Notes under the pieces: generated by a model
What the model was told of the DNA's origin: nothing
What the model saw: the letters and a program-made list of their open reading frames with translations, nothing else
The model's database searches: none
Shown here: positions 1 to 64,000 of the stretch, piece by piece
Numbering within the stretch: the first letter of the stretch is position 1
Layout: every line of letters begins with the position of its first letter
Program-made: the position numbers and the translations under genes
Origin: Rhodococcoides fascians A25f
GTDB lineage: Bacteria > Actinomycetota > Actinomycetes > Mycobacteriales > Mycobacteriaceae
Reading direction: 5' to 3'
Assembly: GCF_000760935.2 (NCBI RefSeq)
Contig: NZ_CP049744.1
Span: forward strand, 2,345,001-2,409,000
DNA length: 64,000 nucleotides

Positions 1-1
1 G

Positions 2-433
2 TCGTCGCCCGCGTGGGTCACTGTGCTCCGATCCGCCGGTGCTCACGACACCTACCTGCGCACCTACCGCGGCGCGCTCGACGCTCAGCGAGTTCTCGAA
101 TTCATGTTGTTGGACAGGCTCTTTCCGCGCTCGGTGTTCTATGCACTCAACGAGGCGGAACGGTCGCTCGATCAGCTCGACCATCAGCCCAACAGTCGAG
201 TCGGTGCACGGGCCGAGGCTCAGCGGCTACTGGGTCGCGCGCGTAGCGAACTCGAATTCCTCCGTCCCGGTGAAATTCTCGACGATCTGCAGGAGCGCCT
301 GCTCTCTCTGCAGGAAACCTGCCGTGAACTCGGTGAGGCGATCTCCAAGCAGTACTTTCACGCCGCTCCGTGGGTTGCGTGGACGGACGCCGGCTCCGGA
401 ACATTCGAAGATCAATTGGAAGGTGAACTGTGA
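2..433 (+). CDS. Alpha-E domain protein (DUF403), C-terminal part
   Basis: The gene runs in from the left edge; 143 residues of its C-terminus are visible. The helical sequence with a Y-L-R-T-Y-R-G motif, followed by residues of the type L-D-R-L-F-P-R-S-V, is typical of the alpha-E (DUF403) family, helical proteins of unknown biochemical role that usually sit beside a transglutaminase-like protease and a circularly permuted ATP-grasp protein. The stop codon overlaps the GTG of the downstream transglutaminase gene, so the two are translationally coupled. The missing N-terminus and the ATP-grasp partner would lie upstream of this window. Confidence 0.85.
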   Translation, partial: SSPAWVTVLRSAGAHDTYLRTYRGALDAQRVLEFMLLDRLFPRSVFYALNEAERSLDQLDHQPNSRVGARAEAQRLLGRARSELEFLRPGEILDDLQERLLSLQETCRELGEAISKQYFHAAPWVAWTDAGSGTFEDQLEGEL

Positions 434-1272
434 GCTGGCGTATGCGTGTCGTACACACCACGGGCTATCAGTACGACGCACCGGTGACCTCGTCCTACAA
501 CGAAGCTCGGCTGACGCCGCGAAGTGACAACCGGCAGAACGTGATTCTGAACCGAGTCGAGACGAACCCGGTGACGCGGTCCTACCGCTACACCGACTAC
601 TGGGGTACGGCGGTGACGGCGTTCGATCTGCACGCACCGCACACCGAGCTCGAGGTCACCGGATCCTCGGTGGTCGAGACCGATCCTTTCGTCTACCCCG
701 ACGAGAACGCGTCCTGGGAAGAGCTGGCCAGCGATCCGGTGACCGACCGTTTCAACGAGGTGCTCGACAACACGGTCTACGTGCCGAAGAACCGTCAGCT
801 TGCGTCGGTGGCGAAAAAGCTCTCGAAGGGATTGCCGCCGCAGGAATCGGTGGTCGAGATCTCGAACTGGGTCAACCAGGAGATGTCGTACGTCCCGGGG
901 ACCACCGGGGTGCACACCTCGGCCGTCGAGGCGTGGTCGGAGAAGAAGGGCGTCTGCCAGGACTACGCCCACCTGACTCTGTTGATGCTGCGCAGCATCG
1001 GTATCCCCAGCCGGTACGTCTCGGGATACCTGCACCCGAAGAAGCAGGCGGCGATCGGCGCGACCGTCGAGGGCCAGAGCCACGCGTGGATCGAGGCGTG
1101 GACGGGTGCCTGGTGGGGTTACGACCCGACCAACGCGATCGCGGTCAACGAGCAGCACGTCTCGGTGGGACTCGGCCGCGACTACGCCGACGTGCCTCCA
1201 CTCAAGGGCATCTTCTCCGGCGGCGGTTCGACGGCTCTCGACGTTGTCGTCGAAATCACGCGACTGGCCTAG
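430..1272 (+). CDS. Transglutaminase-like cysteine protease family protein
   Basis: This 280-residue protein has a bacterial transglutaminase N-terminal beta domain (about residues 1-90) and a transglutaminase core. The catalytic triad is visible: Cys176 in G-V-C-Q-D-Y-A-H, His218 in S-H-A-W-I-E-A-W and Asp232 in G-Y-D-P-T-N. No signal peptide or membrane segment is seen, so it is probably cytoplasmic. The GTG start at 430 overlaps the stop of the alpha-E gene (GTGA). Proteins of this group are thought to cleave or modify amide bonds, possibly together with the alpha-E and ATP-grasp partners; the substrate is unknown. It corresponds in position to Rv2409c of M. tuberculosis (recalled synteny). 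Confidence 0.88.
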   Translation: MSWRMRVVHTTGYQYDAPVTSSYNEARLTPRSDNRQNVILNRVETNPVTRSYRYTDYWGTAVTAFDLHAPHTELEVTGSSVVETDPFVYPDENASWEELASDPVTDRFNEVLDNTVYVPKNRQLASVAKKLSKGLPPQESVVEISNWVNQEMSYVPGTTGVHTSAVEAWSEKKGVCQDYAHLTLLMLRSIGIPSRYVSGYLHPKKQAAIGATVEGQSHAWIEAWTGAWWGYDPTNAIAVNEQHVSVGLGRDYADVPPLKGIFSGGGSTALDVVVEITRLA

Positions 1273-1273
1273 C

Positions 1274-1319
1274 GTCGTGCGCGTTGTGCGTAGCTGTGGC
1301 TACGCACAACGCGCACGAC
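1274..1319. terminator. Convergent terminator hairpin, perfect 21-bp stem
   Basis: Two perfectly complementary 21-nt arms (1274-1294 and 1299-1319) flank a 4-nt loop, filling the whole gap between the convergent transglutaminase and PemK-like genes. There is no long T-run on either side. Its place at two converging 3' ends fits a bidirectional terminator; the stem is unusually long. Confidence 0.75.
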
Positions 1320-1889
1320 TCAGTTCCAGCCGAAGTCTCGACGCAATCGAGCTGCGACGGAGTCGAATTGGGGTTTGCTCAGAATCGCGCCCTCGCGGCG
1401 GATGCCGTCCTCGGGCACGTCGAGAACGCGATCCAGACGAATCCAGCTCGGTCGGCCCTCGGCGTCCCAGGAACCGGATCCGATCGACTGCCAGTCGCGG
1501 TCGCCGTCGCGACTGCTCTGGCTCGACAGCATCAGACCGAGTAGATCGTTGCCCTCGCGCCCGATGACCAACACCGGGCGATCCTTGCCCTGACTGGCGT
1601 CTTCTTCGTAGGTCACCCAGGTCCAGACGATCTCACCCGGATCGGCCTTGCCGTCCAGATCGGGGGAATACTCGATGGTGCGGGCCCGCTGGGCCGTCGG
1701 CCTCGTCTGTGACGCGACGGGGCGGCCGGGACGCGGAGCCGGAGCGGACGTGTTCGCTGTCGTTCCACTGATTGCGTCCTTGCCCTTCTGCAGGGCGCCG
1801 GACTTCTGCAGTTGACGCAGCAGTCGCGGGCCTTCACGCATCGCGATCTTGCCCAGTTCTTTCCCGAATCTGCTCCAATTGCCAGCCAT
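1320..1889 (-). CDS. PemK/MazF-like protein (stand-alone)
   Basis: A 189-residue protein starting at ATG 1889 (M-A-G-N-W). The first 80 residues are basic and low in complexity (Pro/Ala/Arg rich). The rest is a PemK/MazF-type beta barrel with the typical elements G-E-I-V-W-T-W-V and D-R-P-V-L-V-I-G-R near residues 95-125. MazF/PemK proteins are RNA endonucleases of type II toxin-antitoxin systems. No antitoxin-like ORF lies next to this gene, and the long N-terminal extension is unlike canonical MazF. It is found next to lepA also in mycobacteria (Rv2405 position, recalled), so it may be a conserved housekeeping derivative rather than an active toxin. Toxicity is not claimed. Confidence 0.75.
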
Positions 1890-2045
1890 GCGGCGAGTGT
1901 AGCCACCCTGACGTTGCTGCTCACAGCCCAGACTGTGGCGACGTCGAAGCCGGAGTCGGACAGCCGGGGACGGCGCATCGTTCTCGGCGTGGGACGATGG
2001 ACACACCCGTTCGCTCATTTCGAACACGCCAGCCGAAGGATACGA

Positions 2046-3887
<1,842 letters not shown>

Positions 3888-3956
3888 CGCAGGCACGCGC
3901 TCTGGCAGCTTCGAGGTGCCTTCGCTCGTATCGAAGTAGCTGCGACACAACCTTTT

Positions 3957-3990
3957 CCAGCCCCGCACCGTGTTCTCGGTGCGGGGCTGG
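3957..3990. terminator. Bidirectional hairpin terminator between lepA and the HNH gene
   Basis: A 14-bp perfect stem (C-C-A-G-C-C-C-C-G-C-A-C-C-G and its complement) with a 6-nt loop lies between the convergent ends of lepA and the 13E12-type gene. A short T-rich stretch follows on the plus strand. Confidence 0.85.
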
Positions 3991-4005
3991 TCTTGTTGTC
4001 GGTGG

Positions 4006-5412
4006 TTATGTGATGTGGGGGCCGGCTCGGGCGTGGGATTGTCGGGGTTGTCGGTAGGGGTCGACGGTGGCGGGTGGGATGAACCAGGGGTGGTTGTCGG
4101 TGCCGATGAACACTTCCCAATCGCTGTGGTGGATCAGTCGGTGATGGAAACCGCACAGGAGGACGAGATTGTTCATGTCGGTGGGTCCACCGTCGGTCCA
4201 GTGCCAGATGTGGTGGCCTTCGGTCCAGGCTGCGGGTTTGCCGCAGCCGGGGAACGCGCAGCCGTGATCGCGGGCGGTGAGGGCGCGTTTCTGTTTGGCG
4301 GTGACGGTGCGGGCGGTGCGGGCAAGGTTGATCGGGGAACCGTTCTCGTCCATGACGATGGCGGTGAGGATGCAGTCGCAGGCCAGTTGCCGGGAGGTCT
4401 CGCGGGTGAGCGGTCCCATCCAGGGCAGCCACCCGACGGTGGTGCCGTCGCCGAACAAGTCGCGATACGCGCCGCGATCGGTGGTGGCTGACCGGCTGTC
4501 GTTGTCGCAACCATCGCCGCTGCCACTGGCACAACCATCGCTGCCGCTGCTGTCGACGCCGTCGCCATTACCACTGCTGCAGTCGGATTCGGTTGCAGTG
4601 CTGCCGTTGCCGTTGCCGTCGTCCTGGCCTCGGCGGAGGTTGGTGAGGTCGCGCAGGCTGATGTGCAGGTTGACGTGCGGCTTTTCGCCGCCTTCGGTGG
4701 GTCGGTTGCTGGAGGCGAGGTAGCGGTCGAGGATGTGTCCGAAGGCGTCGGCTCGCCGCCGGGCGGGGCTGCGTTCGTCTTGGGTGCCGTCGGCGGCGGG
4801 CTGGGGTTCGGTCAGGGGTGAGAGTGCGGTGAGCAGTTTTTCTCCGGTGACAGCGTCGAAGTCGGCCTTGAGCACCAATCGCCCGTTGAGGGTTGTGGAG
4901 GCGAAGAGTTCGTTGCGGTCGGTGTCGTCGGGTGGTTTCTTGCTGCCGTAGGTGTCCTCGAGTTTGGTGATCGCTGCGCGCAGTGGCCCGGTGCGGGCGT
5001 CGGGTCCGGTGGCGGCGGTCAGCAATGCTGCTCTGGCAACGTCCTGGCCTTCTTGCGGGAGGTTCTTCGGTGGTGTTTCGGCGAAGGTGAGGATCAGGGC
5101 GGCATGGTCGACGGAGATGCTGGCGGTGTTCACGGCGTCGGCGATGTCGGGGAAGTTTTTCAGTCCGCGGGCGAGGGCGACGATCTTGGTGGCTTTGCTG
5201 GGGGTGAGCAGGGTGGTGGAGGTCAGCCAGCCGGCGGGGCCGGGGAATCCGAGTTTCTCGCGGCTCACGCGGGTGTCGATTTCCGCGACGAGGGCGATAC
5301 GTCGGGCTTCGAGGAGTTGGATTTGGTGGGAGGCCGCGGTGGCGTCGGCGAGGAGTTCGCTCTCGCTCAGTTGCCAGATCGCGGTGGTCATGGGGGTTAG
5401 TGTATCGAACAT
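4006..5412 (-). CDS. DUF222/HNH endonuclease (13E12 repeat family)
   Basis: About 468 residues: an N-terminal DUF222 helical domain (to about residue 240), an acidic Ser/Gly/Asp-rich linker (about 265-315) and a C-terminal HNH nuclease module with C-x4-C, H-H-I-W-H-W and L-C-x2-H-H motifs. This is the 13E12 family of actinobacteria, repeated in many genomes and linked to mobile DNA; its biological role is unresolved. The ATG at 5412 lies inside a consensus SOS box and a T-A-T-C-A-T hexamer sits about 14 bases upstream, so a nearly leaderless SOS-induced transcript is likely. ATG 5391 is an alternative start without a clear ribosome site. Confidence 0.85.
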   Translation of the reverse strand: MFDTLTPMTTAIWQLSESELLADATAASHQIQLLEARRIALVAEIDTRVSREKLGFPGPAGWLTSTTLLTPSKATKIVALARGLKNFPDIADAVNTASISVDHAALILTFAETPPKNLPQEGQDVARAALLTAATGPDARTGPLRAAITKLEDTYGSKKPPDDTDRNELFASTTLNGRLVLKADFDAVTGEKLLTALSPLTEPQPAADGTQDERSPARRRADAFGHILDRYLASSNRPTEGGEKPHVNLHISLRDLTNLRRGQDDGNGNGSTATESDCSSGNGDGVDSSGSDGCASGSGDGCDNDSRSATTDRGAYRDLFGDGTTVGWLPWMGPLTRETSRQLACDCILTAIVMDENGSPINLARTARTVTAKQKRALTARDHGCAFPGCGKPAAWTEGHHIWHWTDGGPTDMNNLVLLCGFHHRLIHHSDWEVFIGTDNHPWFIPPATVDPYRQPRQSHARAGPHIT

Positions 5413-5420
5413 GCGTTCGA
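5405..5420. promoter_or_regulatory. SOS (LexA) box, exact consensus
   Basis: TCGAAC-ATGC-GTTCGA matches the actinobacterial LexA consensus TCGAAC-N4-GTTCGA at all twelve fixed positions. It overlaps the probable start codon of the 13E12-type gene. A second, overlapping inverted repeat (TTCGACTA-N7-TAGTCGAA, 5416-5438) follows. SOS boxes in front of 13E12 genes are known in M. tuberculosis. Confidence 0.88.
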
Positions 5421-5556
5421 CTAGCAATGATAGTCGAATCGAAAACTATTGCCCTGCAAAAAGATTCGATATCGCGATTCTGTCGGTGGCGTGTGGTAGC
5501 GGACGCATGTCGGGTGCGACAGACGAGGCCGTGGCCGGCGAGTACATTTCGAACCT

Positions 5557-6564
5557 GTGACTACGCCGATCTTGAAGCAGCTCCGTGTGCCCGTCGTCGG
5601 TGCGCCCATGGCGGGTGGCCCGAGTACTCCCGAACTGGCTCGCGCGGTCTCGGAGGCGGGTGGGCTCGGCATGATCGCGGGCGCATTACTGACACCTGAA
5701 GCCTTTGCAGCGCAGATCGATTCGGTTCGAGGACTGCCGTTCGGTGTCAACCTCTTTCTGCCGGAGGAGCCGTCCGGTGCCGACGTGGCGTCCTATGCCG
5801 AACACCTGGCGTCCTGGTTCGAGCGGTTCGATGCCGAACCAGGGGAGCTGCTGCGACGAGACGACTTCTACGCCGAGAAGTTCGCTTGGCTGCTCGAGCA
5901 TCCGGTACCGCTGGTCTCGAGCACATTCGCGACGTTCGATGCGGACGAGGTAGCCCAACTGCACGCAGTCGGGACGGAGGTGTGGGCCACCGTCGCCACC
6001 GCGTCCGACGCGTCGGTGGCCACCGCCAACGGCGTCGACGCTCTCGTTGTGCAGGGGCCCGAAGCCGGTGGGCATCGAGGTACGTTCGACGGGTCGGCCC
6101 CGGACGAGCCGTTGGCCGAACTGCTCGTTGCGGTCCGCGAGATCTCGGAACTCCCTCGCATCGCAGCCGGCGGATTGATGGACGGCAATGACATTGCGCC
6201 ACTGCTGGATTCGGGTGCAGCCCATGCCGCGCAGCTCGGGACGGCCTTACTGAACACGCCTGAGGCCGGCACCAAACCAGTGCACCGCGAACAGCTGACA
6301 CTGGCTCCGAACACGGCAGTGACGAGGGCCTTCTCCGGCCGTCCCGCGCGGGGTCTGGTGAACGAGTTCATGCACGCGAACTCCGATGCCGCTCCGCTGG
6401 CGTATCCCGATCTGCACTACCTGACCGCGCCGATGCGCGCGAAGGCCGCAGCAGCGGGCGACCCGTCGGGACTGTCGATGTGGGCCGGGACCGGCCATCG
6501 CCGCGCTCAGGCCAAGCCCGCGGCCGAGTTGATCGCCGAATGGGCGAGACAACTCGGCCGCTGA
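5557..6564 (+). CDS. Nitronate monooxygenase family (2-nitropropane dioxygenase-like) FMN enzyme
   Basis: This 335-residue TIM-barrel protein begins with the family's N-terminal pattern P-V-V-G-A-P-M-A-G-G and carries the phosphate-binding elements V-V-Q-G-P-E-A-G-G-H-R and I-A-A-G-G-L-M-D-G. Such enzymes use FMN to oxidise alkyl nitronates such as propionate 3-nitronate, but many members have unknown substrates. The start is GTG 5557. It is divergent from the SOS-controlled HNH gene and convergent with the GH15 gene, so it appears to be a single-gene unit. Confidence 0.88.
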   Translation: MTTPILKQLRVPVVGAPMAGGPSTPELARAVSEAGGLGMIAGALLTPEAFAAQIDSVRGLPFGVNLFLPEEPSGADVASYAEHLASWFERFDAEPGELLRRDDFYAEKFAWLLEHPVPLVSSTFATFDADEVAQLHAVGTEVWATVATASDASVATANGVDALVVQGPEAGGHRGTFDGSAPDEPLAELLVAVREISELPRIAAGGLMDGNDIAPLLDSGAAHAAQLGTALLNTPEAGTKPVHREQLTLAPNTAVTRAFSGRPARGLVNEFMHANSDAAPLAYPDLHYLTAPMRAKAAAAGDPSGLSMWAGTGHRRAQAKPAAELIAEWARQLGR

Positions 6565-6595
6565 AACCACACGCAGCGACTACCGAACTTCCCGG

Positions 6596-8641
6596 TCAGG
6601 GGTTGGCGTGGGCGGGCTGGAAGTGTCCGGACGCCTGGGCTTCTTCGGCCCGGATGACGTGCACTACTGCGTTGATGAGGGCAAGGTGGGTGAACGCCTG
6701 CGGGAAGTTGCCGAGGTGACGGCCGGTGCGGTGGTCGATCTCCTCGGCGTAGAGCTTGAGCGGGCTCGCGTAGCCGAGTAGACGTTCGCAGAGGTGCTTC
6801 GCGCGGGGCAGTTCGCCGATTTCCACCAGGGCAGAGACCAGCCAGAACGAGCAGATCGTGAACGTTCCTTCCTCGCCGGCCAAGCCGTCGTCGGTGGTGT
6901 CGGTTCGGTAGCGCAGAACCAATCCGTCCTCGGTCAACTCGTCGGCGATGGCGAGCACCGTGGCACGGATTCGCTCGTCGTCGGCCGGCAGGAATCGCAG
7001 CAGCGGTGCCAGCAGCAACGACGCGTCCAGCGACGGGTCGCCGTAGCGCTGCGTCAGCACTCCGCGTGAGTCGGTGCCGTTTTCGAGAATGTCGGCCTTG
7101 ATCTCGTCCGCGATCTCGTTCCACTGGTCCGAGTAGTCCTGCTCGCCATGGATGTCGGCGAGCTTGGCACCGCGATCGAGCGCGACCCAACACATGAGCT
7201 TCGAGGACGTGAAGTGCTGCGGTTCGCCGCGCACCTCCCAGATGCCACGGTCCGGTTTGCGCCAGTTGGCGATCGCTTCCTCGACCTGACGTTTGAGTAG
7301 CGGCCACAGGAATTCCGGGACGTGCTCACGTGACTTCACGTGCAGGTACACCGAGTCGAGCATGGTGCCCCAGATGTCGTGCTGCTCTTGGTCGTAGGCC
7401 CCGTTGCCGATGCGTACCGGCCGCGCGCCGTCGTATCCGGACAGGTGCGGTAGCTCGCTCTCGTCGAGGGTCTTCTCGCCGCCGATGCCGTACATCACCT
7501 GCAGCGGATTGACCTCCCCGTTCGCCGTCGTCGCCACGTCCGACATGAACGCGAAGAAGTCGTTGGCTTCACGGTCCAGTCCGAGCGTGTAGAGGCCCCA
7601 CAGTGCGAACGTCGAATCGCGGACCCAGGTGTAGCGGTAGTCCCAGTTACGTTCTCCGCCCGGTGTTTCCGGGAGCGACGTGGTCGATGCCGCCAGCAGG
7701 GCACCGGTGGGCGCGTAGGTCAGGCCCTTGAGTGTCAACGCGCTGCGCTGCAGGTAGCCCCGCCACGGGTGGTCGGGGAACCGGCCGATGGTGATCCACT
7801 GCCGCCAACATTCGGAGGTGCGCCACATCTTCTCCGCTGCTTCCTCGAAGGTTTGCGGCGCAGGAAGGTCGGACCAGGACAGAGCGACGAAAACATTGTC
7901 GCCCTCGGTCATTCGGGTTCGGGCCCGAGCCTCACGGCCCTCGATGCCGATCCGAAGATTGGTGGTCAACTTCAGCGTGGGCTGGTCACCGTCCGCGCTC
8001 GCCTCGCAGGTTGCGGTGGTCTCCTCGTACACCTTGCCGGTGTACTCCCAGTTCGCGGGTGCCCGGTGGTAATCGAAGGCCGGCTCGCAGCTCATCTCCA
8101 ATTCGACTGTGCCGCTGACACATTTGATGGTGCGCAGCAGTATATGTTCGGCATCCCAGTCGCTCGGTGCGCGCTTGTGGGTGCGAGAGCGTTGATCGGT
8201 GTTGTGCCACGGTCCCATGATGAGGGCGTCGCGCACGATCAACCAGCCGGTCTCGGTCTGCCACGTGGTCTCGACGATCAGACCGCCGGGCAGATAGCGC
8301 CGCGCCGCGGGGACCGACTGACCGTACGGGCCGACGCGAAAGTGGCCGGCACTGCGATCGAGAATCGCTCCGAAGATGCTGGGGGAGTCCGGCCGGGGCA
8401 CGCACATCCACTCGACGGATCCGTTTCGCGCGATCAGACAGGTGGTCTCGCAGTCCGAAAGGAATGCGTAGTCGTCGATCGGCGGAAAGGCGCTGCGGTA
8501 GGACGTCAGGGTGGACACCGGTGCGTCGGTACTGCCCAATACTCCCTGAACTTCGATCCCGCCCAACTCTGGGTGCCCAGATCCCATCGCGGGCTCGTCG
8601 GCCACCGGAGGCACGGGCGAAACATCTTCGAATGCCGTCAT
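6596..8641 (-). CDS. Glycoside hydrolase family 15, trehalase-like
   Basis: A 681-residue protein. The N-terminal beta-rich domain (about residues 45-290) begins with the family pattern I-D-D-Y-A-F-L-S-D and is followed by an (alpha/alpha)6 barrel with R-N-W-D-Y-R-Y-T-W-V-R-D-S (about residue 333) and E-E-G-T-F-T-I-C-S-F-W. It is the relative of mycobacterial Rv2402, whose family includes a GH15 trehalase that hydrolyses trehalose to glucose. No signal peptide is seen, so action is cytoplasmic. Substrate is inferred from family; other GH15 members are glucoamylases or dextran glucosidases. The extended N-terminus (about 45 residues) is low in complexity. Confidence 0.88.
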   Translation of the reverse strand: MTAFEDVSPVPPVADEPAMGSGHPELGGIEVQGVLGSTDAPVSTLTSYRSAFPPIDDYAFLSDCETTCLIARNGSVEWMCVPRPDSPSIFGAILDRSAGHFRVGPYGQSVPAARRYLPGGLIVETTWQTETGWLIVRDALIMGPWHNTDQRSRTHKRAPSDWDAEHILLRTIKCVSGTVELEMSCEPAFDYHRAPANWEYTGKVYEETTATCEASADGDQPTLKLTTNLRIGIEGREARARTRMTEGDNVFVALSWSDLPAPQTFEEAAEKMWRTSECWRQWITIGRFPDHPWRGYLQRSALTLKGLTYAPTGALLAASTTSLPETPGGERNWDYRYTWVRDSTFALWGLYTLGLDREANDFFAFMSDVATTANGEVNPLQVMYGIGGEKTLDESELPHLSGYDGARPVRIGNGAYDQEQHDIWGTMLDSVYLHVKSREHVPEFLWPLLKRQVEEAIANWRKPDRGIWEVRGEPQHFTSSKLMCWVALDRGAKLADIHGEQDYSDQWNEIADEIKADILENGTDSRGVLTQRYGDPSLDASLLLAPLLRFLPADDERIRATVLAIADELTEDGLVLRYRTDTTDDGLAGEEGTFTICSFWLVSALVEIGELPRAKHLCERLLGYASPLKLYAEEIDHRTGRHLGNFPQAFTHLALINAVVHVIRAEEAQASGHFQPAHANP

Positions 8642-8734
8642 GGCGTAATCATCGACTCATCGGTGGCAGTCGTCCACTGCTGGTCGTCGATCGGCGTGGC
8701 GTGGGCACCGGACGCGCTGGTTTAAGCTGCGAGG

Positions 8735-8968
8735 GTGGAACCGGTTGCGCGTTGGTGGGACGGCGTCGAACTGTGGGTGACGGGTCTGCCGTTCGTACCG
8801 CAGGCGATCGTCGTGCTGCTGGTCATCGTGCCGACTGCGTTCCTGCTGGCGCGGGTGTTCGATCGCCTTCTTGCGGTGGTCCTACGCCTGCTCGGTCGCG
8901 ACGCCCGCGCTGCTCGCGAGGCGGAGTCGACGGCTGGTGCCTCCACCACGACGAAGGATGGACAGTAA
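8735..8968 (+). CDS. Small membrane protein (Rv2401A-like position)
   Basis: A 77-residue protein with one hydrophobic segment (about residues 20-40, rich in V, I, L) followed by a basic stretch and a polar, Ala/Ser/Thr-rich tail. The GTG start follows a T-A-A-G-C-T hexamer by six bases, so it may be translated leaderless. Its stop overlaps the ATG of the next tiny membrane protein gene (TAATG). The function is unknown; the gene pair sits between the trehalase-like and sulfate uptake genes. Confidence 0.7.
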   Translation: MEPVARWWDGVELWVTGLPFVPQAIVVLLVIVPTAFLLARVFDRLLAVVLRLLGRDARAAREAESTAGASTTTKDGQ

Positions 8969-9045
8969 TGCCACGGTCTCGGGTAACGCTGGCGCTCATC
9001 GCGCTGCTGGTGCTGGTTGTCATCGCCTGGCTGCTCACTCGGTAG
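8968..9045 (+). CDS. Tiny membrane protein, 25 residues
   Basis: The ORF begins at the ATG overlapping the previous stop and encodes a short basic start (M-P-R-S-R) followed by about 18 hydrophobic residues and a final T-R. It is almost entirely one membrane span. Coupled translation and hydrophobic composition argue it is real; no function is recognised. Confidence 0.55.
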   Translation: MPRSRVTLALIALLVLVVIAWLLTR

Positions 9046-9420
9046 GGCCTCGTCGACACGGCTCGGCCGACGGCTGCGCCGTCGAGTCACCGGGCGCGTC
9101 CGCTGAATTAGAGTCCGTCCGAAACCTCTGCTAGATTTCTGACCGTGTCTTCTGCCGCCGAGTACCGCGTCCGCCATCAGTTGGCGTTGATTGCTGTCGG
9201 CATGTTGGCAGTCGCCGATATCGACTGTTGTTGATTTTCCCTCCGTCGAATCGGTTTCCTCGATCCGTGCGTCCGCCTCGCGTGACGTGGGTCGTAGATG
9301 TTCCCGCTGCCGCTCATGGTGATCTCGCGCTGCCGAGGTGGTGTCCGGTTCGACTCGGGGAGTGACGACTTCTGCCCAGTTCGTTCTCAGTACACGCCAT
9401 TCATGAAAGGCCATCCTTCG
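9046..9420 (+). promoter_or_regulatory. Promoter and leader region of the sulfate import operon
   Basis: This 375-bp gap holds no long gene. It contains a promoter with the -10 hexamer TAGATT (9132-9137) exactly seven bases before the GTG of a 29-codon leader ORF, then about 185 bases of untranslated leader before the binding-protein gene. Within that leader 9245-9254 can pair with 9345-9354 (ten pairs, one G-U), so alternative RNA folds around the leader stop codon are possible. Confidence 0.6.
9145..9234 (+). CDS. Leaderless leader peptide ending in Cys-Cys, upstream of sulfate importer
   Basis: A 29-codon ORF from GTG 9145 to TGA 9234 ends D-I-D-C-C. Its GTG lies exactly seven bases after the -10 hexamer TAGATT, the spacing expected if transcription starts on the G of GTG (leaderless). 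In mycobacteria, leaderless short ORFs with cysteine codons upstream of sulfur assimilation genes act as cysteine-responsive attenuators: when cysteinyl-tRNA is scarce the ribosome stalls and downstream expression rises. The same role is inferred here because the next genes import sulfate. The peptide itself probably has no function. Confidence 0.72.
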   Translation: MSSAAEYRVRHQLALIAVGMLAVADIDCC

Positions 9421-10443
9421 ATGAGTCATAGCTCTCGTTACCTGCTGACAACGTTCGCCGCCGTGGGAGCACTTCTTCTCACCGCGTGCGGCGGTGGATC
9501 GAGTGACGTCGTCGGCGGCGGATCGGACACCGCCAGCGGTCCCGCCCTGACCCTGGTGGGATACGCCGTCCCCAAGAATGGTTGGGACGCAATCGGTCCC
9601 GCTTTCGCAGCCACCGAGGACGGCGAGGGAACCGCCATCAACGCCGACTACGGTGCCTCGGGCAACCAGTCTCGCAAGGTGGCCGACGGTGCACCCGCCG
9701 ACATCGTCAACTTCTCGGTCGAACCCGATGTCACCCGACTCGTCAAGGCCGGCAAGGTCGACGAGGACTGGAACCAGAACGCCTACGGCGGAGTGCCGTT
9801 CGGCTCCGTGGTGACCATCGTCGTGCGCGAGGGCAACCCGAAGAACATTCGTACCTGGGACGACCTGATCAAGCCCGACGTACAGGTCATCAGTCCCAGT
9901 CCGCTCAGCTCGGGCTCGGCCAAGTGGAATCTCCTTGCTCCGTATGCGGCGAAGAGCAACGGCGGCCAGGACAAGCAGGCCGGTCTCGATTTCGTCCGCA
10001 CCCTCGTCTCCGACCATTTTCCGGTTCAGCCCGAATCCGGCCGCGCGGCAACCGAAGCCTTCCTGCAGGGCCAGGGTGACGCACTGCTGAGCTACGAGAA
10101 CGAGGCGCTGCTGATCGAGGAACAAGGACAGAAGGTGGAGCACGTCGACGTTCCCGTCACGTTCCGCATCGACAATCCCGTGGCAGTGATCAACAGCAGT
10201 GCCAACCTCGATCGAGCCAATGCTCTGAACGATTTCATCTACACCGACGAGGGGCAGAAGATCTGGGCCGAGGCAGGCTTCCGGCCGACCAACCCGGACA
10301 TCGCCTCGGAGTACTCCGACAAGTTCTTCACCCCCGAAAAGCTCTACACCATCGACGATCTCGGTGGCTGGACGCAGGTCGACGCCGACCTGTTCGGCGA
10401 CAACGGCGCAATCACGACGATCTATCAGGAAAGTACTCGGTAG
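9421..10443 (+). CDS. Sulfate-binding lipoprotein of ABC importer
   Basis: A 340-residue protein with a lipoprotein signal peptide (hydrophobic run then L-L-T-A-C-G-G-G, lipobox Cys at about residue 22). The mature part has the Sbp/CysP family hallmarks, including Y-G-A-S-G-N-Q-S-R and S-P-S-P-L-S-S-G-S-A-K-W-N. It captures sulfate or thiosulfate outside the membrane and delivers it to the CysTWA transporter encoded directly downstream. ATG 9421 is preceded by GAAAGG. It corresponds to subI of M. tuberculosis. Confidence 0.93.
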   Translation: MSHSSRYLLTTFAAVGALLLTACGGGSSDVVGGGSDTASGPALTLVGYAVPKNGWDAIGPAFAATEDGEGTAINADYGASGNQSRKVADGAPADIVNFSVEPDVTRLVKAGKVDEDWNQNAYGGVPFGSVVTIVVREGNPKNIRTWDDLIKPDVQVISPSPLSSGSAKWNLLAPYAAKSNGGQDKQAGLDFVRTLVSDHFPVQPESGRAATEAFLQGQGDALLSYENEALLIEEQGQKVEHVDVPVTFRIDNPVAVINSSANLDRANALNDFIYTDEGQKIWAEAGFRPTNPDIASEYSDKFFTPEKLYTIDDLGGWTQVDADLFGDNGAITTIYQESTR

Positions 10444-10449
10444 AGATCG

Positions 10450-11343
10450 ATGCCATCTTCGACCACCGAAACCGCAACTGCGGGTTCGCCAGTCCCGCCC
10501 GGTACGAGACCCCGGTTTCGTGCCGGGCGGGAAGGCCGAAAGTTCAGGGGACCAGGATCGGTGGGGCCACTCGGTCTCGGGGTCGCTGTGTTGTGGCTCA
10601 GCGTCATCGTGCTGCTTCCGTTGGCCGCGTTGACCGTACAGTCCTTCGACGCCGGCCTCTCCGGATTCTGGGACGCGATCACCGAATCCCGCGCCATCGC
10701 CACGTTCAAGGTGACGCTCGTCGTCTCCATCGCAGCCGCGGTGATCAACCTCTTTCTCGGCACACTCATCGCATGGGTTCTGGTGCGGGACGAGTTCCCC
10801 GGTAAGAGATTCGTCAACGCACTGATCGATCTGCCCTTCGCTCTGCCCACCATCGTCGCCAGCTTGGTGCTGCTCTCGCTCTACGGCCCGGCGAGTCCGA
10901 TCGGTTTGGTGTTCAATGCAACCAAGCCCGCAGTCATCGTTGCGCTGTTGTTCGTCACGTTGCCGTTCGTGGTGCGTGCGGTGCAGCCGGTGCTCATCGA
11001 ACTCGACCAGGACGTCGAGGAGGCGGCCGCCTCGCTCGGCGCGAACAACTGGACCATCTTCCGGCGCATCGTTCTGCCGGTGCTGCTCCCCGCGGTGCTG
11101 TCGGGTGGGGGCCTCGCGTTCGCCCGCGCCATCGGCGAATTCGGTTCGGTGGTGCTCATCGGCGGCAATATCCCCGACGACACCCAGGTCGCCTCGCAGT
11201 ACATTCGCGAGCTGATCGAGTACGACCGCCCGATCGACGCCGCAGCTATCTCGGTGGTGCTGTTGGCCATTGCGTTTGCAGTGCTGTTCGTACTTCGTAT
11301 CATCGGAAACCGGCTTGCCAGACGCGAGGAGCAGCTCTCGTGA
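10450..11343 (+). CDS. cysT: Sulfate ABC transporter permease CysT
   Basis: A 297-residue integral membrane protein with about six membrane spans and the permease EAA loop (E-E-A-A-A-S-L-G-A) in the second half. The first 40 residues are polar and cytoplasmic. With CysW it forms the membrane channel of the sulfate/thiosulfate importer. It lies six bases after the binding protein gene, and its stop overlaps the GTG of cysW. Confidence 0.93.
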   Translation: MPSSTTETATAGSPVPPGTRPRFRAGREGRKFRGPGSVGPLGLGVAVLWLSVIVLLPLAALTVQSFDAGLSGFWDAITESRAIATFKVTLVVSIAAAVINLFLGTLIAWVLVRDEFPGKRFVNALIDLPFALPTIVASLVLLSLYGPASPIGLVFNATKPAVIVALLFVTLPFVVRAVQPVLIELDQDVEEAAASLGANNWTIFRRIVLPVLLPAVLSGGGLAFARAIGEFGSVVLIGGNIPDDTQVASQYIRELIEYDRPIDAAAISVVLLAIAFAVLFVLRIIGNRLARREEQLS

Positions 11344-12140
11344 AGATCAGCCTGCCGGTCAAACTGTCCCTGCGCACGATTGCGTTGATCTATCTCGCGG
11401 TACTCGTGCTCTTTCCGCTCGCTGCCATCCTGTATCGAACGTTCGAAGACGGCGTCGTGTCGTTCTTCGAGCAGATCACCACTCCTGCGGCACAATCGGC
11501 CTTGCAACTGTCACTGCTGATCGTTGCCATCGTGGTACCGATCAACGTCGTCTTCGGTGTGGTCACCGCGCTGGCGTTGGTACGAGGGCGGTTCCGCGGT
11601 AAAGGCGTACTCGAGGCAATCGTCGATCTGCCTTTCGCGGTGTCGCCGATCATCACCGGTGTCGCGCTGATTCTGCTCTGGGGTGCCAACGGGTGGTTCG
11701 GAGGAATCGAAAGTCTCGGCTTCAAGGTGATTTTCGCACTTCCCGGCATGGTGATAGCGACCATCTTCGTGACGCTGCCGTTCGTCGTGCGCGAAGTGGA
11801 ACCGGTCCTGTACGAGATAGGCGAAGAGCAGGAAGAAGCAGCATCGACCCTGGGTGCAAGCTCCTGGCAGACGTTCTGGCGCATCACCCTTCCGGCGATC
11901 CGGTGGGGCCTGACCTACGGTGTCGTACTCACCGTCGCGCGTTCGCTCGGCGAGTTCGGTGCCGTCATCATGGTCTCGACCAACCTGCCCGGCATTTCGC
12001 AAACACTGACGTTGCTGGTCAATTCACGCTATGAGGACTTCAATCAACAGGGCGCGTACGCCGCGTCCACGCTGCTGATGGCGATCGCCGTCGTCGTGCT
12101 GTTGCTGATGACGGTTCTCGACAAGAAGAGGACGAAGTAA
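11340..12140 (+). CDS. cysW: Sulfate ABC transporter permease CysW
   Basis: A 266-residue permease with about six spans and an EAA loop ([12 protein letters not shown]). It pairs with CysT in the sulfate importer. The GTG start overlaps the cysT stop (GTGA), and its stop overlaps the cysA start (TAATG), so the operon is tightly coupled. Confidence 0.93.
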
Positions 12141-13189
12141 TGACCGAGAAATCCTCCGAGATCGAGATCTCCGTTGTCGGTGCCAACAAGCACTACGGCG
12201 ATTTCGCAGCTCTCGACAACGTCAGCATCGACATCCCCAAGGGATCGTTGACAGCGCTTCTCGGCCCCAGCGGCTCGGGCAAGTCCACTCTGCTGCGCTC
12301 GATCGCAGGCCTCGAACAACTCGACTCCGGTCGGGTGGTGCTCGCAGGCCAGGACGTGACGTGGGTCAGTCCGCAGCGACGCGAGATCGGATTCGTCTTT
12401 CAGCACTATGCGGCGTTCAAACACCTCACGGTGCGAGACAACGTCGCGTTCGGTCTGCAGATCCGCAAACGGCCCAAGGCCGAGATCGCCAAGAAGGTAG
12501 ACGAGCTGCTCGAGATCGTCGGGCTGGCCGGGTTTCAGAGTCGCTACCCGGCGCAGCTCTCCGGTGGCCAGCGTCAGCGCATGGCGCTTGCTCGCGCCCT
12601 CGCAGTCGACCCACAGGTGCTCCTCCTCGACGAGCCCTTCGGCGCGCTCGACGCCAAGGTGCGCGCCGATCTACGGACGTGGCTACGCCGCCTGCACGAC
12701 GAGGTGCACGTCACCACTGTTCTGGTGACGCACGACCAGGAGGAGGCGCTCGACGTCGCGGACCGGATCGCGGTGCTCAACAAGGGCCGGATAGAGCAGG
12801 TCGGCACCCCGGAGGATCTGTACGACCGTCCGGCCAATAACTTCGTCATGTCGTTCCTGGGCCAGGTCGCGAAGCTGAACGGACTTCTGGTGCGGCCACA
12901 CGATATTCGCGTCGGGCGTGATCCGTCGTTGGCGCAGGCCCAAGCCAGCGGAACCGCAGAATCGGCCGGCGTGACGCGCGCCGTCGTCCAGCGTGTGGTG
13001 CATCTCGGCTTCGAGGTGAAGGTCGAGCTCGAGAACGCGGCCACGGGTGAACTGTTCGCCGCGCAGATCACGCGCGGTGACAGTGAGGCCCTCGGTCTTC
13101 GTGAGGGCGAGACCGTCTACGTGCGAGCGACTCGGGTGCCGACGATCGCCGACGCCACCGATGCGGCGCGGGCAACTGCCGAGTCGTAG
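12140..13189 (+). CDS. cysA: Sulfate ABC transporter ATPase CysA
   Basis: A 349-residue ATPase with Walker [10 protein letters not shown] (about residue 40), signature L-S-G-G-Q-R-Q-R, Walker B L-L-L-D-E-P and H-loop V-T-H-D. A C-terminal regulatory TOBE-like domain begins near residue 240. It drives sulfate import by CysTW. The last 73 bases overlap, tail to tail, the 3' end of the chelatase gene on the other strand. Confidence 0.95.
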
Positions 13190-13890
13190 CGCCGCGATAC
13201 CAGTTCGGCCAGAGCTGGGTGCGCTCCGATCACGTCGGCGTGCATCACATCCGGTCGGTCCGACAGTGATGCTTCGATCCGATCAGTGAGCAGTCCCGGG
13301 GCAAGGAACCAGGGTGCCACGACAATGCGAGTGGCACCCATCGTGCGCAGGTGCGCGACGGCGTCCTCGGGGGACGGCTCGACGGACGTGGCAAAACAGG
13401 TCACGGCACCGGCCCAGCCGGTCCCGGCGAGCAATTTCTGGGCGACCACTCGGGTGCGCTGATTCGCCGGTGACGCAGAGGATCCGACCGCAGCCAATGC
13501 GATGCCCACAGTCGGATCGTTCGGTGCGACACCGGTATCGAGGATGCGGTCACGCACTGCTTCGATCAGGAGGCGGTCGTCGCCCAGCACGTCGGCCTGC
13601 ACGATCGACACGTGCCGATGCCGGGTGCGTGCGTCGGCCAGCAGCTCCGGCAGGTCGACCTTGGCGTGAAAGGCCTTGCCCAGCAACAACGGGACGCTGA
13701 CGATGCGGGTGTGTCCAGCGTCGACCACGGCGTCCACGACATGCCCGACGCCGGGCTCGGTGAGGTCCAGGAACGCGACGCGTACGTCCAGATCCGGTCG
13801 CCGCCGACGTAGGACGTCGACGGCGCGGTGGATCGCTGCGCCGGAGCGCGGGTCACGACTGCCGTGGGCAACCGCGATCAGTGCGGTCAC
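13117..13890 (-). CDS. Sirohydrochlorin chelatase-like (CbiX/SirB family)
   Basis: A 257-residue protein with the CbiX signature A-V-A-H-G-S-R-D-P (about residue 6) and two halves of the chelatase fold, the second with [10 protein letters not shown]. Members insert iron or cobalt into sirohydrochlorin. The siroheme role is inferred from context: it is the last gene of the operon that begins with a siroheme sulfite reductase. The GTG start overlaps the cysN stop (GTGA). It corresponds to the putative chelatase next to cysH in M. tuberculosis. The 3' end overlaps convergent cysA by 73 bases. Confidence 0.85.
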
Positions 13891-15191
13891 GCCGGAACTG
13901 CCGACCCCAGCTCGACTGCAGCCAGAGCGTTGCCGACGAGCCCGGCGGCCAGTGTGTTGCCGCCCGCAGGATCGATCAGCAAGAAGCTGCCCGTGTGCCG
14001 GTTGACGGCGTAGTCGTCTGCCACGATCGGTTCGGCGACCCGCACCGAGATGCGGCCGATCTCGTTGAGCTCCAACGATTCCGGGCTTTCCTGTGCGGTG
14101 AGCTGCTGTTCGTCGAACCGCTCGATCAGAGCCCCGACGATGGCCTGGGTGGTGCGGGTTCCGTGCTTGAGCAACAGGCGAGCGCCTGGGCGAAGCGGCT
14201 TCTCCGCGAGCCAGCACACGGTGGCCTCGAAATCGCCGATCGGCTCGGGTGCGTCCTGCGGGGAGGCGATGGTATCGCCGCGCGAGACGTCGACGTCGTC
14301 GGCGAGGACGAGTGTGACACTGCGTCCAGCGTGAGCTGTGCGCAGTTCACCATCCGCGGTATCGATGCGCTCGACCGTGGTTCTGGTGCCGGAGGGCAGA
14401 ATGACGACCTCGTCGCCGACGTCCACGGTGCCGGCCGCCACCTGCCCGGCGTACCCGCGATAGTCGGGGAAGTCGGCTGTGCGAGGCCGGATGACGTACT
14501 GCACAGGGAAACGAAGACCGACGCGGTGCGGTTCGGCGTCGACCGGAACCGACTCGAGGTGTTCGATGAGGGTGGGTCCGTCGTAGTACGGGGTCTTGTC
14601 GGACTTCACCGCGACGTTGTCGCCGTGCAGTGCGGACACCGGAATTTCGATGACGTCCTCGGTGGACCAGCCGAGCGAGGAGGTCAGCGAATTGAACTCT
14701 GCCGAGATTTCGGCGAAGACGGTCGCGGGGTCCTCGACCAGATCGATCTTGTTGACGGCCAGCACCAGGCGCGGAACGCCCAGGAGGGCCAGAACCGCTG
14801 CATGCCTGCGGGTCTGGGTGATCACACCTTTGCGGGCATCGACGAGCAGGATGACCAGCTGAGCCGTCGACGCGCCCGAGACGGTGTTGCGGGTGTACTG
14901 CACATGGCCGGGAGTATCGGCCAGTACGAAGGAGCGATTGGGCGTCGCGAAGTAGCGGTAGGCAACGTCGATCGTGATGCCCTGTTCACGCTCGGCACGC
15001 AAACCGTCGACCAGGAGGGACAGATCCGGTGTGGCCAGGCCCTTGTCCACCGACGCGCGAGTGACGGCGTCGATCTGGTCTGCCAGAACGGATTTGGTGT
15101 CGTACAACAGCCGTCCGACGAGGGTGGACTTACCGTCGTCGACGCTACCTGCGGTGGCGAGGCGAAGGAGCTGAGTTCCTGTGCTGCTCAT
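13887..15191 (-). CDS. cysN: Sulfate adenylyltransferase large subunit (GTPase) CysN
   Basis: A 434-residue EF-Tu-like GTPase with G1 G-S-V-D-D-G-K-S-T, D-T-P-G-H and N-K-I-D motifs. With CysD it makes adenosine 5'-phosphosulfate (APS) from ATP and sulfate, GTP hydrolysis driving the reaction. It ends after the beta-barrel domains and lacks the C-terminal APS kinase (CysC) found fused in mycobacteria, which fits a route where APS is reduced directly by the Fe-S type CysH of this operon. The start ATG overlaps the cysD stop (TGATG). Confidence 0.94.
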   Translation of the reverse strand: MSSTGTQLLRLATAGSVDDGKSTLVGRLLYDTKSVLADQIDAVTRASVDKGLATPDLSLLVDGLRAEREQGITIDVAYRYFATPNRSFVLADTPGHVQYTRNTVSGASTAQLVILLVDARKGVITQTRRHAAVLALLGVPRLVLAVNKIDLVEDPATVFAEISAEFNSLTSSLGWSTEDVIEIPVSALHGDNVAVKSDKTPYYDGPTLIEHLESVPVDAEPHRVGLRFPVQYVIRPRTADFPDYRGYAGQVAAGTVDVGDEVVILPSGTRTTVERIDTADGELRTAHAGRSVTLVLADDVDVSRGDTIASPQDAPEPIGDFEATVCWLAEKPLRPGARLLLKHGTRTTQAIVGALIERFDEQQLTAQESPESLELNEIGRISVRVAEPIVADDYAVNRHTGSFLLIDPAGGNTLAAGLVGNALAAVELGSAVPA

Positions 15192-16135
15192 CAGAAGTAT
15201 CCTTCTCGTTTGCGATCTTCCATGGCAGCCTCGGACACGCGGTCGTCGCCGCGAGTGGCTCCGCGCTCGGTCAGCCTGGACGCGGCGACCTCGGCGAGGA
15301 TCGCCTGATTGTCGGCGGCTTCGGACAACACGGCACCGGTAGTGGATCCGTCGCCGACGGTGCGGTAGCGCACCGAGAGCGTCTGCAGCTCCTCGTTCTC
15401 GGCCGGTCCGCCCCATACGCCCGGCGTCATCCACATGCCGTCGCGTTGGTACACGGGGCGCTGGTGCGCGTAGTAGATGCTCGCCAGTTCCACGTCGTCA
15501 CGCGCGATGTAGCGCCAGATGTCGAGCTCGGTGAAGTTGCTGAGCGGGAACACGCGCACCTGCTCGCCGGGGGAATGCCTGCCGTTGTACAGATTCCACA
15601 GTTCGGGGCGCTGCTTCTTCGGCTCCCACTGACCGAATGCGTTGCGCAGCGAGAAGATTCGCTCCTTGGCGCGGGCTCGTTCCTCGTCGCGTCGCGCACC
15701 GCCGAAGACTGCGTCGAATCTGTTCTCGGAGATCGCGTCGAGAAGCGGCACGGTCTGCAGCGGGTTGCGGATGCCGTCGGGGCGCTCGGTGAGGCGGCCG
15801 TCGGCGAGGTACTCCTCGACGCTGGCCACGTGCAGGCGCAGGTTGTACTTCGCGACGACGTGATCGCGGAAGTCCAGCACCTCCTGCAGGTTGTGACCGG
15901 TGTCGACGTGCAGCAGCGCGAACGGTAGGGGAGCGGGCCAGAACGCCTTGATCGCCAGGTGCAGCAGTACGGTCGAGTCCTTGCCGCCGGAGAACAGAAT
16001 GACGGGGCGCTCGAACTCGCCCGCCACCTCACGGAAGATGTGGATGGCTTCGGATTCGAGTGCGTCGAGGGTGTCGAACCGATCTGCATCGAGATGGGTC
16101 CGACCGACGGTGGCCGAGGTGAGGTCGAGTGTCAT
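15191..16135 (-). CDS. cysD: Sulfate adenylyltransferase small subunit CysD
   Basis: A 314-residue PP-loop ATP pyrophosphatase with V-I-L-F-S-G-G-K-D-S-T-V near residue 45. It adenylates sulfate in complex with CysN. ATG 16135 overlaps the cysH stop (ATGA), so a longer reading frame to 16177 is rejected. The typical C-terminal R-K-R-E-G-Y-F end is present. Confidence 0.95.
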   Translation of the reverse strand: MTLDLTSATVGRTHLDADRFDTLDALESEAIHIFREVAGEFERPVILFSGGKDSTVLLHLAIKAFWPAPLPFALLHVDTGHNLQEVLDFRDHVVAKYNLRLHVASVEEYLADGRLTERPDGIRNPLQTVPLLDAISENRFDAVFGGARRDEERARAKERIFSLRNAFGQWEPKKQRPELWNLYNGRHSPGEQVRVFPLSNFTELDIWRYIARDDVELASIYYAHQRPVYQRDGMWMTPGVWGGPAENEELQTLSVRYRTVGDGSTTGAVLSEAADNQAILAEVAASRLTERGATRGDDRVSEAAMEDRKREGYF

Positions 16136-16842
16136 GAGGCGTGCAACCCGCATTCGGTCTTGGCCTTGCCGGCCCATCGACCGCTACGTGGGTCGGCGCC
16201 GGGGGCTGGTTTGACGGTGCACGGTGCGCACCCGATGGACGGATATCCCTCGTCGACGAGGGGATTGACCAGTATCGAATGTTCGTCGATGTAGGCCTGC
16301 ATCTGCTCGTCCGACCACGGTGCGATCGGGTTGATCTTCACCAGGCCGAAGGCGTCGTCGAAAGAGATGAGCGGGGCGTTGGCCCGGGTGGGGGCCTCGA
16401 CCCGACGGATGCCGGTGACCCACGCGCTGTAGTTGGCCAGCTCCTTCTTCAAGGGCGCGACCTTGCGCATCGCGCAGCAGCGATTGGGCTCGCGGGCGAA
16501 CAGGTCCTTGCCCTCGATCGAATCCTGTTCTGCGACAGTCTTCTCGGCGCGGGCGTTGACGACATGAACACCGTAGACGGCCTCGACGGCGTCGCGCGTT
16601 CCGATGGTCTCGGCGAAGTGGTAGCCGGTGTCGAGGAACAGCACGTCCACACCCGGGTGAACCTGTGCAGCGAGGTGAACGAGAACCCCGTCCTGCATGT
16701 TGGAGGCAACGATGAAGTCGTTACCGAAGTTGTCCTCGGTCCACTGCAGCAGCTCCAGTGGGCTGGCCCCGTCGAGTTCGCGGGCACCGCGCTCGGCGAT
16801 GTCCTTCAATTCCTCTACCGTCAAATTCAGCCTGGTACTCAT
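16132..16842 (-). CDS. cysH: Assimilatory adenylylsulfate (APS) reductase, Fe-S type
   Basis: A 236-residue thioredoxin-dependent reductase. The four iron-sulfur cysteines are visible as R-C-C-A-M-R-K and G-C-A-P-C-T, and the catalytic cysteine is in the C-terminal E-C-G-L-H. The CC...CxxC set marks the [4Fe-4S] APS reductases rather than PAPS reductases. It converts APS to sulfite, which the adjacent sulfite reductase takes to sulfide. The start overlaps the sulfite reductase stop (ATGA). Confidence 0.94.
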   Translation of the reverse strand: MSTRLNLTVEELKDIAERGARELDGASPLELLQWTEDNFGNDFIVASNMQDGVLVHLAAQVHPGVDVLFLDTGYHFAETIGTRDAVEAVYGVHVVNARAEKTVAEQDSIEGKDLFAREPNRCCAMRKVAPLKKELANYSAWVTGIRRVEAPTRANAPLISFDDAFGLVKINPIAPWSDEQMQAYIDEHSILVNPLVDEGYPSIGCAPCTVKPAPGADPRSGRWAGKAKTECGLHAS

Positions 16843-18557
16843 CGCAAATCCGCCTCGTCTGCTCGCACGGCCCACTGAGCGAACCGTTCGCCGTCCTCGC
16901 GGTGCTTGTCGAAATTGCGCACCACTCTGTCGATGTAATCTCCCAGCTCGGAGCTGTTCACCTTGTGCTGGCGCAACTTCCGGCCGAACGCACTGTCCAG
17001 ACCGAGGCTGCCTCCGAGATGAACCTGGAAACCCTCGATCTGATTCCCGGCTCCGTCGTCGACCAGAAGGCCCTTGAAGCCGATGTCGGCGATCTGCGAC
17101 CGCGCGCACGAATTGGGGCAGCCGTTGATGTTGATCGTGATCGGCACGTCGAGCTTGCTGTTGATGTCGGACAAGCGCTCTTCGAGCTCCGGGACGAGAA
17201 CCTGTGAACGCTTGCGGGTTTCGGCGAACGAGAGCTTGCAGAACTCGATGCCGCTGCACGCCATCAGGTTCTTACGCCAGTGCGAGGGCCGGGCAGGCAG
17301 GCCCAGTGCATCGAGGTCGGAGATCAGCTGCTCGAGCGTCTCGTCCGGAACATCGAGGACGATCAGCTTCTGGTACGGCGTGAACCGGACGCGATCCGAC
17401 CCGGCCTTCTCGGCGGCGTCGGCGACGGCAGCGAGGATGGTGCCGGACACGCGGCCCGCGATGGGTGCAACACCGACGGCGTTGAGGCCGTTCTTGAGCT
17501 TCTGGATCCCGACATGATCACGGGGCCGAGCGGGCTTCTCGGGCGCCGGGCCGTCGATGAGCTTGCGGTGCAGGTACTCGTCCTCGAGGACCTGGCGGAA
17601 CTTCTCGATGCCCCAGTCCTTGATGAGGAACTTCAGGCGCGCCTTGGTGCGAAGCCGGCGGTAGCCGTAGTCACGGAAGATCGAGACGACGCCTTCCCAC
17701 ACGTCGGGAACGTCCGCGAGCGGAACCCAGACGCCGACTCGCTGCGCGAGCATGGGGTTGGTGGACAGTCCGCCGCCGACCCACAGGTCGAGTCCGGGCC
17801 CGTGCTCGGGATGTACGACGCCGACGAATGCGCAGTCGTTGATCTCGTGCACCACGTCCTGCAGGCCCGAGATCGCCGTCTTGAACTTGCGCGGCAGGTT
17901 GGAGTACTCCGGCTTGCCGATGTAGCGCTCGACGATCTCGTCGATGGCGGAGGTGGGGTCGAGGATCTCGTCGACGGCCTCGCCCGCGAGCGGGGAACCG
18001 AGCACCACGCGTGGGCAGTCGCCGCACGCCTCGGTGGTCTTCAGGCCGACCGCTTCGATCCGACGCCAGATCTCGGGGACGTTCTCGACCTCGATCCAAT
18101 GGAACTGCACGTTCTCTCGATCGGACAGGTCGGCGGTGTCGCGACCGAACTCTCGAGAGATTCCCGCGAGCACACGCAGTTGCTCGAGGTTCAGTGCGCC
18201 CGCGTCGCAGCGGATGCGCATCATGAAGTACTTGGCCTCGAGCAGGTCGATGTTGTCGTCACCGGTGAAGGTGCCGTCGTACCCCTGTTCACGCTGGGTG
18301 TAGAGGCCCCACCAGCGGAAGCGGCCGCGAAGGTCGCCCTTGTCGATGCTGTCGAAGCCCTGCTTGGAGTAGATGTTCTCGATGCGGGCACGCACGTTGA
18401 GCGGGTTGTCGTCCTTCTTGGACTGCTCGTTGGCGTTCAGTGGCTCCCGGTAACCCAGTGCCCACTGGCCCTCGGCTCGACGCTTGGTCGGCCGCGGTGT
18501 GCGCTCCCGTGGTGTGGCGGAGGCAGCGTCGGTGGTCGCGTCGCTGGTCGACGACAT
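16839..18557 (-). CDS. Ferredoxin-dependent sulfite (nitrite/sulfite) reductase
   Basis: A 572-residue siroheme enzyme with two ferredoxin-like half domains and the cluster/siroheme cysteines C-S-G-I-E-F-C and N-G-C-P-N-S-C. A-C-G-D-C-P-R and Y-T-Q-R-E-Q-G-Y are also present; the M. tuberculosis homologue forms a Tyr-Cys crosslink in these regions. First gene of the cysH-cysD-cysN-chelatase operon, so it most likely reduces sulfite to sulfide. ATG 18557 is preferred over ATG 18572 because GCAGGAG sits at proper distance before it. The first 35 residues are polar and poorly conserved. Confidence 0.92.
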   Translation of the reverse strand: MSSTSDATTDAASATPRERTPRPTKRRAEGQWALGYREPLNANEQSKKDDNPLNVRARIENIYSKQGFDSIDKGDLRGRFRWWGLYTQREQGYDGTFTGDDNIDLLEAKYFMMRIRCDAGALNLEQLRVLAGISREFGRDTADLSDRENVQFHWIEVENVPEIWRRIEAVGLKTTEACGDCPRVVLGSPLAGEAVDEILDPTSAIDEIVERYIGKPEYSNLPRKFKTAISGLQDVVHEINDCAFVGVVHPEHGPGLDLWVGGGLSTNPMLAQRVGVWVPLADVPDVWEGVVSIFRDYGYRRLRTKARLKFLIKDWGIEKFRQVLEDEYLHRKLIDGPAPEKPARPRDHVGIQKLKNGLNAVGVAPIAGRVSGTILAAVADAAEKAGSDRVRFTPYQKLIVLDVPDETLEQLISDLDALGLPARPSHWRKNLMACSGIEFCKLSFAETRKRSQVLVPELEERLSDINSKLDVPITININGCPNSCARSQIADIGFKGLLVDDGAGNQIEGFQVHLGGSLGLDSAFGRKLRQHKVNSSELGDYIDRVVRNFDKHREDGERFAQWAVRADEADLR

Positions 18558-18683
18558 GCATTGCTCCTGCATCTTCTGTGCTGGCCGGCTTCCGTGCTGG
18601 CATTCTTCGGGTCGTCGCGCGAGGCGCTCGCGACACGAGTGGGAAGCCGGTGGATCGAATGGACGTGCTCGAAGGAGGCTGGG

Positions 18684-18752
18684 TCAGCAGCCGGTCGTGT
18701 GTCGACACGACGCGCTGCAGACACGGCCGAGATCGACATGGCGGCGCGCCAC
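18684..18752 (-). CDS. Cysteine-rich leader peptide upstream of sulfite reductase operon
   Basis: A 22-codon ORF starts at GTG 18752, preceded by AGGA nine bases upstream, and ends T-T-G-C just before TGA. It holds three cysteine codons in its second half (V-C-S-A-S-C and the last codon). Its N-terminal run R-R-H-V-D-L-G-R-V-C resembles, from memory, leader peptides before sulfite reductase genes of related actinobacteria. It probably senses cysteinyl-tRNA and attenuates the downstream operon. Nine-base complementary arms at 18642-18650 and 18585-18593 lie between it and the sulfite reductase start. Confidence 0.65.
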   Translation of the reverse strand: MARRHVDLGRVCSASCRHTTGC

Positions 18753-18822
18753 GAGTCGAATTCCTGAGTCGGTCACGGGTGCCATTGTGCCACGTCATCG
18801 GGGCGACGGAAGACCGCGGCGG

Positions 18823-18850
18823 CTATTTACCCCGATTTCGGGGTAAATAG
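18823..18850. promoter_or_regulatory. Perfect 13+13 bp palindrome, candidate operator
   Basis: Arms CTATTTACCCCGA and TCGGGGTAAATAG are exact inverted copies separated by two bases. It sits between two divergent genes, far from any gene end, with AT-rich outer arms, which favours a dimeric repressor or activator site over a terminator. The regulator is unknown. Confidence 0.5.
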
Positions 18851-18925
18851 GCTGGCAGGGCTGCTGCGATTGCTCTCGGCGGCGGGTGGGGAGAAGGCCC
18901 CGCACTCTCTGGGAGACTGGAGACC

Positions 18926-20137
18926 GTGAATACCGTCGTACCCGTCCCGTCCACCTTCGAGTTGCCGACCGAGGCGTTCGACGGCGTGGGGGACCGGGCG
19001 TTCGGGATCTACGTGCACGTTCCGTTCTGCGCCACGCGATGCGGCTACTGCGACTTCAATACCTACACGGCGGGGGAGCTCGGTACGTCGGCGTCGCCGC
19101 AGTCGTGGTTGGAGGGCCTACGCCGGGAACTCGACATCGCCGCGGGGCTGATCGGAGCGGAAACCGGTCGCGTCCCGACGGCCGACACCGTCTTCGTCGG
19201 CGGCGGCACACCGTCACTGCTCGGGGGCGACGGATTGGCCGACGTCCTGGGTGCGGTCAGGTCCAGTTTCGGTCTGACCGACGGCGGCGAGGTGACCACC
19301 GAATCGAACCCGGAATCGACGTCTCCGGAGTTCTTCGACCGACTCCGCGCCGCAGGTTTCACCCGGGTCTCGCTCGGAATGCAGTCCGCCGCACCGCATG
19401 TGCTCGCAGTTCTCGATCGCACCCACACACCGGGTCGAGCGGTCGCTGCGGCGAAGGAGGCTCGCGCGGCCGGGTTCGAGCACGTCAACCTCGACCTCAT
19501 CTACGGCACTCCGGGCGAGCGAGACAGCGACCTCGATCAGTCTCTTGCCGCCGTGCTCGCGGCAGGCGTCGACCACGTCTCGGCGTACGCGCTGATCGTC
19601 GAGGACGGCACGGCCATGGCCCGCAAAGTGCGCCGCGGTGAGCTGCCCGCCCCGGACGACGACGTGCTGGCGAGTCGATACGAACGTATCGACACGGCTC
19701 TGAACGCAGCAGGCCTTTCCTGGTACGAGGTGTCGAACTGGGCCACCGATGCCGACGCGCAGTGCCGCCACAACATCGGCTACTGGGACGGCGGCGACTG
19801 GTGGGGCGCGGGTCCGGGCGCACACAGCCACATCGGCGGCACCCGGTTCTGGAACGTCAAACACCCGGCGGCATACGCCGATCGCCTGGCCACCGGGGTA
19901 CTGCCGGTGCACGGCAGCGAATTACTCAGCGCCGAGGATCGACACCTGGAGGAGCTGATGTTGACCGTCCGACTCCGCACGGGAGTGCCGGTGAGTGTGC
20001 TCGGGCCGGCCGAGCGCACCGCTGCCGAACAGGCGGTCGTAGACGGGTTGATGTCGGCGCAGGGTGACCGTCTCGTGCTGACCGACCGAGGACGATTGCT
20101 CGCCGACGCGGTAGTGCGCAGCATCGCAGCGGCGTAG
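18926..20137 (+). CDS. hemW: Radical SAM heme chaperone HemW
   Basis: A 403-residue radical SAM protein with the cluster motif C-A-T-R-C-G-Y-C-D-F at about residue 33 and G-G-G-T-P-S near residue 92, plus a C-terminal HemN-like domain. It lacks the extra N-terminal cysteine of true coproporphyrinogen dehydrogenase HemN, so it is best called HemW, which binds heme and helps insert it in proteins. The GTG start follows G-G-G-A-G-A. Confidence 0.9.
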   Translation: MNTVVPVPSTFELPTEAFDGVGDRAFGIYVHVPFCATRCGYCDFNTYTAGELGTSASPQSWLEGLRRELDIAAGLIGAETGRVPTADTVFVGGGTPSLLGGDGLADVLGAVRSSFGLTDGGEVTTESNPESTSPEFFDRLRAAGFTRVSLGMQSAAPHVLAVLDRTHTPGRAVAAAKEARAAGFEHVNLDLIYGTPGERDSDLDQSLAAVLAAGVDHVSAYALIVEDGTAMARKVRRGELPAPDDDVLASRYERIDTALNAAGLSWYEVSNWATDADAQCRHNIGYWDGGDWWGAGPGAHSHIGGTRFWNVKHPAAYADRLATGVLPVHGSELLSAEDRHLEELMLTVRLRTGVPVSVLGPAERTAAEQAVVDGLMSAQGDRLVLTDRGRLLADAVVRSIAAA

Positions 20138-20147
20138 CGCAGACCTA

Positions 20148-20194
20148 CTCAGGCACTCAGCGTTTCCAGGACCTTCGTACCCTCAGGCACTCAG
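20148..20194. repeat. Two copies of a 13-bp direct repeat
   Basis: CTCAGGCACTCAG occurs at 20148-20160 and 20182-20194, in the gap between hemW and the convergent small gene; the second copy covers the latter's last codons. It may be a local duplication. Confidence 0.5.
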
Positions 20195-20488
20195 GGCGTC
20201 GTAATCGAACACTCTGGCGTGCAACACTGTTCGGTTCCGCAGTGCTGCACGCACGGCTCGGTGCAGACCGTCTTCGAGATAGATGACGCCGCGGAACTGC
20301 ACGGCGTGGGGGAAGAGATCGCCGTAGAAGGTGGAGTCCTCGGACAGCAATCGGTCGAGTTCGAGCACCTTTGTCGTGGTGACGATCTCGTCCAAACGTA
20401 GCTGGCGTGGCGGGATTCTCGACCAGTCGCGGATGGACAGACCGTGCTCGGGGTACGGCTTGCCGTCACGAACACCCTTGAAGATCAT
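20183..20488 (-). CDS. Conserved actinobacterial protein next to hrcA (Rv2375-like)
   Basis: A 101-residue protein starting M-I-F-K-G-V-R-D-G-K-P-Y. It contains L-E-D-G-L-H-R-A-V-R-A-A-L near the C-terminus, a pattern reminiscent of ParB/sulfiredoxin-like folds (G-x-H-R). It is conserved beside hrcA in mycobacteria. The function is not known; ATG 20488 gives the family length. Longer in-frame starts overlap the hrcA promoter. Confidence 0.75.
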   Translation of the reverse strand: MIFKGVRDGKPYPEHGLSIRDWSRIPPRQLRLDEIVTTTKVLELDRLLSEDSTFYGDLFPHAVQFRGVIYLEDGLHRAVRAALRNRTVLHARVFDYDALSA

Positions 20489-20621
20489 CGCGAGGCCTGA
20501 GCCGCTGGATCGAATCGAAAGAACGTTTCCACCCGGACCACAGTAAGGCCTTGCACGAGCATGCGTGCCTCGGCTACTAGACTCGAGCGACGATTGGAAA
20601 CGAGAACGGAGGTGGGCACCG

Positions 20622-21665
20622 ATGTCGAGCACCGACGACAGGCGGTTCGAGGTTCTACGAGCGATCGTGGCGGACTACGTGTCCACCCAGGAACCCGTCG
20701 GTTCACGGGCGTTGGTCGAGCGACACAACCTCGGCGTGTCGAGTGCCACCGTGCGCAACGACATGGCTGTTCTCGAGGCCGAGGGGTACATCGCTCAACC
20801 GCACACCAGCTCCGGTCGGGTACCGACCGACAAGGGGTATCGCCAGTTCGTCGATCGGATCGCCGACGTCAAGCCGCTGTCGGCGGCCGAACGCCGGGCC
20901 ATCCTGGAATTCCTCGAGAACGGCGTCGACCTGGACGATGTTCTGCGGCGCGGCGTCCGACTGTTGGCTCAGTTGACCCGTCAGGTTGCCGTGGTGCAGT
21001 ACCCCACACTGTCGGCGTCGTCGGTTCGGCATCTCGAGGTGGTGGCGCTCACCCCGGCTCGGTTGCTGCTGGTGCTGATCACCGACTCGGGGCGGGTCGA
21101 TCAGCGCATCGTCGAGCTCGGTGACGTCCTCGACGACGAGAATCTGTCGCAGCTGCGTCGCCTGCTCGGCAGCGCGTTGGAAGGAAAGCGACTGGCAGCC
21201 GCGTCCGTCGCGGTGGCCGAACTCGCCGAGAACGCTCCGGCCGGGCTCCGGGACGCCATGATCCGTTCGGCCACGGTGCTGGTGGAATCGCTGGTCGAGC
21301 ACCCCGAGGAACGCCTGGTACTCGGCGGAACGGCGAACCTGACGCGCAACGCCGCGGACTTCGCCGGCGACGCGGGGTTTCCCGGATCGCTCCGAGCGGT
21401 ACTCGAGGCGTTGGAAGAGCAAGTGGTGGTGCTCAAACTGCTCGCAGTGACGCAGGACACCCGCACCGTGACCGTGCGGATCGGTGAGGAAACGCAGGTC
21501 GAGGAGATGCGTGGAACGTCGGTGATTTCCACCGGCTACGGGTCGGCTGGCATGGTCCTCGGAGGAATGGGTGTTCTGGGGCCGACCCGGATGGACTACC
21601 CAGGAACAATTGCGTCGGTCGCCGCGGTTGCCAGGTACATCGGCGAGGTCCTGGCCGAGCGCTGA
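20622..21665 (+). CDS. hrcA: Heat-inducible transcription repressor HrcA
   Basis: A 347-residue repressor with an N-terminal winged helix ([11 protein letters not shown], about residues 40-50; T-S-S-G-R-V-P-T about 64-71) and the GAF-like HrcA C-terminal domain. It represses chaperone genes through CIRCE sites in a GroE-dependent manner. ATG 20622 has GGAGG nine bases upstream. I looked for a CIRCE element in front of hrcA and did not see one. dnaJ follows after about 100 bases. Confidence 0.95.
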
Positions 21666-21763
21666 GACGAGCGAGAACCGATCGAAGACCGGCAGCGGGG
21701 GCACGGGCCGCCGGCACGCAGCATCAACGAACGAGATTCATCTTCTAGGACGAAAGAGACGAC

Positions 21764-22921
21764 GTGGCACGGGATTATTACGGGACTTTGGGCGTCGGCC
21801 AACAGGCGACTGACCAGGAGATCAAGCGCGCCTACCGAAAGTTGGCGCGAGAACTGCACCCGGACGTCAACCCGGACGAGGCCGCACAGGCCCGGTTCAA
21901 GGACATCTCCACCGCCTACGAGGTGCTCTCCGATCCGGAGAAGCGTCGCATCGTCGACCTCGGCGGCGACCCGCTGCAGCAGGGCGGCGGAGGCGGCGGC
22001 GGTGGGTTCGGTGGAGCCGGATTCGGCGGTGGCCTGGGGGATGTGTTCGAGGCATTCTTCGGCGGCGGTGCCGGTGGGGCCCAGCGCGGGCCCAAGGGGC
22101 GTGTGCAGCCGGGAGCCGATTCGCTGCTACGGACCAAGCTGACCCTCGACGAGTGCGCCACCGGCGTGACCAAGCACATCACCGTCGACACCGCGATTCT
22201 GTGCGACCTGTGCACCGGCTCGGGCACCAACGGCGACTCCAAGCCGGTTCGGTGCGAAACCTGCGGCGGTGCCGGTGAGGTGCAGTCGGTGCAGCGCTCG
22301 TTCCTCGGCCAGGTCATGACCAGCCGTCCGTGCCCCACCTGCCGCGGTGCAGGCGAGACCATTCCCGATCCTTGCCGCAAGTGTGGCGGCGACGGGCGGG
22401 TGCGCTCGCGTCGCGACATCTCGGTCAAGGTTCCCGTCGGCGTGAGCAACGGCATGCGGATCCGTCTTGCTTCGCAGGGTGAGGTCGGCCCGGGCGGTGG
22501 CCCCGCGGGAGATCTGTACGTGGAAATCGTCGAACAGCAGCACGAGGTGTTCGTCCGCGACGGCGACGATCTGCACTGCACCGTCCGCGTTCCGATGGTC
22601 GACGCCGCACTCGGCACCTCGGTGAACATCGATGCGATCATCGATGGGCCCACCGAGATTTCGATAGAACAAGGCACACAACCGAATTCGACGACCGTGT
22701 TGCGCGGGCACGGTATGCCCAAGCTACGTTCCGGTATTCGCGGTGACCTGCATGCCCACCTCGAGGTCATCGTGCCGACCAAGCTGGACAGCAAGCAGAC
22801 CCAACTGCTCGAACAGCTCAAGTCGATGAGAGATCGCGACTCGGCCGAGGTCGTCACCACCGGTTCCGCACACAGCGGTGGACTGTTCTCGCGGTTGCGG
22901 GAAGCGTTCAGCGGTCGTTGA
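21764..22921 (+). CDS. dnaJ: Co-chaperone DnaJ (DnaJ2 type)
   Basis: A 385-residue type I DnaJ: J-domain with H-P-D (about residues 33-35), Gly/Phe-rich linker with a long glycine run (about 75-120), four zinc-binding repeats ([32 protein letters not shown]) and the substrate-binding C-terminal domains. It stimulates the DnaK ATPase and binds unfolded proteins. Placement after hrcA is typical for the second DnaJ of actinobacteria. GTG start with AGGAC upstream. Confidence 0.96.
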
Positions 22922-22924
22922 TCC

Positions 22925-23698
22925 ATGGCCCCCACGGTCTTCTATCTCTCGCCGCTGCCGAAGGTCGGCGACATCGCCGTCCTCGACGGTAAGGAGGGGC
23001 ATCACGCCGCGACGGTGCGACGCATTCGCGTCGGAGAGCGGGTGCTGCTCGGTGACGGAGCGGGCGGCTTGGCCGATACGGTCGTCGCCGCAGCGGAGAA
23101 GAACCGACTGGAACTGACCGTGCAGTCGCGCAGCGAGATGCCGCGTCCCACTCCGGTGGTGACGCTCGTGCAGGCATTGCCGAAGGCGGACCGATCGGAA
23201 CTCGCCATCGAGCTGGCCACCGAGGCAGGCGTCGACGCTGTTGTGCCCTGGCAGTCCGCGCGCTGCGTCGCACGGTGGGAGGGCCCGAAGGCGACGAAGG
23301 GCGTCGCAAAATGGCGGAGCACCGCAGCGGAGGCAGCCAAGCAGTCGCGTCGGGCATTCATCCCCGAGGTCTCCGACCTGCACGATTCGCGTGCCGTGTA
23401 TGCCCTGGTCGGCTCGATCGTCGCGCGCGGCGGGGTTGTTGCCGTGCTGCACGAGGGTGCCACCTCGGCGTTTCGGGACCTGCCGTTCGATTCGGTTCCC
23501 GAGGTCGCGCTCGTGGTCGGCCCCGAAGGTGGCCTCGACGACCGCGAAGTTGCTGCCCTCACCGAAGCCGGGGCAACCCCGGTCGTGCTGGGACCGACGG
23601 TGCTGAGGACGTCGACGGCAGGAGCCGTGGCACTCGGCGCGCTGGGGGTGCTCACCTCTCGCTGGACGCAACTTCCCCCGGATTTTCGGAACGCATGA
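22925..23698 (+). CDS. rsmE: 16S rRNA (uracil1498-N3)-methyltransferase
   Basis: A 257-residue SPOUT methyltransferase with an N-terminal PUA-like domain and the C-terminal knot motifs V-G-P-E-G-G-L-D-D-R-E and L-G-P-T-V-L-R-T-S-T-A. It methylates U1498 of 16S rRNA. It starts three bases after dnaJ and its stop overlaps the next start (ATGA). Confidence 0.95.
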   Translation: MAPTVFYLSPLPKVGDIAVLDGKEGHHAATVRRIRVGERVLLGDGAGGLADTVVAAAEKNRLELTVQSRSEMPRPTPVVTLVQALPKADRSELAIELATEAGVDAVVPWQSARCVARWEGPKATKGVAKWRSTAAEAAKQSRRAFIPEVSDLHDSRAVYALVGSIVARGGVVAVLHEGATSAFRDLPFDSVPEVALVVGPEGGLDDREVAALTEAGATPVVLGPTVLRTSTAGAVALGALGVLTSRWTQLPPDFRNA

Positions 23699-24450
23699 GC
23701 GCACGGATCAAGATTGCGTACGGCGATCATGCTGAGCAATTCGGCCATCTCTACCTGCCGCCCGAGCCCGTCGATGCGTCGACGCCGGTCGTCGTGGTGA
23801 TACACGGCGGATTCTGGAGCGGGCAGTACGGATCGAACCTCGGCACCCAATTCGCGCGCGCTGTCGCGGGAGCCGGCGCGGTGGCGTGGAACATCGAGTA
23901 CAGACGTGTCGGCGCGGGCGGGCACTGGCCGGAGATGCAGTCCGACGTCCTCGCAGCTCTCGACGTCGTCGCCGGTGCGGTGCAACACCACGCCCCGGCC
24001 GGCATCGACGACGTTCGCGTCATCGGACACTCCGCAGGCGGGCACCTGGCAGTGTGGCTCGGCGGCGAAACGAGTACGACAGTGCGGCCGTCGCGCATCG
24101 TCTCGCAGGCCGGTGTCCTCGACCTGGAGCCGCGTGGTGCGTCGGGTCGAACCAATCCGGCGGTCGAGGCGTTGCTGCAGGCTCGATACGAGGACGACCC
24201 CGCGCTGTACCGATCGGCCTCGCCTGCTGCCCGTGCACCCATCGGTATCCGGACGATCTGCCTGCACGGGTCCGAGGACGTCCAGGTCCCGGCGGTGCAG
24301 AGCGAGCGGTACGTCGAGACGGCGAGAGCAGCCGGAGACGACGCGCTGCTGACGATGGTCCCCGGCGAGGACCACTTCGCGTTCCTGAACCCGGATTCGC
24401 GGTGTTGGGCACTCTCGCTCGACGCCGTGCTGGGCCGAAGCGGCGAGTAA
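23695..24450 (+). CDS. Alpha/beta hydrolase (esterase-like)
   Basis: A 251-residue alpha/beta hydrolase with the oxyanion motif V-I-H-G-G-F-W (about residue 37), nucleophile elbow G-H-S-A-G-G-H (Ser near 109) and a C-terminal His in G-E-D-H-F. The H-G-G-F-W form resembles kynurenine formamidase-like and HSL-type esterases. The substrate is unknown. It overlaps rsmE by four bases and so is cotranscribed. Confidence 0.85.
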   Translation: MSARIKIAYGDHAEQFGHLYLPPEPVDASTPVVVVIHGGFWSGQYGSNLGTQFARAVAGAGAVAWNIEYRRVGAGGHWPEMQSDVLAALDVVAGAVQHHAPAGIDDVRVIGHSAGGHLAVWLGGETSTTVRPSRIVSQAGVLDLEPRGASGRTNPAVEALLQARYEDDPALYRSASPAARAPIGIRTICLHGSEDVQVPAVQSERYVETARAAGDDALLTMVPGEDHFAFLNPDSRCWALSLDAVLGRSGE

Positions 24451-24544
24451 TAGGAATGCGCATCGATGCTGCGGCGTTAAACTTCATTCGAACACCGATC
24501 CATGTCTCCACAACCGAAACAAGAGAGCAGGCCATAGCCACCAC

Positions 24545-25588
24545 GTGAGTGAACACAGCGAATTTCCCGCCGAGCGTGATGTTCGGTCCACCTTGGAGCT
24601 CGCCCCCGAAGCAGTGATGCCACTGCTGGGACAGTCCGACGAGAACCTGCGGGCGCTCGAGCAGATGCTGACGGCAGACATCCACGTACGAGGAAACGCC
24701 GTGACGCTCACCGGAAAAGTGGCCGACGTGGCGCTGGCCGAACGGGTGATCTCCGAGTTGGCCGCGCTCGCCAAGCGCGCCCAGCCGCTGACTCCCGACG
24801 CCGTCCGCCGCTCGATCGCCATGCTCACCGAGGGCGTGTCCGATTCGCCCGCCGAGGTCCTGAGCTTGGACATTCTCTCGCGTCGCGGCAAGACGATCCG
24901 GCCCAAAACGCTGAACCAGAAGCGGTACGTGGACGCGATCGACGCCAACACCATCGTGTTCGGCATCGGACCTGCCGGTACCGGCAAGACATACCTCGCG
25001 ATGGCCAAGGCCGTTCAGGCATTGCAGACCAAACAGGTCAGCCGCATCATCCTGACGCGTCCGGCAGTGGAAGCGGGCGAGCGCCTCGGCTTTCTGCCCG
25101 GTACCTTGCACGAGAAGATCGACCCGTACCTGCGCCCGCTGCACGACGCGTTGCACGACATGATGGACGACGAAGCGATCCCCAAGCTGATGCAAGCAGG
25201 GGTCATCGAGGTCGCCCCGCTCGCGTACATGCGCGGTCGTACGCTCAACGACGCGTTCATCATTCTCGACGAGGCGCAGAACACCACGGCCGAGCAGATG
25301 AAGATGTTTCTGACGCGTCTGGGGTTCGGCTCGAAGATCGTGGTCACCGGCGACGTCACCCAGGTCGACCTTCCGGGTGGCGCAAAATCGGGATTGCGTG
25401 CCGCATCCGAGATTCTCACCGACCTCGACGACATCCACTTCGCGCAGCTCACCAGCAGCGACGTGGTGCGGCATCGCCTGGTCTCGGAAATCGTCGACGC
25501 ATACGAGCGCTTCGAGTCGGCATCGGAAGGTGTGATTCCCAACCGCGAGCAACGCCGCAGCGGTGGACCGCGTTCGGCGAGAAGATGA
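24545..25588 (+). CDS. phoH: PhoH family ATPase
   Basis: A 347-residue protein with a KH-like N-terminal region (to about residue 110) and a PhoH NTPase domain: Walker A G-P-A-G-T-G-K-T-Y, Walker B I-I-L-D-E-A-Q-N-T. PhoH-like proteins are linked to RNA metabolism and usually precede ybeY, as here. GTG start at 24545. Confidence 0.94.
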   Translation: MSEHSEFPAERDVRSTLELAPEAVMPLLGQSDENLRALEQMLTADIHVRGNAVTLTGKVADVALAERVISELAALAKRAQPLTPDAVRRSIAMLTEGVSDSPAEVLSLDILSRRGKTIRPKTLNQKRYVDAIDANTIVFGIGPAGTGKTYLAMAKAVQALQTKQVSRIILTRPAVEAGERLGFLPGTLHEKIDPYLRPLHDALHDMMDDEAIPKLMQAGVIEVAPLAYMRGRTLNDAFIILDEAQNTTAEQMKMFLTRLGFGSKIVVTGDVTQVDLPGGAKSGLRAASEILTDLDDIHFAQLTSSDVVRHRLVSEIVDAYERFESASEGVIPNREQRRSGGPRSARR

Positions 25589-25635
25589 TTCAGGTGTACG
25601 AAACGACAGGCAACGAGAGCGTGGGTAGTGGCTAG

Positions 25636-26178
25636 ATGAGTATCGAAGTGTCCAACGAGTCGGGGATGGACATCTCCGAACCCGAGCTGGTCTCGGTCGC
25701 ACGGTTCGCGATCGCCGGCATGGACGTGCATCCCGCCGCAGAACTGTCGATGGTGCTGGTGGATTCGGCCACGATGGCGGACCTGCACATGCGGTGGATG
25801 GATCTGCCCGGCCCCACCGACGTGATGTCGTTTCCGATGGACGAGCTCGAGCCGGGCGGTCGTCCCGATGCGCCCGAACCCGGACCGGCGATGCTCGGCG
25901 ACATCGTGCTGTGCCCGTCGTTCGCTGCGGATCAGGCTGCTGCTGCGGGCCATTCGCTCGAGCACGAGCTCGCATTGCTGACGGTGCACGGAGTGCTGCA
26001 TCTGCTCGGCTACGACCACGCCGAGCCGGACGAAGAAAAAGAAATGTTCGAGCTGCAGAACCGTCTGCTCGCCGAATGGTACGAGGATGCCAGGCGGGCC
26101 GAGCAGGCTGCAGAACAGGCTGCCCGCGATGCACGGTTGCTCGGCAAAGCCGGTTTCGTCGACGGTGTCGATCGGTGA
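25636..26178 (+). CDS. ybeY: Endoribonuclease YbeY (rRNA maturation)
   Basis: A 180-residue protein with the zinc motif [11 protein letters not shown] (about residue 118), which defines YbeY. It matures 16S rRNA 3' ends and takes part in ribosome quality control. The acidic/Ala-rich C-terminal tail of about 25 residues is an actinobacterial addition. It is in the conserved order phoH-ybeY-corC-era. Confidence 0.95.
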
Positions 26179-26218
26179 TGTGCCTGTTGGGACCGGTCGA
26201 AGTGCGGGGTTCTCACGC

Positions 26219-27541
26219 GTGAGCAGTGCTGTTGCACTCATCGTTTTTGCTGTCCTTCTGGTGCCTCTCGGTGGGCTGTTCGCCGCCGTCGATTCCGCGC
26301 TGAACACTGTGTCGCGTGCGCGGATCGACGACATGGTCAAGGACGAGCGACCGGGTGCCACCGGCCTCGTCGTCGTGGTCGCCGACCGCCCGCGCTACGT
26401 CAACTTGATGGTGTTGCTGCGCATCCTGTGCGAAATCGGCGGCACCGTCCTGCTCGCGGGCGGCCTGACTCAGCTGATCGATTCGACGACGGCCCTGGTC
26501 ATCACCGCAGTGGTCATGGTGCTGGTCAGCTACGTCGTGATCGGTGTCGGACCGCGAACCCTCGGCCGGCAGAACGCGTACTCGATCGCTCTTGCGGCAG
26601 CGTTTCCGCTGCGCGCGCTCGGGTGGCTCCTCGGACCGATCAGCAGGCTGCTCATTCTCATCGGTAACGCGATCACCCCGGGTAAGGGATTTCGCAACGG
26701 CCCGTTCGCATCCGAGATCGAACTGCGCGAGTTGGTGGACATGGCCCGCGAGCGCGGCGTCGTGGCCGACGACGAGCGGCGGATGATTCAATCCGTGTTC
26801 GAGTTGGGGGACACCTCCGCCCGTGAGGTCATGGTCCCGCGGCCCGAGATGGTGTGGATCGAGTCGGACAAGTCGGCCGGCCAGGCCACGTCGTTGGCCG
26901 TACGCAGTGGACACTCGCGCATCCCGGTGATCGGCGAGAATGTGGACGACGTGGTCGGCGTCGTCTACCTCAAAGACCTTGTGCAGCAAACGTATTACTC
27001 CACCGATGGTGGCCGCGGGGTGCAGGTGTCCGAGCTGATGCGTCCGGCCGTGTTCGTTCCCGACTCCAAGGCACTCGACAGTCTGCTCGCCGAGATGCAG
27101 CGCGATCGAAACCACATGGCCCTGTTGGTCGACGAATACGGAGGCATCGCAGGCCTGGTGACCATCGAGGACGTCATCGAGGAAATCGTCGGTGAGATCG
27201 CCGACGAATACGACTCCGACGAAGTTGCGCCCATCGAGGAGCTCGACGACGGACGGTATCGGGTGTCCTCGCGAGTGCCGCTCGAAGACCTCGGCGAGAT
27301 CTTCGGGATCGAGATCGAATCCGAGGAGGTCGACACCGTCGGCGGACTGCTCGGACACGAGCTGGGCCGCGTGCCGCTGCCCGGTGCTCAGGTGATGACC
27401 CACGGACTGCTGCTGCGCGGTGAAGGTGGGGCCGACCCCAAGGGGCGCGTCCGCATCACCACCGTGCTGGTCGAAAAGATCGAACCCGACGAAGAATCCA
27501 CCGAGGACGACGACTCGTCGGACGTCACTCACCAACACTGA
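26219..27541 (+). CDS. CNNM/CorC-type membrane protein with CBS pair (UPF0053)
   Basis: A 440-residue protein: CNNM transmembrane domain (three to four spans, residues 1-180), two CBS domains (about 205-335) with V-P-R-P-E-M-V and [12 protein letters not shown], and a CorC/HlyC transporter-associated domain (about 345-420), ending in an acidic tail. Members are implicated in Mg2+/Co2+ efflux. GTG 26219 places a hydrophobic segment right at the N-terminus; further upstream codons would overlap ybeY. Confidence 0.88.
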
Positions 27542-27558
27542 AATCTGGAGGTGCTCTT

Positions 27559-28473
27559 TTGTCCGAGCAGAACAACGGTGAGTTCCGATCCGGATTCGTC
27601 TGTTTCGTAGGCCGACCCAACACCGGCAAGTCCACCCTGACCAATGCGTTGGTGGGGTCGAAGATCGCCATCACGTCCTCGCGTCCGCAGACGACGCGGC
27701 ACACCATCCGCGGAATCGTGCACCGCGAGCACGCGCAGTTGATCCTTGTCGACACCCCTGGATTGCACCGCCCCAGAACGCTTCTGGGGCAGCGACTCAA
27801 CGATCTGGTGCAGGACACGTACTCCGAGGTCGACGTCATCGGCCTGTGCATCCCGGCCGACGAGAAGATCGGACCGGGGGACCGATGGATCCTCGAGCAG
27901 GTTCGCCACATCGCCCCCAAGACCACCTTGATCGGCATCGTCACCAAGATCGACAAGGTCAAGAAGGAACGCGTCGTGCAGCAGCTGATGGCGCTGTCGA
28001 AGCTCCTCGGCGACTCCAGCCATGTGATTCCGGTATCGGCCGAATCCGGTGAGCAGGTGGAGAAGCTGGTCGATCTGCTGGCGTCGGAACTCCCACCGGG
28101 ACCGGCGTTCTACCCCGACGGTGAGCTGACCGACGAGCCGGAGGAAATCCTCATGGCCGAGCTCATTCGGGAGGCCGCGCTCGAAGGCGTCCGCGATGAG
28201 CTACCCCACTCGCTGGCCGTCGTCATCGACGAGGTCGTGCCCCGCGAGGGTCATGACAACATGCTCGACGTGCACGCGATTCTCTACGTCGAGCGGTCGA
28301 GTCAGAAGGCCATCATCATCGGCAAGGGCGGCTCGCGACTCAAAGAGGTCGGCACGGCGTCGCGATTGCAGATCGAGAAGTTGCTCGGCACCAGGATCTA
28401 CCTGGACCTGCACGTGAAAATCGCCAAGGACTGGCAAACCGACCCCAAGCAGATGGGCAAGCTCGGCTTCTGA
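27559..28473 (+). CDS. era: GTPase Era
   Basis: A 304-residue Era GTPase with G1 G-R-P-N-T-G-K-S, D-T-P-G and T-K-I-D motifs, then a C-terminal KH domain (G-K-G-G-S-R-L-K near residue 255). It binds 16S rRNA 3' end in 30S assembly. The TTG start 27559 has GGAGG upstream (T-G-G-A-G-G-T). Confidence 0.96.
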   Translation: MSEQNNGEFRSGFVCFVGRPNTGKSTLTNALVGSKIAITSSRPQTTRHTIRGIVHREHAQLILVDTPGLHRPRTLLGQRLNDLVQDTYSEVDVIGLCIPADEKIGPGDRWILEQVRHIAPKTTLIGIVTKIDKVKKERVVQQLMALSKLLGDSSHVIPVSAESGEQVEKLVDLLASELPPGPAFYPDGELTDEPEEILMAELIREAALEGVRDELPHSLAVVIDEVVPREGHDNMLDVHAILYVERSSQKAIIIGKGGSRLKEVGTASRLQIEKLLGTRIYLDLHVKIAKDWQTDPKQMGKLGF

Positions 28474-28491
28474 CCTTCCCAGGTGAGCAGG

Positions 28492-29913
28492 CTACGAAGT
28501 TTCACTCACCTGGGTCCACCACGGTTCGGGGCGCTTGCGGTGCCACTGCAGCACGTTCTCGAGTTGAGCGGCAACCGACACCAGCAGTGGCTCCGATGAT
28601 TCGTGTCCCATCAACTGCAGTCCGATGGGAAGGCCGCTCTTCGTCAGACCCGCGGGCACGTTCACGCTCGGCCAGCCCAGGACGTTCCAGGGCCACGTGT
28701 AGGGGCAGTGCTCGGTGATGACCCGATCGGTGTCGGCGTTGGAGATGCCGTCGATGGCGTCGACGCGCGGCGGGGGAGTTGCCGTGGTCGGGGCGAGCAC
28801 GATGTCGTAGTCGTCGAAGAACCGGCCGATGCGGCGTCCGATGCGTGGTTCGGCCGCGCGGGCCGCGCGCAACGGGGCTCCGGCGAGGGCCCGGCCGCTC
28901 TTGGCGTTGGCTCGGGTGCGCGGGTCGGCGAGGGCCGGATCGGGAAGGCGATCGAGCCACGTGGCAACGCCTGCCAGTGATCGCGGTAAGAAGTTGAGCC
29001 CCAGCAACATTCCGTATGCGGGATCGTCGACGACCACCTGGTGTCCGAGCAATCGCAGCACTGCGGCCATCTCGTACGCCGCAGCCGCGATCTCCGGGTC
29101 CAGCGGGGCAGGCGTCGGGATGAACGGCTTGCGCAGGCTCAGCGCTATTCGGAGCGAGCCGGGGTTGCGTCCCACAGCGTCCGAGACGGTCAACGGAGCC
29201 GGGCGGTGCAGATCGCCGTCGTGGCCACCGGAGACCACGTCGAGGAGAAGTGCGGCGTCGGCCACCGTGCGTGCGAGCGGGCCGATGACGGTGATGCCGT
29301 TGAAGGCCTCGGCGTCCGGCCACGTCGATATCCGTCCCCGTTGCGGCTTGATGCCCACGAGATTGGTCCACGATGCCGGGATCCGGACCGAGCCGGCACC
29401 GTCGGAACCCAGTGCAGCCGAGACCAATTCGGCAGCCACCGCTGCAGAACTGCCACCGGAGGAGCCACCGGGGGTGCGCTCGCGGTCCCACGGATTGCGG
29501 GTGTGTCCGAAGGTGCCGCCGGTGAACGGCCATTGGCCCAGCTCGGGGCTGTTGGTCTTGCCCACGATCACCGCTCCTGCCGCGCGCAGCCTGCGCACCA
29601 CCTCCGAGTCTGCGGTGGCAGGCGGAAAGTGCCCGGCGCAGCCGAAGGCGGTGGGCTCGCCGGTGACATCCACATCGTCCTTGACGGCGATCGGAACGCC
29701 GAGCAGGGGCGCGGTTCCACCTGCGGCGCGCAGTCGATCCGCCTCGGCGGCCTCGGTGAGTGCGGCGTCGCGACGCACGATTCGGAAGGCGTTGAGAGTG
29801 GGTTGGCTCTTCTCGATCCGGTCGAGTGATTCGGTGACCGCCTGTACCGAGGTGATGCGACCCGACGCGAGTGCGGCGGCCTGGGCAACGAGAGTCGACC
29901 GATGAAAATCCAC
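28492..29913 (-). CDS. Amidase signature family hydrolase
   Basis: A 473-residue amidase with the family Ser-cisSer-Lys elements: Lys in A-V-K-D-D-V-D-V-T-G (about residue 76), the Gly/Ser-rich run T-P-G-G-S-S-G-G-S-S (about 150) and the nucleophile region G-S-V-R-I-P-A-S (about 174). It hydrolyses amides; physiological substrate unknown. It corresponds to amiA2 of M. tuberculosis. GTG 29913 is divergent from recO, only 73 bases away. Longer in-frame readings overlap recO. Confidence 0.9.
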   Translation of the reverse strand: MDFHRSTLVAQAAALASGRITSVQAVTESLDRIEKSQPTLNAFRIVRRDAALTEAAEADRLRAAGGTAPLLGVPIAVKDDVDVTGEPTAFGCAGHFPPATADSEVVRRLRAAGAVIVGKTNSPELGQWPFTGGTFGHTRNPWDRERTPGGSSGGSSAAVAAELVSAALGSDGAGSVRIPASWTNLVGIKPQRGRISTWPDAEAFNGITVIGPLARTVADAALLLDVVSGGHDGDLHRPAPLTVSDAVGRNPGSLRIALSLRKPFIPTPAPLDPEIAAAAYEMAAVLRLLGHQVVVDDPAYGMLLGLNFLPRSLAGVATWLDRLPDPALADPRTRANAKSGRALAGAPLRAARAAEPRIGRRIGRFFDDYDIVLAPTTATPPPRVDAIDGISNADTDRVITEHCPYTWPWNVLGWPSVNVPAGLTKSGLPIGLQLMGHESSEPLLVSVAAQLENVLQWHRKRPEPWWTQVSETS

Positions 29914-29986
29914 GTTGGCACAGTATCGACTTCTCTCCAGCGCGGGAAGCGGCCACCGATGCGGCACCCGTGGGAGACTGGAAGCC

Positions 29987-30820
29987 GTGAGGCCATACCG
30001 TGACAACGCAGTCGTCCTGCGCCAGCACAAGCTGGGTGAGGCCGACCGCATCGTCACGTTGTTGACCAGGGAGAACGGTATCGTACGGGCCGTCGCCAAA
30101 GGGGTGCGTCGTACCAAGTCCAAGTTCGGCGCACGGCTGGAACCGTTCGCGCACATCGACGTACTGCTCTATCCGGGACGCAACCTCGACATCGTCACCC
30201 AAGTGCACACCGTCGACGCGTTCGGCGGAGACATCGTCGCCGATTACGGTCGCTACACCACCGGTTGTGCCGTTCTCGAGACCGCCGAACGGCTGGCGGG
30301 CGAGGAGCATGCACCGGCGCAGCGACTGCATCAGCTGACCGTCGGAGCGCTTCGAGCGCTTGCCCAGCACGTCCGCCCTCCCGAGCTGGTGCTCGACGCT
30401 TATCTGCTGCGCGCCATGGGCTTCGCCGGATGGGCGCCCGCACTGACCGATTGTGCGCGCTGCGCCGCAGTCGGGCCACATCGCGCATTTCATGTCGCCG
30501 CCGGTGGAGCGGTGTGTGTGCACTGCCGCCCGCCGGGATCGGCGACGCCGTCGACCGGGGTCCTGGATCTGATGGTCGCGCTCGAACGAGGCGAGTGGGA
30601 CTACACCGTCACCACCTCCGATGCGGTTCGCAAGCAGGCCAGTGGACTGGTGGCGGCGCATCTGCAATGGCATCTGGAACGGCAATTGCGCACACTTCCA
30701 CTCATCGAACGCTCGCACCCGCATCAGGTGCCGCTGGCGCAACCTGACTCCGTGTTCGCCGATACCGTCGGGCAGGATGGGGACCGTGATTCGACGACGA
30801 GAGCCGCAACCCCGGCCTGA
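29987..30820 (+). CDS. recO: DNA repair protein RecO
   Basis: A 277-residue RecO: N-terminal OB fold ([15 protein letters not shown]) and a zinc site C-A-R-C ... C-V-H-C in the C-terminal half. It loads RecA on SSB-coated gaps with RecR. The GTG start follows G-G-A-A-G. The last 35 bases overlap the uppS start. Confidence 0.95.
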
Positions 30821-31595
30821 CGGACAGTCGGCAGTGCGCCCTCCCGATCCGCACCCGTCGGGCGCTCGGCCGCCGATTCTGCAGCCGGAACTGATACCTC
30901 GCCACGTCGCCTTGGTGATGGACGGCAACGGTCGATGGGCGCAGGATCGCGGTCTACCGCGCACCGCGGGGCACGAGCAGGGCGAAGCGGTGCTCATGGA
31001 CACCGTCTGCGGATGTATCGAGATCGGTGTGCAGTGGTTGTCCGCGTACGCCTTCTCGACGGAGAACTGGAAGCGCAGCCCCGACGAGGTCAAGTTTCTG
31101 ATGGGCTTCAACCGTGACGTCATTCGTCGTCGACGCGACGAGATGAACGAGATGGGCGTCCGGGTCCGCTGGGCCGGTCGGCGACCCAGGTTGTGGGGCA
31201 GCGTCATCAAGGAACTCGAAGTGGCCGAGGAGCTGACGAAGCACAACACCGTGATGACGTTGACGATGTGCGTCAATTACGGTGGGCGTGCCGAGATTGC
31301 CGATGCGACAAGGGAAATTGCCCGACAGGTTGCCGCAGGCAAGCTGAACCCCGAGAAGATCACCGAGGCAACCGTCGCGAAGTACCTCGACGAAGCGGAT
31401 ATGCCGGACGTGGACTTGTTCCTGCGACCGTCGGGGGAGCAGCGAACGTCGAACTTCCTGCTGTGGCAATCCGCGTATGCGGAGTTCGTGTTCCAGAAGA
31501 AGCTCTTCCCGGATTTCGACCGCCGGGACCTGTGGGAGGCGTGTATCGAATTCGCTTCGCGTGATCGACGATTCGGCGGAGTGAAATATGAGTGA
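30786..31595 (+). CDS. uppS: Isoprenyl (decaprenyl) diphosphate synthase, cis type
   Basis: A 269-residue cis-prenyltransferase with M-D-G-N-G-R-W (about residue 44), S-T-E-N-W-K-R and [13 protein letters not shown] motifs. It extends farnesyl or short prenyl diphosphates to the C50 carrier used for peptidoglycan, arabinogalactan and mycolate export (Rv2361c equivalent; chain length inferred from relatives). It overlaps recO by 35 bases and the next gene by 8. Confidence 0.94.
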
Positions 31596-32010
31596 CGAAG
31601 TACAGGGTATCGACAGCTCCGGTGAGTTGACGTTGCAGACGCGGGCTCGGCTGGCGCTGTCGCAGTTCGCCACGGTGACCGTCGGCGAGGAAGGGTCGCT
31701 CGGTTTCGACTACGCCGGTGCCCTGTGCTCGTTGCGAGCCGTACAGCTCTCGCCCGAACTCGAGGTGCTCTCGCTCACCGCGGTGTTGGCGTGGGACAGG
31801 CCGCTCAAGGCGGCTCTGCACAAGAAGGTCTCGGACCGCAATGCGGATTCGCAATTCGGCGCGATCTCTGTCAATGCTCACGACAAGCTCGCAGATGTGT
31901 TGCTGCGCTACACCTTTCCGGCGAACGGGCTGGACGACGAGGCCATGCTGACGATGCTCATCCTGGTGCTTGCCGGCGTCGAGAAAGCACGCGAAGGCCT
32001 GCTGCCCTAA
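31588..32010 (+). CDS. YbjN-like/conserved protein downstream of uppS
   Basis: A 140-residue acidic protein without signal or membrane spans. It resembles the Rv2360c protein found at the same place in mycobacteria and has the mixed alpha/beta look of YbjN/type III chaperone-like folds. The function is unknown. The start overlaps uppS, so it is likely cotranscribed. Confidence 0.7.
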
Positions 32011-32019
32011 TCTGTCAGC

Positions 32020-32038
32020 TAAGGTATGCCTGTACTTA
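32020..32038. promoter_or_regulatory. Candidate IdeR/DtxR iron box
   Basis: TAAGGTATGCCTGTACTTA matches the 19-bp consensus TWAGGTWAGSCTWACCTWA at 15 positions by eye. It lies 21 bases before the start of a siderophore-binding lipoprotein gene, the right place for iron repression. Confidence 0.6.
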
Positions 32039-32059
32039 CTTCGAGTAGAGGCGGATGCA

Positions 32060-33052
32060 ATGACAATGCGGTCGACCCGAATGCTGACGGCAGTGGTGGC
32101 GGTGATCGTCCTCGGTGTATCCCTGACGGCCTGCTCGACCGCAGATACCGGCGAATCGGGTACCCCGTCGGCCGACGGTGTCTTCCCGGTCGTCATCGAC
32201 CACATCTACGGCAGCACGACCGTTCCGGAGAAGCCCACTCGCATCGTCACACTCGGAGTGTCCGACGCCGACGCCGTCATTGCCCTCGGCACTGTGCCGG
32301 TCGGGAACACCGGGTACACCTTCTACGAGACCGGACTCGGTCCGTGGACCGACGAGTTGGTGGGCGACGCACCACTGACACTGCTGGGCTCGGAGTCCGA
32401 ACCGAACTTCGAGCTGATCGCCTCTCTGGCACCGGATTTGATCACCGGCCTGAACGCCGGCTTCGACGAGGCCACCTACACAAAACTCAGTGACATCGCC
32501 CCGACGATCGCTCGACCGGCGGGATCGGCGGCCTATGCCGTCGATCGAGAGGTGGCCACCGACACCATCTCGCGCGCGATGGGCGAATCCGAGCGTGGCG
32601 AGGAGCTCAATGCGCAGACGACCGCGTTGCTCGAGCAGGTTCGCACGGAACACCCCGAGTTCGCGGGCAGGACTGCCGCCGTGGTGCTTCCCTACGACGG
32701 GCAGTTCGGTGCGTTCCTACCTGGCGATGCCCGCGGTACGTTCGTCACCTCGTTGGGATTGACGGTTCCGGAGCCCATTCTCGCTCAGGACGACGGTACG
32801 AACTTCTTCGTACCGGTCTCGCTGGAGAACATCTCGATGCTCGACGCCGATGTGGTGCTGTACCTCGGCACGGGTGAGCCCATCGACGTCGTGGCGGAAA
32901 ATCCGATCTTCGGGACATTGAAGGCAGCGCGCAACGATGCGATCCTTCCGCTGTCCACCGATCAGCGCGGCGCGATCACGTACAACTCGGTTCTGTCGAT
33001 ACCGTTCGCCATCGACGCGGTGGTGCCTCGCGTGGCCGACGCCCTGACGTAA
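32060..33052 (+). CDS. Iron-siderophore ABC transporter substrate-binding lipoprotein
   Basis: A 330-residue type III (FecB/FhuD-like) binding protein. It has a lipoprotein signal (V-S-L-T-A-C-S, Cys about residue 25) and the periplasmic-binding core P-T-R-I-V-T-L-G-V-S-D-A-D-A-V. It should bind ferric siderophore outside the membrane. No permease or ATPase is next to it, so it must use a transporter encoded elsewhere. An IdeR-like box precedes it. Confidence 0.88.
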   Translation: MTMRSTRMLTAVVAVIVLGVSLTACSTADTGESGTPSADGVFPVVIDHIYGSTTVPEKPTRIVTLGVSDADAVIALGTVPVGNTGYTFYETGLGPWTDELVGDAPLTLLGSESEPNFELIASLAPDLITGLNAGFDEATYTKLSDIAPTIARPAGSAAYAVDREVATDTISRAMGESERGEELNAQTTALLEQVRTEHPEFAGRTAAVVLPYDGQFGAFLPGDARGTFVTSLGLTVPEPILAQDDGTNFFVPVSLENISMLDADVVLYLGTGEPIDVVAENPIFGTLKAARNDAILPLSTDQRGAITYNSVLSIPFAIDAVVPRVADALT

Positions 33053-33059
33053 GCGAGGT

Positions 33060-33500
33060 TCAGCGACCCGCCGCGCTGCACTGACTGCAGGTGCCGAAAA
33101 TTTCGATGGTGTGGCTCACGTCGGTGAACCCATTGGACTCGGCGACAGTCTGGGACCACTTCTCGACGGTGGGCCCCTCGACCTCGACGGTGAATCCGCA
33201 TGCTCGGCACACCAGGTGGTGATGGTGGCCCGAGGAGCACCGCCGGTAGACCGACTCGCCGTTGTCGGTGCGAAGCACGTCCACCGTGCCGGCGTCGGCC
33301 AGCGTCTGGAGCGTGCGATAGACGGTTGTCAGGCCGATTCCCTCACCGCGCTTACGTAATTCGTCGTGCAGGTCTTGTGCAGATTTGAATTCCTCGATGG
33401 TATCGAGCAAGTCCGAGATCGCACTGCGTTGCTTCGTGGCTCGTACTCCGACTACGACGGGTCGTCTCGGTGTTGCGGTATCGGTGGACTTCTCGGTCAC
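33060..33500 (-). CDS. zur: Zinc uptake repressor Zur (FurB)
   Basis: A 146-residue Fur-family repressor with a winged helix (L-T-T-V-Y-R-T-L about residue 56), the sensor site C-S-S-G-H-H-H-H and structural zinc cysteines C-R-A-C and C-S-Q-C. The pairing with an ArsR/SmtB gene beside glyS is the same as smtB-furB of M. tuberculosis, where this protein is the zinc-sensing Zur. The GTG start overlaps the smtB stop (GTGA). Confidence 0.92.
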   Translation of the reverse strand: MTEKSTDTATPRRPVVVGVRATKQRSAISDLLDTIEEFKSAQDLHDELRKRGEGIGLTTVYRTLQTLADAGTVDVLRTDNGESVYRRCSSGHHHHLVCRACGFTVEVEGPTVEKWSQTVAESNGFTDVSHTIEIFGTCSQCSAAGR

Positions 33501-33958
33501 AGGTTCCGGCCTTCCTCGGCGTGGGCCACGGCGTCGACGACGATGTGGGAGAGGTGATCGTCGACGAGTCGGTACAGGACTTCGCGGCCGTTGCGTTCTC
33601 CACGCACCACACCCGCGGCCTTGAGTACCCGGAGGTGCTGGCTGATCAACGGCTGCGTGACACCGAGGGCGACCACGAGTTCGTGGACGCATCGCTCGGA
33701 CTCGCGCAGCTGCAGCACGATCGCGATCCGCACCGGGGCCGCAAGCGCGCGCAGAATGTCGCCGGCCGCGGCCAGGGTCTCCTTCGGTGGAATGTGGGCC
33801 GGGGGAGCGGCGGCGAACGGGTCGTTCTCGTGCATCGGATGCTCGGGGTCCTGCCGATCCGACGAATCTGTGTGAACGGCCTGCTCGGTGGACACGGTTG
33901 CGGCTCCTTCGGTTGCCGACTCGTTCTCGGCGAACTCTCTCTGCACAATCGATGTCAT
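33497..33958 (-). CDS. smtB: ArsR/SmtB-family metal-sensing repressor
   Basis: A 153-residue ArsR-type regulator. The first 50 residues are acidic and low in complexity; the winged helix follows (L-A-A-P-V-R-I-A-I-V, and V-T-Q-P-L-I-S-Q-H-L as recognition helix), ending with a D-D-H-L-S-H-I-V-x-D-A-V-A-H-A helix that carries the alpha-5 metal ligands (Asp, His, His, Glu/His type). In mycobacteria SmtB releases DNA when zinc is high and lets Zur be made. First gene of the smtB-zur operon. Confidence 0.9.
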   Translation of the reverse strand: MTSIVQREFAENESATEGAATVSTEQAVHTDSSDRQDPEHPMHENDPFAAAPPAHIPPKETLAAAGDILRALAAPVRIAIVLQLRESERCVHELVVALGVTQPLISQHLRVLKAAGVVRGERNGREVLYRLVDDHLSHIVVDAVAHAEEGRNL

Positions 33959-33986
33959 GGCATCAGGTTAGTGCAGTTATCGCTAT

Positions 33987-34001
33987 TGCAAATCGTATTC
34001 A
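33987..34001. promoter_or_regulatory. Candidate Zur box in smtB-zur promoter
   Basis: TGCAAATCGTATTCA agrees with the actinobacterial Zur core TGAAAATCATTTTCA at 12 of 15 positions. It lies 29-43 bases before the smtB start. A weaker inverted repeat ATGC-N8-GCAT (34009-34024) next to it could be an SmtB site. Confidence 0.45.
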
Positions 34002-34176
34002 TTGTGATATGCACAAGTACGCATGTCAATTCCGAACTCGACCGGTGTTCGGATTCGCCCGTCGAGCCAGATAGTCTGATCAGGGCGAAAACCGCCCGCG
34101 TCACCCCCTCGTGCGATGTAACCGACAATCACGATGAACCCGCGCACGATGTAACCGAAGATGGAGAGCTCCGCCA

Positions 34177-35562
34177 GTGGCACCCAAGTCCAAAGTCGAA
34201 ACCGTCGCCAACCTCGCCAAGCGCAGAGGCCTCGTCTACCCGTGCGGCGAGATCTACGGCGGTACCAAGTCGGCCTGGGATTACGGCCCGTTGGGCGTCG
34301 AGCTCAAGGAGAACATCAAGAAGCAGTGGTGGCGCAACATGATCACCAGCCGGGACGACACCGTCGGGCTCGACTCGTCGGTGATCCTGCCCCGCCAGGT
34401 GTGGGAGGCGTCCGGTCACGTCGAGACGTTCTCGGACCCGCTGGTGGAGTCGCTGCACACACACAAGCGGTACCGCGCCGATCACCTCATCGAGGCCTAC
34501 GAAGAGAAGCACGGCCATCCGCCGGAGAACGGCCTGGCCGATATCCGCGACCCCGAGACCGGTGAGCCCGGTTCGTGGACCGAGCCGCGTGCGTTCTCGG
34601 GCCTGCTCAAGACCTTCCTCGGCCCGGTCGACAACGAAGAGGGCCTGCATTACCTGCGTCCAGAGACTGCGCAGGGCATCTTCGTCAACTTCGCCAACGT
34701 GTTGACCACCTCGCGCAAGAAGCCGCCGTTCGGTATCGGCCAGATCGGCAAGAGCTTCCGTAACGAGATCACTCCCGGAAACTTCATCTTCCGCACCCGC
34801 GAGTTCGAGCAGATGGAGATGGAATTCTTCGTCAAGCCCGGCGAGGACGACGAGTGGCATCAGTACTGGATCGACTACCGCATGAAGTGGTACACCGATC
34901 TCGGTATCGATCCGGAGAACCTGCGGCTCTACGAGCACGCCAAGGAGAAGCTGTCGCACTACTCCAAGCGCACCGTGGACATCGAGTACAAGTTCGGTTT
35001 CCAGGGCAGTGCGTGGGGTGAGCTCGAGGGTGTCGCGAACCGCACGGATTACGACCTGTCGGTGCACTCGAAGGCGTCGGGCCAGGACCTGAGCTACTAC
35101 GAGCAGGCCACCGACACTCGCTACACCCCGTATGTCATCGAGCCGGCGGCAGGCCTGACGCGTTCGCTGATGGCGTTCCTCGTCGACGCGTACACCGAGG
35201 ACGAGGCTCCCAACGCCAAGGGCGGTGTCGACAAGCGTGTCGTGCTCAAGCTCGATCGCCGTCTTGCCCCGGTGAAGGTAGCGGTGCTCCCGCTCTCGCG
35301 TAACGCCGATCTGACGCCGAAGGCGAAAGATCTTGCGCAGCAACTGCGTCAGTACTGGAACGTCGAATTCGACGACGCCGGAGCGATCGGTCGCCGCTAC
35401 CGTCGTCAGGACGAGATCGGTACCCCGTTCTGCATCACCGTCGACTTCGACACGCTCGACGACCACGCAGTCACCATCCGCGAACGCGACACGATGGCGC
35501 AGGAGCGCGTGGCTCTCGATCAGGTCGAGGGCTACATCGCGTCCCGGTTGATCGGCGCATAG
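34177..35562 (+). CDS. glyS: Glycyl-tRNA synthetase (class II, dimeric type)
   Basis: A 461-residue single-chain glycyl-tRNA synthetase with class II motif 2 [19 protein letters not shown] and motif 3 G-L-T-R-S-L. It lacks the separate beta subunit. GTG start at 34177 with GGAGAG-type site upstream. Standard neighbour of smtB-zur in mycolata. Confidence 0.96.
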
Positions 35563-35575
35563 AGCTCACCACACG

Positions 35576-35610
35576 ACAGGGCCCGATCTCCTCGTGAGAT
35601 CGGGCCCTGT
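35576..35610. terminator. Bidirectional terminator after glyS
   Basis: Perfect 15-bp arms (35576-35590 and 35596-35610) with a 5-nt loop lie between convergent glyS and the TPM-domain gene. Confidence 0.85.
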
Positions 35611-35627
35611 GACATATCGGGGTCGAA

Positions 35628-37664
35628 TCAGAAGCGGCCGCCGCCACCGCCGAAGCCGCCGCCGCCTCCGCCGCCTCCACCGCCGAAGCCCCCGCCTCCA
35701 CCGAAGCCGCCGCCGAAGCCACCTCCGCCACCTCCGCGCAGCACGCTGTTGATCAGGATTCCGCCGAGCACAGCGCCTGCAACGTTGCCGCCGCTACCGC
35801 CGCCGCGTGGACCGTGACGGTTTTCCCAGTTCTGCACGTCGGACTGGGCGATCTGCGACGCGCGCGAGGCCAACTGGCTGGCGGCATGCGCGTGCTTGAG
35901 GGCCTCGTCAGGGTTCTCCGGTTCGAGCTGACGAGCCGCACCGAGATGCCGTTCGGCTTCGGACAACCGCGTTCGGGCATCGGCACCCACGCCGCCGCGC
36001 CGCGTCGAGATGTAGTCCGCTGCAGCGGTGATCTGCGCCTGAGCAGCCGCGATATCGCGTTCCAGACGCGCCCGCAGCTGATCTTCGGCCGCCTTCTCCG
36101 CCGACGCTTCGTCGACGATCTTCTCGAGTTCGGAATCTGCTGCGGCAAGGGCTGTGTAGCTGCCGAGCGGATCGCTCGACTGCGCTGTCTCCGCGTTCTT
36201 CAACGCCGTCTGTGCCGCGGCCATCGCCGCCTGCAGTTCGGCACCGCCGTGTTCGGCCAGTCCGCGAGCCTGCTCGATGTCGCGTCGGACGTCCGCGATG
36301 GCGTCGGGCAGGGTGGCTATGGCGTGCCCGATGTCATCGCGGGCGTGGTCGACTCCGTCGAGCAGGGACTTCGCCTGATCGAGGGCTCGTTCTGCGGTCC
36401 GAATCGCGGTGACGGCCGGACCCTGCTTTCCCGGCGGCAGTGCTGCGGCCTTGCGGCCGGCTTCGATGTTCTCCTCGGCCAGCGCAACTCGATCCTTGGC
36501 CATCGTGACGTTGTCGGCGATCGATTTCAGTGCGGTCTCGGAGAATTCCGAATGCAGCTGAGCGAGTACGGTTTCGGACTGCGGAATGCGCACCGTCAAG
36601 CCGATGATGGCCTGGGTGAGCTCGTCGAGATGCGAGCCGGCATTCATCACGAGGTCGCGGAATCCGTCGAACTCCTCGACCCGAGAGTCGAGCTCGCGAT
36701 CTGCCTGACCGCACGAGGAGATGATCTCGACGAGCATCGCCCGCCGCTGATCGGGGGTCTCTGGAATGGCGTCGTCGAGGCGCTGACGGATCTCGAAGGC
36801 GGAGGCCAGAGCCTTCTTGGCGTTGTCGTACGCGGTGATGAACGGTGCGGCTGCCGAATCGCCGAATTCGCCTCGGGCGAGGGTCAATTCCTCTTCGCTC
36901 GCCCGCACGGCGTTGTCGGTCTCGATCAGAATTTCCTTGGCGCGGGTGTCGAGAACGTCGATCGGGAACCGAGCCAGTGCGGCCGGATCACTCGGGTCGA
37001 TCTTTGCCACGGCGTCCACCTCGGCGGCCACCCTGGCCTTCTTGCGCCGTGAGGAGTAGACGACAGCGCCGCCGCCTGCAACCGCCAACACACCGACACC
37101 GATCAGCAGCGGTGCCGACGAACCACCGTCGCCGCTCGACGCATAGGCCTCGCCGAGAGCGCCTGCGGCCGCTATGGCAGCTCCCGACCAATCCTCTTCG
37201 CCCAGTGCGGGTTCGACGTCGTTGACGCGAATGTCGTCCTGCTCGGCCGTGGTGATCTGCGAGAGTCCGGTGTTGACGGCGAGGTAGTACGAGCGATCGA
37301 CGGTCGCGACTGCGAGCAGGACGTCACGCTGACCGAGGTCGCTTCGTTCATATGTCTGCTGGGCCCAGTTCGTTGCCGACATGTTGTCGAAATCCGCAAC
37401 GTAGGTGACCCACAACCTGAGCTGACTGCTGCTGTAGAGGTCGTCGATGGAGGTCTGCACCTCGGCCAGCGAATCGGGGTCCAGAGCCTGGACGTTGTCG
37501 GTGATCTGGGTGGCCAGCCGCGAGGGAGCCTCGGCGGATGCAACCCCCGGTGCGAGCAGGACCGCGGCGAACAGGGTCAGAGCACCCGTAGCGGCGAGAC
37601 GACGAAATCGATGGACCGACCTACGGACTGTGGCGCTGGAGTGCCGCCGGTGCTGGACTGCCAT
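35628..37664 (-). CDS. TPM-domain membrane protein with long coiled-coil and Gly-rich tail
   Basis: A 678-residue protein: signal peptide (about residues 20-45), extracytoplasmic TPM domain (about 50-180; D-D-L-Y-S-S-S-Q-L-R-L-W-V-T-Y and D-V-L-L-A-V-A-T), one membrane span (about 190-210, with R-R-K-K after it), then about 380 residues of cytoplasmic helix rich in Ala/Glu, and a tail with a glycine-phenylalanine repeat of about 50 residues. TPM proteins are linked to photosystem repair in plants; the bacterial role is unknown. It is the Rv2345 equivalent. ATG 37664 follows TAGATT by seven bases, so it is probably leaderless. Confidence 0.85.
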   Translation of the reverse strand: MAVQHRRHSSATVRRSVHRFRRLAATGALTLFAAVLLAPGVASAEAPSRLATQITDNVQALDPDSLAEVQTSIDDLYSSSQLRLWVTYVADFDNMSATNWAQQTYERSDLGQRDVLLAVATVDRSYYLAVNTGLSQITTAEQDDIRVNDVEPALGEEDWSGAAIAAAGALGEAYASSGDGGSSAPLLIGVGVLAVAGGGAVVYSSRRKKARVAAEVDAVAKIDPSDPAALARFPIDVLDTRAKEILIETDNAVRASEEELTLARGEFGDSAAAPFITAYDNAKKALASAFEIRQRLDDAIPETPDQRRAMLVEIISSCGQADRELDSRVEEFDGFRDLVMNAGSHLDELTQAIIGLTVRIPQSETVLAQLHSEFSETALKSIADNVTMAKDRVALAEENIEAGRKAAALPPGKQGPAVTAIRTAERALDQAKSLLDGVDHARDDIGHAIATLPDAIADVRRDIEQARGLAEHGGAELQAAMAAAQTALKNAETAQSSDPLGSYTALAAADSELEKIVDEASAEKAAEDQLRARLERDIAAAQAQITAAADYISTRRGGVGADARTRLSEAERHLGAARQLEPENPDEALKHAHAASQLASRASQIAQSDVQNWENRHGPRGGGSGGNVAGAVLGGILINSVLRGGGGGGFGGGFGGGGGFGGGGGGGGGGFGGGGGRF

Positions 37665-37786
37665 GCGATGAAATCTACCGGCTGGGTCGTGTCCGAATCG
37701 AGCAGGTCGATCCATGACAGTTGTCATCGTGCAATCGTGACGCTCGGTCGAGGTGCATGGGCTCGGGCCGCAGCAGAGTAACTGTC

Positions 37787-38716
37787 ATGACCACAACGAA
37801 GGCAGTCGAACTGCGAGGCGTCACCAAGACATACGGATCTGTCCGTGCGGTGGACGGGCTGAGCCTGTCGATCGAACCGGGCGAGGTCGTCGCATTCCTC
37901 GGACCCAACGGAGCGGGAAAGACGACGACCATCGACATGATGCTCGGGCTGGCAACACCCACCACCGGGTCGGTGTCGGTGTTCGGAGGAACGCCCGCCG
38001 ACGCCATCGCCCAGGGGCGAGTCTCGGCCGTCATGCAGACCGGTGGGTTGCTCCGCGACCTGACCGTCCGCGAAACCGTCGAGCTGACATCGGCACTGTT
38101 CGCCCACACCCGTTCGGTGAAAGAGGTGCTGACCCGGGCCGGCATCGCCGACATCGGCGACCGTCGAGTGGAGAAATGCTCCGGCGGCCAGCAACAGCGA
38201 CTGCGATTCGCACTCGCACTGTTGCCCGACCCGGATCTGTTGGTGCTGGACGAGCCGACCACCGGCATGGACGTCGAGGGTCGTCGCGATTTCTGGAACG
38301 CCATTCGCCAGGACGCGAGTACCGGCCGAACGGTGCTGTTCGCGACGCACTATCTCGATGAGGCCGATGCCTACGCCGACCGGATCGTGCTGGTGCGGCA
38401 CGGCAAGATCGTCGCCGACGGTAGCGCCGCCGAGGTGAAGAACCTGGCTGCTGGACGGACCGTCACCGCGACCTTGCCCGGCGTCGATCGGTCGATGTTG
38501 CTCGCTCTGCCCGGGGTCGACCGCGTGGAGACTCGCGGCGACCGGGTGATCGTGCACGGCCGAGACTCCGACTCCGTGGCCCGGTACCTACTGAACGACG
38601 CGCATGCGACCGATCTGGAGATCGTCTCGCGGAACCTCGAGGACGCATTCCTCGCCCTGACCACCGATTCTGAAAACGACCCAGCCGAAAACAACCTCGC
38701 CGGGAGCATCCGATGA
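37787..38716 (+). CDS. ABC transporter ATPase (drug/daunorubicin-exporter type)
   Basis: A 309-residue ATPase with Walker A G-P-N-G-A-G-K-T-T, signature C-S-G-G-Q-Q-Q-R, Walker B L-L-V-L-D-E-P-T-T-G and a C-terminal domain as in DrrA-type exporters. It pairs with the ABC-2 permease encoded right after it (ATGA overlap). Cargo is unknown; export of a lipid or antibiotic-like compound is plausible. The following two-component genes may control it. Confidence 0.9.
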   Translation: MTTTKAVELRGVTKTYGSVRAVDGLSLSIEPGEVVAFLGPNGAGKTTTIDMMLGLATPTTGSVSVFGGTPADAIAQGRVSAVMQTGGLLRDLTVRETVELTSALFAHTRSVKEVLTRAGIADIGDRRVEKCSGGQQQRLRFALALLPDPDLLVLDEPTTGMDVEGRRDFWNAIRQDASTGRTVLFATHYLDEADAYADRIVLVRHGKIVADGSAAEVKNLAAGRTVTATLPGVDRSMLLALPGVDRVETRGDRVIVHGRDSDSVARYLLNDAHATDLEIVSRNLEDAFLALTTDSENDPAENNLAGSIR

Positions 38717-39516
38717 CCACGACCACGCCGTCCGCAACCGCCCGCACATCCGCCAGAGCCGTTGCCTGGGGCGGATTCTCGCCCACCTTCCTCGGACTCG
38801 AAGTCCGCAGACTGTTTCGAAACAAGCGGACGCTGATCTTCACGTTGGTGATGCCGCCGGTGTTCTTCGTCATCTTCGGTACGCAGTCGGACTTCAAGAC
38901 CGACTACTCCTTCGCGCACGGCAACGTCACGGGCTACATCGCTATCAGCATGGCCGTGTACGGAGCGATGCTCGCCACGACCAGCGGGGGAGCGATGGTG
39001 TCGGTCGAGCGGGCGCAGGGGTGGAGCAGGCAGCTGCGGTTGACCCCGCTCAAGCCCGTGGCCTACATCATCACCAAGGTCCTCGTGGCCATGACGATGG
39101 GTGCTGCAGCAATCGTCGTGGTATTCGTCGTCGCCAAGTTCTTCGGAGCCGATATGCCGATCTGGGTGTGGCTCGCCTGCGGTGTGATCGCGTGGCTCGG
39201 ATCTGCGGTGTTCGCCGCATTCGGGTTGTTCATGGGCTACCTGCTGCCGTCGGAGAACGTCATGCAGATCCTCGGACCGGTGCTGGCCTTCCTCGCCCTG
39301 GCCGGCGGATTGTTCGTCCCGCTCGGCGACAGCGGCTGGTTCCCGATGCTGGCCAAGTTCACCCCGCTCTACGGCCTGGCCACGGTGGCCAGAGCGCCGT
39401 TCACGTCAGCCGACGCGGGCACTCTGGCGATCGCCGTGGTGAACCTGGTGGTGTGGGCCGCGGTGTTCGTAGCCGGAGCGGCCCTGCTGTTCCGAAAAGA
39501 CACCAAGCGTGCCTGA
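38713..39516 (+). CDS. ABC-2 type permease
   Basis: A 267-residue membrane protein with about six spans; first span near residues 38-60 after a polar N-terminus. Typical ABC-2 features include E-R-A-Q-G-W-S-R-Q-L-R-L-T-P after span two. It forms the channel driven by the preceding ATPase. Confidence 0.88.
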   Translation: MTTTTPSATARTSARAVAWGGFSPTFLGLEVRRLFRNKRTLIFTLVMPPVFFVIFGTQSDFKTDYSFAHGNVTGYIAISMAVYGAMLATTSGGAMVSVERAQGWSRQLRLTPLKPVAYIITKVLVAMTMGAAAIVVVFVVAKFFGADMPIWVWLACGVIAWLGSAVFAAFGLFMGYLLPSENVMQILGPVLAFLALAGGLFVPLGDSGWFPMLAKFTPLYGLATVARAPFTSADAGTLAIAVVNLVVWAAVFVAGAALLFRKDTKRA

Positions 39517-39535
39517 CGCCGAAACTGCTGATCGT

Positions 39536-39562
39536 GTCGCCCACGGGGATACCGTGGGCGAC
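39536..39562. promoter_or_regulatory. Perfect hairpin immediately before kinase ATG
   Basis: Arms GTCGCCCACGG and CCGTGGGCGAC (11 bp) with a 5-nt loop end one base before ATG 39563. It could reduce read-through or mask the kinase ribosome site, setting exporter and regulator levels apart. Confidence 0.5.
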
Positions 39563-40672
39563 ATGACCACGTTCACCGCCGATCTGCCGGAGGGGCGGGT
39601 CTGGCGATACGGCTGGATGTTCGGATCCATCTGGCTGATCTACCTGATCTACCCGTTGAACGAGATTCTCGCTCTGCCGTCGATCGCGGCCAGGGCTGCC
39701 GGGATCATTGCGATCGTCGGTTTCGGTGCGGTGTTCACGACCACCTTCTGGCGGTTCCGCAACGGCCACCGCCGCGGAAACCCGCTGCCCACGTCCCAGG
39801 CGTGGATCGCACTCGGTGCGATGGTCGCCCTGACCGTCGCGATGAGTGCATTGGTCGGAACCACCGGCTTCGGCGCGACCGTCTACATCGCGGTCCTGGC
39901 AATGATGACGTTGCCGGTCCGACAAGCATGGTCGTTGGTCGCGGTGATGGTGGTGATCGTCGAAGTGGTGCCTCGTTTCATCTCTTCCTGGGAGCCCGAC
40001 AACTTCTTCGCGTTCCAGTTGCTGATCAGCTCGGCCGCTGCCTGGGGCATCACTCAGGTATTTCAGCGCAACCACGAATTGGCCGTCGCCAGGCAGCAAT
40101 TGGCTGATCTGGCGATCGTCGCCGAACGTGAGCGGATGAGCCGGGACGTACACGACATTCTCGGGCACTCGTTGACGGTCATCACCGTCAAGAGCGAACT
40201 CGCCGGACGGCTGCTCGAGATCGACGCCGCCCGAGCGGCAGTCGAGATCGCGGAGGTGGAAACCCTTGCCCGGCAAGCACTCGCCGATGTTCGCAGCACC
40301 GTCGGCGGCATGCGCCAGATCGACATCGGCACCGAATTGGTCAGTGCGCGAACAGCTCTGGTCGCCGCAGCCATCGATGTCGACCTGCCCGCTGATGCCG
40401 ATATGGTGCCACTGCGACACCGAGAACTCTTCGGCTGGGTCCTGCGTGAAGCAGTGACCAACGTGGTTCGACACTCGCACGCGCAACACTGCCGAGTGAC
40501 GCTGACGCCGTCGAGCATTTCCATCGTCGACGACGGACGCGGACCTGCCGAGGACACCTGCGGGGGAAACGGGCTTCGCGGGTTGGGTGAACGCGTGAGC
40601 GCCGCTGGTGGTTCACTGACGGTCGCCCGGGTTCCGACCGGAGGATTCAAGGTGGAGGTCGCGGCACCATGA
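39563..40672 (+). CDS. Sensor histidine kinase (HisKA_3, DesK/NarX-like)
   Basis: A 369-residue kinase: four to five membrane spans (residues 20-165), dimerisation/phosphoacceptor motif R-D-V-H-D-I-L-G-H-S-L (His197), and a HATPase_c domain with N-V-V-R-H-S-H and D-D-G-R-G motifs. No extracytoplasmic sensor domain is visible, suggesting it senses membrane state or a transporter. A GTG at 39509 would add 18 residues and overlap the permease gene; ATG 39563 lies after a strong hairpin, so the start is uncertain. It overlaps the regulator start (ATGA). Confidence 0.9.
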   Translation: MTTFTADLPEGRVWRYGWMFGSIWLIYLIYPLNEILALPSIAARAAGIIAIVGFGAVFTTTFWRFRNGHRRGNPLPTSQAWIALGAMVALTVAMSALVGTTGFGATVYIAVLAMMTLPVRQAWSLVAVMVVIVEVVPRFISSWEPDNFFAFQLLISSAAAWGITQVFQRNHELAVARQQLADLAIVAERERMSRDVHDILGHSLTVITVKSELAGRLLEIDAARAAVEIAEVETLARQALADVRSTVGGMRQIDIGTELVSARTALVAAAIDVDLPADADMVPLRHRELFGWVLREAVTNVVRHSHAQHCRVTLTPSSISIVDDGRGPAEDTCGGNGLRGLGERVSAAGGSLTVARVPTGGFKVEVAAP

Positions 40673-41277
40673 GTATCAAGCTGTTGCTCGCCGACGATCA
40701 GGCATTGGTGCGAGGCGCGCTCGCAGCACTGCTCGGGCTCGAGCACGATCTCGACGTCGTGGCGGAGGTGGGGCGAGGGGACGAGGTGGTCTCTGCCGTG
40801 CTGGAACATCGACCCGACGTCGTACTGCTCGACGTCGAGATGCCGGGCAAGAACGGAATCGACGTAGCCGCCGAGCTGACCCTGGTGGCACCCGAGTCGA
40901 GAGTGCTGATCGTCACCACGTTCGGCCGCCCGGGATACCTCCGCCGCGCCATAGATGCGGGTGCGTCGGGTTTCGTGGTCAAGGACACTCCCGCCAAGCA
41001 GCTGGCCGACGCGGTTCGGCGGGTGCACATGGGGCTGCGCGTCGTCGATCCGGCGCTGGCGACCGAGACGTTGACCGATGGCGTCTCGCCTCTGACCGCC
41101 CGTGAGCAGGAGGTTCTCCGCGCAGCAGCGCAGGGTGGGACGGCCGGCTCCATCGCTGCCGCGGTGCACCTGTCGGAGGGAACGGTGCGCAACCACCTGT
41201 CGTCCGCGATAGGCAAGACCGGTACCACTACTCGTGCGGAAGCGGTCCGAGTGGCCGAGGACCGCGGGTGGCTGTAG
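40669..41277 (+). CDS. LuxR/NarL-family response regulator
   Basis: A 202-residue regulator with a receiver domain (A-D-D-Q, phosphoacceptor Asp55 in L-L-D-V-E-M-P-G) and a C-terminal LuxR helix-turn-helix (L-T-A-R-E-Q-E-V-L, about residue 142). It is the partner of the adjacent kinase and likely controls the exporter genes upstream. Confidence 0.93.
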   Translation: MSIKLLLADDQALVRGALAALLGLEHDLDVVAEVGRGDEVVSAVLEHRPDVVLLDVEMPGKNGIDVAAELTLVAPESRVLIVTTFGRPGYLRRAIDAGASGFVVKDTPAKQLADAVRRVHMGLRVVDPALATETLTDGVSPLTAREQEVLRAAAQGGTAGSIAAAVHLSEGTVRNHLSSAIGKTGTTTRAEAVRVAEDRGWL

Positions 41278-41332
41278 CTCCTACGAGGCGCGCCGTGACC
41301 GAGCCGATGCGCGGGCCTGGCAAACTCGAGGG

Positions 41333-42049
41333 GTGAATTCAACTCTCGACCGAGACCCGTACGGCGACCCGTACGACGATCGGTATGCCTCGGACCCCGG
41401 TCCCGAGCGCCTCGGCTTCTTCGGGACGCTGGGACGCTGGACCGGTCGGCTGGTCGCGGGAGTGGTCCTGATGGCGGTGGTGCTGGTCGCAGGGACTGCG
41501 GTCCGGGTGTGGCAGGTTGCTCGCATCGACGACTACTCCAAGGCCGACGCGATCGTCGTACTGGGTGCGGCGCAGTACAGCGGGACACCCTCGACGGTGT
41601 TCGAGGCCCGACTGTCCCAGGCTGCAGCGCTGTACGAGCGAGGCATCGCCCCCGAGATCGTCACCGTCGGCGGCAAGCAAGAAGGCGACCTGTTCACCGA
41701 GGCTGCATCGGGGCGCAACTATCTGATCGAGCAGGGAGTGCCGGCGGACGCCATCGTGGCCGTCGAGACCGGCTCGGACACGCTCGAGAGCATCGAGGCC
41801 GTGAGCGACACACTCCGCGACGAGGGCAAGTCGTCGGTGGTGCTGGTCAGTGATCCGTGGCATTCGCTGCGCACTCGAACCATGGCGCGTGACGCCGGGC
41901 TCGATGCATGGACCTCACCGACGCGTACCGGCCCGGCCGTCTACACCAGAGAGTCACAGGCGCACGGAATTGCCAGGGAGACAGGCGCACTGCTGTGGTA
42001 CCAGCTCACTCACTTCACGGCAGACTTCTCCTACACGGCAGGCCAGTGA
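41333..42049 (+). CDS. YdcF/SanA-like membrane protein (DUF218)
   Basis: A 238-residue protein with a tandem acidic N-terminal repeat (D-P-Y-G-D-P-Y-D-D), one membrane span (about residues 37-60) and a DUF218 domain ([12 protein letters not shown], and S-D-P-W-H-S-L-R-T). DUF218 proteins are implicated in envelope integrity. GTG start at 41333; dgt follows after one base. Confidence 0.88.
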
Positions 42050-42050
42050 C

Positions 42051-43325
42051 ATGACCGGCACCTACTCGGCGCACGACGTCGAACGATTCGTCACCGAACC
42101 CCCGAAAACCGCCGGACTGAAACCGGGGACGAACAACGCCTCGCATAGAAGTGCTTTCGCGCGCGACCGGGCGCGGGTGCTGCACTGCGCCGCACTGCGC
42201 CGTCTCGCAGACAAGACACAGGTGACCGGGCCTCGGGACGGCGACACTCCGCGAACTCGGCTCACGCACTCGCTCGAAGTCGCGCAGATCGGCCGCAGCA
42301 TCGCCGAAGGCCTCGGCAGCGACCCCGATCTGGTCGATCTCGCAGGCTTGGCCCACGACATCGGCCATCCGCCCTACGGCCACAACGGTGAACGGGCCCT
42401 CGACGAAGTGGCCACGGACTGTGGTGGGTTCGAGGGCAACGCGCAGAACCTCCGCATTCTCACCGGACTCGAGCCGAAGATCCTCGACGCAGACGGGCGC
42501 AGCGCGGGATTGAACCTGACCCGAGCATCTCTCGATGCCGCGACCAAGTATCCATGGATCCGGCCGGCACCAGGCGCGAAATTCGGTGCCTACGACGACG
42601 ACTCCGCGATTCTGGGCTGGGTACGTGACACTGCACCGGACAAGCACAAGTGCCTCGAAGCGCAGACCATGGATTGGTCCGACGACGTTGCCTACTCGGT
42701 ACACGATGTCGAGGACGGCGTCATCGACGCCCGCATCGACCTACGCGCGCTGTCCGACCCGATCGAGCAGCGCGCACTCGCCGAACTCGGTGTCTCGGAA
42801 TTTCGCGGACTCGATGTCGACGAGTTGATCGAAGCTGCGAGCCGGTTGTCGAGGATGCCCGTGGTGATCGCCGTCGGACGCTACGACGGCACCCTCGAAG
42901 CATCCGTCGCACTCAAGCACATGACGAGCGAGCTGGTCGGGCGCTTCGCGACAGCTGCCATCGAGGGCACCCACGAGAGATACGGCACCGCGCCGTTGAG
43001 CCGGTACGACGCCGACCTGGTGGTGCCGTCGATCGTCGGCTCGGAAGTTGCATTGCTCAAAACCATGGCGCTGAGGTACGTGATGTCCGACGCCGGACAC
43101 AAGATCCGCCAGGAGCGCCAACGTGATCGAATCCACCGCGTCGCCGAGTGGCTGCTGCGCTCGGCTCCAGGGGAGCTGGACCCCATCCTGGTCCCGGCCT
43201 GGCAGCGCGCAGAAAGCGACGGCGAACGAACCCGAGTTGTCGTCGATCAGATCGCCTCGTACACCGAAAGTCGACTCGAACTGATCGACAAGCGCTCGCT
43301 GGGAGCTCAGGCCAGCTGGGGTTGA
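42051..43325 (+). CDS. dgt: Deoxyguanosinetriphosphate triphosphohydrolase-like protein
   Basis: A 424-residue HD-domain hydrolase with [10 protein letters not shown] (His near 68) and [12 protein letters not shown] motifs. It removes triphosphate from dNTPs and so influences dNTP pools. It is followed by dnaG, as in mycobacteria. Confidence 0.94.
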
Positions 43326-43367
43326 TCGGCGGGTGTCGGGTGTCGGGTTCGACGCTAGACTGCACAC

Positions 43368-45284
43368 GTGGCCGGCCGAATTCCTGAACGCGACATCGCC
43401 GCCATTCGCGAACGCACACGGATCGAAGACATCGTCGGCGACTACGTCTCTCTCAAGCGCGCGGGCGGCGACTCCATGAAGGGGTTGTGCCCCTTCCACG
43501 ACGAAAAATCGCCGTCGTTCCATGTTCGACCCAATCACGGGCATTACCACTGCTTCGGTTGCGGCGAGGGAGGTGATGCCTACTCCTTCCTCCAGAAGAT
43601 CGAACACATTTCCTTCGTCGAGGCCGTCGAGCAACTTGCCGACCGGCTGAACTATTCGATCTCCTACGAGGGCGGAGGGCCATCGGTTCAACGTGACCGC
43701 GGCACCCGAGCGCGCCTGATCGCTGCCAATGCGGCAGCGCAGGAGTTCTATGCGGGCAGGCTCAGCGGCCCCGACGCTCAGACCGCACGTGACTACCTCA
43801 CCGAACGCAACTTCGACGGCCACGCTGCGTTGGCTTACGGCTGCGGATACGCACCCGACGGTTGGGACACTCTCACCAAACACCTGCTGGGCAAGGGCTT
43901 CGAGGCCAAGGAGATCGTGGACGCGGGCCTGGCGACACCCGGTAAGCGCGGCACGCCCATCGACCGTTTCCGACGCCGATTGGTGTGGCCCATTCGCAGT
44001 CAGAGCGGCGACGTCATCGGTTTCGGTGCCCGCAAACTGTTCGACGACGACACGATGCCGGGTAAGTACATCAACACCCCGGAAACCATGCTGTACAAGA
44101 AGTCTCAGGTGTTGTTCGGTCTGGACCTGGCGCGCAAGGAGATCGCGAAGTCGCACCAGGCCGTCATCGTCGAGGGCTACACCGACGTGATGGCGATGCA
44201 TCTGGCCGGCGTCAAGACGGCAGTGGCGTCGTGCGGCACCGCATTCGGCGAGGACCACCTGGCCATGCTGCGCCGATTGATGATGGACGACAGCTACTTT
44301 CGCGGCGAAGTGATCTACACCTTCGACGGAGACGATGCCGGGCAGGCCGCCGCCATGAAGGCATTCGAGGGTGATCAGAAGATTGCCGGACAGACCTTCG
44401 TCGCCGTTGCGCCCGACGGCATGGACCCGTGCGACCTGCGTTTGAAGTCCGGCGACAACGCTGTTCGCGATCTGGTCGCCCGGCGTACCCCGATGTTTGC
44501 CTTCGTGGTCAAATCGCTACTGCGAGAACATGATCTGGATACCCCCGAGGGACGCGTCGAAGCCTTGAAGAGAACCGTGCCCGTGGTCGCGCGCATCAAG
44601 GACGCGTCACTGCGGGACGAGTACGCACGGCAGTTGGCCGGCTGGACCGGCTGGGACGACACCGCGATGGTGCTCGCCCGCGTGCGCGACGAGGCGAAGA
44701 AGGGCGCTCGGGGCGACACCAGCGGTAAGCGTGTGCCGTTCGAGAAGCGTCAGACGGCGCCGACCGAGGCTCCGGCCGGGCCGCCGCGTCCCAACCCCAC
44801 CGATCCGTCTCTGTGGCCGCAGCGGGAGGCTCTCAAGGCGGTACTGCAGATGCCTGCGATGGCGGGCACGGTGTTCGACTCGCTCCCGCCGGAGAGCTTT
44901 CATCACCCGGCATATGCGGCCGTGCGTGACGCGGTGGCTGCTGCCGGAGGTACAGCCGCGGGACTGGGCGGAGGGGAGTGGGTCGACGCCGTGGCCAAGC
45001 AGGCCAAGGACGCCGTAGTGGTTTCGTTGGTGACCGAGCTGGCCGTCGACCCGATGCGCGTGGCCGACGACGCACTCACGCGCTACATCTCGGGTGTACT
45101 CGCGAGGCTGCAGGAAGTGTGGGTCGGCCAGCAGGTGGCAGAACTCAAGTCGAAGCTGCAGCGCATGTCACCGGTCGAGAAGCCCGACGACTACAACGCG
45201 CTGTTCGGCGATCTCATCGCCCTCGAGCAGTACCGCCGCAGTCTGCTCGAGCTCGCCGTCGGAAGTGTCGCCGAGGTCGGTTAG
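43368..45284 (+). CDS. dnaG: DNA primase
   Basis: A 638-residue primase: CHC2 zinc finger (C-P-F-H ... H-C-F-G-C-G, about residues 38-65), Toprim core (V-E-G-Y-T-D-V about 266; F-D-G-D-D-A-G), and a C-terminal DnaB-interacting domain. It makes RNA primers for replication. GTG start at 43368. The stop overlaps the end of a convergent small gene by four bases. Confidence 0.96.
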   Translation: MAGRIPERDIAAIRERTRIEDIVGDYVSLKRAGGDSMKGLCPFHDEKSPSFHVRPNHGHYHCFGCGEGGDAYSFLQKIEHISFVEAVEQLADRLNYSISYEGGGPSVQRDRGTRARLIAANAAAQEFYAGRLSGPDAQTARDYLTERNFDGHAALAYGCGYAPDGWDTLTKHLLGKGFEAKEIVDAGLATPGKRGTPIDRFRRRLVWPIRSQSGDVIGFGARKLFDDDTMPGKYINTPETMLYKKSQVLFGLDLARKEIAKSHQAVIVEGYTDVMAMHLAGVKTAVASCGTAFGEDHLAMLRRLMMDDSYFRGEVIYTFDGDDAGQAAAMKAFEGDQKIAGQTFVAVAPDGMDPCDLRLKSGDNAVRDLVARRTPMFAFVVKSLLREHDLDTPEGRVEALKRTVPVVARIKDASLRDEYARQLAGWTGWDDTAMVLARVRDEAKKGARGDTSGKRVPFEKRQTAPTEAPAGPPRPNPTDPSLWPQREALKAVLQMPAMAGTVFDSLPPESFHHPAYAAVRDAVAAAGGTAAGLGGGEWVDAVAKQAKDAVVVSLVTELAVDPMRVADDALTRYISGVLARLQEVWVGQQVAELKSKLQRMSPVEKPDDYNALFGDLIALEQYRRSLLELAVGSVAEVG

Positions 45285-45526
45285 CGACGTAGCTGATCGC
45301 GGGGAACGTAGACCTGGGTCTCGTCGTCGATCGGCTGCATCGGCTCGAGCCGGGGCTGGGTGTTGAGGGAATCGGAGAGCTTCTGACGGCCGACCTCGAT
45401 CGCCTTCTTGGTCGCCGGAGACGACGCAACGGCGCTTGCCGTCTTGCGAATCTGCTCGTACCGGCCCCGGCCGGCCTTGGCACCGAGCACATATGCAGCT
45501 CCAGCCGCCAGTACCAAACGAATCAT
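45281..45526 (-). CDS. Small conserved membrane-associated protein
   Basis: An 81-residue protein with a short hydrophobic N-terminus (I-R-L-V-L-A-A-G-A-A-Y-V-L-G) followed by a basic, helical segment (A-G-R-G-R-Y-E-Q-I-R-K-T) and a polar tail. ATG 45526 has GGAAGGA upstream. It resembles short actinobacterial proteins found after dnaG; function unknown. Confidence 0.7.
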   Translation of the reverse strand: MIRLVLAAGAAYVLGAKAGRGRYEQIRKTASAVASSPATKKAIEVGRQKLSDSLNTQPRLEPMQPIDDETQVYVPRDQLRR

Positions 45527-45675
45527 CAGTGGGTCCTTCCGTAGAGCGTGCGGCTGTAGGTCCATCTTGCCCGACGGAGCTCCGGCGACGCTCGAGCAGG
45601 GCGATTTGGTACTCACCAGGGTGTGTGCGCTATTGTTTCCAACGGCTCGCACGAGAGTGTGACGCCGCGAGGTAA

Positions 45676-45748
45676 TCCCCCATAGCTCAATTGGCAGAGC
45701 ATTCGACTGTTAATCGAAGGGTTCCTGGTTCGAGTCCAGGTGGGGGAG
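45676..45748 (+). tRNA. tRNA-Asn (GTT)
   Basis: A 73-nt cloverleaf: acceptor TCCCCCA/TGGGGGA, D arm AGCTCAATTGGCAGAGC, anticodon stem TTCGA/TCGAA with loop CTGTTAA (anticodon GTT), and T arm CCTGGTTCGAGTCCAGG. Discriminator G; CCA is not encoded. Confidence 0.96.
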
Positions 45749-45752
45749 CGCA

Positions 45753-45784
45753 ATCCCCGTCCGGTTCTCCGGGCGGGGATTTTT
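45753..45784 (+). terminator. Intrinsic terminator after tRNA-Asn
   Basis: A GC-rich stem (ATCCCCGTCCGG / CCGGGCGGGGAT, one mismatch) with a 4-nt loop followed directly by TTTT. Confidence 0.88.
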
Positions 45785-45868
45785 GTCGTCCGGGTCGGTG
45801 GTACCAGGGTCTCGGTCGGTTATCAGATCGTGACTCTCCTGGCTGTATATCAATTGAATGAATCCATT

Positions 45869-45893
45869 CGACCGATGCCGGTTTTGTCGGTCG
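45869..45893. promoter_or_regulatory. ARE-like receptor box 1 upstream of afsA homologue
   Basis: CGACCGA and TCGGTCG (perfect inverted copies) with an 11-base spacer containing CCGGTTTT. The ACCG/CGGT core is that of gamma-butyrolactone receptor (ArpA/ScbR) boxes. Confidence 0.5.
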
Positions 45894-45936
45894 TTCGCGA
45901 CATACTGAACGAGCGGTCCGGGAGGCTCAACAGTGC

Positions 45937-45962
45937 TATAAAAAACCGGATCGGTCGGTTTT
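45937..45962 (+). promoter_or_regulatory. afsA promoter with ARE-like receptor box 2
   Basis: A TATAAA hexamer (45937-45942) is overlapped by the inverted repeat AAAACCG-N7-CGGTTTT (45942-45962). The palindrome covers the expected transcription start, 11 bases before the ATG, so a bound receptor would block transcription. Confidence 0.6.
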
Positions 45963-45972
45963 AAGGGGCTTC

Positions 45973-46887
45973 ATGAGTTTGAGTTACGCAGCAACCGTTC
46001 CACGTCACCTCGTGCATCGGCGTTCTCCGGCCGACGTGTTGTTGACCGATTACGAAACGGTGGACGGAACCCATCGGGCAGCTGTTCAGTTCCCGACTTC
46101 CCATCGGATGTTCGCTCCGGTTCGTCGCACCCACGACTCGTTGATGGTGGCCGAGGCTCTGCGCCAAGCGATCAGCCTCTTCTGCCACGTCAATCACGGA
46201 GTGCCACTCGACCACATCGTCTTCATCGAGCACTCGCGCTTCGAGATTCTCGATCCGCTGTCGGTCGACGAGATCGACGATTCGCTCGTTGCCGAGTCGA
46301 TCACGACCGACGTGACGTTCGACGACACGTCGATGGACAACATGAAGTTGTCGGCCAGGTTGTTGAACGGCGACCGACTCGTTGCGTTCGGAACGGCGTC
46401 GGTACGGTCGCTCGGCCCCGAGGTGTACTCGCAGTTTCGCACCTCGTCGATGGCCGACCCCCACTTCCGGTATCTGCCGGCCGGGACCGAAGTGGTCGAG
46501 GCCCCTGCGGTCGGACGGCTCGATCCCTCCGATGTCGTGTTGGCACGGCACACCTCCGACGGCTCCATCGTCGTGGCACCGGATCCTCGTAATCTGGCGA
46601 TGTTCGACCATTCCGTCGAATATCTTCCCGGCGTGACCATGCTCGAGGCCGCGCGTCAGGCCTTGCGTCTGGCAACCGGAACACCGACGCTGGACTTCAC
46701 GTCGTGCGAGGTGCGCTTCATGGGGTTCGCCGAGTGGGCGAATCCGTGCTCGGTCATCGTCGACACCGACTCCACGGATGGCGTGCACCGCATCCAGTTC
46801 GAGCACGACGGTGCTGTGCTGTCGGCGATGTCGGTCACGGCAACGTCCGAACCGTGGCTGGCTCCTACCGATCGCTCCAGTCGATAA
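45973..46887 (+). CDS. AfsA/ScbA-family gamma-butyrolactone synthase homologue
   Basis: A 304-residue protein with two AfsA hot-dog repeats: the first has V-H-R-R-S-P-A-D-V-L-L-T-D and E-A-L-R-Q-A-I; the second D-H-S-V-E-Y-L-P-G-V-T-M-L-E-A-A-R-Q-A. AfsA condenses a beta-ketoacyl-ACP with dihydroxyacetone phosphate in making A-factor-type signals. A homologue (gblA) is reported in Rhodococcus jostii. The gene is convergent with a receptor-type TetR gene; their 3' ends overlap by 23 bases. Promoter boxes suggest control by that receptor. Confidence 0.88.
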   Translation: MSLSYAATVPRHLVHRRSPADVLLTDYETVDGTHRAAVQFPTSHRMFAPVRRTHDSLMVAEALRQAISLFCHVNHGVPLDHIVFIEHSRFEILDPLSVDEIDDSLVAESITTDVTFDDTSMDNMKLSARLLNGDRLVAFGTASVRSLGPEVYSQFRTSSMADPHFRYLPAGTEVVEAPAVGRLDPSDVVLARHTSDGSIVVAPDPRNLAMFDHSVEYLPGVTMLEAARQALRLATGTPTLDFTSCEVRFMGFAEWANPCSVIVDTDSTDGVHRIQFEHDGAVLSAMSVTATSEPWLAPTDRSSR

Positions 46888-47506
46888 CGGGGTCCTCTGC
46901 GAGCGCGAGAAGTCGCGGCAGGCGTCGACGCGGGACGACGGCGGGGAGCAATATCTGCCACATCTCGGTCAGTCGCTGCTGGAGATCGGCGCGCCCGGTC
47001 ACCATTTCCGAGACAGTGTGCACACCGGTGAACGACGACACGATGTACCGACCCACTGCGGTCGGGTCGACGCCGTCGACGATGTCCCCCTCGGCCTGGG
47101 CACGCTCGATCAGATCGCCGATCTTGACGATCCACTCCTCGAACGCCCCCGCGTGTGGACCGTCGGCGATGGCCGATTCCAGTGTCAACCGCATACCCCC
47201 ACGCGAAATCGACTCGGTCTGCAGCTGACGACCCAGCTCCTTGGTGACGAGAATCAACGCATCGAGCGCCTTGGGGGTGCGGTCGACAATGACGGCAGTG
47301 GCAGTTGCCGCCATCGTCAGTTGCGCGTCGATCACTGCCTGCGCCAACTCTTCCTTGGACGAGAAATGGAAGTACATAGCGCCTTTGCTCACCCCGGCGT
47401 GAGCGATAATGGTGCTCAAACTGGCTGTGCCGTAACCGAACTTCTCGAAGCTGGCGGCCGCTCCTTCGAGTACGGCCTGCCTGGTGGACGCTGCACGCTC
47501 TTGCAT
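46865..47506 (-). CDS. ArpA/ScbR-type TetR receptor regulator
   Basis: A 213-residue TetR-family protein whose helix-turn-helix region (F-G-Y-G-T-A-S-L-S-T-I-I-A-H-A-G-V-S-K-G, then A-M-Y-F-H-F-S-S-K-E-E-L-A) matches gamma-butyrolactone receptors rather than drug-efflux TetRs. Such receptors repress target genes until the signal binds. The afsA homologue beside it and matching boxes support this. Start M-Q-E-R-A at 47506 is the family start; ATG 47536 is an alternative. Confidence 0.82.
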   Translation of the reverse strand: MQERAASTRQAVLEGAAASFEKFGYGTASLSTIIAHAGVSKGAMYFHFSSKEELAQAVIDAQLTMAATATAVIVDRTPKALDALILVTKELGRQLQTESISRGGMRLTLESAIADGPHAGAFEEWIVKIGDLIERAQAEGDIVDGVDPTAVGRYIVSSFTGVHTVSEMVTGRADLQQRLTEMWQILLPAVVPRRRLPRLLALAEDPVIDWSDR

Positions 47507-47563
47507 CGGTAGACAATAGCTGTTACGCCGGTTCACGGCACGGCGTGTGGAGTTACCGGCGAT

Positions 47564-48397
47564 TCACCGGTAGTCGGTGTCGGAACCCATGGGGCGAACG
47601 GCGCGCACCTGATCGAGTCGATCCTGAAGGTAGGTCTCGATCCACTCGAAGGACGTCGCCCCCAGCGGTAGGCGAAGCGGAGGAGCGTCGGACGAAATTG
47701 CAGCCAGGACGGCATCGGCTCCACGGCGCGGGTCTCCGGTCTGCGTGCCGTGGGTGGCCTCGAATGCGGATCGAGCGGGTCCGATCAGTCCGGCGTAGTC
47801 GGCCAGCGGCGTTCCCCACTGCATCGATCGGCCGCTTGCGTCGGTCCGGAACGGGCCGGGTTCGACGATGGTGACACCGATGCCGAGATGACGCACCTCG
47901 CCGGCAAGCGCTTCCGAAAATCCTTCCAGCGCGAATTTGCTGCCGGCATAAGCGGTTCCACCGGGACCGGGTACCACGCCGATGACCGAGGACATCTGCA
48001 CGATGTGGCCGCGTCGTCGCGCCCGCATCGAGGGCAGCACCGCGCGAGTGACGGCGAGCGGGCCGAAGAAATTGACGTCGACGTTGTCGCGGAACCGACG
48101 GTCGTCGATCTCCTCGAACGCGCCGAGCAGGCCGTAGCCCGCATTGTTGACCAGGACGTCGATACGTCCGAACCGTCCGAGAGCGTGGGCCACCGCAGAA
48201 TCGATCGATTCCTGGTCGGTCACGTCGAGTCGAGCGTGGAGCAACCGCTCGCTTTCCGGCCCCTCGAGATCGGCAACGTCGCGGGCGGTCGCGACCACCC
48301 GATCGCCCGCGTCGAGTGCGGCACGAACGAATTCGCGGCCGAAACCCGAACTGGCCCCGGTGATCAACCAGACCCGGTTCGGTCGCGTCGTGTCCAT
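47564..48397 (-). CDS. Short-chain dehydrogenase/reductase
   Basis: A 277-residue classical SDR with T-G-A-S-S-G-F-G-R (about residue 14), N-N-A-G, Ser in M-S-S-V-I-G and the catalytic Y-A-G-S-K. GAAAGG precedes ATG 48397. It is upstream of and on the same strand as the receptor gene, only 57 bases away. A keto-reductase step is needed in gamma-butyrolactone synthesis, so a link is possible but not shown; many such SDRs are general oxidoreductases. Confidence 0.88.
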   Translation of the reverse strand: MDTTRPNRVWLITGASSGFGREFVRAALDAGDRVVATARDVADLEGPESERLLHARLDVTDQESIDSAVAHALGRFGRIDVLVNNAGYGLLGAFEEIDDRRFRDNVDVNFFGPLAVTRAVLPSMRARRRGHIVQMSSVIGVVPGPGGTAYAGSKFALEGFSEALAGEVRHLGIGVTIVEPGPFRTDASGRSMQWGTPLADYAGLIGPARSAFEATHGTQTGDPRRGADAVLAAISSDAPPLRLPLGATSFEWIETYLQDRLDQVRAVRPMGSDTDYR

Positions 48398-48495
48398 GTC
48401 GTCGGCACCTTTCGAGAGAGGTGTGGTCGTGAGCGGCGATAACGGTAATGACGAGAGATGACGGTCGGTAACCGAATTGATGGCACGCTGAGCCG

Positions 48496-48963
48496 ATGGT
48501 CGATACGAGTGCAGGAATTCTGTTGTACCGCGTCGGTGCCGACGGACCGGATGTTCTGATCGCTCACCCCGGCGGACCGTTCTGGGCACGCAAGGACGAG
48601 GGAGCATGGTCGATCGTCAAAGGGCTGCTCACCGACGGAGAAGACCCGTGGACTGCGGCCCGGCGGGAGTTTCGAGAGGAAGTCGGTATCGACGTCCCGG
48701 CCGGAGAGTCCGTGGAGCTCGGCACCGTTACGCAGCGCAGCGGGAAGATCGTCATCGGATTTGGCATCGAAGCCGATCTCGATGTCTCGAATGCGGTGAG
48801 CAACACATTCGAGATCGAGTGGCCACCGAAGTCCGGTCGTTTGGAGTCGTTCCCCGAGGTCGACCGCATCGAATGGTTCCCGCTCGAACAGGCCAGAGCC
48901 AAGCTGCTGCCGGCGCAGCACCCGTTCCTCGACGCTGTGGAGACGGTCGTCGCATCGCGATAG
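48496..48963 (+). CDS. NUDIX hydrolase
   Basis: A 155-residue NUDIX protein with the box G-x5-E-x7-R-E-x2-E-E visible from about residue 45 (R-R-E-F-R-E-E-V-G). Short NUDIX proteins hydrolyse nucleoside diphosphate derivatives. It is divergent from the SDR gene. Confidence 0.88.
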   Translation: MVDTSAGILLYRVGADGPDVLIAHPGGPFWARKDEGAWSIVKGLLTDGEDPWTAARREFREEVGIDVPAGESVELGTVTQRSGKIVIGFGIEADLDVSNAVSNTFEIEWPPKSGRLESFPEVDRIEWFPLEQARAKLLPAQHPFLDAVETVVASR

Positions 48964-49037
48964 TTTCGGCACGCGGGCCCGGGGTATCCAGCGGCCGGAA
49001 ATGACGAGATTCGCAGATGCAGGGTGGGAAGTGAATC

Positions 49038-49217
49038 ATGATGCCGACGGATTCGTCCAGCGCACAGACCATGGTGGAAACGTCTCCGGTCGAAACGTCC
49101 GTGGTGGATACCTCACTCCTGGAGACACGGTGGGGCGGACGCGTCGTCGCGTCGGCGTTCGTCGTGTTGGCCGCGGGACTGTCGTGGGTGTTCGCGGCAA
49201 CTGCCATGATCGGCTAG
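49038..49217 (+). CDS. Small single-span membrane protein
   Basis: A 59-residue ORF: polar, Ser/Thr/Val-rich first half with repeated V-E-T-S, then one hydrophobic span (A-S-A-F-V-V-L-A-A-G-L-S-W-V-F-A). A G-G-G-A-A site precedes the ATG. It lies just before the MFS gene on the same strand. Function unknown. Confidence 0.5.
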   Translation: MMPTDSSSAQTMVETSPVETSVVDTSLLETRWGGRVVASAFVVLAAGLSWVFAATAMIG

Positions 49218-49272
49218 CGACCATCGGTCGGTTGGCCGATACTGCTCAGCTACGACTACGAAGGGCAGCACA

Positions 49273-50739
49273 GTGACCGACCGCAGTGTCTCCGCAACAC
49301 CACCGGCAATCGAGGTACCCAAGCGCGCCTGGCAGGCGCTGGTGGTTCTGTTGCTGGGTATGTTCATGGCACTGCTCGACACCACCATCGTGAACGTGGC
49401 TCTACCGACCATCAGCACCACGTTGGATGCGTCGGAATCGGTTCTGTCTTGGATCATCTCGGGGTACGCACTGGCATTCGGCCTGGCTCTGATTCCAGCG
49501 GGCAAGGTAGGCGACCGCGTCGGTCACAAATGGGTGTTCTTCACCGGCCTCGCGTTGTTCACCGTCGCGAGCTTCGCGTGTGGTCTCGCTCAGGACGACC
49601 TGCAGTTGGTCGTCGCCAGGGTCGTACAAGGCCTGGCGGGCGGCATGTTCGTACCCGCGGTCACCGCATTCATACAGTTGCTGTTTCCGGGGCCTGTGCG
49701 AGGTAAGGCTTTTGCCATCATGGGTGCCGTCATCGGAGTGTCGACGGCGCTGGGACCCATCGTCGGCGGCCTGATCATTCAGGCGTTCGGCGACGAGAAC
49801 GGGTGGCGGTTGGTCTTCTGGGTCAATCTGCCCATCGGAATCGTCGGTCTGGTCGCTGCCGCTGTATTGCTACCGAACAAGGATGATTCCGCTCCCACGT
49901 CCCGCCCCGGAATCGATTGGCTCGGACTGGTTCTCATCTCCGCAGGACTGATAGCCCTGCTCGTTCCGTTGATCGAGGGCCAAGAACTGGGCTGGCCGCT
50001 GTGGACTTACGTGACGATCGCTGCTGGTCTGGGCCTGATCGCGGCGTTCGGGTGGTGGGAGGTGATCCACACCGGCCGTGGACACAGTCCGCTGGTGCCA
50101 CCGCGGCTGTTCACCCGCCCGGCGTTCACCGGTGGAGTGATCCTCGCCCTCGTCTATTTCGCGGCCTTCACCAGTATCTTCTTCACCATCTCGCTGCTGT
50201 GGCAGACCGGGCTCGGCAATACGGCGCTGTCGTCGGGACTGGTGTCGATACCGTTCGCGATCGGCAGCATCATCGCCTCCTCGCAGAGCAACAGGCTGAC
50301 CATCCGTCTCGGTCGCACCGTTCTGGTGCTCGGAGCGTCACTGGTCTCGATCGGACTGATCTGGCTGTGGGTCATCCTGGCCACAAGTTCGGCCGACACC
50401 ATCTCGCACTGGACGCTGATGGTTCCGCTGTTCGTCGCAGGCCTGGGCAACGGAGCCTTCATTGCACCCAACGCGCAGTTCATCGTCGCGACGGTGGATC
50501 GCGATGACGCGGGAGCGGCGAGCGGGGTGATCTCCACGATGCAGCGTGTCGGCTCCGCGATCGGGATCGCCGTGATCGGCAGCGTGCTGTTCGGGTCGTT
50601 GAACATCACCGGTCCCGATACTGTCGGATCGGGTTTTCTGCACGGGGCAGCCATGGCGATGGCAGTCAGTGCAGCATTCAGTGTGGTGGCGCTGGCGCTG
50701 GTCTTCGCGCTCCCCAAGAAGGTTCAGGGCGCGCGCTGA
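49273..50739 (+). CDS. MFS drug transporter, DHA2 (14-span) family
   Basis: A 488-residue transporter with motif C-like and the DHA2 hallmark L-D-T-T-I-V-N-V-A-L-P (about residue 37), motif A G-D-R-V-G-H-K, and 14 predicted spans. Members export drugs or other amphiphiles with proton uptake. GTG start at 49273. It is close to the signalling genes but no direct link is seen. Confidence 0.92.
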   Translation: MTDRSVSATPPAIEVPKRAWQALVVLLLGMFMALLDTTIVNVALPTISTTLDASESVLSWIISGYALAFGLALIPAGKVGDRVGHKWVFFTGLALFTVASFACGLAQDDLQLVVARVVQGLAGGMFVPAVTAFIQLLFPGPVRGKAFAIMGAVIGVSTALGPIVGGLIIQAFGDENGWRLVFWVNLPIGIVGLVAAAVLLPNKDDSAPTSRPGIDWLGLVLISAGLIALLVPLIEGQELGWPLWTYVTIAAGLGLIAAFGWWEVIHTGRGHSPLVPPRLFTRPAFTGGVILALVYFAAFTSIFFTISLLWQTGLGNTALSSGLVSIPFAIGSIIASSQSNRLTIRLGRTVLVLGASLVSIGLIWLWVILATSSADTISHWTLMVPLFVAGLGNGAFIAPNAQFIVATVDRDDAGAASGVISTMQRVGSAIGIAVIGSVLFGSLNITGPDTVGSGFLHGAAMAMAVSAAFSVVALALVFALPKKVQGAR

Positions 50740-50749
50740 ACCGACTTGC

Positions 50750-51472
50750 TCAGCTGGTCAAGCCCTTGCTGTGCCGATCGACGACAGACGCTGCAAGGTC
50801 GGCAATCTTGACGTTCAGGTCCTGGGAAGACTTGCGCAGCAAAGCGAAGGCCTCGTCACCGGACACGTCGTGCAGTGCCATGATCAAACCGATGGCCTTG
50901 CCGATCTCCCTGTTGCTTTCGAGCCCGTCACGAAGCGTCGACGCTTCCTGCCCGTTCATGACCGCGGCAACGGTGACCGCTGTGAACGCCGTCAGAATGA
51001 TCGCCTTGCTCGCGCTGTCGGTGTCGAACACGCCTGGCTGGTCGGTGAACAGGTTGAGCGCGCCCACCTTCTGATCGTCCACCTTGAGCCGAAATCCCAT
51101 GGCACCTCGCACCGGCGTGCGGTTCAACACACCGCGAGCCATCGCAGGCCATTGGGTAGGAGTGCGGAAGTCGGCTTCGAGCTGGGCCGCCTCGCTGGTG
51201 ATCGCGTCCAGGCACGGGCCCTCGCCGGTAGCGCGCTCGATATCGTCGACAACGCGAGCGATGTCGTCCGAGGCTGCGACAGTGACGGGCTTTCCGTGGC
51301 GCATCAGCATCAGGCTGGCGTGATCGCAATGCGGAACGATCAGTACGGCGGCGTTGCAGATCGCGGTGTAGATCGCCTCGGCGCTGCTGCCTCGGTACAC
51401 GATGTCGGCCAGAGCGGCGAACACAGTTGCCGGGTCGGTCGACGGGCTGTCGTGCTGCGAGACGTCGTTCAC
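50750..51472 (-). CDS. GAF and ANTAR domain RNA-binding regulator
   Basis: A 240-residue protein: GAF domain (about residues 20-165; G-E-G-P-C-L-D-A, D-Q-K-V-G-A-L-N-L-F) followed by an ANTAR domain (about 180-235; G-K-A-I-G-L-I-M-A, A-F-A-L-L-R-K-S-S-Q). ANTAR domains bind paired RNA hairpins and prevent termination. Typical in actinobacteria; ligand unknown. GTG 51472 has GGGAG upstream. It is divergent from the stress protein gene. Confidence 0.9.
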   Translation of the reverse strand: MNDVSQHDSPSTDPATVFAALADIVYRGSSAEAIYTAICNAAVLIVPHCDHASLMLMRHGKPVTVAASDDIARVVDDIERATGEGPCLDAITSEAAQLEADFRTPTQWPAMARGVLNRTPVRGAMGFRLKVDDQKVGALNLFTDQPGVFDTDSASKAIILTAFTAVTVAAVMNGQEASTLRDGLESNREIGKAIGLIMALHDVSGDEAFALLRKSSQDLNVKIADLAASVVDRHSKGLTS

Positions 51473-51585
51473 TTGCAACTCCCGTCCTGTGTGATCGTTC
51501 GAGCAACCGGTACTCGATGTGAAGCAACCGTACCGCCACCGCATGGGGTGTTCGAACGGGCGGGTACCGGCAGTAGCCTCAGGTC

Positions 51586-52053
51586 GTGAGCGATGCGCAG
51601 GAGTCCACCGGGTTCGAGTACGGCCACGACGGACCGAAATCGATCGTGGTGGGCGTCGATGGGTCCGATTCGTCCTGGCGTGCCGCCGCCTACGCCGCAG
51701 GACTCGCCCGAAGACAACGATCGCTGCTGGTACTGGTGTACGTACAACCCATCGCCACGGCGTCCTGGGGCCAGGCCGGCATCTCACTCGTCGAAACGGG
51801 TCAGCAGATCGCCGACGAGTTGCTCGACTACATCAGAACGTCGGCTGCCCGGTTCGGAGATCGGGAGCACGTGCGCTGGGAGTTTCGTACCGCGCAGGGA
51901 GATCCGTACAACGGGCTGATCGCCGTGGCAGAACAATTGCGCACCGACGCCGTCGTCGTGGGGGCATCGGAGAATGCGGGACATCGAATAGCAGGCTCGG
52001 TGGCGGTGCGGTTGGTAAAAGCAGGCCGGTGGCCGGTGACCGTGGTGCCCTGA
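51586..52053 (+). CDS. Universal stress protein family
   Basis: A 155-residue UspA-like protein with I-V-V-G-V-D-G-S-D-S-S at its start and the nucleotide-binding V-V-V-G-A-S-E-N-A-G-H-R-I-A-G-S-V near the end. GTG start. It probably binds ATP and acts in stress survival. Confidence 0.88.
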   Translation: MSDAQESTGFEYGHDGPKSIVVGVDGSDSSWRAAAYAAGLARRQRSLLVLVYVQPIATASWGQAGISLVETGQQIADELLDYIRTSAARFGDREHVRWEFRTAQGDPYNGLIAVAEQLRTDAVVVGASENAGHRIAGSVAVRLVKAGRWPVTVVP

Positions 52054-52157
52054 ACGGGGCGAAATCGAGCCGATCTGCGGCCTGCCCTGTAAAAATAGGC
52101 AGTCACCTCGTCGGATGCGAGGCGCACGTGGTGCCGTTTTCGGATCCGAGGAGTTCC

Positions 52158-53948
52158 ATGACCGGGCTTTCGCGTAGACAATTCGTGGCGCGCGTGGGGA
52201 CTCTCGCGGCGGTGTGGGGAATCGCACCCCACGTGTTGGGTCAGGCTCTGGTTGCCCGCGCTCAGCCTGCGGGTGCTGCCGCGACCGGAACGCTGGCGCA
52301 GACGATTCTTCGATCCTCGAGCGGGCCGGGGCAGTATCGCGTCCTGGGTGCCGGGCCCGGGGAGCCGTACGTGCCTCGGCTGGACATTCTGGGCCGAGCA
52401 CCCCAGCCGTCACGGGTGCAGTCGCGGCGGTCGTTGCTCTACCTCGGGCACCTGTCGGACATGCATGTCATCGATGCCCAATCGCCAGGCCGGATCGAGC
52501 CCATGATCGTCTCCGATCACGCTGCGTGGGGGTCGGCATTCCATCCGCAGGATCCGCTGACCGTGCACGTCACCGCCGCGATGGTGAAGGCTTTTGCCGA
52601 TGCACGGATCAGTCCGGTCACCGGGGCGCCGATGGGAGCCGCGGTGGTCACCGGAGACAGCGCCGACATGCATTCCCATCTCGAATTGCGCTGGTACATA
52701 GATGTTCTCGACGGTGTCCCGGTGAGGCCCACGAGCGGCGCTGCGGACGTCTTCGAGGGTGTTCAGGCGTGGCCAGAGGCGCAGTGGGCCTATCGGCCGG
52801 GCGATCCGTCGGGAGGGTCGTTCGGCGACTACGGATTCCCGACGCTTCCCGACCTTCTCACTCAGGCGATGTCGGGAACCGTCGAGTCGGTGGGGCTCCC
52901 CGTGCCGTGGTACTCGGTCTACGGAAATCACGACACCCTCTTGCTCGGCACGTTCGATCTGTCCTCGCAACTGCACGCCCTCGCCGTCGGTGGTCGCAAG
53001 GCGTACACCCTGGAGGCGACGGCCACCTCGGCACTCGCCGGCTATGCGTCGACCGCCAGTCCGTTGCAGCGGATGATCGATGCGCTCGGCGTCGGATCCG
53101 GTGCGCGACCCGGCTTTCGGGCGGTGTCGGCCGATCCGGCGCGATACCTGTTCGAGCAACGCGAGTTCATGGAGGAGCACTTCGAGACCACCCCGACGCC
53201 GGGTCCGATCGGCCACGGCTTCACCCAACACAACCTCGATTCCGGCGAGACCTGGTGGACGGCAGACCCCACCCCGAACATTCGCACGTTCGGACTCGAC
53301 ACCTGCAACGCAGTCGCCGGACCCGACGGTGCAGTACCCGAGAATCAATTCGACTGGCTCACCGGCCAGTTGGAGCAAGCACAGGCCGAGAACAAGTTGG
53401 TGTTGATCTACACCCACCACAACAGCCTGACATTGGAGAACCGAGCGCAGCGGCCAGGGCAGTCGGTAAAGCTTTATGGTGCAGACGAATTCATCGACCT
53501 GCTGTTGAAATACCCGGTGGTGATCGGCTGGCTCAACGGCCACACCCACCAGAATCAGATCCTGGCGCACTCGCGAGACGGACGCGGATTTTGGGAGATC
53601 ACCACCGCGTCGTGCATCGATTTCCCGCAGCAGCAGCAAGTGGTCGAGATCGTCGACAACCGGGACGGGACTCTGTCGCTGTTCACGACTGTGCTCGATC
53701 ACGCATCTCCGGTCACGCCCGGAAACAGCGGCAGTTACCTGGATCTGGCGTCGCGTAGCCGTGAACTGGCGGCCAACGACTGGGCCGAGAATCCGCTGAT
53801 GCGACGAGGATCGCGTCTGGATCGCAACACCGAACTGCTGCTTCCCGCGCCGTTCGACCTGAGCACCATCACCGACGCGGCGCTCGAGCAACAGCACCTC
53901 GACGAGCATGCGCGACTGATCGCCTACGAGACGAGGCAGGGCCGATGA
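52158..53948 (+). CDS. Tat-exported metallophosphoesterase (TIGR03767-like)
   Basis: A 596-residue protein with a twin-arginine signal (S-R-R-Q-F-V then hydrophobic segment, A-x-A site about residue 35). Calcineurin-like motifs are L-G-H-L-S-D-M-H, V-V-T-G-D-S-A-D, Y-G-N-H-D and Y-T-H-H-N ... G-H-T-H. Export and motifs indicate extracytoplasmic phosphoesterase activity; the substrate is unknown. GAGGAG precedes the ATG. It overlaps the next gene (ATGA). Confidence 0.9.
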   Translation: MTGLSRRQFVARVGTLAAVWGIAPHVLGQALVARAQPAGAAATGTLAQTILRSSSGPGQYRVLGAGPGEPYVPRLDILGRAPQPSRVQSRRSLLYLGHLSDMHVIDAQSPGRIEPMIVSDHAAWGSAFHPQDPLTVHVTAAMVKAFADARISPVTGAPMGAAVVTGDSADMHSHLELRWYIDVLDGVPVRPTSGAADVFEGVQAWPEAQWAYRPGDPSGGSFGDYGFPTLPDLLTQAMSGTVESVGLPVPWYSVYGNHDTLLLGTFDLSSQLHALAVGGRKAYTLEATATSALAGYASTASPLQRMIDALGVGSGARPGFRAVSADPARYLFEQREFMEEHFETTPTPGPIGHGFTQHNLDSGETWWTADPTPNIRTFGLDTCNAVAGPDGAVPENQFDWLTGQLEQAQAENKLVLIYTHHNSLTLENRAQRPGQSVKLYGADEFIDLLLKYPVVIGWLNGHTHQNQILAHSRDGRGFWEITTASCIDFPQQQQVVEIVDNRDGTLSLFTTVLDHASPVTPGNSGSYLDLASRSRELAANDWAENPLMRRGSRLDRNTELLLPAPFDLSTITDAALEQQHLDEHARLIAYETRQGR

Positions 53949-54295
53949 ACAGTGTTCGCAGGAAGATCCTTGCCCTGTCCGCGGTGATGGTCTGCGCGGG
54001 GTGCTCGCAGACCGCAGCGCTTGCGCCGGTCGGCGGAGCCGAGCTCGGAAACCTGCGTTACGCAGTCAACGACGTCCTGCTCGAGCAGGGTATCGAGATA
54101 CTGGTCGCGCCGGTGTGCTCGGGTACAGGTGCCGATATCGAATGTGCCGGAAAGACAACCGGTAACGAGGCGATTACCGGTTCGGCTACCTCGGACGACG
54201 CGAGCACCGTCGAGATCAAGGTCGGTACGAAGGTTCTCTACTCGGGCTCCGTGCAGGACGTGCTCGATCGCAACTCGACGGTCGGTGCGCCGTGA
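53945..54295 (+). CDS. Small secreted lipoprotein (DUF4333-like)
   Basis: A 116-residue lipoprotein: signal peptide with V-C-A-G-C lipobox (Cys about residue 20), then a small domain with two further cysteines (P-V-C-S-G and I-E-C-A-G) likely disulphide-linked. Coupled to both neighbours by ATGA and GTGA overlaps. Unknown function. Confidence 0.75.
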   Translation: MNSVRRKILALSAVMVCAGCSQTAALAPVGGAELGNLRYAVNDVLLEQGIEILVAPVCSGTGADIECAGKTTGNEAITGSATSDDASTVEIKVGTKVLYSGSVQDVLDRNSTVGAP

Positions 54296-54876
54296 GGGGG
54301 AGTGTGGTTCTGGCTGCCGTGGTGGTCGTGTCGGCACTGATTCAGGCGCTGACTGTGCTGGGGGATCCGGTTCCGACGTCGTCTCTCGGTTTCGCGGGAT
54401 TGGTGCTGGCTTCTGTTGCCGCGGTGGTACTTGCACTGTGGATCACCGCGTCGACGGCACTCGATGTGGTGGACGGCAACGCATCCGGTGCGCTGGGTCG
54501 GGCCTGGCGACGGCCGGTCGTGCTGGTGTGGTGCGTGGTGCTGACCGGGGTGGCCGTTGCGCTCGCAATCCTCTTCCCGCTGCTCCCGGCTATCGTGATT
54601 CTGGTTGCGTTGCTGGTGCTTCCGGCCGCGGTCGACGGGCACCGAAATCCGTTCCACGCAGTCTTGGCTATTGTCCGGAGGTCTCCAGGGCGGTGCGCAG
54701 TCGCGGCTGTCGTCACGATCCTGGCCTACATCCTCGGCTGGGTGGTGGCACTGGTCCTGGGTTTCTTCGTCACCGGTGTAGTGGCGGCATTCGTGACGTG
54801 GCTGTGGTTCGGCACCACTGCCGCTGTGCTGCTGGTCTATTGGTCGCGGCTGTACCGAAGGGCAACACCGCTTTGA
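54292..54876 (+). CDS. Polytopic membrane protein
   Basis: A 194-residue hydrophobic protein with about five to six spans and no recognised domain. It overlaps the lipoprotein gene and completes the phosphoesterase-lipoprotein-membrane protein operon. Confidence 0.75.
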   Translation: MRGSVVLAAVVVVSALIQALTVLGDPVPTSSLGFAGLVLASVAAVVLALWITASTALDVVDGNASGALGRAWRRPVVLVWCVVLTGVAVALAILFPLLPAIVILVALLVLPAAVDGHRNPFHAVLAIVRRSPGRCAVAAVVTILAYILGWVVALVLGFFVTGVVAAFVTWLWFGTTAAVLLVYWSRLYRRATPL

Positions 54877-54912
54877 CCGCGGTCGACGGCACTCGGCCGC
54901 TCGGACCGGGAT

Positions 54913-55533
54913 TCAGCCGCGAGCTCGTCGACCGGCCGCGGCCTCGGCGACGACCTGAGTGATTCGACCTGCACGAGTGTCGTCTCGCACGGCGCTGACA
55001 ATCCACCAGAGCATCTGCTTGCGAGCGCTTGGTGGAAAGCCGTCCCAGGTGCTCCGAGCGCTCGGGTTTCGGTCCAGCGCCGTGGTCAGTTCGAGAGGTT
55101 CCTGGAGGTCTTCGACCTGATCGGCAATCGTCCACCAGCCGTTGGACTTCGCGGCAGCGATGGCACGGCGACCTGCTTCGGTCATGAGGCCGCTGTCTTC
55201 CATATCGGCTGCGCGTTGTCGGTTCAGACGCGTCCACGGGCTCTTGGGCCTGCGCGGCGTGAACAGCTGCAGGCTGCGCTCCTCGTCGAGGTTGCTGCCG
55301 GTGGAATCGATCCAACCGAAGCAGATTGCTTCCTCGACGGCATCGGGGTACGGGCAGCGCGGTCGGTCGGTGGTGTTGCGCCACGAACACAGCCACATGC
55401 CTCGGGTCGAGGTGTGATTGTGTGCCAGCCAGGTGCGCCACTGTGCCCGAGTTTCGGCGTGAAAAATCGGGTAGTCGAATTTCCACGTTGCCGGGTGGTC
55501 GGATGCAGACGAAGAAGATTCCGACGCAGTCAC
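54913..55533 (-). CDS. YdeI/OmpD-associated family protein
   Basis: A 206-residue cytoplasmic protein. It has the YdeI family patterns E-A-I-C-F-G-W-I-D-S and R-R-P-K-S-P-W-T-R-L-N, and a helical C-terminus. A related E. coli protein is implicated in bacteriocin or peptide tolerance. GTG 55533 is chosen; TTG 55545 is possible. It is the last chromosomal gene before the integrated element. Confidence 0.82.
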   Translation of the reverse strand: MTASESSSSASDHPATWKFDYPIFHAETRAQWRTWLAHNHTSTRGMWLCSWRNTTDRPRCPYPDAVEEAICFGWIDSTGSNLDEERSLQLFTPRRPKSPWTRLNRQRAADMEDSGLMTEAGRRAIAAAKSNGWWTIADQVEDLQEPLELTTALDRNPSARSTWDGFPPSARKQMLWWIVSAVRDDTRAGRITQVVAEAAAGRRARG

Positions 55534-55545
55534 GTGCTCGCGCAA

Positions 55546-55899
55546 TCGACTCGTGCCGGTGTTGCCCTGCTGCAGTTCCGCATTTCTTCAGTGTGCTCGT
55601 TGTCGAGGGCGTGTGCTGCCGCATTGTTGGGTGAAGTTCCCGAACACCGGACTTCGACACCGTGGTGGGGCGGGCGGGGCTCGAACCCGCGACCAATGGA
55701 CTAGCGGTAGGGGCGGCCCGTTAGGTCCCACTGGATGCCCTACAGTGTTGTTAGGCAACACGACTCGGGTGGCAGAGTGCCCATCCATTCCGGCCTGTTC
55801 TCGCAAGTTCCCGTTCATTATCGATGAATAAACGATGGTCGTATTGCCTGGCTGTAGAGTCCGGTCGTCAAGGTCGGATCTGGAGCGAAAGGGACAAGC
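55546..55899. other. Left junction of integrated element, no gene
   Basis: This 354-bp gap holds the 3' tRNA fragment (55663-55697), a small inverted repeat TGTTG-N5-CAACA (55746-55760) and an AT-richer stretch with promoter-like hexamers before the first element ORF. No coding sequence is supported. Confidence 0.6.
55663..55697 (-). pseudogene. 3' tRNA fragment, attachment-site scar
   Basis: Read on the minus strand it ends in CCA with discriminator A, the acceptor strand CCGCCCC and an intact T arm (GCGGG-TTCGAGC-CCCGC), but no matching 5' acceptor (GGGGCGG), D arm or anticodon arm lies in the next 45 bases. This is what remains when an element integrates at a tRNA 3' end. The intact tRNA should be at the other end of the element, to the right. 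Isotype cannot be told. Confidence 0.75.
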
Positions 55900-56064
55900 A
55901 TGGCTACGTTCATTCTGAATGAGGGATACGACGGTGCACGTGAAATCGAGGCGCACCAGTTTGCAGAGGCGGGGTCGTTCGTAATCTTCTACGACGGCAG
56001 TGGTGATCAGGTGTTGGCATGCCCGACCGGCCGAGTGCACGTAATCACCCGCAAACCGGACTAG
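55900..56064 (+). CDS. Small element-encoded protein, 54 residues
   Basis: The only plus-strand gene of the element. It encodes a 54-residue protein beginning M-A-T-F-I-L-N-E-G-Y and containing F-V-I-F-Y-D-G-S-G-D, with beta-strand character and no membrane span. GGAGCGAAAGGGAC precedes the ATG, and a hairpin follows the stop. Similar short proteins occur in actinophage genomes as far as I recall; function unknown. Confidence 0.65.
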   Translation: MATFILNEGYDGAREIEAHQFAEAGSFVIFYDGSGDQVLACPTGRVHVITRKPD

Positions 56065-56072
56065 GGTCGACC

Positions 56073-56106
56073 ACCCCTTCTCGCGGTTGGCCGTGAGAAG
56101 GGGGTG
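56073..56106 (+). terminator. Hairpin after the small plus-strand gene
   Basis: CCCCTTCTC and GAGAAGGGG (9 bp) pair around a 12-base loop directly after the stop at 56064. Confidence 0.6.
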
Positions 56107-56117
56107 CGGCAGACGGA

Positions 56118-56150
56118 CCCCAACTGTGTAAATTTCCAACACGGTTGGGG
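56118..56150 (-). terminator. Hairpin at the end of the leftward head operon
   Basis: Arms of about 12 pairs (CCCCAAC-T-GTGT with ACAC-G-GTTGGGG, one G-T) with loop AAATTTCC. It lies downstream of the last leftward gene and is the probable operon terminator. Confidence 0.6.
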
Positions 56151-56217
56151 GGCTGACATTGAGCATGACGCACTGTCGCCCTCACATACGTAATACCTGC
56201 TCAGGTTCGCTACGTTG

Positions 56218-56547
56218 CTAGATCAGTTCGAGCCGGTGCATCTGGTTGCCGCCGATCACCGGCAGTTTGCGCTCTCGGTCTGTCAGGTCTCCGCTGTAGG
56301 CGTGCTCGTAGACCACCCACACGTCAGCGCGGCGGCCAGCGCGGAGCATGTCCGCGAACTCATCCATCGACATGCCTGATGCGTCGTAGAGGTCGATCAC
56401 CTTGACCACCCCGGCGCTGTTTTCGAGGCCTCGTGCGATCTGAGCGAGGTCGGCCACCGACTGGGCACGTTTCGGTGTGGCCGAGGGCGGGGTGACGCTC
56501 GGAGGGATTGCGACGGTGCGGCCCGTCGAGCCACGCCCGCCCATCAC
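56218..56547 (-). CDS. Element protein of unknown function, 109 residues
   Basis: A soluble protein with a Ser/Pro/Thr-rich N-terminus (about 30 residues) and a helix/strand C-terminal part (D-V-W-V-V-Y-E-H-A-Y). GTG 56547 or ATG 56544 overlaps the stop of the DUF4417 gene, so it is coupled to it. No family is recognised. Confidence 0.65.
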   Translation of the reverse strand: MMGGRGSTGRTVAIPPSVTPPSATPKRAQSVADLAQIARGLENSAGVVKVIDLYDASGMSMDEFADMLRAGRRADVWVVYEHAYSGDLTDRERKLPVIGGNQMHRLELI

Positions 56548-57257
56548 AGACCACCGACCGTCGCGGCGTCGGTCGCGTCTCGCTTGCGACGATCCCAGTG
56601 GGTCGGATATTCGACCACGGGCGGCAATTCAAGCCCGTCGACGTGCCGCAGTCGGCCGTAGGCGAGCAGTATCGACGGCCGCAACCGCTCGATAACCTGC
56701 TCGAGTCCGTCACGGAATGCACGAATGCTGTCGGTGTCTCCCGATCGCACCCCGACGCTGGACACGGCGACCGTCGCTCCGGCCTCCAGTCCTGCGAATG
56801 CGTAGTCGTAGCTCGCTCGATCGGACCAGGACACCGTGGGGATGACGTCGACGCCGAGGGCCTGCCAGTACGCGGCCACCCACCGGGAGCGGTAGACGTT
56901 CCACACCGACGCGGCCCGCGGCATTCCTCGCCACAGCGAGAAGTCGGGCGACAGTGCACAGCCGACAGCGATCGCACGACGAGCAGACCGCTCGGGCGAG
57001 GACCAGACCGTCTCGAAACGGTAGTCGTCGAGGAAGAAATGCACCGCGCCACCGGTCTCGGCGGCGTGCTGGCGCTGGCGCTCGACGTGCCATGCCGCGA
57101 GATTGGCCGGCATCGCGTGCGATGGCGCGAGGTCTGGGATGCCGTGCTCGTTGCTCGACGGAAACAGCGTCCGGAGGTTGAGCGCATCGAGGCGGCCCGG
57201 GTTGGTCTGCCACCGAGTACTCGAGCGAGTGCCGTGAATGCCGGTGATCGTCGTCAT
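56544..57257 (-). CDS. DUF4417 family protein
   Basis: A 237-residue protein with the DUF4417 patterns F-F-L-D-D-Y-R-F-E-T-V-W, L-S-P-D-F-S-L-W and N-V-Y-R-S-R-W-x2-A-Y-W-Q-x-L-G, and V-I-P-T-V-S-W-S. DUF4417 proteins are common in phages and plasmids; the biochemical role is unknown. ATG 57257 follows GAAAGG; an upstream in-frame ATG (57353) lies in a hairpin and lacks a site. Confidence 0.82.
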   Translation of the reverse strand: MTTITGIHGTRSSTRWQTNPGRLDALNLRTLFPSSNEHGIPDLAPSHAMPANLAAWHVERQRQHAAETGGAVHFFLDDYRFETVWSSPERSARRAIAVGCALSPDFSLWRGMPRAASVWNVYRSRWVAAYWQALGVDVIPTVSWSDRASYDYAFAGLEAGATVAVSSVGVRSGDTDSIRAFRDGLEQVIERLRPSILLAYGRLRHVDGLELPPVVEYPTHWDRRKRDATDAATVGGL

Positions 57258-57350
57258 GGCTGGTGACCTTTCGGAAAACAGGGTGCCGGTGTCGGCATCG
57301 TGGCTGGTGGGGCTACTTGCCGGGACGTTTTGGGGCCCGCTGTAAAAATC

Positions 57351-57374
57351 CATGGGGACCGGGCAGTCCCCATG
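57351..57374. repeat. Perfect 9-bp inverted repeat ahead of the DUF4417 gene
   Basis: CATGGGGAC-CGGGCA-GTCCCCATG. It lies in the 150-base gap between HNH and DUF4417 genes and may be an RNA hairpin or operator. Confidence 0.5.
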
Positions 57375-57407
57375 AGGGCGGGGTGGGCTTCGTAATAATC
57401 GAGGGGG

Positions 57408-57803
57408 TCACTTCATGTCCGGCCAGTCCATGAAACGCGTACCGAGTGCGAGCTCCTCCTCGCCCAGTCGCGGCTCCTTCCTGACGCTCGTCCCATCCGC
57501 CCACTCCCAAGGTGGTACGTCGGTCACGGCCGGTCGCTCGGCGTCGCGAGAACCATCCTGACGCTGCGAGTTACAGCGGCCGTGCAGAAGACGATCGGCC
57601 CTGCCGCCGGACCGTGCGTTCGCGCCTGAGTGATCAGCGGCCAGCGGCTTCTCGTCCCAGTTCGATTCCGGATCCTTGAAAAGTGGCAGATCGCACCAAA
57701 AGCAGGGGCTGCCGTCGATGTGCCGGTACAGCAGGTTCTTGCGCACCGTCACATGGTCATAGCCGTAGCCACGCTCGTGCCTTGATTTGCTCGTTCCGGT
57801 CAT
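57408..57803 (-). CDS. HNH endonuclease
   Basis: A 131-residue nuclease with C-F-W-C at about residue 36, A-A-D-H-S-G near 57 and L-L-H-G-R-C-N-S-Q-R near 72, the H-N-H core with zinc cysteines. AGGAG precedes the ATG. In phages and capsid-encoding satellites such HNH proteins sit beside terminase or head genes and help DNA packaging. Here it follows the head genes. Confidence 0.85.
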   Translation of the reverse strand: MTGTSKSRHERGYGYDHVTVRKNLLYRHIDGSPCFWCDLPLFKDPESNWDEKPLAADHSGANARSGGRADRLLHGRCNSQRQDGSRDAERPAVTDVPPWEWADGTSVRKEPRLGEEELALGTRFMDWPDMK

Positions 57804-57837
57804 ATCGGCGCTCCTGATGAGGTGTGAGTGATGAACG

Positions 57838-57870
57838 AAGCCCCCGACCCCGTAGCGAGGTCAGGGGCTT
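57838..57870 (-). terminator. Hairpin between head genes and HNH gene
   Basis: AAGCCCC(C/T)GACC arms with a 9-base loop, 12 pairs with one wobble. It may attenuate transcription between the capsid genes and the HNH gene. A second nested hairpin follows at 57902-57936. Confidence 0.6.
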
Positions 57871-58014
57871 CGAGGGTTCGGCGCTGGCGGGCTTAGGTGA
57901 CGGGCAGACACCCTCAGGGGTGCCACCGAGTGCCCGCGTGCCGCCATGCATTCCGCTTCCCATGGAAGGCCTCGAAAGATCGGGAGCGGTGAGTTTGACG
58001 CCGAAGATCGGGGG

Positions 58015-58455
58015 TCAGCGGAACCAGGCAGCCTCTTGCACGACCTCTTCGTGCTCCTGACCGTGTCCGGCCTCGCTGAGCGGCACTGCGAGCTCGTTCG
58101 GGATCGAGGCGAGCGTGTCGGCCATCGTCGGGTCGGCGGTGATCGCTGTGACCCAGTGCTGGATGCGCGAGGGGGCGATCGCGCCGCGTGCCACGGCATC
58201 CTCGACCTTGGCGCGCACCTGACGGGTCTGCTCGGCGGCCGCGATGACCTTGCCCTGCTCTGCGTCGTGGCGGAGCTGTGCGAGTGCGGTCGGGTCGAGC
58301 CCTGCGGCGGCTGCGACCTGCTCGGGGGTCGGTTCCGGCGCGGTGACCAGTTCCTCGACGGCCGCGAGCACGGTATCGACCGCGGCGTCGGCGGGCAGGG
58401 CTAGTGCCTCGAGCAGTGCGGTCCATGTGGCTTCGGGAACGGTGGTGTCAGCCAT
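58015..58455 (-). CDS. Head scaffold-like protein (Mu gpI C-terminal type)
   Basis: A 146-residue acidic, Ala-rich helical protein. Its C-terminal half (V-E-D-A-V-A-R-G-A-I-A-P-S-R-I-Q-H-W followed by A-x2-D-P-x2-A) resembles the scaffold region at the end of Mu gpI-type protease-scaffold proteins. Here it is encoded apart from the protease, on the other side of the capsid gene. AAGGAGA precedes the ATG; it overlaps the preceding gene by eight bases. Confidence 0.6.
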   Translation of the reverse strand: MADTTVPEATWTALLEALALPADAAVDTVLAAVEELVTAPEPTPEQVAAAAGLDPTALAQLRHDAEQGKVIAAAEQTRQVRAKVEDAVARGAIAPSRIQHWVTAITADPTMADTLASIPNELAVPLSEAGHGQEHEEVVQEAAWFR

Positions 58456-58861
58456 TCGTGTTCTCCTTCGGGGTGTCGAGTTGCGTTACGGCAGCGATGA
58501 TTTCGTCTTTGTCGAGCGCGTCGGCATCGATGCCTCTCTTCTGCGCGTAGGCCGCCCACACGGCTTTCGTGGCCGCCGTCTTCGGGCGATCGAGCGCCGG
58601 GGGCGTCGAGGTGACGTTCGGGATGGACGTGCCCTCGGTAGTGCCGGGTTCGCCTGCCGAGAGCGGTTCGTCCTGAACCCCTGTTGCCGCGTCGAGGTCG
58701 CCTGCATCGTGCAGGTCTCCTGCGGGCTCGAACACGCCGAGGTGCTCGAATTCGGCGACGATGCTGTCGTCGATGTCGACGGTCTGGCCGTGTGTCGCCA
58801 GGCGCGCGGTGCCGTCCTCGGTCCACGAGAACAGTGCGTGTGCGATGGTCACCAGGGCCAT
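58448..58861 (-). CDS. Head-associated protein with C-terminal HeH/Rho-like motif
   Basis: A 137-residue protein: beta-like N-terminus (about 45 residues), a linker rich in Asp, Ala, Thr and Pro, and a helix-extension-helix type end (K-A-V-W-A-A-Y-A-Q-K-R-G-I-D). It starts three bases after the capsid gene, where head completion or accessory head proteins are found. Function inferred from position only. Confidence 0.55.
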   Translation of the reverse strand: MALVTIAHALFSWTEDGTARLATHGQTVDIDDSIVAEFEHLGVFEPAGDLHDAGDLDAATGVQDEPLSAGEPGTTEGTSIPNVTSTPPALDRPKTAATKAVWAAYAQKRGIDADALDKDEIIAAVTQLDTPKENTNG

Positions 58862-58864
58862 GGC

Positions 58865-59755
58865 TCAGCCTGCCAATCCGACGAGCTTCTTCACCGCATA
58901 GGGCCTTTCGAGCGCGAACGCGGGGACTGCGAAGCCCTGGACCCACTTCGAGCGGATCGAGCGGTCGTCCCAGGTGTCGACGGTCAGGGGGAACTCGAAT
59001 CCGACCGTTCCGGCCTGTCCCTTCTGCAGGGCGTAGCCGATGCCCGGCGTCAGGCGCGGTGTCGAGAAGATGCCCGCGGTCAGTCCGGCCGACTTGAGCA
59101 CGTCGTCGAGGTTCTCGCCGTAGGCGACCTTGAGTGCGCGCTCCTGGTTCGGGTGCAGCACCAGCAGGTCGTTCTGCACGCCGAGTTCCTGCAGGTCGTT
59201 CGCGAGCTGTGCGTCGGCGAAGTCAGCGGCGGGCCGTGCTGCGTTCGGCGTCAGGTTTGCCTCGGGTCCGGTGGTGATCACGGTGTTCCAGTTATGCCCG
59301 GCGATGGTGTTCTCGGCACCGATACCTGCATCGACGACGGCCAGAGCCGAATCGTTCAACTTTCGGACGATTGTGTTCGTGAGCTGCGTCGTCTGCTGGT
59401 CCAAGTAACTCGCGTCGTTGCGCTTGACCCGCTCGTCGGAGATCGAGAATTTCCCTCCCCAATCCTCGGGCTTTGCCAGCTTCGACTCGGGGTCGACGCC
59501 CTCGACGATGGCGTATTCGGTCTCGGGAACGCGCTGCTCGATCGGCTTCGACGTGTAAAAGTCGCTGGCCTTGATTACCGAATAAAGCAGGCCGCCGCCT
59601 TCGACGGGAGCCCCGAGAGAAGTGAAGAACTTGTCGAGCACGAGCTGCGGATCGGCCAGCGCGGCAATGCGATTGCGGATGACGCTCTGCTGCTTGAGCG
59701 CGACGTCGACGGTGAGCCGACGCCCGTTCAGTTCGGGAATGAGGGAGTTTGCCAT
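58865..59755 (-). CDS. Major capsid protein
   Basis: A 296-residue protein starting M-A-N-S-L-I-P-E-L with an N-terminal helix and a capsid core (D-P-E-S-K-L-A-K-P-E-D-W-G-G-K-F-S-I-S-D-E-R, and L-V-L-H-P-N-Q-E-R-A-L). The pattern is that of HK97-fold capsid proteins of actinophages. ATG 59755 has GAAAGGA upstream. Neighbours (protease, decoration protein) support the call. Confidence 0.87.
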   Translation of the reverse strand: MANSLIPELNGRRLTVDVALKQQSVIRNRIAALADPQLVLDKFFTSLGAPVEGGGLLYSVIKASDFYTSKPIEQRVPETEYAIVEGVDPESKLAKPEDWGGKFSISDERVKRNDASYLDQQTTQLTNTIVRKLNDSALAVVDAGIGAENTIAGHNWNTVITTGPEANLTPNAARPAADFADAQLANDLQELGVQNDLLVLHPNQERALKVAYGENLDDVLKSAGLTAGIFSTPRLTPGIGYALQKGQAGTVGFEFPLTVDTWDDRSIRSKWVQGFAVPAFALERPYAVKKLVGLAG

Positions 59756-59768
59756 GGGTGAATTCCTT

Positions 59769-60134
59769 TCAGTACAAGCTGATTTCGGCGTCAGCGCCGG
59801 ATGCGGCACCTGTTACTGCAAACCCGACCGCGATGCCGGAGGTCTTGGTGACGACCTGGCCTGCAGCACCGACCTCGACCTCGGCGTTGGCGGCGATCGT
59901 GCCCGCTGCACGGATGAGCACCACCCGTGATGCGCCTCGGCTGACGGCAACGAGTTCACCGGATCCGGCGTCCTCCTTGGCCACACCGAATGCGCGGGCT
60001 GCGGCTGGCGCGGGAGCTACGGCGATGTTGCCGCCTACTCGGTTGCCGCTGACGGCGACGAGTCGCTTCGCCAGGACGGCCGAGGTGGCACGGACGGTGA
60101 CATCGGCACCGGGCTGGTAGACGGAGACGTTCAT
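59769..60134 (-). CDS. Capsid decoration-like protein (DUF2190-like)
   Basis: A 121-residue protein of small residues and beta strands with A-A-G-x-I-A-x-N-A-E-V-E-V-G-A-A-G-Q, as in phage decoration/DUF2190 proteins that bind the outside of heads. The start overlaps the protease stop (ATGA) and the capsid gene follows after 13 bases. Confidence 0.75.
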   Translation of the reverse strand: MNVSVYQPGADVTVRATSAVLAKRLVAVSGNRVGGNIAVAPAPAAARAFGVAKEDAGSGELVAVSRGASRVVLIRAAGTIAANAEVEVGAAGQVVTKTSGIAVGFAVTGAASGADAEISLY

Positions 60135-60748
60135 GTGTTGTCCTTCCGAGATTCGTGCAGCTTCAGTGCTGCGGTGGCAGTGCGGTGGCGGCGGCGGGTC
60201 GCGGCCACTTTGATCTGGGCCCGCTGGCGGGCGGTGAGGGTGTCCGTTCCACGCGGTGCGGCCGATGCTCGAGTGAGCGTGACCGGCGTGCCAGCCGATG
60301 CTGCGACGGCGACGCCGAAGAGGTCTCCAATGTCGGCCAGGGTGGAGATTCCCGGGCGTGTGACGCCGAGTAGCGAGACGGCGGTGAGGACCAGGGGATA
60401 CTTCGTGCCATCTGGCATGACGACGTCATGCACGGCTTCGATGGAGCGTCGAGGGAAGGCGCTGGCGGCGATGTCGCTCAACCAGGCAGGAACTCCGACG
60501 AGATCGCCGACGAGGGTCTGGTCGCTATCTGCCAGACGGATGTTCTCCACCTGGCCGAGGGCGGGTTCGCCGTCGAACCGTGGATCGACGTGGCCCAGCT
60601 TGATTATCGGGCGAGGCACCGCGCCGGATGCGTGCGCTTTCTGAGCGGCGCGGAGCAGGTGCGGAGTGGCGTTGAACGTTCCGGTCGACACCGACCACTT
60701 GCCGACCTTCACCAGCTCGACGCTTGCAATTGTCTTCGTTTCAACCAC
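60131..60748 (-). CDS. Head maturation protease (Mu gpI-like)
   Basis: A 205-residue protein with the gpI-like sequence I-K-L-G-H-V-D-P-R-F-D-G-E-P-A-L-G (about residue 47) and P-R-R-S-I-E-A-V-H-D (about 97), then a Thr/Arg-rich tail that is basic. Such proteases cut scaffold and capsid in head maturation. The start is uncertain: GTG 60748, or GTG 60760 overlapping the preceding stop. Confidence 0.78.
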   Translation of the reverse strand: MVETKTIASVELVKVGKWSVSTGTFNATPHLLRAAQKAHASGAVPRPIIKLGHVDPRFDGEPALGQVENIRLADSDQTLVGDLVGVPAWLSDIAASAFPRRSIEAVHDVVMPDGTKYPLVLTAVSLLGVTRPGISTLADIGDLFGVAVAASAGTPVTLTRASAAPRGTDTLTARQRAQIKVAATRRRHRTATAALKLHESRKDNT

Positions 60749-60753
60749 AGCGC

Positions 60754-61146
60754 TCAACACCGTGGTTGACGAGCGGCCCGTTCGTGCACGGCCGCTGCAC
60801 TGAGAAACCAACGGCCACCAACACGTCGGCCGCGGATGCTGCCACGGCGCGCGAGGTCGCGGACGGCAGCCGGTGTGCTGCCGAGAATCGCTGCGGCGGT
60901 GGCGGTATCGAGGTCACGCCCCGATGATGCACCCTCAGGGCCGATTTCCCCCGAAAGTCTTACGTTGGCGTCAGATTCTCTTACGTCTGCGGCGGATTCG
61001 AGCTGTGAGCGCAATAGTTCGAGCTTCGGTGTCGGCCGAGAACCGTTGCGTCGGAGCAGGTTGACGAACAGGTTCATCGCCTCCGCGAGTGTGCGCGCAT
61101 CCTCGGCCGTGAGGATCACGCCGACGACGCGGCGGATGTCACTCAC
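60754..61146 (-). CDS. Helix-turn-helix (excisionase/MerR-like) protein
   Basis: A 130-residue protein. Its C-terminal 55 residues form an excisionase-type winged helix (T-A-A-A-I-L-G-S-T-P-A-A-V-R-D-L-A-R-R-G, then R-R-V-G-G-R-W-F-L). The N-terminal half is helical. GTG 61146 overlaps the previous stop (GTGA). It may regulate the element or act in excision. Confidence 0.75.
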   Translation of the reverse strand: MSDIRRVVGVILTAEDARTLAEAMNLFVNLLRRNGSRPTPKLELLRSQLESAADVRESDANVRLSGEIGPEGASSGRDLDTATAAAILGSTPAAVRDLARRGSIRGRRVGGRWFLSAAAVHERAARQPRC

Positions 61147-61520
61147 TCGTCGGCACCGAGGTCTCGACGAAACTGCTTCATCCACGCGGCAAGGTCGGTC
61201 GAGTCCCCGGGTGGATCGTCGGTGACGGCCGGAATCCTGGCCTCCGCCTCCAGCCGCGCGGCTCGCATCGCATGAGCGTTGAATACCTCGCTGAGCATGG
61301 CGGTTCCAAGCTGCGGGACGATGTCTCGCGCGACGTGCATCAGGGCCAGCATGAGCCGGTCGAGGCGATCTTCTTCCTTCGCGCTGTCGATCAATTCGGT
61401 GAGCACATCGTACGAGCGGTCCGGTCGCTGTTCCGATGTCAAGAACACCTCCCACGCGATCGAGGCTCGTCGTCGGTCGGCCCAGTACATGGCCATGGTC
61501 GGGCGTCGTTTCTTCGTCAT
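61143..61520 (-). CDS. Element protein of unknown function, 125 residues
   Basis: A helical, charged protein starting M-T-K-K-R-R-P and ending D-L-G-A-D-E. No domain is recognised. It overlaps both neighbours (ATGA, GTGA). Confidence 0.7.
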   Translation of the reverse strand: MTKKRRPTMAMYWADRRRASIAWEVFLTSEQRPDRSYDVLTELIDSAKEEDRLDRLMLALMHVARDIVPQLGTAMLSEVFNAHAMRAARLEAEARIPAVTDDPPGDSTDLAAWMKQFRRDLGADE

Positions 61521-61738
61521 TCCACTGTCTCCCTTGCTGTTTCGATCGTGTCGATGATTCTGTCAGCGAGCCTGACCGCTTCGGTGAATGTGTGAGGTCG
61601 GCCGCCGATGGCGACGATGCCGGGCGATCCGAGCGCGACGGGGATCTGCTCGCGATGGTCGCCGCACCGCTTGGAGCGTGAGCGAGTACGCGCGTCGCAC
61701 CCCTCGGCTTCGCACGTGATTGCGTTCTGGCGGGCCAT
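61517..61738 (-). CDS. Small zinc-finger-like protein
   Basis: A 73-residue protein with C-E-A-E-G-C and K-R-C-G-D-H near the N-terminus (a likely zinc site of C-x4-C and C-x2-H) and a helical C-terminus. ATG 61738 (or GTG 61741) overlaps the whiB-like stop. Function unknown. Confidence 0.65.
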   Translation of the reverse strand: MARQNAITCEAEGCDARTRSRSKRCGDHREQIPVALGSPGIVAIGGRPHTFTEAVRLADRIIDTIETARETVE

Positions 61739-62073
61739 CACGCAACGTCATCGCTGCGAGGTCGACCTGGTGGCCGGCGGAATTCGGGAAGTCGTCCGGC
61801 GAGCACACCGTCCGATGCGGGTTCGTCGATCGACCAATCCCGGCACGGCCCGATTGCCGGGCACTCCCAGCACAGCCGCACGGCTGCTCTGTGGCGCTCT
61901 TCGACGTCATCGCGAGACTCACCCTCACCCATCGGGTCGAACAGCTCGCCACGACCGACACAGGCCGCGTCGGGCAGCCGCACCGTCTCCCGAAGCACGT
62001 CGGTCAGGATCATCTCGAGTGGCGATCGCGGGTCGGCCCCGCTGTTGATGTTCCGGCTGCGGCGAGTTCTCAC
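61738..62073 (-). CDS. WhiB-like iron-sulfur regulator
   Basis: A 111-residue protein with the four WhiB cysteines (Cys38, Cys68, Cys71, Cys77 in pattern C-Xn-C-x2-C-x5-C) and the turn D-G-V-L-A-G-R in place of the usual G-G-V-W-G-G. Wbl proteins bind [4Fe-4S] and act with sigma factor. Phage-borne members exist (mycobacteriophage TM4 WhiB). GTG 62073 has AGGGAAG upstream and overlaps the preceding stop; ATG 62013 is an alternative. Confidence 0.82.
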   Translation of the reverse strand: MRTRRSRNINSGADPRSPLEMILTDVLRETVRLPDAACVGRGELFDPMGEGESRDDVEERHRAAVRLCWECPAIGPCRDWSIDEPASDGVLAGRLPEFRRPPGRPRSDDVA

Positions 62074-62246
62074 AGGTTCTTCCCTGAGTCGTTGATGGTG
62101 GCTGTCTGTGCGAGGTGCGGGCGGCATCGAAGGCACGGGATCGGGCGCGCCTCGTCGTCGTAGCCGATCCACCCGTTCGAGCAGTGGTGCGATTGCACGA
62201 CCGACAGGTGTCGCTCGTCGATCTCTTCGCCGGTTCGATCCTTCAC
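62070..62246 (-). CDS. Small zinc-ribbon-like protein, 58 residues
   Basis: The ORF from GTG 62246 has H-H-C-S-N-G-W-I-G-Y and P-C-L-R-C-R-P-H, giving a Cys/His set for one zinc. AAAGGAG lies upstream and the stop overlaps the WhiB GTG (TGTGA). Proteins of this kind accompany early phage genes in actinophages. Function unknown. Confidence 0.65.
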   Translation of the reverse strand: MKDRTGEEIDERHLSVVQSHHCSNGWIGYDDEARPIPCLRCRPHLAQTATINDSGKNL

Positions 62247-62351
62247 GTGAATCAGAGACTCCTTTCCGGTACGCGCGCATGTGCGGTCGTAAGCCGAGTT
62301 CGAAAGCGACCACCCTTGATCTCTGGTTGATCAGTACGTGATTTGCATGAT

Positions 62352-62537
62352 TTAGCGACACTGGTGTCGCTTTGAACTGCCACCAATGTCGTTTCGACTT
62401 GCGCAAATGTCGTTTCGACTTGCGCAAATGTCGCTTTGAAATGTCTCAAATGTCGCTTAGACATGGGTATCTCGGAGCAGTCGAGGCGACATGGGTGTCG
62501 TTTCCGAATCGACATTCGAAGCGACACCCATGTCGCC
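62352..62537. repeat. Iteron array, candidate origin of replication
   Basis: The core TGTCG recurs at 62365, 62387, 62408, 62429 and 62451, spaced 22, 21, 21 and 22 bases (two helix turns), in a longer unit CAAATGTCG(T/C)TTNGA. Further copies in direct or inverted form lie at 62496, 62510 and 62531, two in larger palindromes inside the 3' end of the adjacent winged-helix gene. Such phased iterons next to a replication gene are the usual form of a Rep-binding origin. Confidence 0.7.
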
Positions 62538-62900
62538 TACAGGCCTGCCATCGGGGTCGAGCCATAGTCGATCGAGGACGTCCGGCGGGACTGCCAGCCG
62601 GTACTCGGCGGGAGTTCCTTTCCAGTTGTTCGCCGGTCGAGTTCGGACGATCCAACCGTTGTTCCGGAGCCACACCATGCCGCGGTTGACGGTCCGAACA
62701 GTGACCTCCATTTCGCGCGCCAGGCGCTCGACACTCGGTCGCACACCGGTCCCGTCTTTCGACGAGCCGAACGTTGCGAGAGTGAGCGCGAGGAACTTGG
62801 CCGACCCCGGCATGCGGGTTCGCTTGACGACGCGCTCCCAGTCGAACCTGCCGATAGATTGCGGGCCGTCCTCGCCGTCGAGAACTGGCGCTGCTGTCAT
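62457..62900 (-). CDS. Winged-helix replication-type protein
   Basis: A 147-residue protein with a winged helix (L-A-L-T-L-A-T-F, V-R-P-S-V-E-R-L-A-R-E-M-E-V, T-V-R-T-V-N-R-G-M-V-W-L) of the kind seen in phage replication initiation proteins. The iteron array begins inside its last codons and extends just beyond its stop, so it is a good candidate for the iteron binder. The ATG overlaps the previous stop (ATGA). Confidence 0.7.
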   Translation of the reverse strand: MTAAPVLDGEDGPQSIGRFDWERVVKRTRMPGSAKFLALTLATFGSSKDGTGVRPSVERLAREMEVTVRTVNRGMVWLRNNGWIVRTRPANNWKGTPAEYRLAVPPDVLDRLWLDPDGRPVGDMGVASNVDSETTPMSPRLLRDTHV

Positions 62901-63154
62901 AGTGACTCGCGGACCTCCGCGTCGGCCCGGACTCGCTGCTCGTCACGGGCCAGCTCCTTGGAGGTCCACTCCTCCGGGGTAGGAATCGTCGCCAGGACGG
63001 TAGCCAAGGCGTCGACGAGATCGACCGCCTCGGTGAGGTCCAGCGAGATACTCGATGACCCGTACACAATCCTGAGGCGTTTACCCTCGACGTCGCGCGT
63101 GACGACGACAGGGGCGTTTGTGAGTTCGTCAATTGTCATGAAAGCCATGATCAT
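62897..63154 (-). CDS. Element protein, 85 residues
   Basis: A small protein with beta strands in its first half (V-V-V-T-R-D-V-E-G-K-R-L-R-I-V-Y) and a charged helical end. ATG 63154 overlaps the preceding stop; ATG 63148 is possible. Unknown function. Confidence 0.65.
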   Translation of the reverse strand: MIMAFMTIDELTNAPVVVTRDVEGKRLRIVYGSSSISLDLTEAVDLVDALATVLATIPTPEEWTSKELARDEQRVRADAEVRESL

Positions 63155-63474
63155 TTGCCCGTTCTGGTTGGCTCTGCGGCATCCGCGAGCATGGTGAGGG
63201 AGGCTGCGAGTCGGCGTGCGTCGTGTGGTTCGATCGACCACGGGCCGAACTCGATTTGCGGGCCGCCGAGCCCGTTGTCGTGAAATACCGCAGTGATCGG
63301 TACGTCGTCCCACGAGTCGGCGGCGGCATTGCAGAGCTTGTGGTGGTGCCGTTCGATGAACAGCCGTGGCGCGTCGTCCAGTACGGGATACCGAGTGTCC
63401 GGTGGCAGCTCGCTCCACGGCTCGGGCGCGGTCTCGATCGGCGGCTGCGGTCGGTGCCAGAATTTCTCGTCCAT
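63151..63474 (-). CDS. Element protein, 107 residues
   Basis: Soluble protein rich in Pro and His (R-H-H-H-K-L near residue 43) with W-S-I-E-P-H-D-A-R-R-L-A near the end. Several actinophage proteins share the last pattern (P-x-A-R-x-L-A), but I assign no function. Overlaps both neighbours. Confidence 0.6.
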   Translation of the reverse strand: MDEKFWHRPQPPIETAPEPWSELPPDTRYPVLDDAPRLFIERHHHKLCNAAADSWDDVPITAVFHDNGLGGPQIEFGPWSIEPHDARRLAASLTMLADAAEPTRTGK

Positions 63475-64000
63475 CAGGCCACCACATCCGATCGAGCCTC
63501 GATGGCGACCGCGCGGCTAGCCTCCTGCAAAAGCTGTGCAGCGAATGCCAGGGCCTCGCGAGGCAGGAACGCCACGTTGGCACCGCAGTTCATCGACAGG
63601 TACGGCTGAGTGATCTGACCACGGTCGTTGGCCTGCCAGGTCGTTGAGGCGTAAACCTCGTTTCTGTCGGGACCGATGTACATGCTCGGGGTGCCGACTG
63701 TTCCTTCCGATCGGTGCCACTCGCCCTCGAACGCACCGTCTTGACTCTCGGTCTCGATCTCGCCGGGGTTGAGCGCGCGGTAGTCGACGACGGCCTCGAT
63801 GACCATCTCCACGAACGCGTCGATGTTGCGCGGCAGCACCGTGAGGTCATGGAAGGACTGGCCGCCGTCCTGGTCAGCGCAGTCGATCACGATGTTCGGC
63901 TTCTCGGTGAAGGTCTCGTCACCGTCGTGTCCGTCGTAGCGCACCACCTGAGCGACGAACGCGCCCTTGGTGACCTGCGCAAGGATTGTGTCCTGGCCGC
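63474..64000 (-). CDS. Element protein, N-terminus beyond right edge
   Basis: The reading frame stays open to the window edge, so the protein is at least 175 residues; GTG 63947 would be an internal start. The C-terminal third ends in L-P-R-E-A-L-A-F-A-A-Q-L-L. No family is recognised. It is the most upstream gene seen of the leftward operon. Confidence 0.6.
   Translation of the reverse strand, partial: GQDTILAQVTKGAFVAQVVRYDGHDGDETFTEKPNIVIDCADQDGGQSFHDLTVLPRNIDAFVEMVIEAVVDYRALNPGEIETESQDGAFEGEWHRSEGTVGTPSMYIGPDRNEVYASTTWQANDRGQITQPYLSMNCGANVAFLPREALAFAAQLLQEASRAVAIEARSDVVA

Follow-up and report, generated by a model that had tools for sequence, protein, structure and literature searches.

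Classical phage satellites of the PICI/SaPI, P4, and PLE types resize the major capsid protein (MCP) of their helper through a scaffold-type protein, as described in the available portions of two reports (PMC10690885, PMC10945586). Capsid-forming PICIs (cf-PICIs) encode a portal, head-tail connectors, and both the large and small terminases (TerL and TerS) and borrow only tails, according to the available text of the former (PMC10690885). Candidate PICIs with an integrase and a major capsid gene, including phiRv1 and phiRv2, have been published from Mycobacterium, with phage induction not demonstrated in the sections of that report at hand (PMC10654092). The element analyzed here begins near the right end of a 64,000-nt stretch of Rhodococcoides fascians A25f (the window). 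It has shell genes but no portal, packaging motor, or tail and therefore probably spreads with helper-virus parts on its own shell. Judged from its genes, it is probably an intact integrative "shell-only" phage satellite, which would build a small shell of its own and obtain portal, motor, and tail from a helper. The initial annotation had offered two readings: either an actinobacterial counterpart of cf-PICIs without even a portal, or a prophage with deletions. The first is supported, though as a probable reading, and the second is now unlikely in view of intact ends, open genes, and at least 40 like loci.

The element measures 10,648 bp between two 36-bp copies of the 3′ end of tRNA-Met(CAT). 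The left copy (attL, 55665..55700), correctly taken for a tRNA scar at 55.66 kb in the initial annotation, is exact, and its empty counterpart is present in seven congeners (19 congener loci examined). The second copy (66313-66348, extended window coordinates) is part of an intact tRNA-Met gene (66313-66387, − strand) beyond the window, which places the right end of the element 2.3 kb past the window edge. Reading rightward to this tRNA, as had been advised, brings in an integrase and neither terminase nor portal. The 10.65-kb element is thus intact and integrated at tRNA-Met. Integration, an integrase of its own, and an incomplete set of virion genes, all read from sequence and joined by predicted excision, are the general marks of a satellite.

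Three genes lie to the right of the window: a tyrosine integrase (65104-66270, + strand), an HTH repressor (64446-65114, +), and an excisionase-like gene (64177-64377, −). Leftward from these, all on the − strand, are g5 (195 aa; 63474..64061, with 63474..64000 inside the window), g6 (107 aa; 63151..63474; homologs in related loci L030, L033, and L041), g7 (85 aa; 62897..63154), and a replication-initiator-like winged-helix protein of 147 aa (62457..62900; PHROG 270 and 391). They are followed by g9 (58 aa; 62070..62246; homolog in L041), a WhiB-like regulator (61738..62013), g11 (74 aa; 61517..61741; homolog in L030), and g12 (125 aa; 61143..61520). The candidate replication origin placed near 62.4 kb by the initial annotation consists of six TGTCGYTT repeats (62365..62503, +), the first five spaced 21-22 bp apart. 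The repeats overlap the 3′ end of the initiator-like gene, and a 21-nt inverted repeat (62484-62538) overlaps the end of the candidate origin.

The capsid module continues on the − strand and begins after g13 (60754..61119), a protein with an N-terminal helical part and an HTH_17 winged helix that is common to all 40 element loci described below. The gene order proved to be as first annotated: a head maturation protease domain without a C-terminal scaffold (60131..60748, start codon uncertain), a cement/decoration protein (59769..60134; Pfam PF09956), the 296-aa MCP (58865..59755; Pfam PF25209, PHROG 1650), the 137-aa connector-like protein g17 (58448..58861; PHROG 2322 "connector"), g18, an HNH endonuclease, and a DUF4417 protein. 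The g18 ORF (58015..58455) is a scaffold domain that in related phages forms the C-terminal part of a longer protein; in Schnabeltier its homolog is the C-terminal domain of the protease gp4. The HNH protein (131 aa; 57408..57803) is 52% identical to an HNH near TerS of prophi100A-2, and the DUF4417 protein (269 aa; 56544..57353; PHROG 940 "nuclease") shares up to about 61% identity with gene 1 in Gordonia phages (for example JSwag), which lies at the left end of their genomes. Last comes g21 (109 aa; 56218..56547), with no Pfam match and a weak PHROG match (E 0.016). Opposite the capsid genes, on the + strand, a 505-aa ORF (58244-59761) was taken as a shadow ORF. Across 12 comparisons of capsid-module genes with relatives, internal stops were absent and dN/dS ranged from 0.07 to 0.55; these genes are open and under purifying selection, in keeping with the earlier argument that uninterrupted ORFs speak against decay.

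The MCP is predicted to adopt the HK97 fold. A sequence search gave no credible relatives of solved structure, and the best Foldseek matches of the MCP model are encapsulins, ahead of HK97, as would suit an encapsulin-like compartment or another domesticated use of the shell in which it carries no DNA. That reading is highly implausible: the encapsulin and HK97 matches all have the HK97 fold, the sequence families are those of phage MCPs, and the gene is accompanied by protease, cement, and scaffold in a mobile context.

Pfam and PHROG scans of all 20 element proteins found neither a portal nor a large terminase, and tblastn queries taken from related phages (TerL, portal, TerS, adaptor, stopper, major tail, and tape-measure proteins) had no match anywhere in the element. 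The lack of portal, terminase, and tail genes that the initial annotation had noticed therefore extends through the part right of the window, and neither frameshifts common to several copies nor a full portal-TerL-tail set, which it had named as contrary evidence, was found. The portal, TerL, and tail genes of a complete prophage are thus missing; of the genes that define a cf-PICI, the element has its own MCP and head maturation protease but no portal or TerL of its own. Among head-tail connectors, g17 matches PHROG 2322, whereas adaptor and stopper homologs are absent. Matches to PHROG 57 "TerS" are weak for both g13 (E 0.012) and the excisionase-like protein (E 0.0025) and no better than those to excisionase families. 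No translocase gene of the kind expected of a conjugative element was seen among the element's proteins. A cf-PICI whose portal and terminase genes have diverged too far for these searches is very unlikely. In its favor, scanning left five large ORFs of relatives unassigned (three in L121 and one each in L152 and L052), and of 32 unlabelled ORFs of at least 300 aa the scan took in all but 7. Most large ORFs in relatives, however, are primase/helicase or AAA proteins at the replication position. In the element studied here, its shadow ORF apart, every ORF large enough for a portal or TerL is assigned, the integrase and MCP being the only ORFs of at least 300 aa retained by a codon-position GC filter.

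The search for elements of the same layout and size proposed at the outset uncovered 40 loci in Rhodococcus and other genera. MCP matches occurred in 57 of 401 genomes, the weaker ones (E above ~1e-23) being left out of the locus set, and no MCP match was found among 72,556 plasmid records. The survey table has 65 rows (58 loci and seven named phages). In 40 rows, all non-redundant loci, g13 lies directly upstream of the capsid module on the same strand, with no TerL or portal match; 22 rows are phages or prophages with homologous capsids, with a portal in 22, TerL in 21, and g13 in none. At the cutoff used for counting g13 (E<1e-10), no row combines g13 with portal or TerL, and three fall in neither group; prophage L145 has a weak g13-model match at its edge (E 3e-4), below this cutoff. 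Before counting, L038, L119, L120, L122, and L123 were dropped as duplicates or second copies and L040, L044, L045, L146, and L149 as fragments, of which L146 and L149 carry g13 and the other three neither g13 nor TerL/portal. One locus labelled Kitasatospora arboriphila (L063), which would suggest spread across orders, was treated as mislabelled, as it groups with Williamsia genomes by family and genus code. The 25 delimited elements span 8,027-10,860 bp (mean 9,827, SD 649), leaving out L035, whose repeat lies in a duplicated integrase; elements of near-equal size thus occur in Rhodococcus and neighboring genera.

In the best MCP tree, element and phage capsids separate with one change of state; support is weak for the full element set (77/47) and higher for 38 of the 40 elements (96/88). 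An earlier tree, which included prophi100A-2, left out of the second, also split element from phage MCPs, 23 against 14. The scaffold is a separate gene downstream of the MCP in 24 of 40 elements, whereas in all eight phage or prophage loci that have one it is the C-terminal part of a longer upstream ORF. Some elements lack a recognizable protease or scaffold, a scaffold match being absent in 9 of 40. These patterns bear directly on a deleted prophage, stripped of terminase, portal, and tail genes and decaying where it sits, as its phage-type genes and their synteny with a portion of the head operon of siphophages could suggest. Such a reading is extremely unlikely because of the intact ends, the empty sites, the open genes under selection, and the at least 40 like loci, across many genera, that share gene order, gene set, size, and the missing portal and terminase. 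It is also at odds with the one-sided MCP tree, the scaffold moved in the same manner in 24 loci, and the presence in all 40 of g13, a protein not found in the related phage segments and loci searched, and we consider it largely refuted.

Comparison with described satellites sets the element apart in different ways. It resembles the classical types in small size, integrase, regulator, own replication, and probable use of helper terminase, but it brings its own MCP. With cf-PICIs it shares its own MCP, protease, and HNH, a roughly PICI-like organization, and an inferred dependence on a helper; the portal and terminases ascribed to them in the text at hand (PMC10690885) are missing, and of their connectors adaptor and stopper homologs are absent, g17 being connector-like by PHROG 2322. 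The Mulch/Flayer satellites of Streptomyces (MulchRoom, MiniFlayer) are likewise actinobacterial with their own capsid genes, but the same partial source credits them with TerS, TerL, portal, MCP, scaffold, adapter, and direct terminal repeats (PMC10690885). For the head genes, the source lineage is that of the siphophages Schnabeltier, prophi100A-2, and Rem711 (MCP ~38-42% and cement ~56-59% identity, with the same protease and scaffold domains). These phages differ in having TerL, portal, connectors, and tails, with protease and scaffold fused, and the segments searched contained no g13. Capsids of the phiRv elements probably belong to another capsid family. The Mycobacterium candidate PICIs are also small and integrated, some at tRNA genes, and their definition, a phage-like region holding both an integrase and an MCP, applies to the present element, so the general idea is not wholly new (PMC10654092). 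In the parts of that report available, they are defined by these two genes only, terminase and scaffold are mentioned for some and portals nowhere, and neither a g13 hallmark nor size clustering nor a separate scaffold appears, which sets them apart by description (PMC10654092). The M. szulgai, M. kyogaense, and M. sp. AT1 loci of our survey may be shared with that data set (PMC10654092).

Beyond the shell-only reading itself, we tentatively propose, as a possibility, a separate and old satellite class that encodes only the icosahedral shell (MCP, usually scaffold, protease, and cement) and relies on a helper for the whole portal vertex, motor, and tail. In this view g13 would guide the helper's terminase or portal to the foreign small shell, whose size the detached scaffold would set. 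Under the shell-only reading, infection or induction by a helper siphophage would relieve the repressor; the element would then excise and replicate from its iterons, and MCP and separate scaffold would form a shell sized for ~10 kb. Assuming that capacity is proportional to shell volume and that a T=7 phage packages about 47 kb, T=3 (~13 kb) fits better than T=4 (~20 kb). The helper would supply portal, terminase, connectors, and tail to finish the particle, and HNH might help in cutting at the packaging site. In the g13 family, 13 of 19 members match PHROG 57 TerS at E≤0.05 and 16 of 19 match MerR/excisionase families, the latter matches of the HTH being at least as good; g13 could be a TerS-like adaptor that recruits helper terminase to element DNA or, alternatively, a late regulator.

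Several results count against the shell-only reading. The host genome has no resident portal by PHROG 12 or the Schnabeltier portal and no TerL_nuclease match, and PHROG 2 gave one weak partial match (E 1.5e-4). In the search for a packaging signal, no candidate stood out among the listed 12-16-mers common to 20 element stretches. When four elements were compared by short-word BLAST with the left ends of three phages and with the upstream region of prophi100A-2, and one element with the prophage in its own genome, the matches were coding similarity or at chance level; blastn with the attL-side 2.4 kb showed DUF4417 similarity among the matches listed (best 15 of 307). Since portal and shell usually have to fit each other, portal borrowing across ~42% MCP identity would be demanding.

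An interference or defense element, whose shell proteins poison helper capsid assembly while it spreads little or by other means, is unlikely but the strongest of the rivals. Known satellites harm their helpers, according to the available part of one report (PMC11389934), a phage-homologous MCP without its own portal could be dominant negative, and the parts for completing a particle are absent. The element nevertheless keeps integrase, excisionase-like gene, initiator, and iterons; size varies narrowly across many genera; and many members retain protease, cement, and scaffold, which pure interference would not need. A PADLOC scan of 10 proteins, seven from the element, gave no match.

Capsid assembly in tailed phages is thought to start at the portal, and to our knowledge the satellites known to make capsids supply the portal along with the shell. 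A shell-only family, if true, would mean that a shell can use the portal of another species, and it would provide a small natural system for shell-scaffold-portal recognition and capsid size setting. For actinobacterial genetics, it would add a defined small satellite (~10 kb) recognizable in genome sequences by its hallmarks, g13 and the MCP.

In the window, which covers C1:2345001-2409000 of the host genome, a 36-bp core at positions 55665-55700 recurs in an intact tRNA-Met(CAT) gene at 66313-66387 (extended window coordinates), and the two copies are spaced 10,648 bp apart. Seven of 19 congener loci (L075, L076, L077, L081, L083, L085, and L087) display an empty site, in which the two flanks adjoin across a single shared 36-bp core and nothing matches the element interior; the remaining 12 show a partial left flank only, or the core alone. 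Within the element, the integrase and an HTH repressor are encoded rightward. Encoded leftward are an excisionase-like protein, small genes of no assigned role, and an initiator-like winged-helix protein, the 3′ end of whose gene overlaps iterons, as well as, in this order, WhiB, the HTH_17 protein g13 (60754..61119), protease, cement, the major capsid protein (MCP), the connector-like g17 (58448..58861), the scaffold g18 (58015..58455), HNH, DUF4417, and g21. The DUF4417 and HNH genes are adjacent (56544-57803), and in JSwag, a Gordonia phage, their counterparts are gene 1 and gene 4, near the left genome end (segment 1-4000). None of the 20 element proteins scanned with Pfam and PHROGs matched a large terminase or a portal. 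Weak matches to PHROG 57, "terminase small subunit", came from g13 (E 0.012) and the excisionase-like protein (E 0.0025), both of them HTH proteins that match excisionase and DNA-binding families equally well or better.

Matches to the MCP were retrieved from 16 of 201 related genomes; an MCP profile, run on 401 genomes from the family, gave matches in 57, and public collections contributed further MCP loci (15 genome and 3 viral contig). Neighborhoods of the stronger matches were searched with profiles for MCP, g13, protease, cement, scaffold, WhiB, TerL, portal, adaptor, major tail protein, and tape measure, yielding a census of 65 rows, including seven named phages, after removal of duplicates and fragments. 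Forty rows (elements) contain g13 and neither TerL nor portal, an absence limited to the DNA present where contigs stop shortly after the capsid genes (e.g., L039, L053, and L128). Another 22 rows (phages or prophages) contain a portal and no g13; 21 of these also contain TerL, the other being L049, a 3.2-kb contig bearing part of a portal. Three rows near contig ends (L056, L125, and L151) were assigned to neither class. Because these labels are themselves defined by g13 and TerL/portal, the informative observations are that none of the 65 rows combines g13 with TerL or portal, and that g13 lies directly upstream of the capsid module on the same strand in 40/40 elements. A g13 protein matched none of 50,697 phage records, nor did the g13 profile match any of eight phage segments. 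Such an element is present in 30 or more of the 401 genomes from the family, spanning 11 genus codes, with named hosts including Rhodococcus, Williamsia, Gordonia, Tsukamurella, and Mycobacterium. The element at L063 (NZ_JNYV01000005.1) occupies the same tRNA-Met site as that of the window.

Element ends were sought in 41 loci as the longest direct repeat shared by the integrase side and the DNA past the capsid genes. Repeats of at least 18 bp were present in 26, and removal of L035 left 25 delimited elements of 8,027-10,860 bp (mean 9,827, SD 649). Twenty of these 25 repeats overlap an ARAGORN-called tRNA gene (among them Met, Asn, Arg, Ser, Thr, Ala, Leu, and Lys). The fetched stretches left room for elements as large as roughly 19 kb, so the search did not impose the ceiling near 11 kb. 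Replication genes vary widely (initiator only, DUF3631, AAA_25, or D5/Prim-Pol), yet the size range is narrow, so packing may set the limit. In L035 and L055, more than one integrase-like gene lies beside the capsid element, perhaps reflecting adjoining or stacked elements. The delimited elements contain 32 unlabelled ORFs of at least 300 aa; the 25 scanned gave no portal or terminase match with Pfam or PHROGs, and five of them are without assignment (three in L121, one in L152, and one in L052 with a weak HTH match only). Several of the seven outside the scan look like shadows.

The nearest phage MCPs, from prophi100A-2 and Schnabeltier, share 42% identity with that of the element. Its MCP matched 103 of the 50,697 phage records, all below 60% identity, and MCP queries from two other elements (155 and 36 records matched) likewise found none above 60%. 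In prophi100A-2 and Schnabeltier, TerS, TerL, and portal come, in that order, ahead of protease, cement, and MCP, and connectors and then tail genes follow; the element keeps the run from protease through cement and MCP to the next gene but lacks the genes on both sides. An AlphaFold2 model of the MCP (pLDDT 82) retrieved encapsulins and an engineered nanocage as top Foldseek matches (from E 8.9e-13), along with the HK97 prohead (3e-10); the modeled fold is that of HK97 and indicates no particular phage. In a first MCP tree (23 elements and 14 phages), the elements constituted one side of a branch with support 83/71. The best second tree (40 elements and 22 phages) requires a single element/phage state change across a weak branch (77/47), and 38 of the 40 elements, with two rows of neither class, sit behind a branch of 96/88. 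Long branches are present, for which the tool gave a warning.

The scaffold domain occupies a different place in elements and phages. The element protease aligns to residues 16-173 of the 480-residue Schnabeltier protease and g18 to residues 342-469. With an iterated profile, 24 of 40 elements show the domain almost in full, in a short ORF of its own after MCP; matches cover only its later half in six (L036, L055, L063, L127, L131, and L135) and only its first part in L144, and nine gave no match. All eight phage or prophage loci having the domain (Schnabeltier, prophi100A-2, Rem711, Powerball, Prairie, L047, L048, and L132) carry it near the end of a 427-610-codon frame upstream of MCP, annotated in Prairie as scaffold rather than protease; the same profile found none in GMA4, Nergal, and Juicebox. 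Four of the six later-half matches fall within open frames of 74-214 codons directly after the capsid gene. The later-half matches are possible mini-scaffolds.

Capsid-module genes displayed dN/dS of 0.07-0.55 and no internal stops in 12 comparisons. Over 3.5 kb around the capsid module, the elements of Tsukamurella spumae and genome G118 are 86% identical in DNA, and they have little in common outside it; the module therefore moves as one unit. In genome G100 (C2, about 85001-120000), a related element is present twice, head to tail, at a spacing of 9,257 bp and with a single tRNA-Thr gene at the end, consistent with recent activity.

Neither a resident portal (PHROG 12; Schnabeltier portal) nor a TerL_nuclease match was found in the host genome; PHROG 2 (terminase) gave a single weak, partial match there, at C1:2012725-2013057 within a 713-aa frame. 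Sequence comparison among elements and with phage ends identified no packaging signal.

Phage satellites have been reviewed (PMC11389934), and many actinobacterial elements below 15 kb have been suggested as possible satellites (PMC10023795). Mycobacterium regions with integrase and MCP, phiRv1 and phiRv2 among them, are described as candidate PICIs in PMC10654092, the main text of which does not contain the word "portal". The cf-PICI genes listed in PMC10690885 comprise MCP, protease, portal, connectors, terminases, and HNH, and the Mulch/Flayer satellites described there carry TerL and portal. Searches of open-licence papers yielded no description of a capsid-encoding satellite lineage without portal, though an earlier one may exist. 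The element is very likely an intact mobile element belonging to an old, distinct family. The most likely mechanism is that of a putative satellite that would build its own shell and borrow the portal vertex, motor, and tail.
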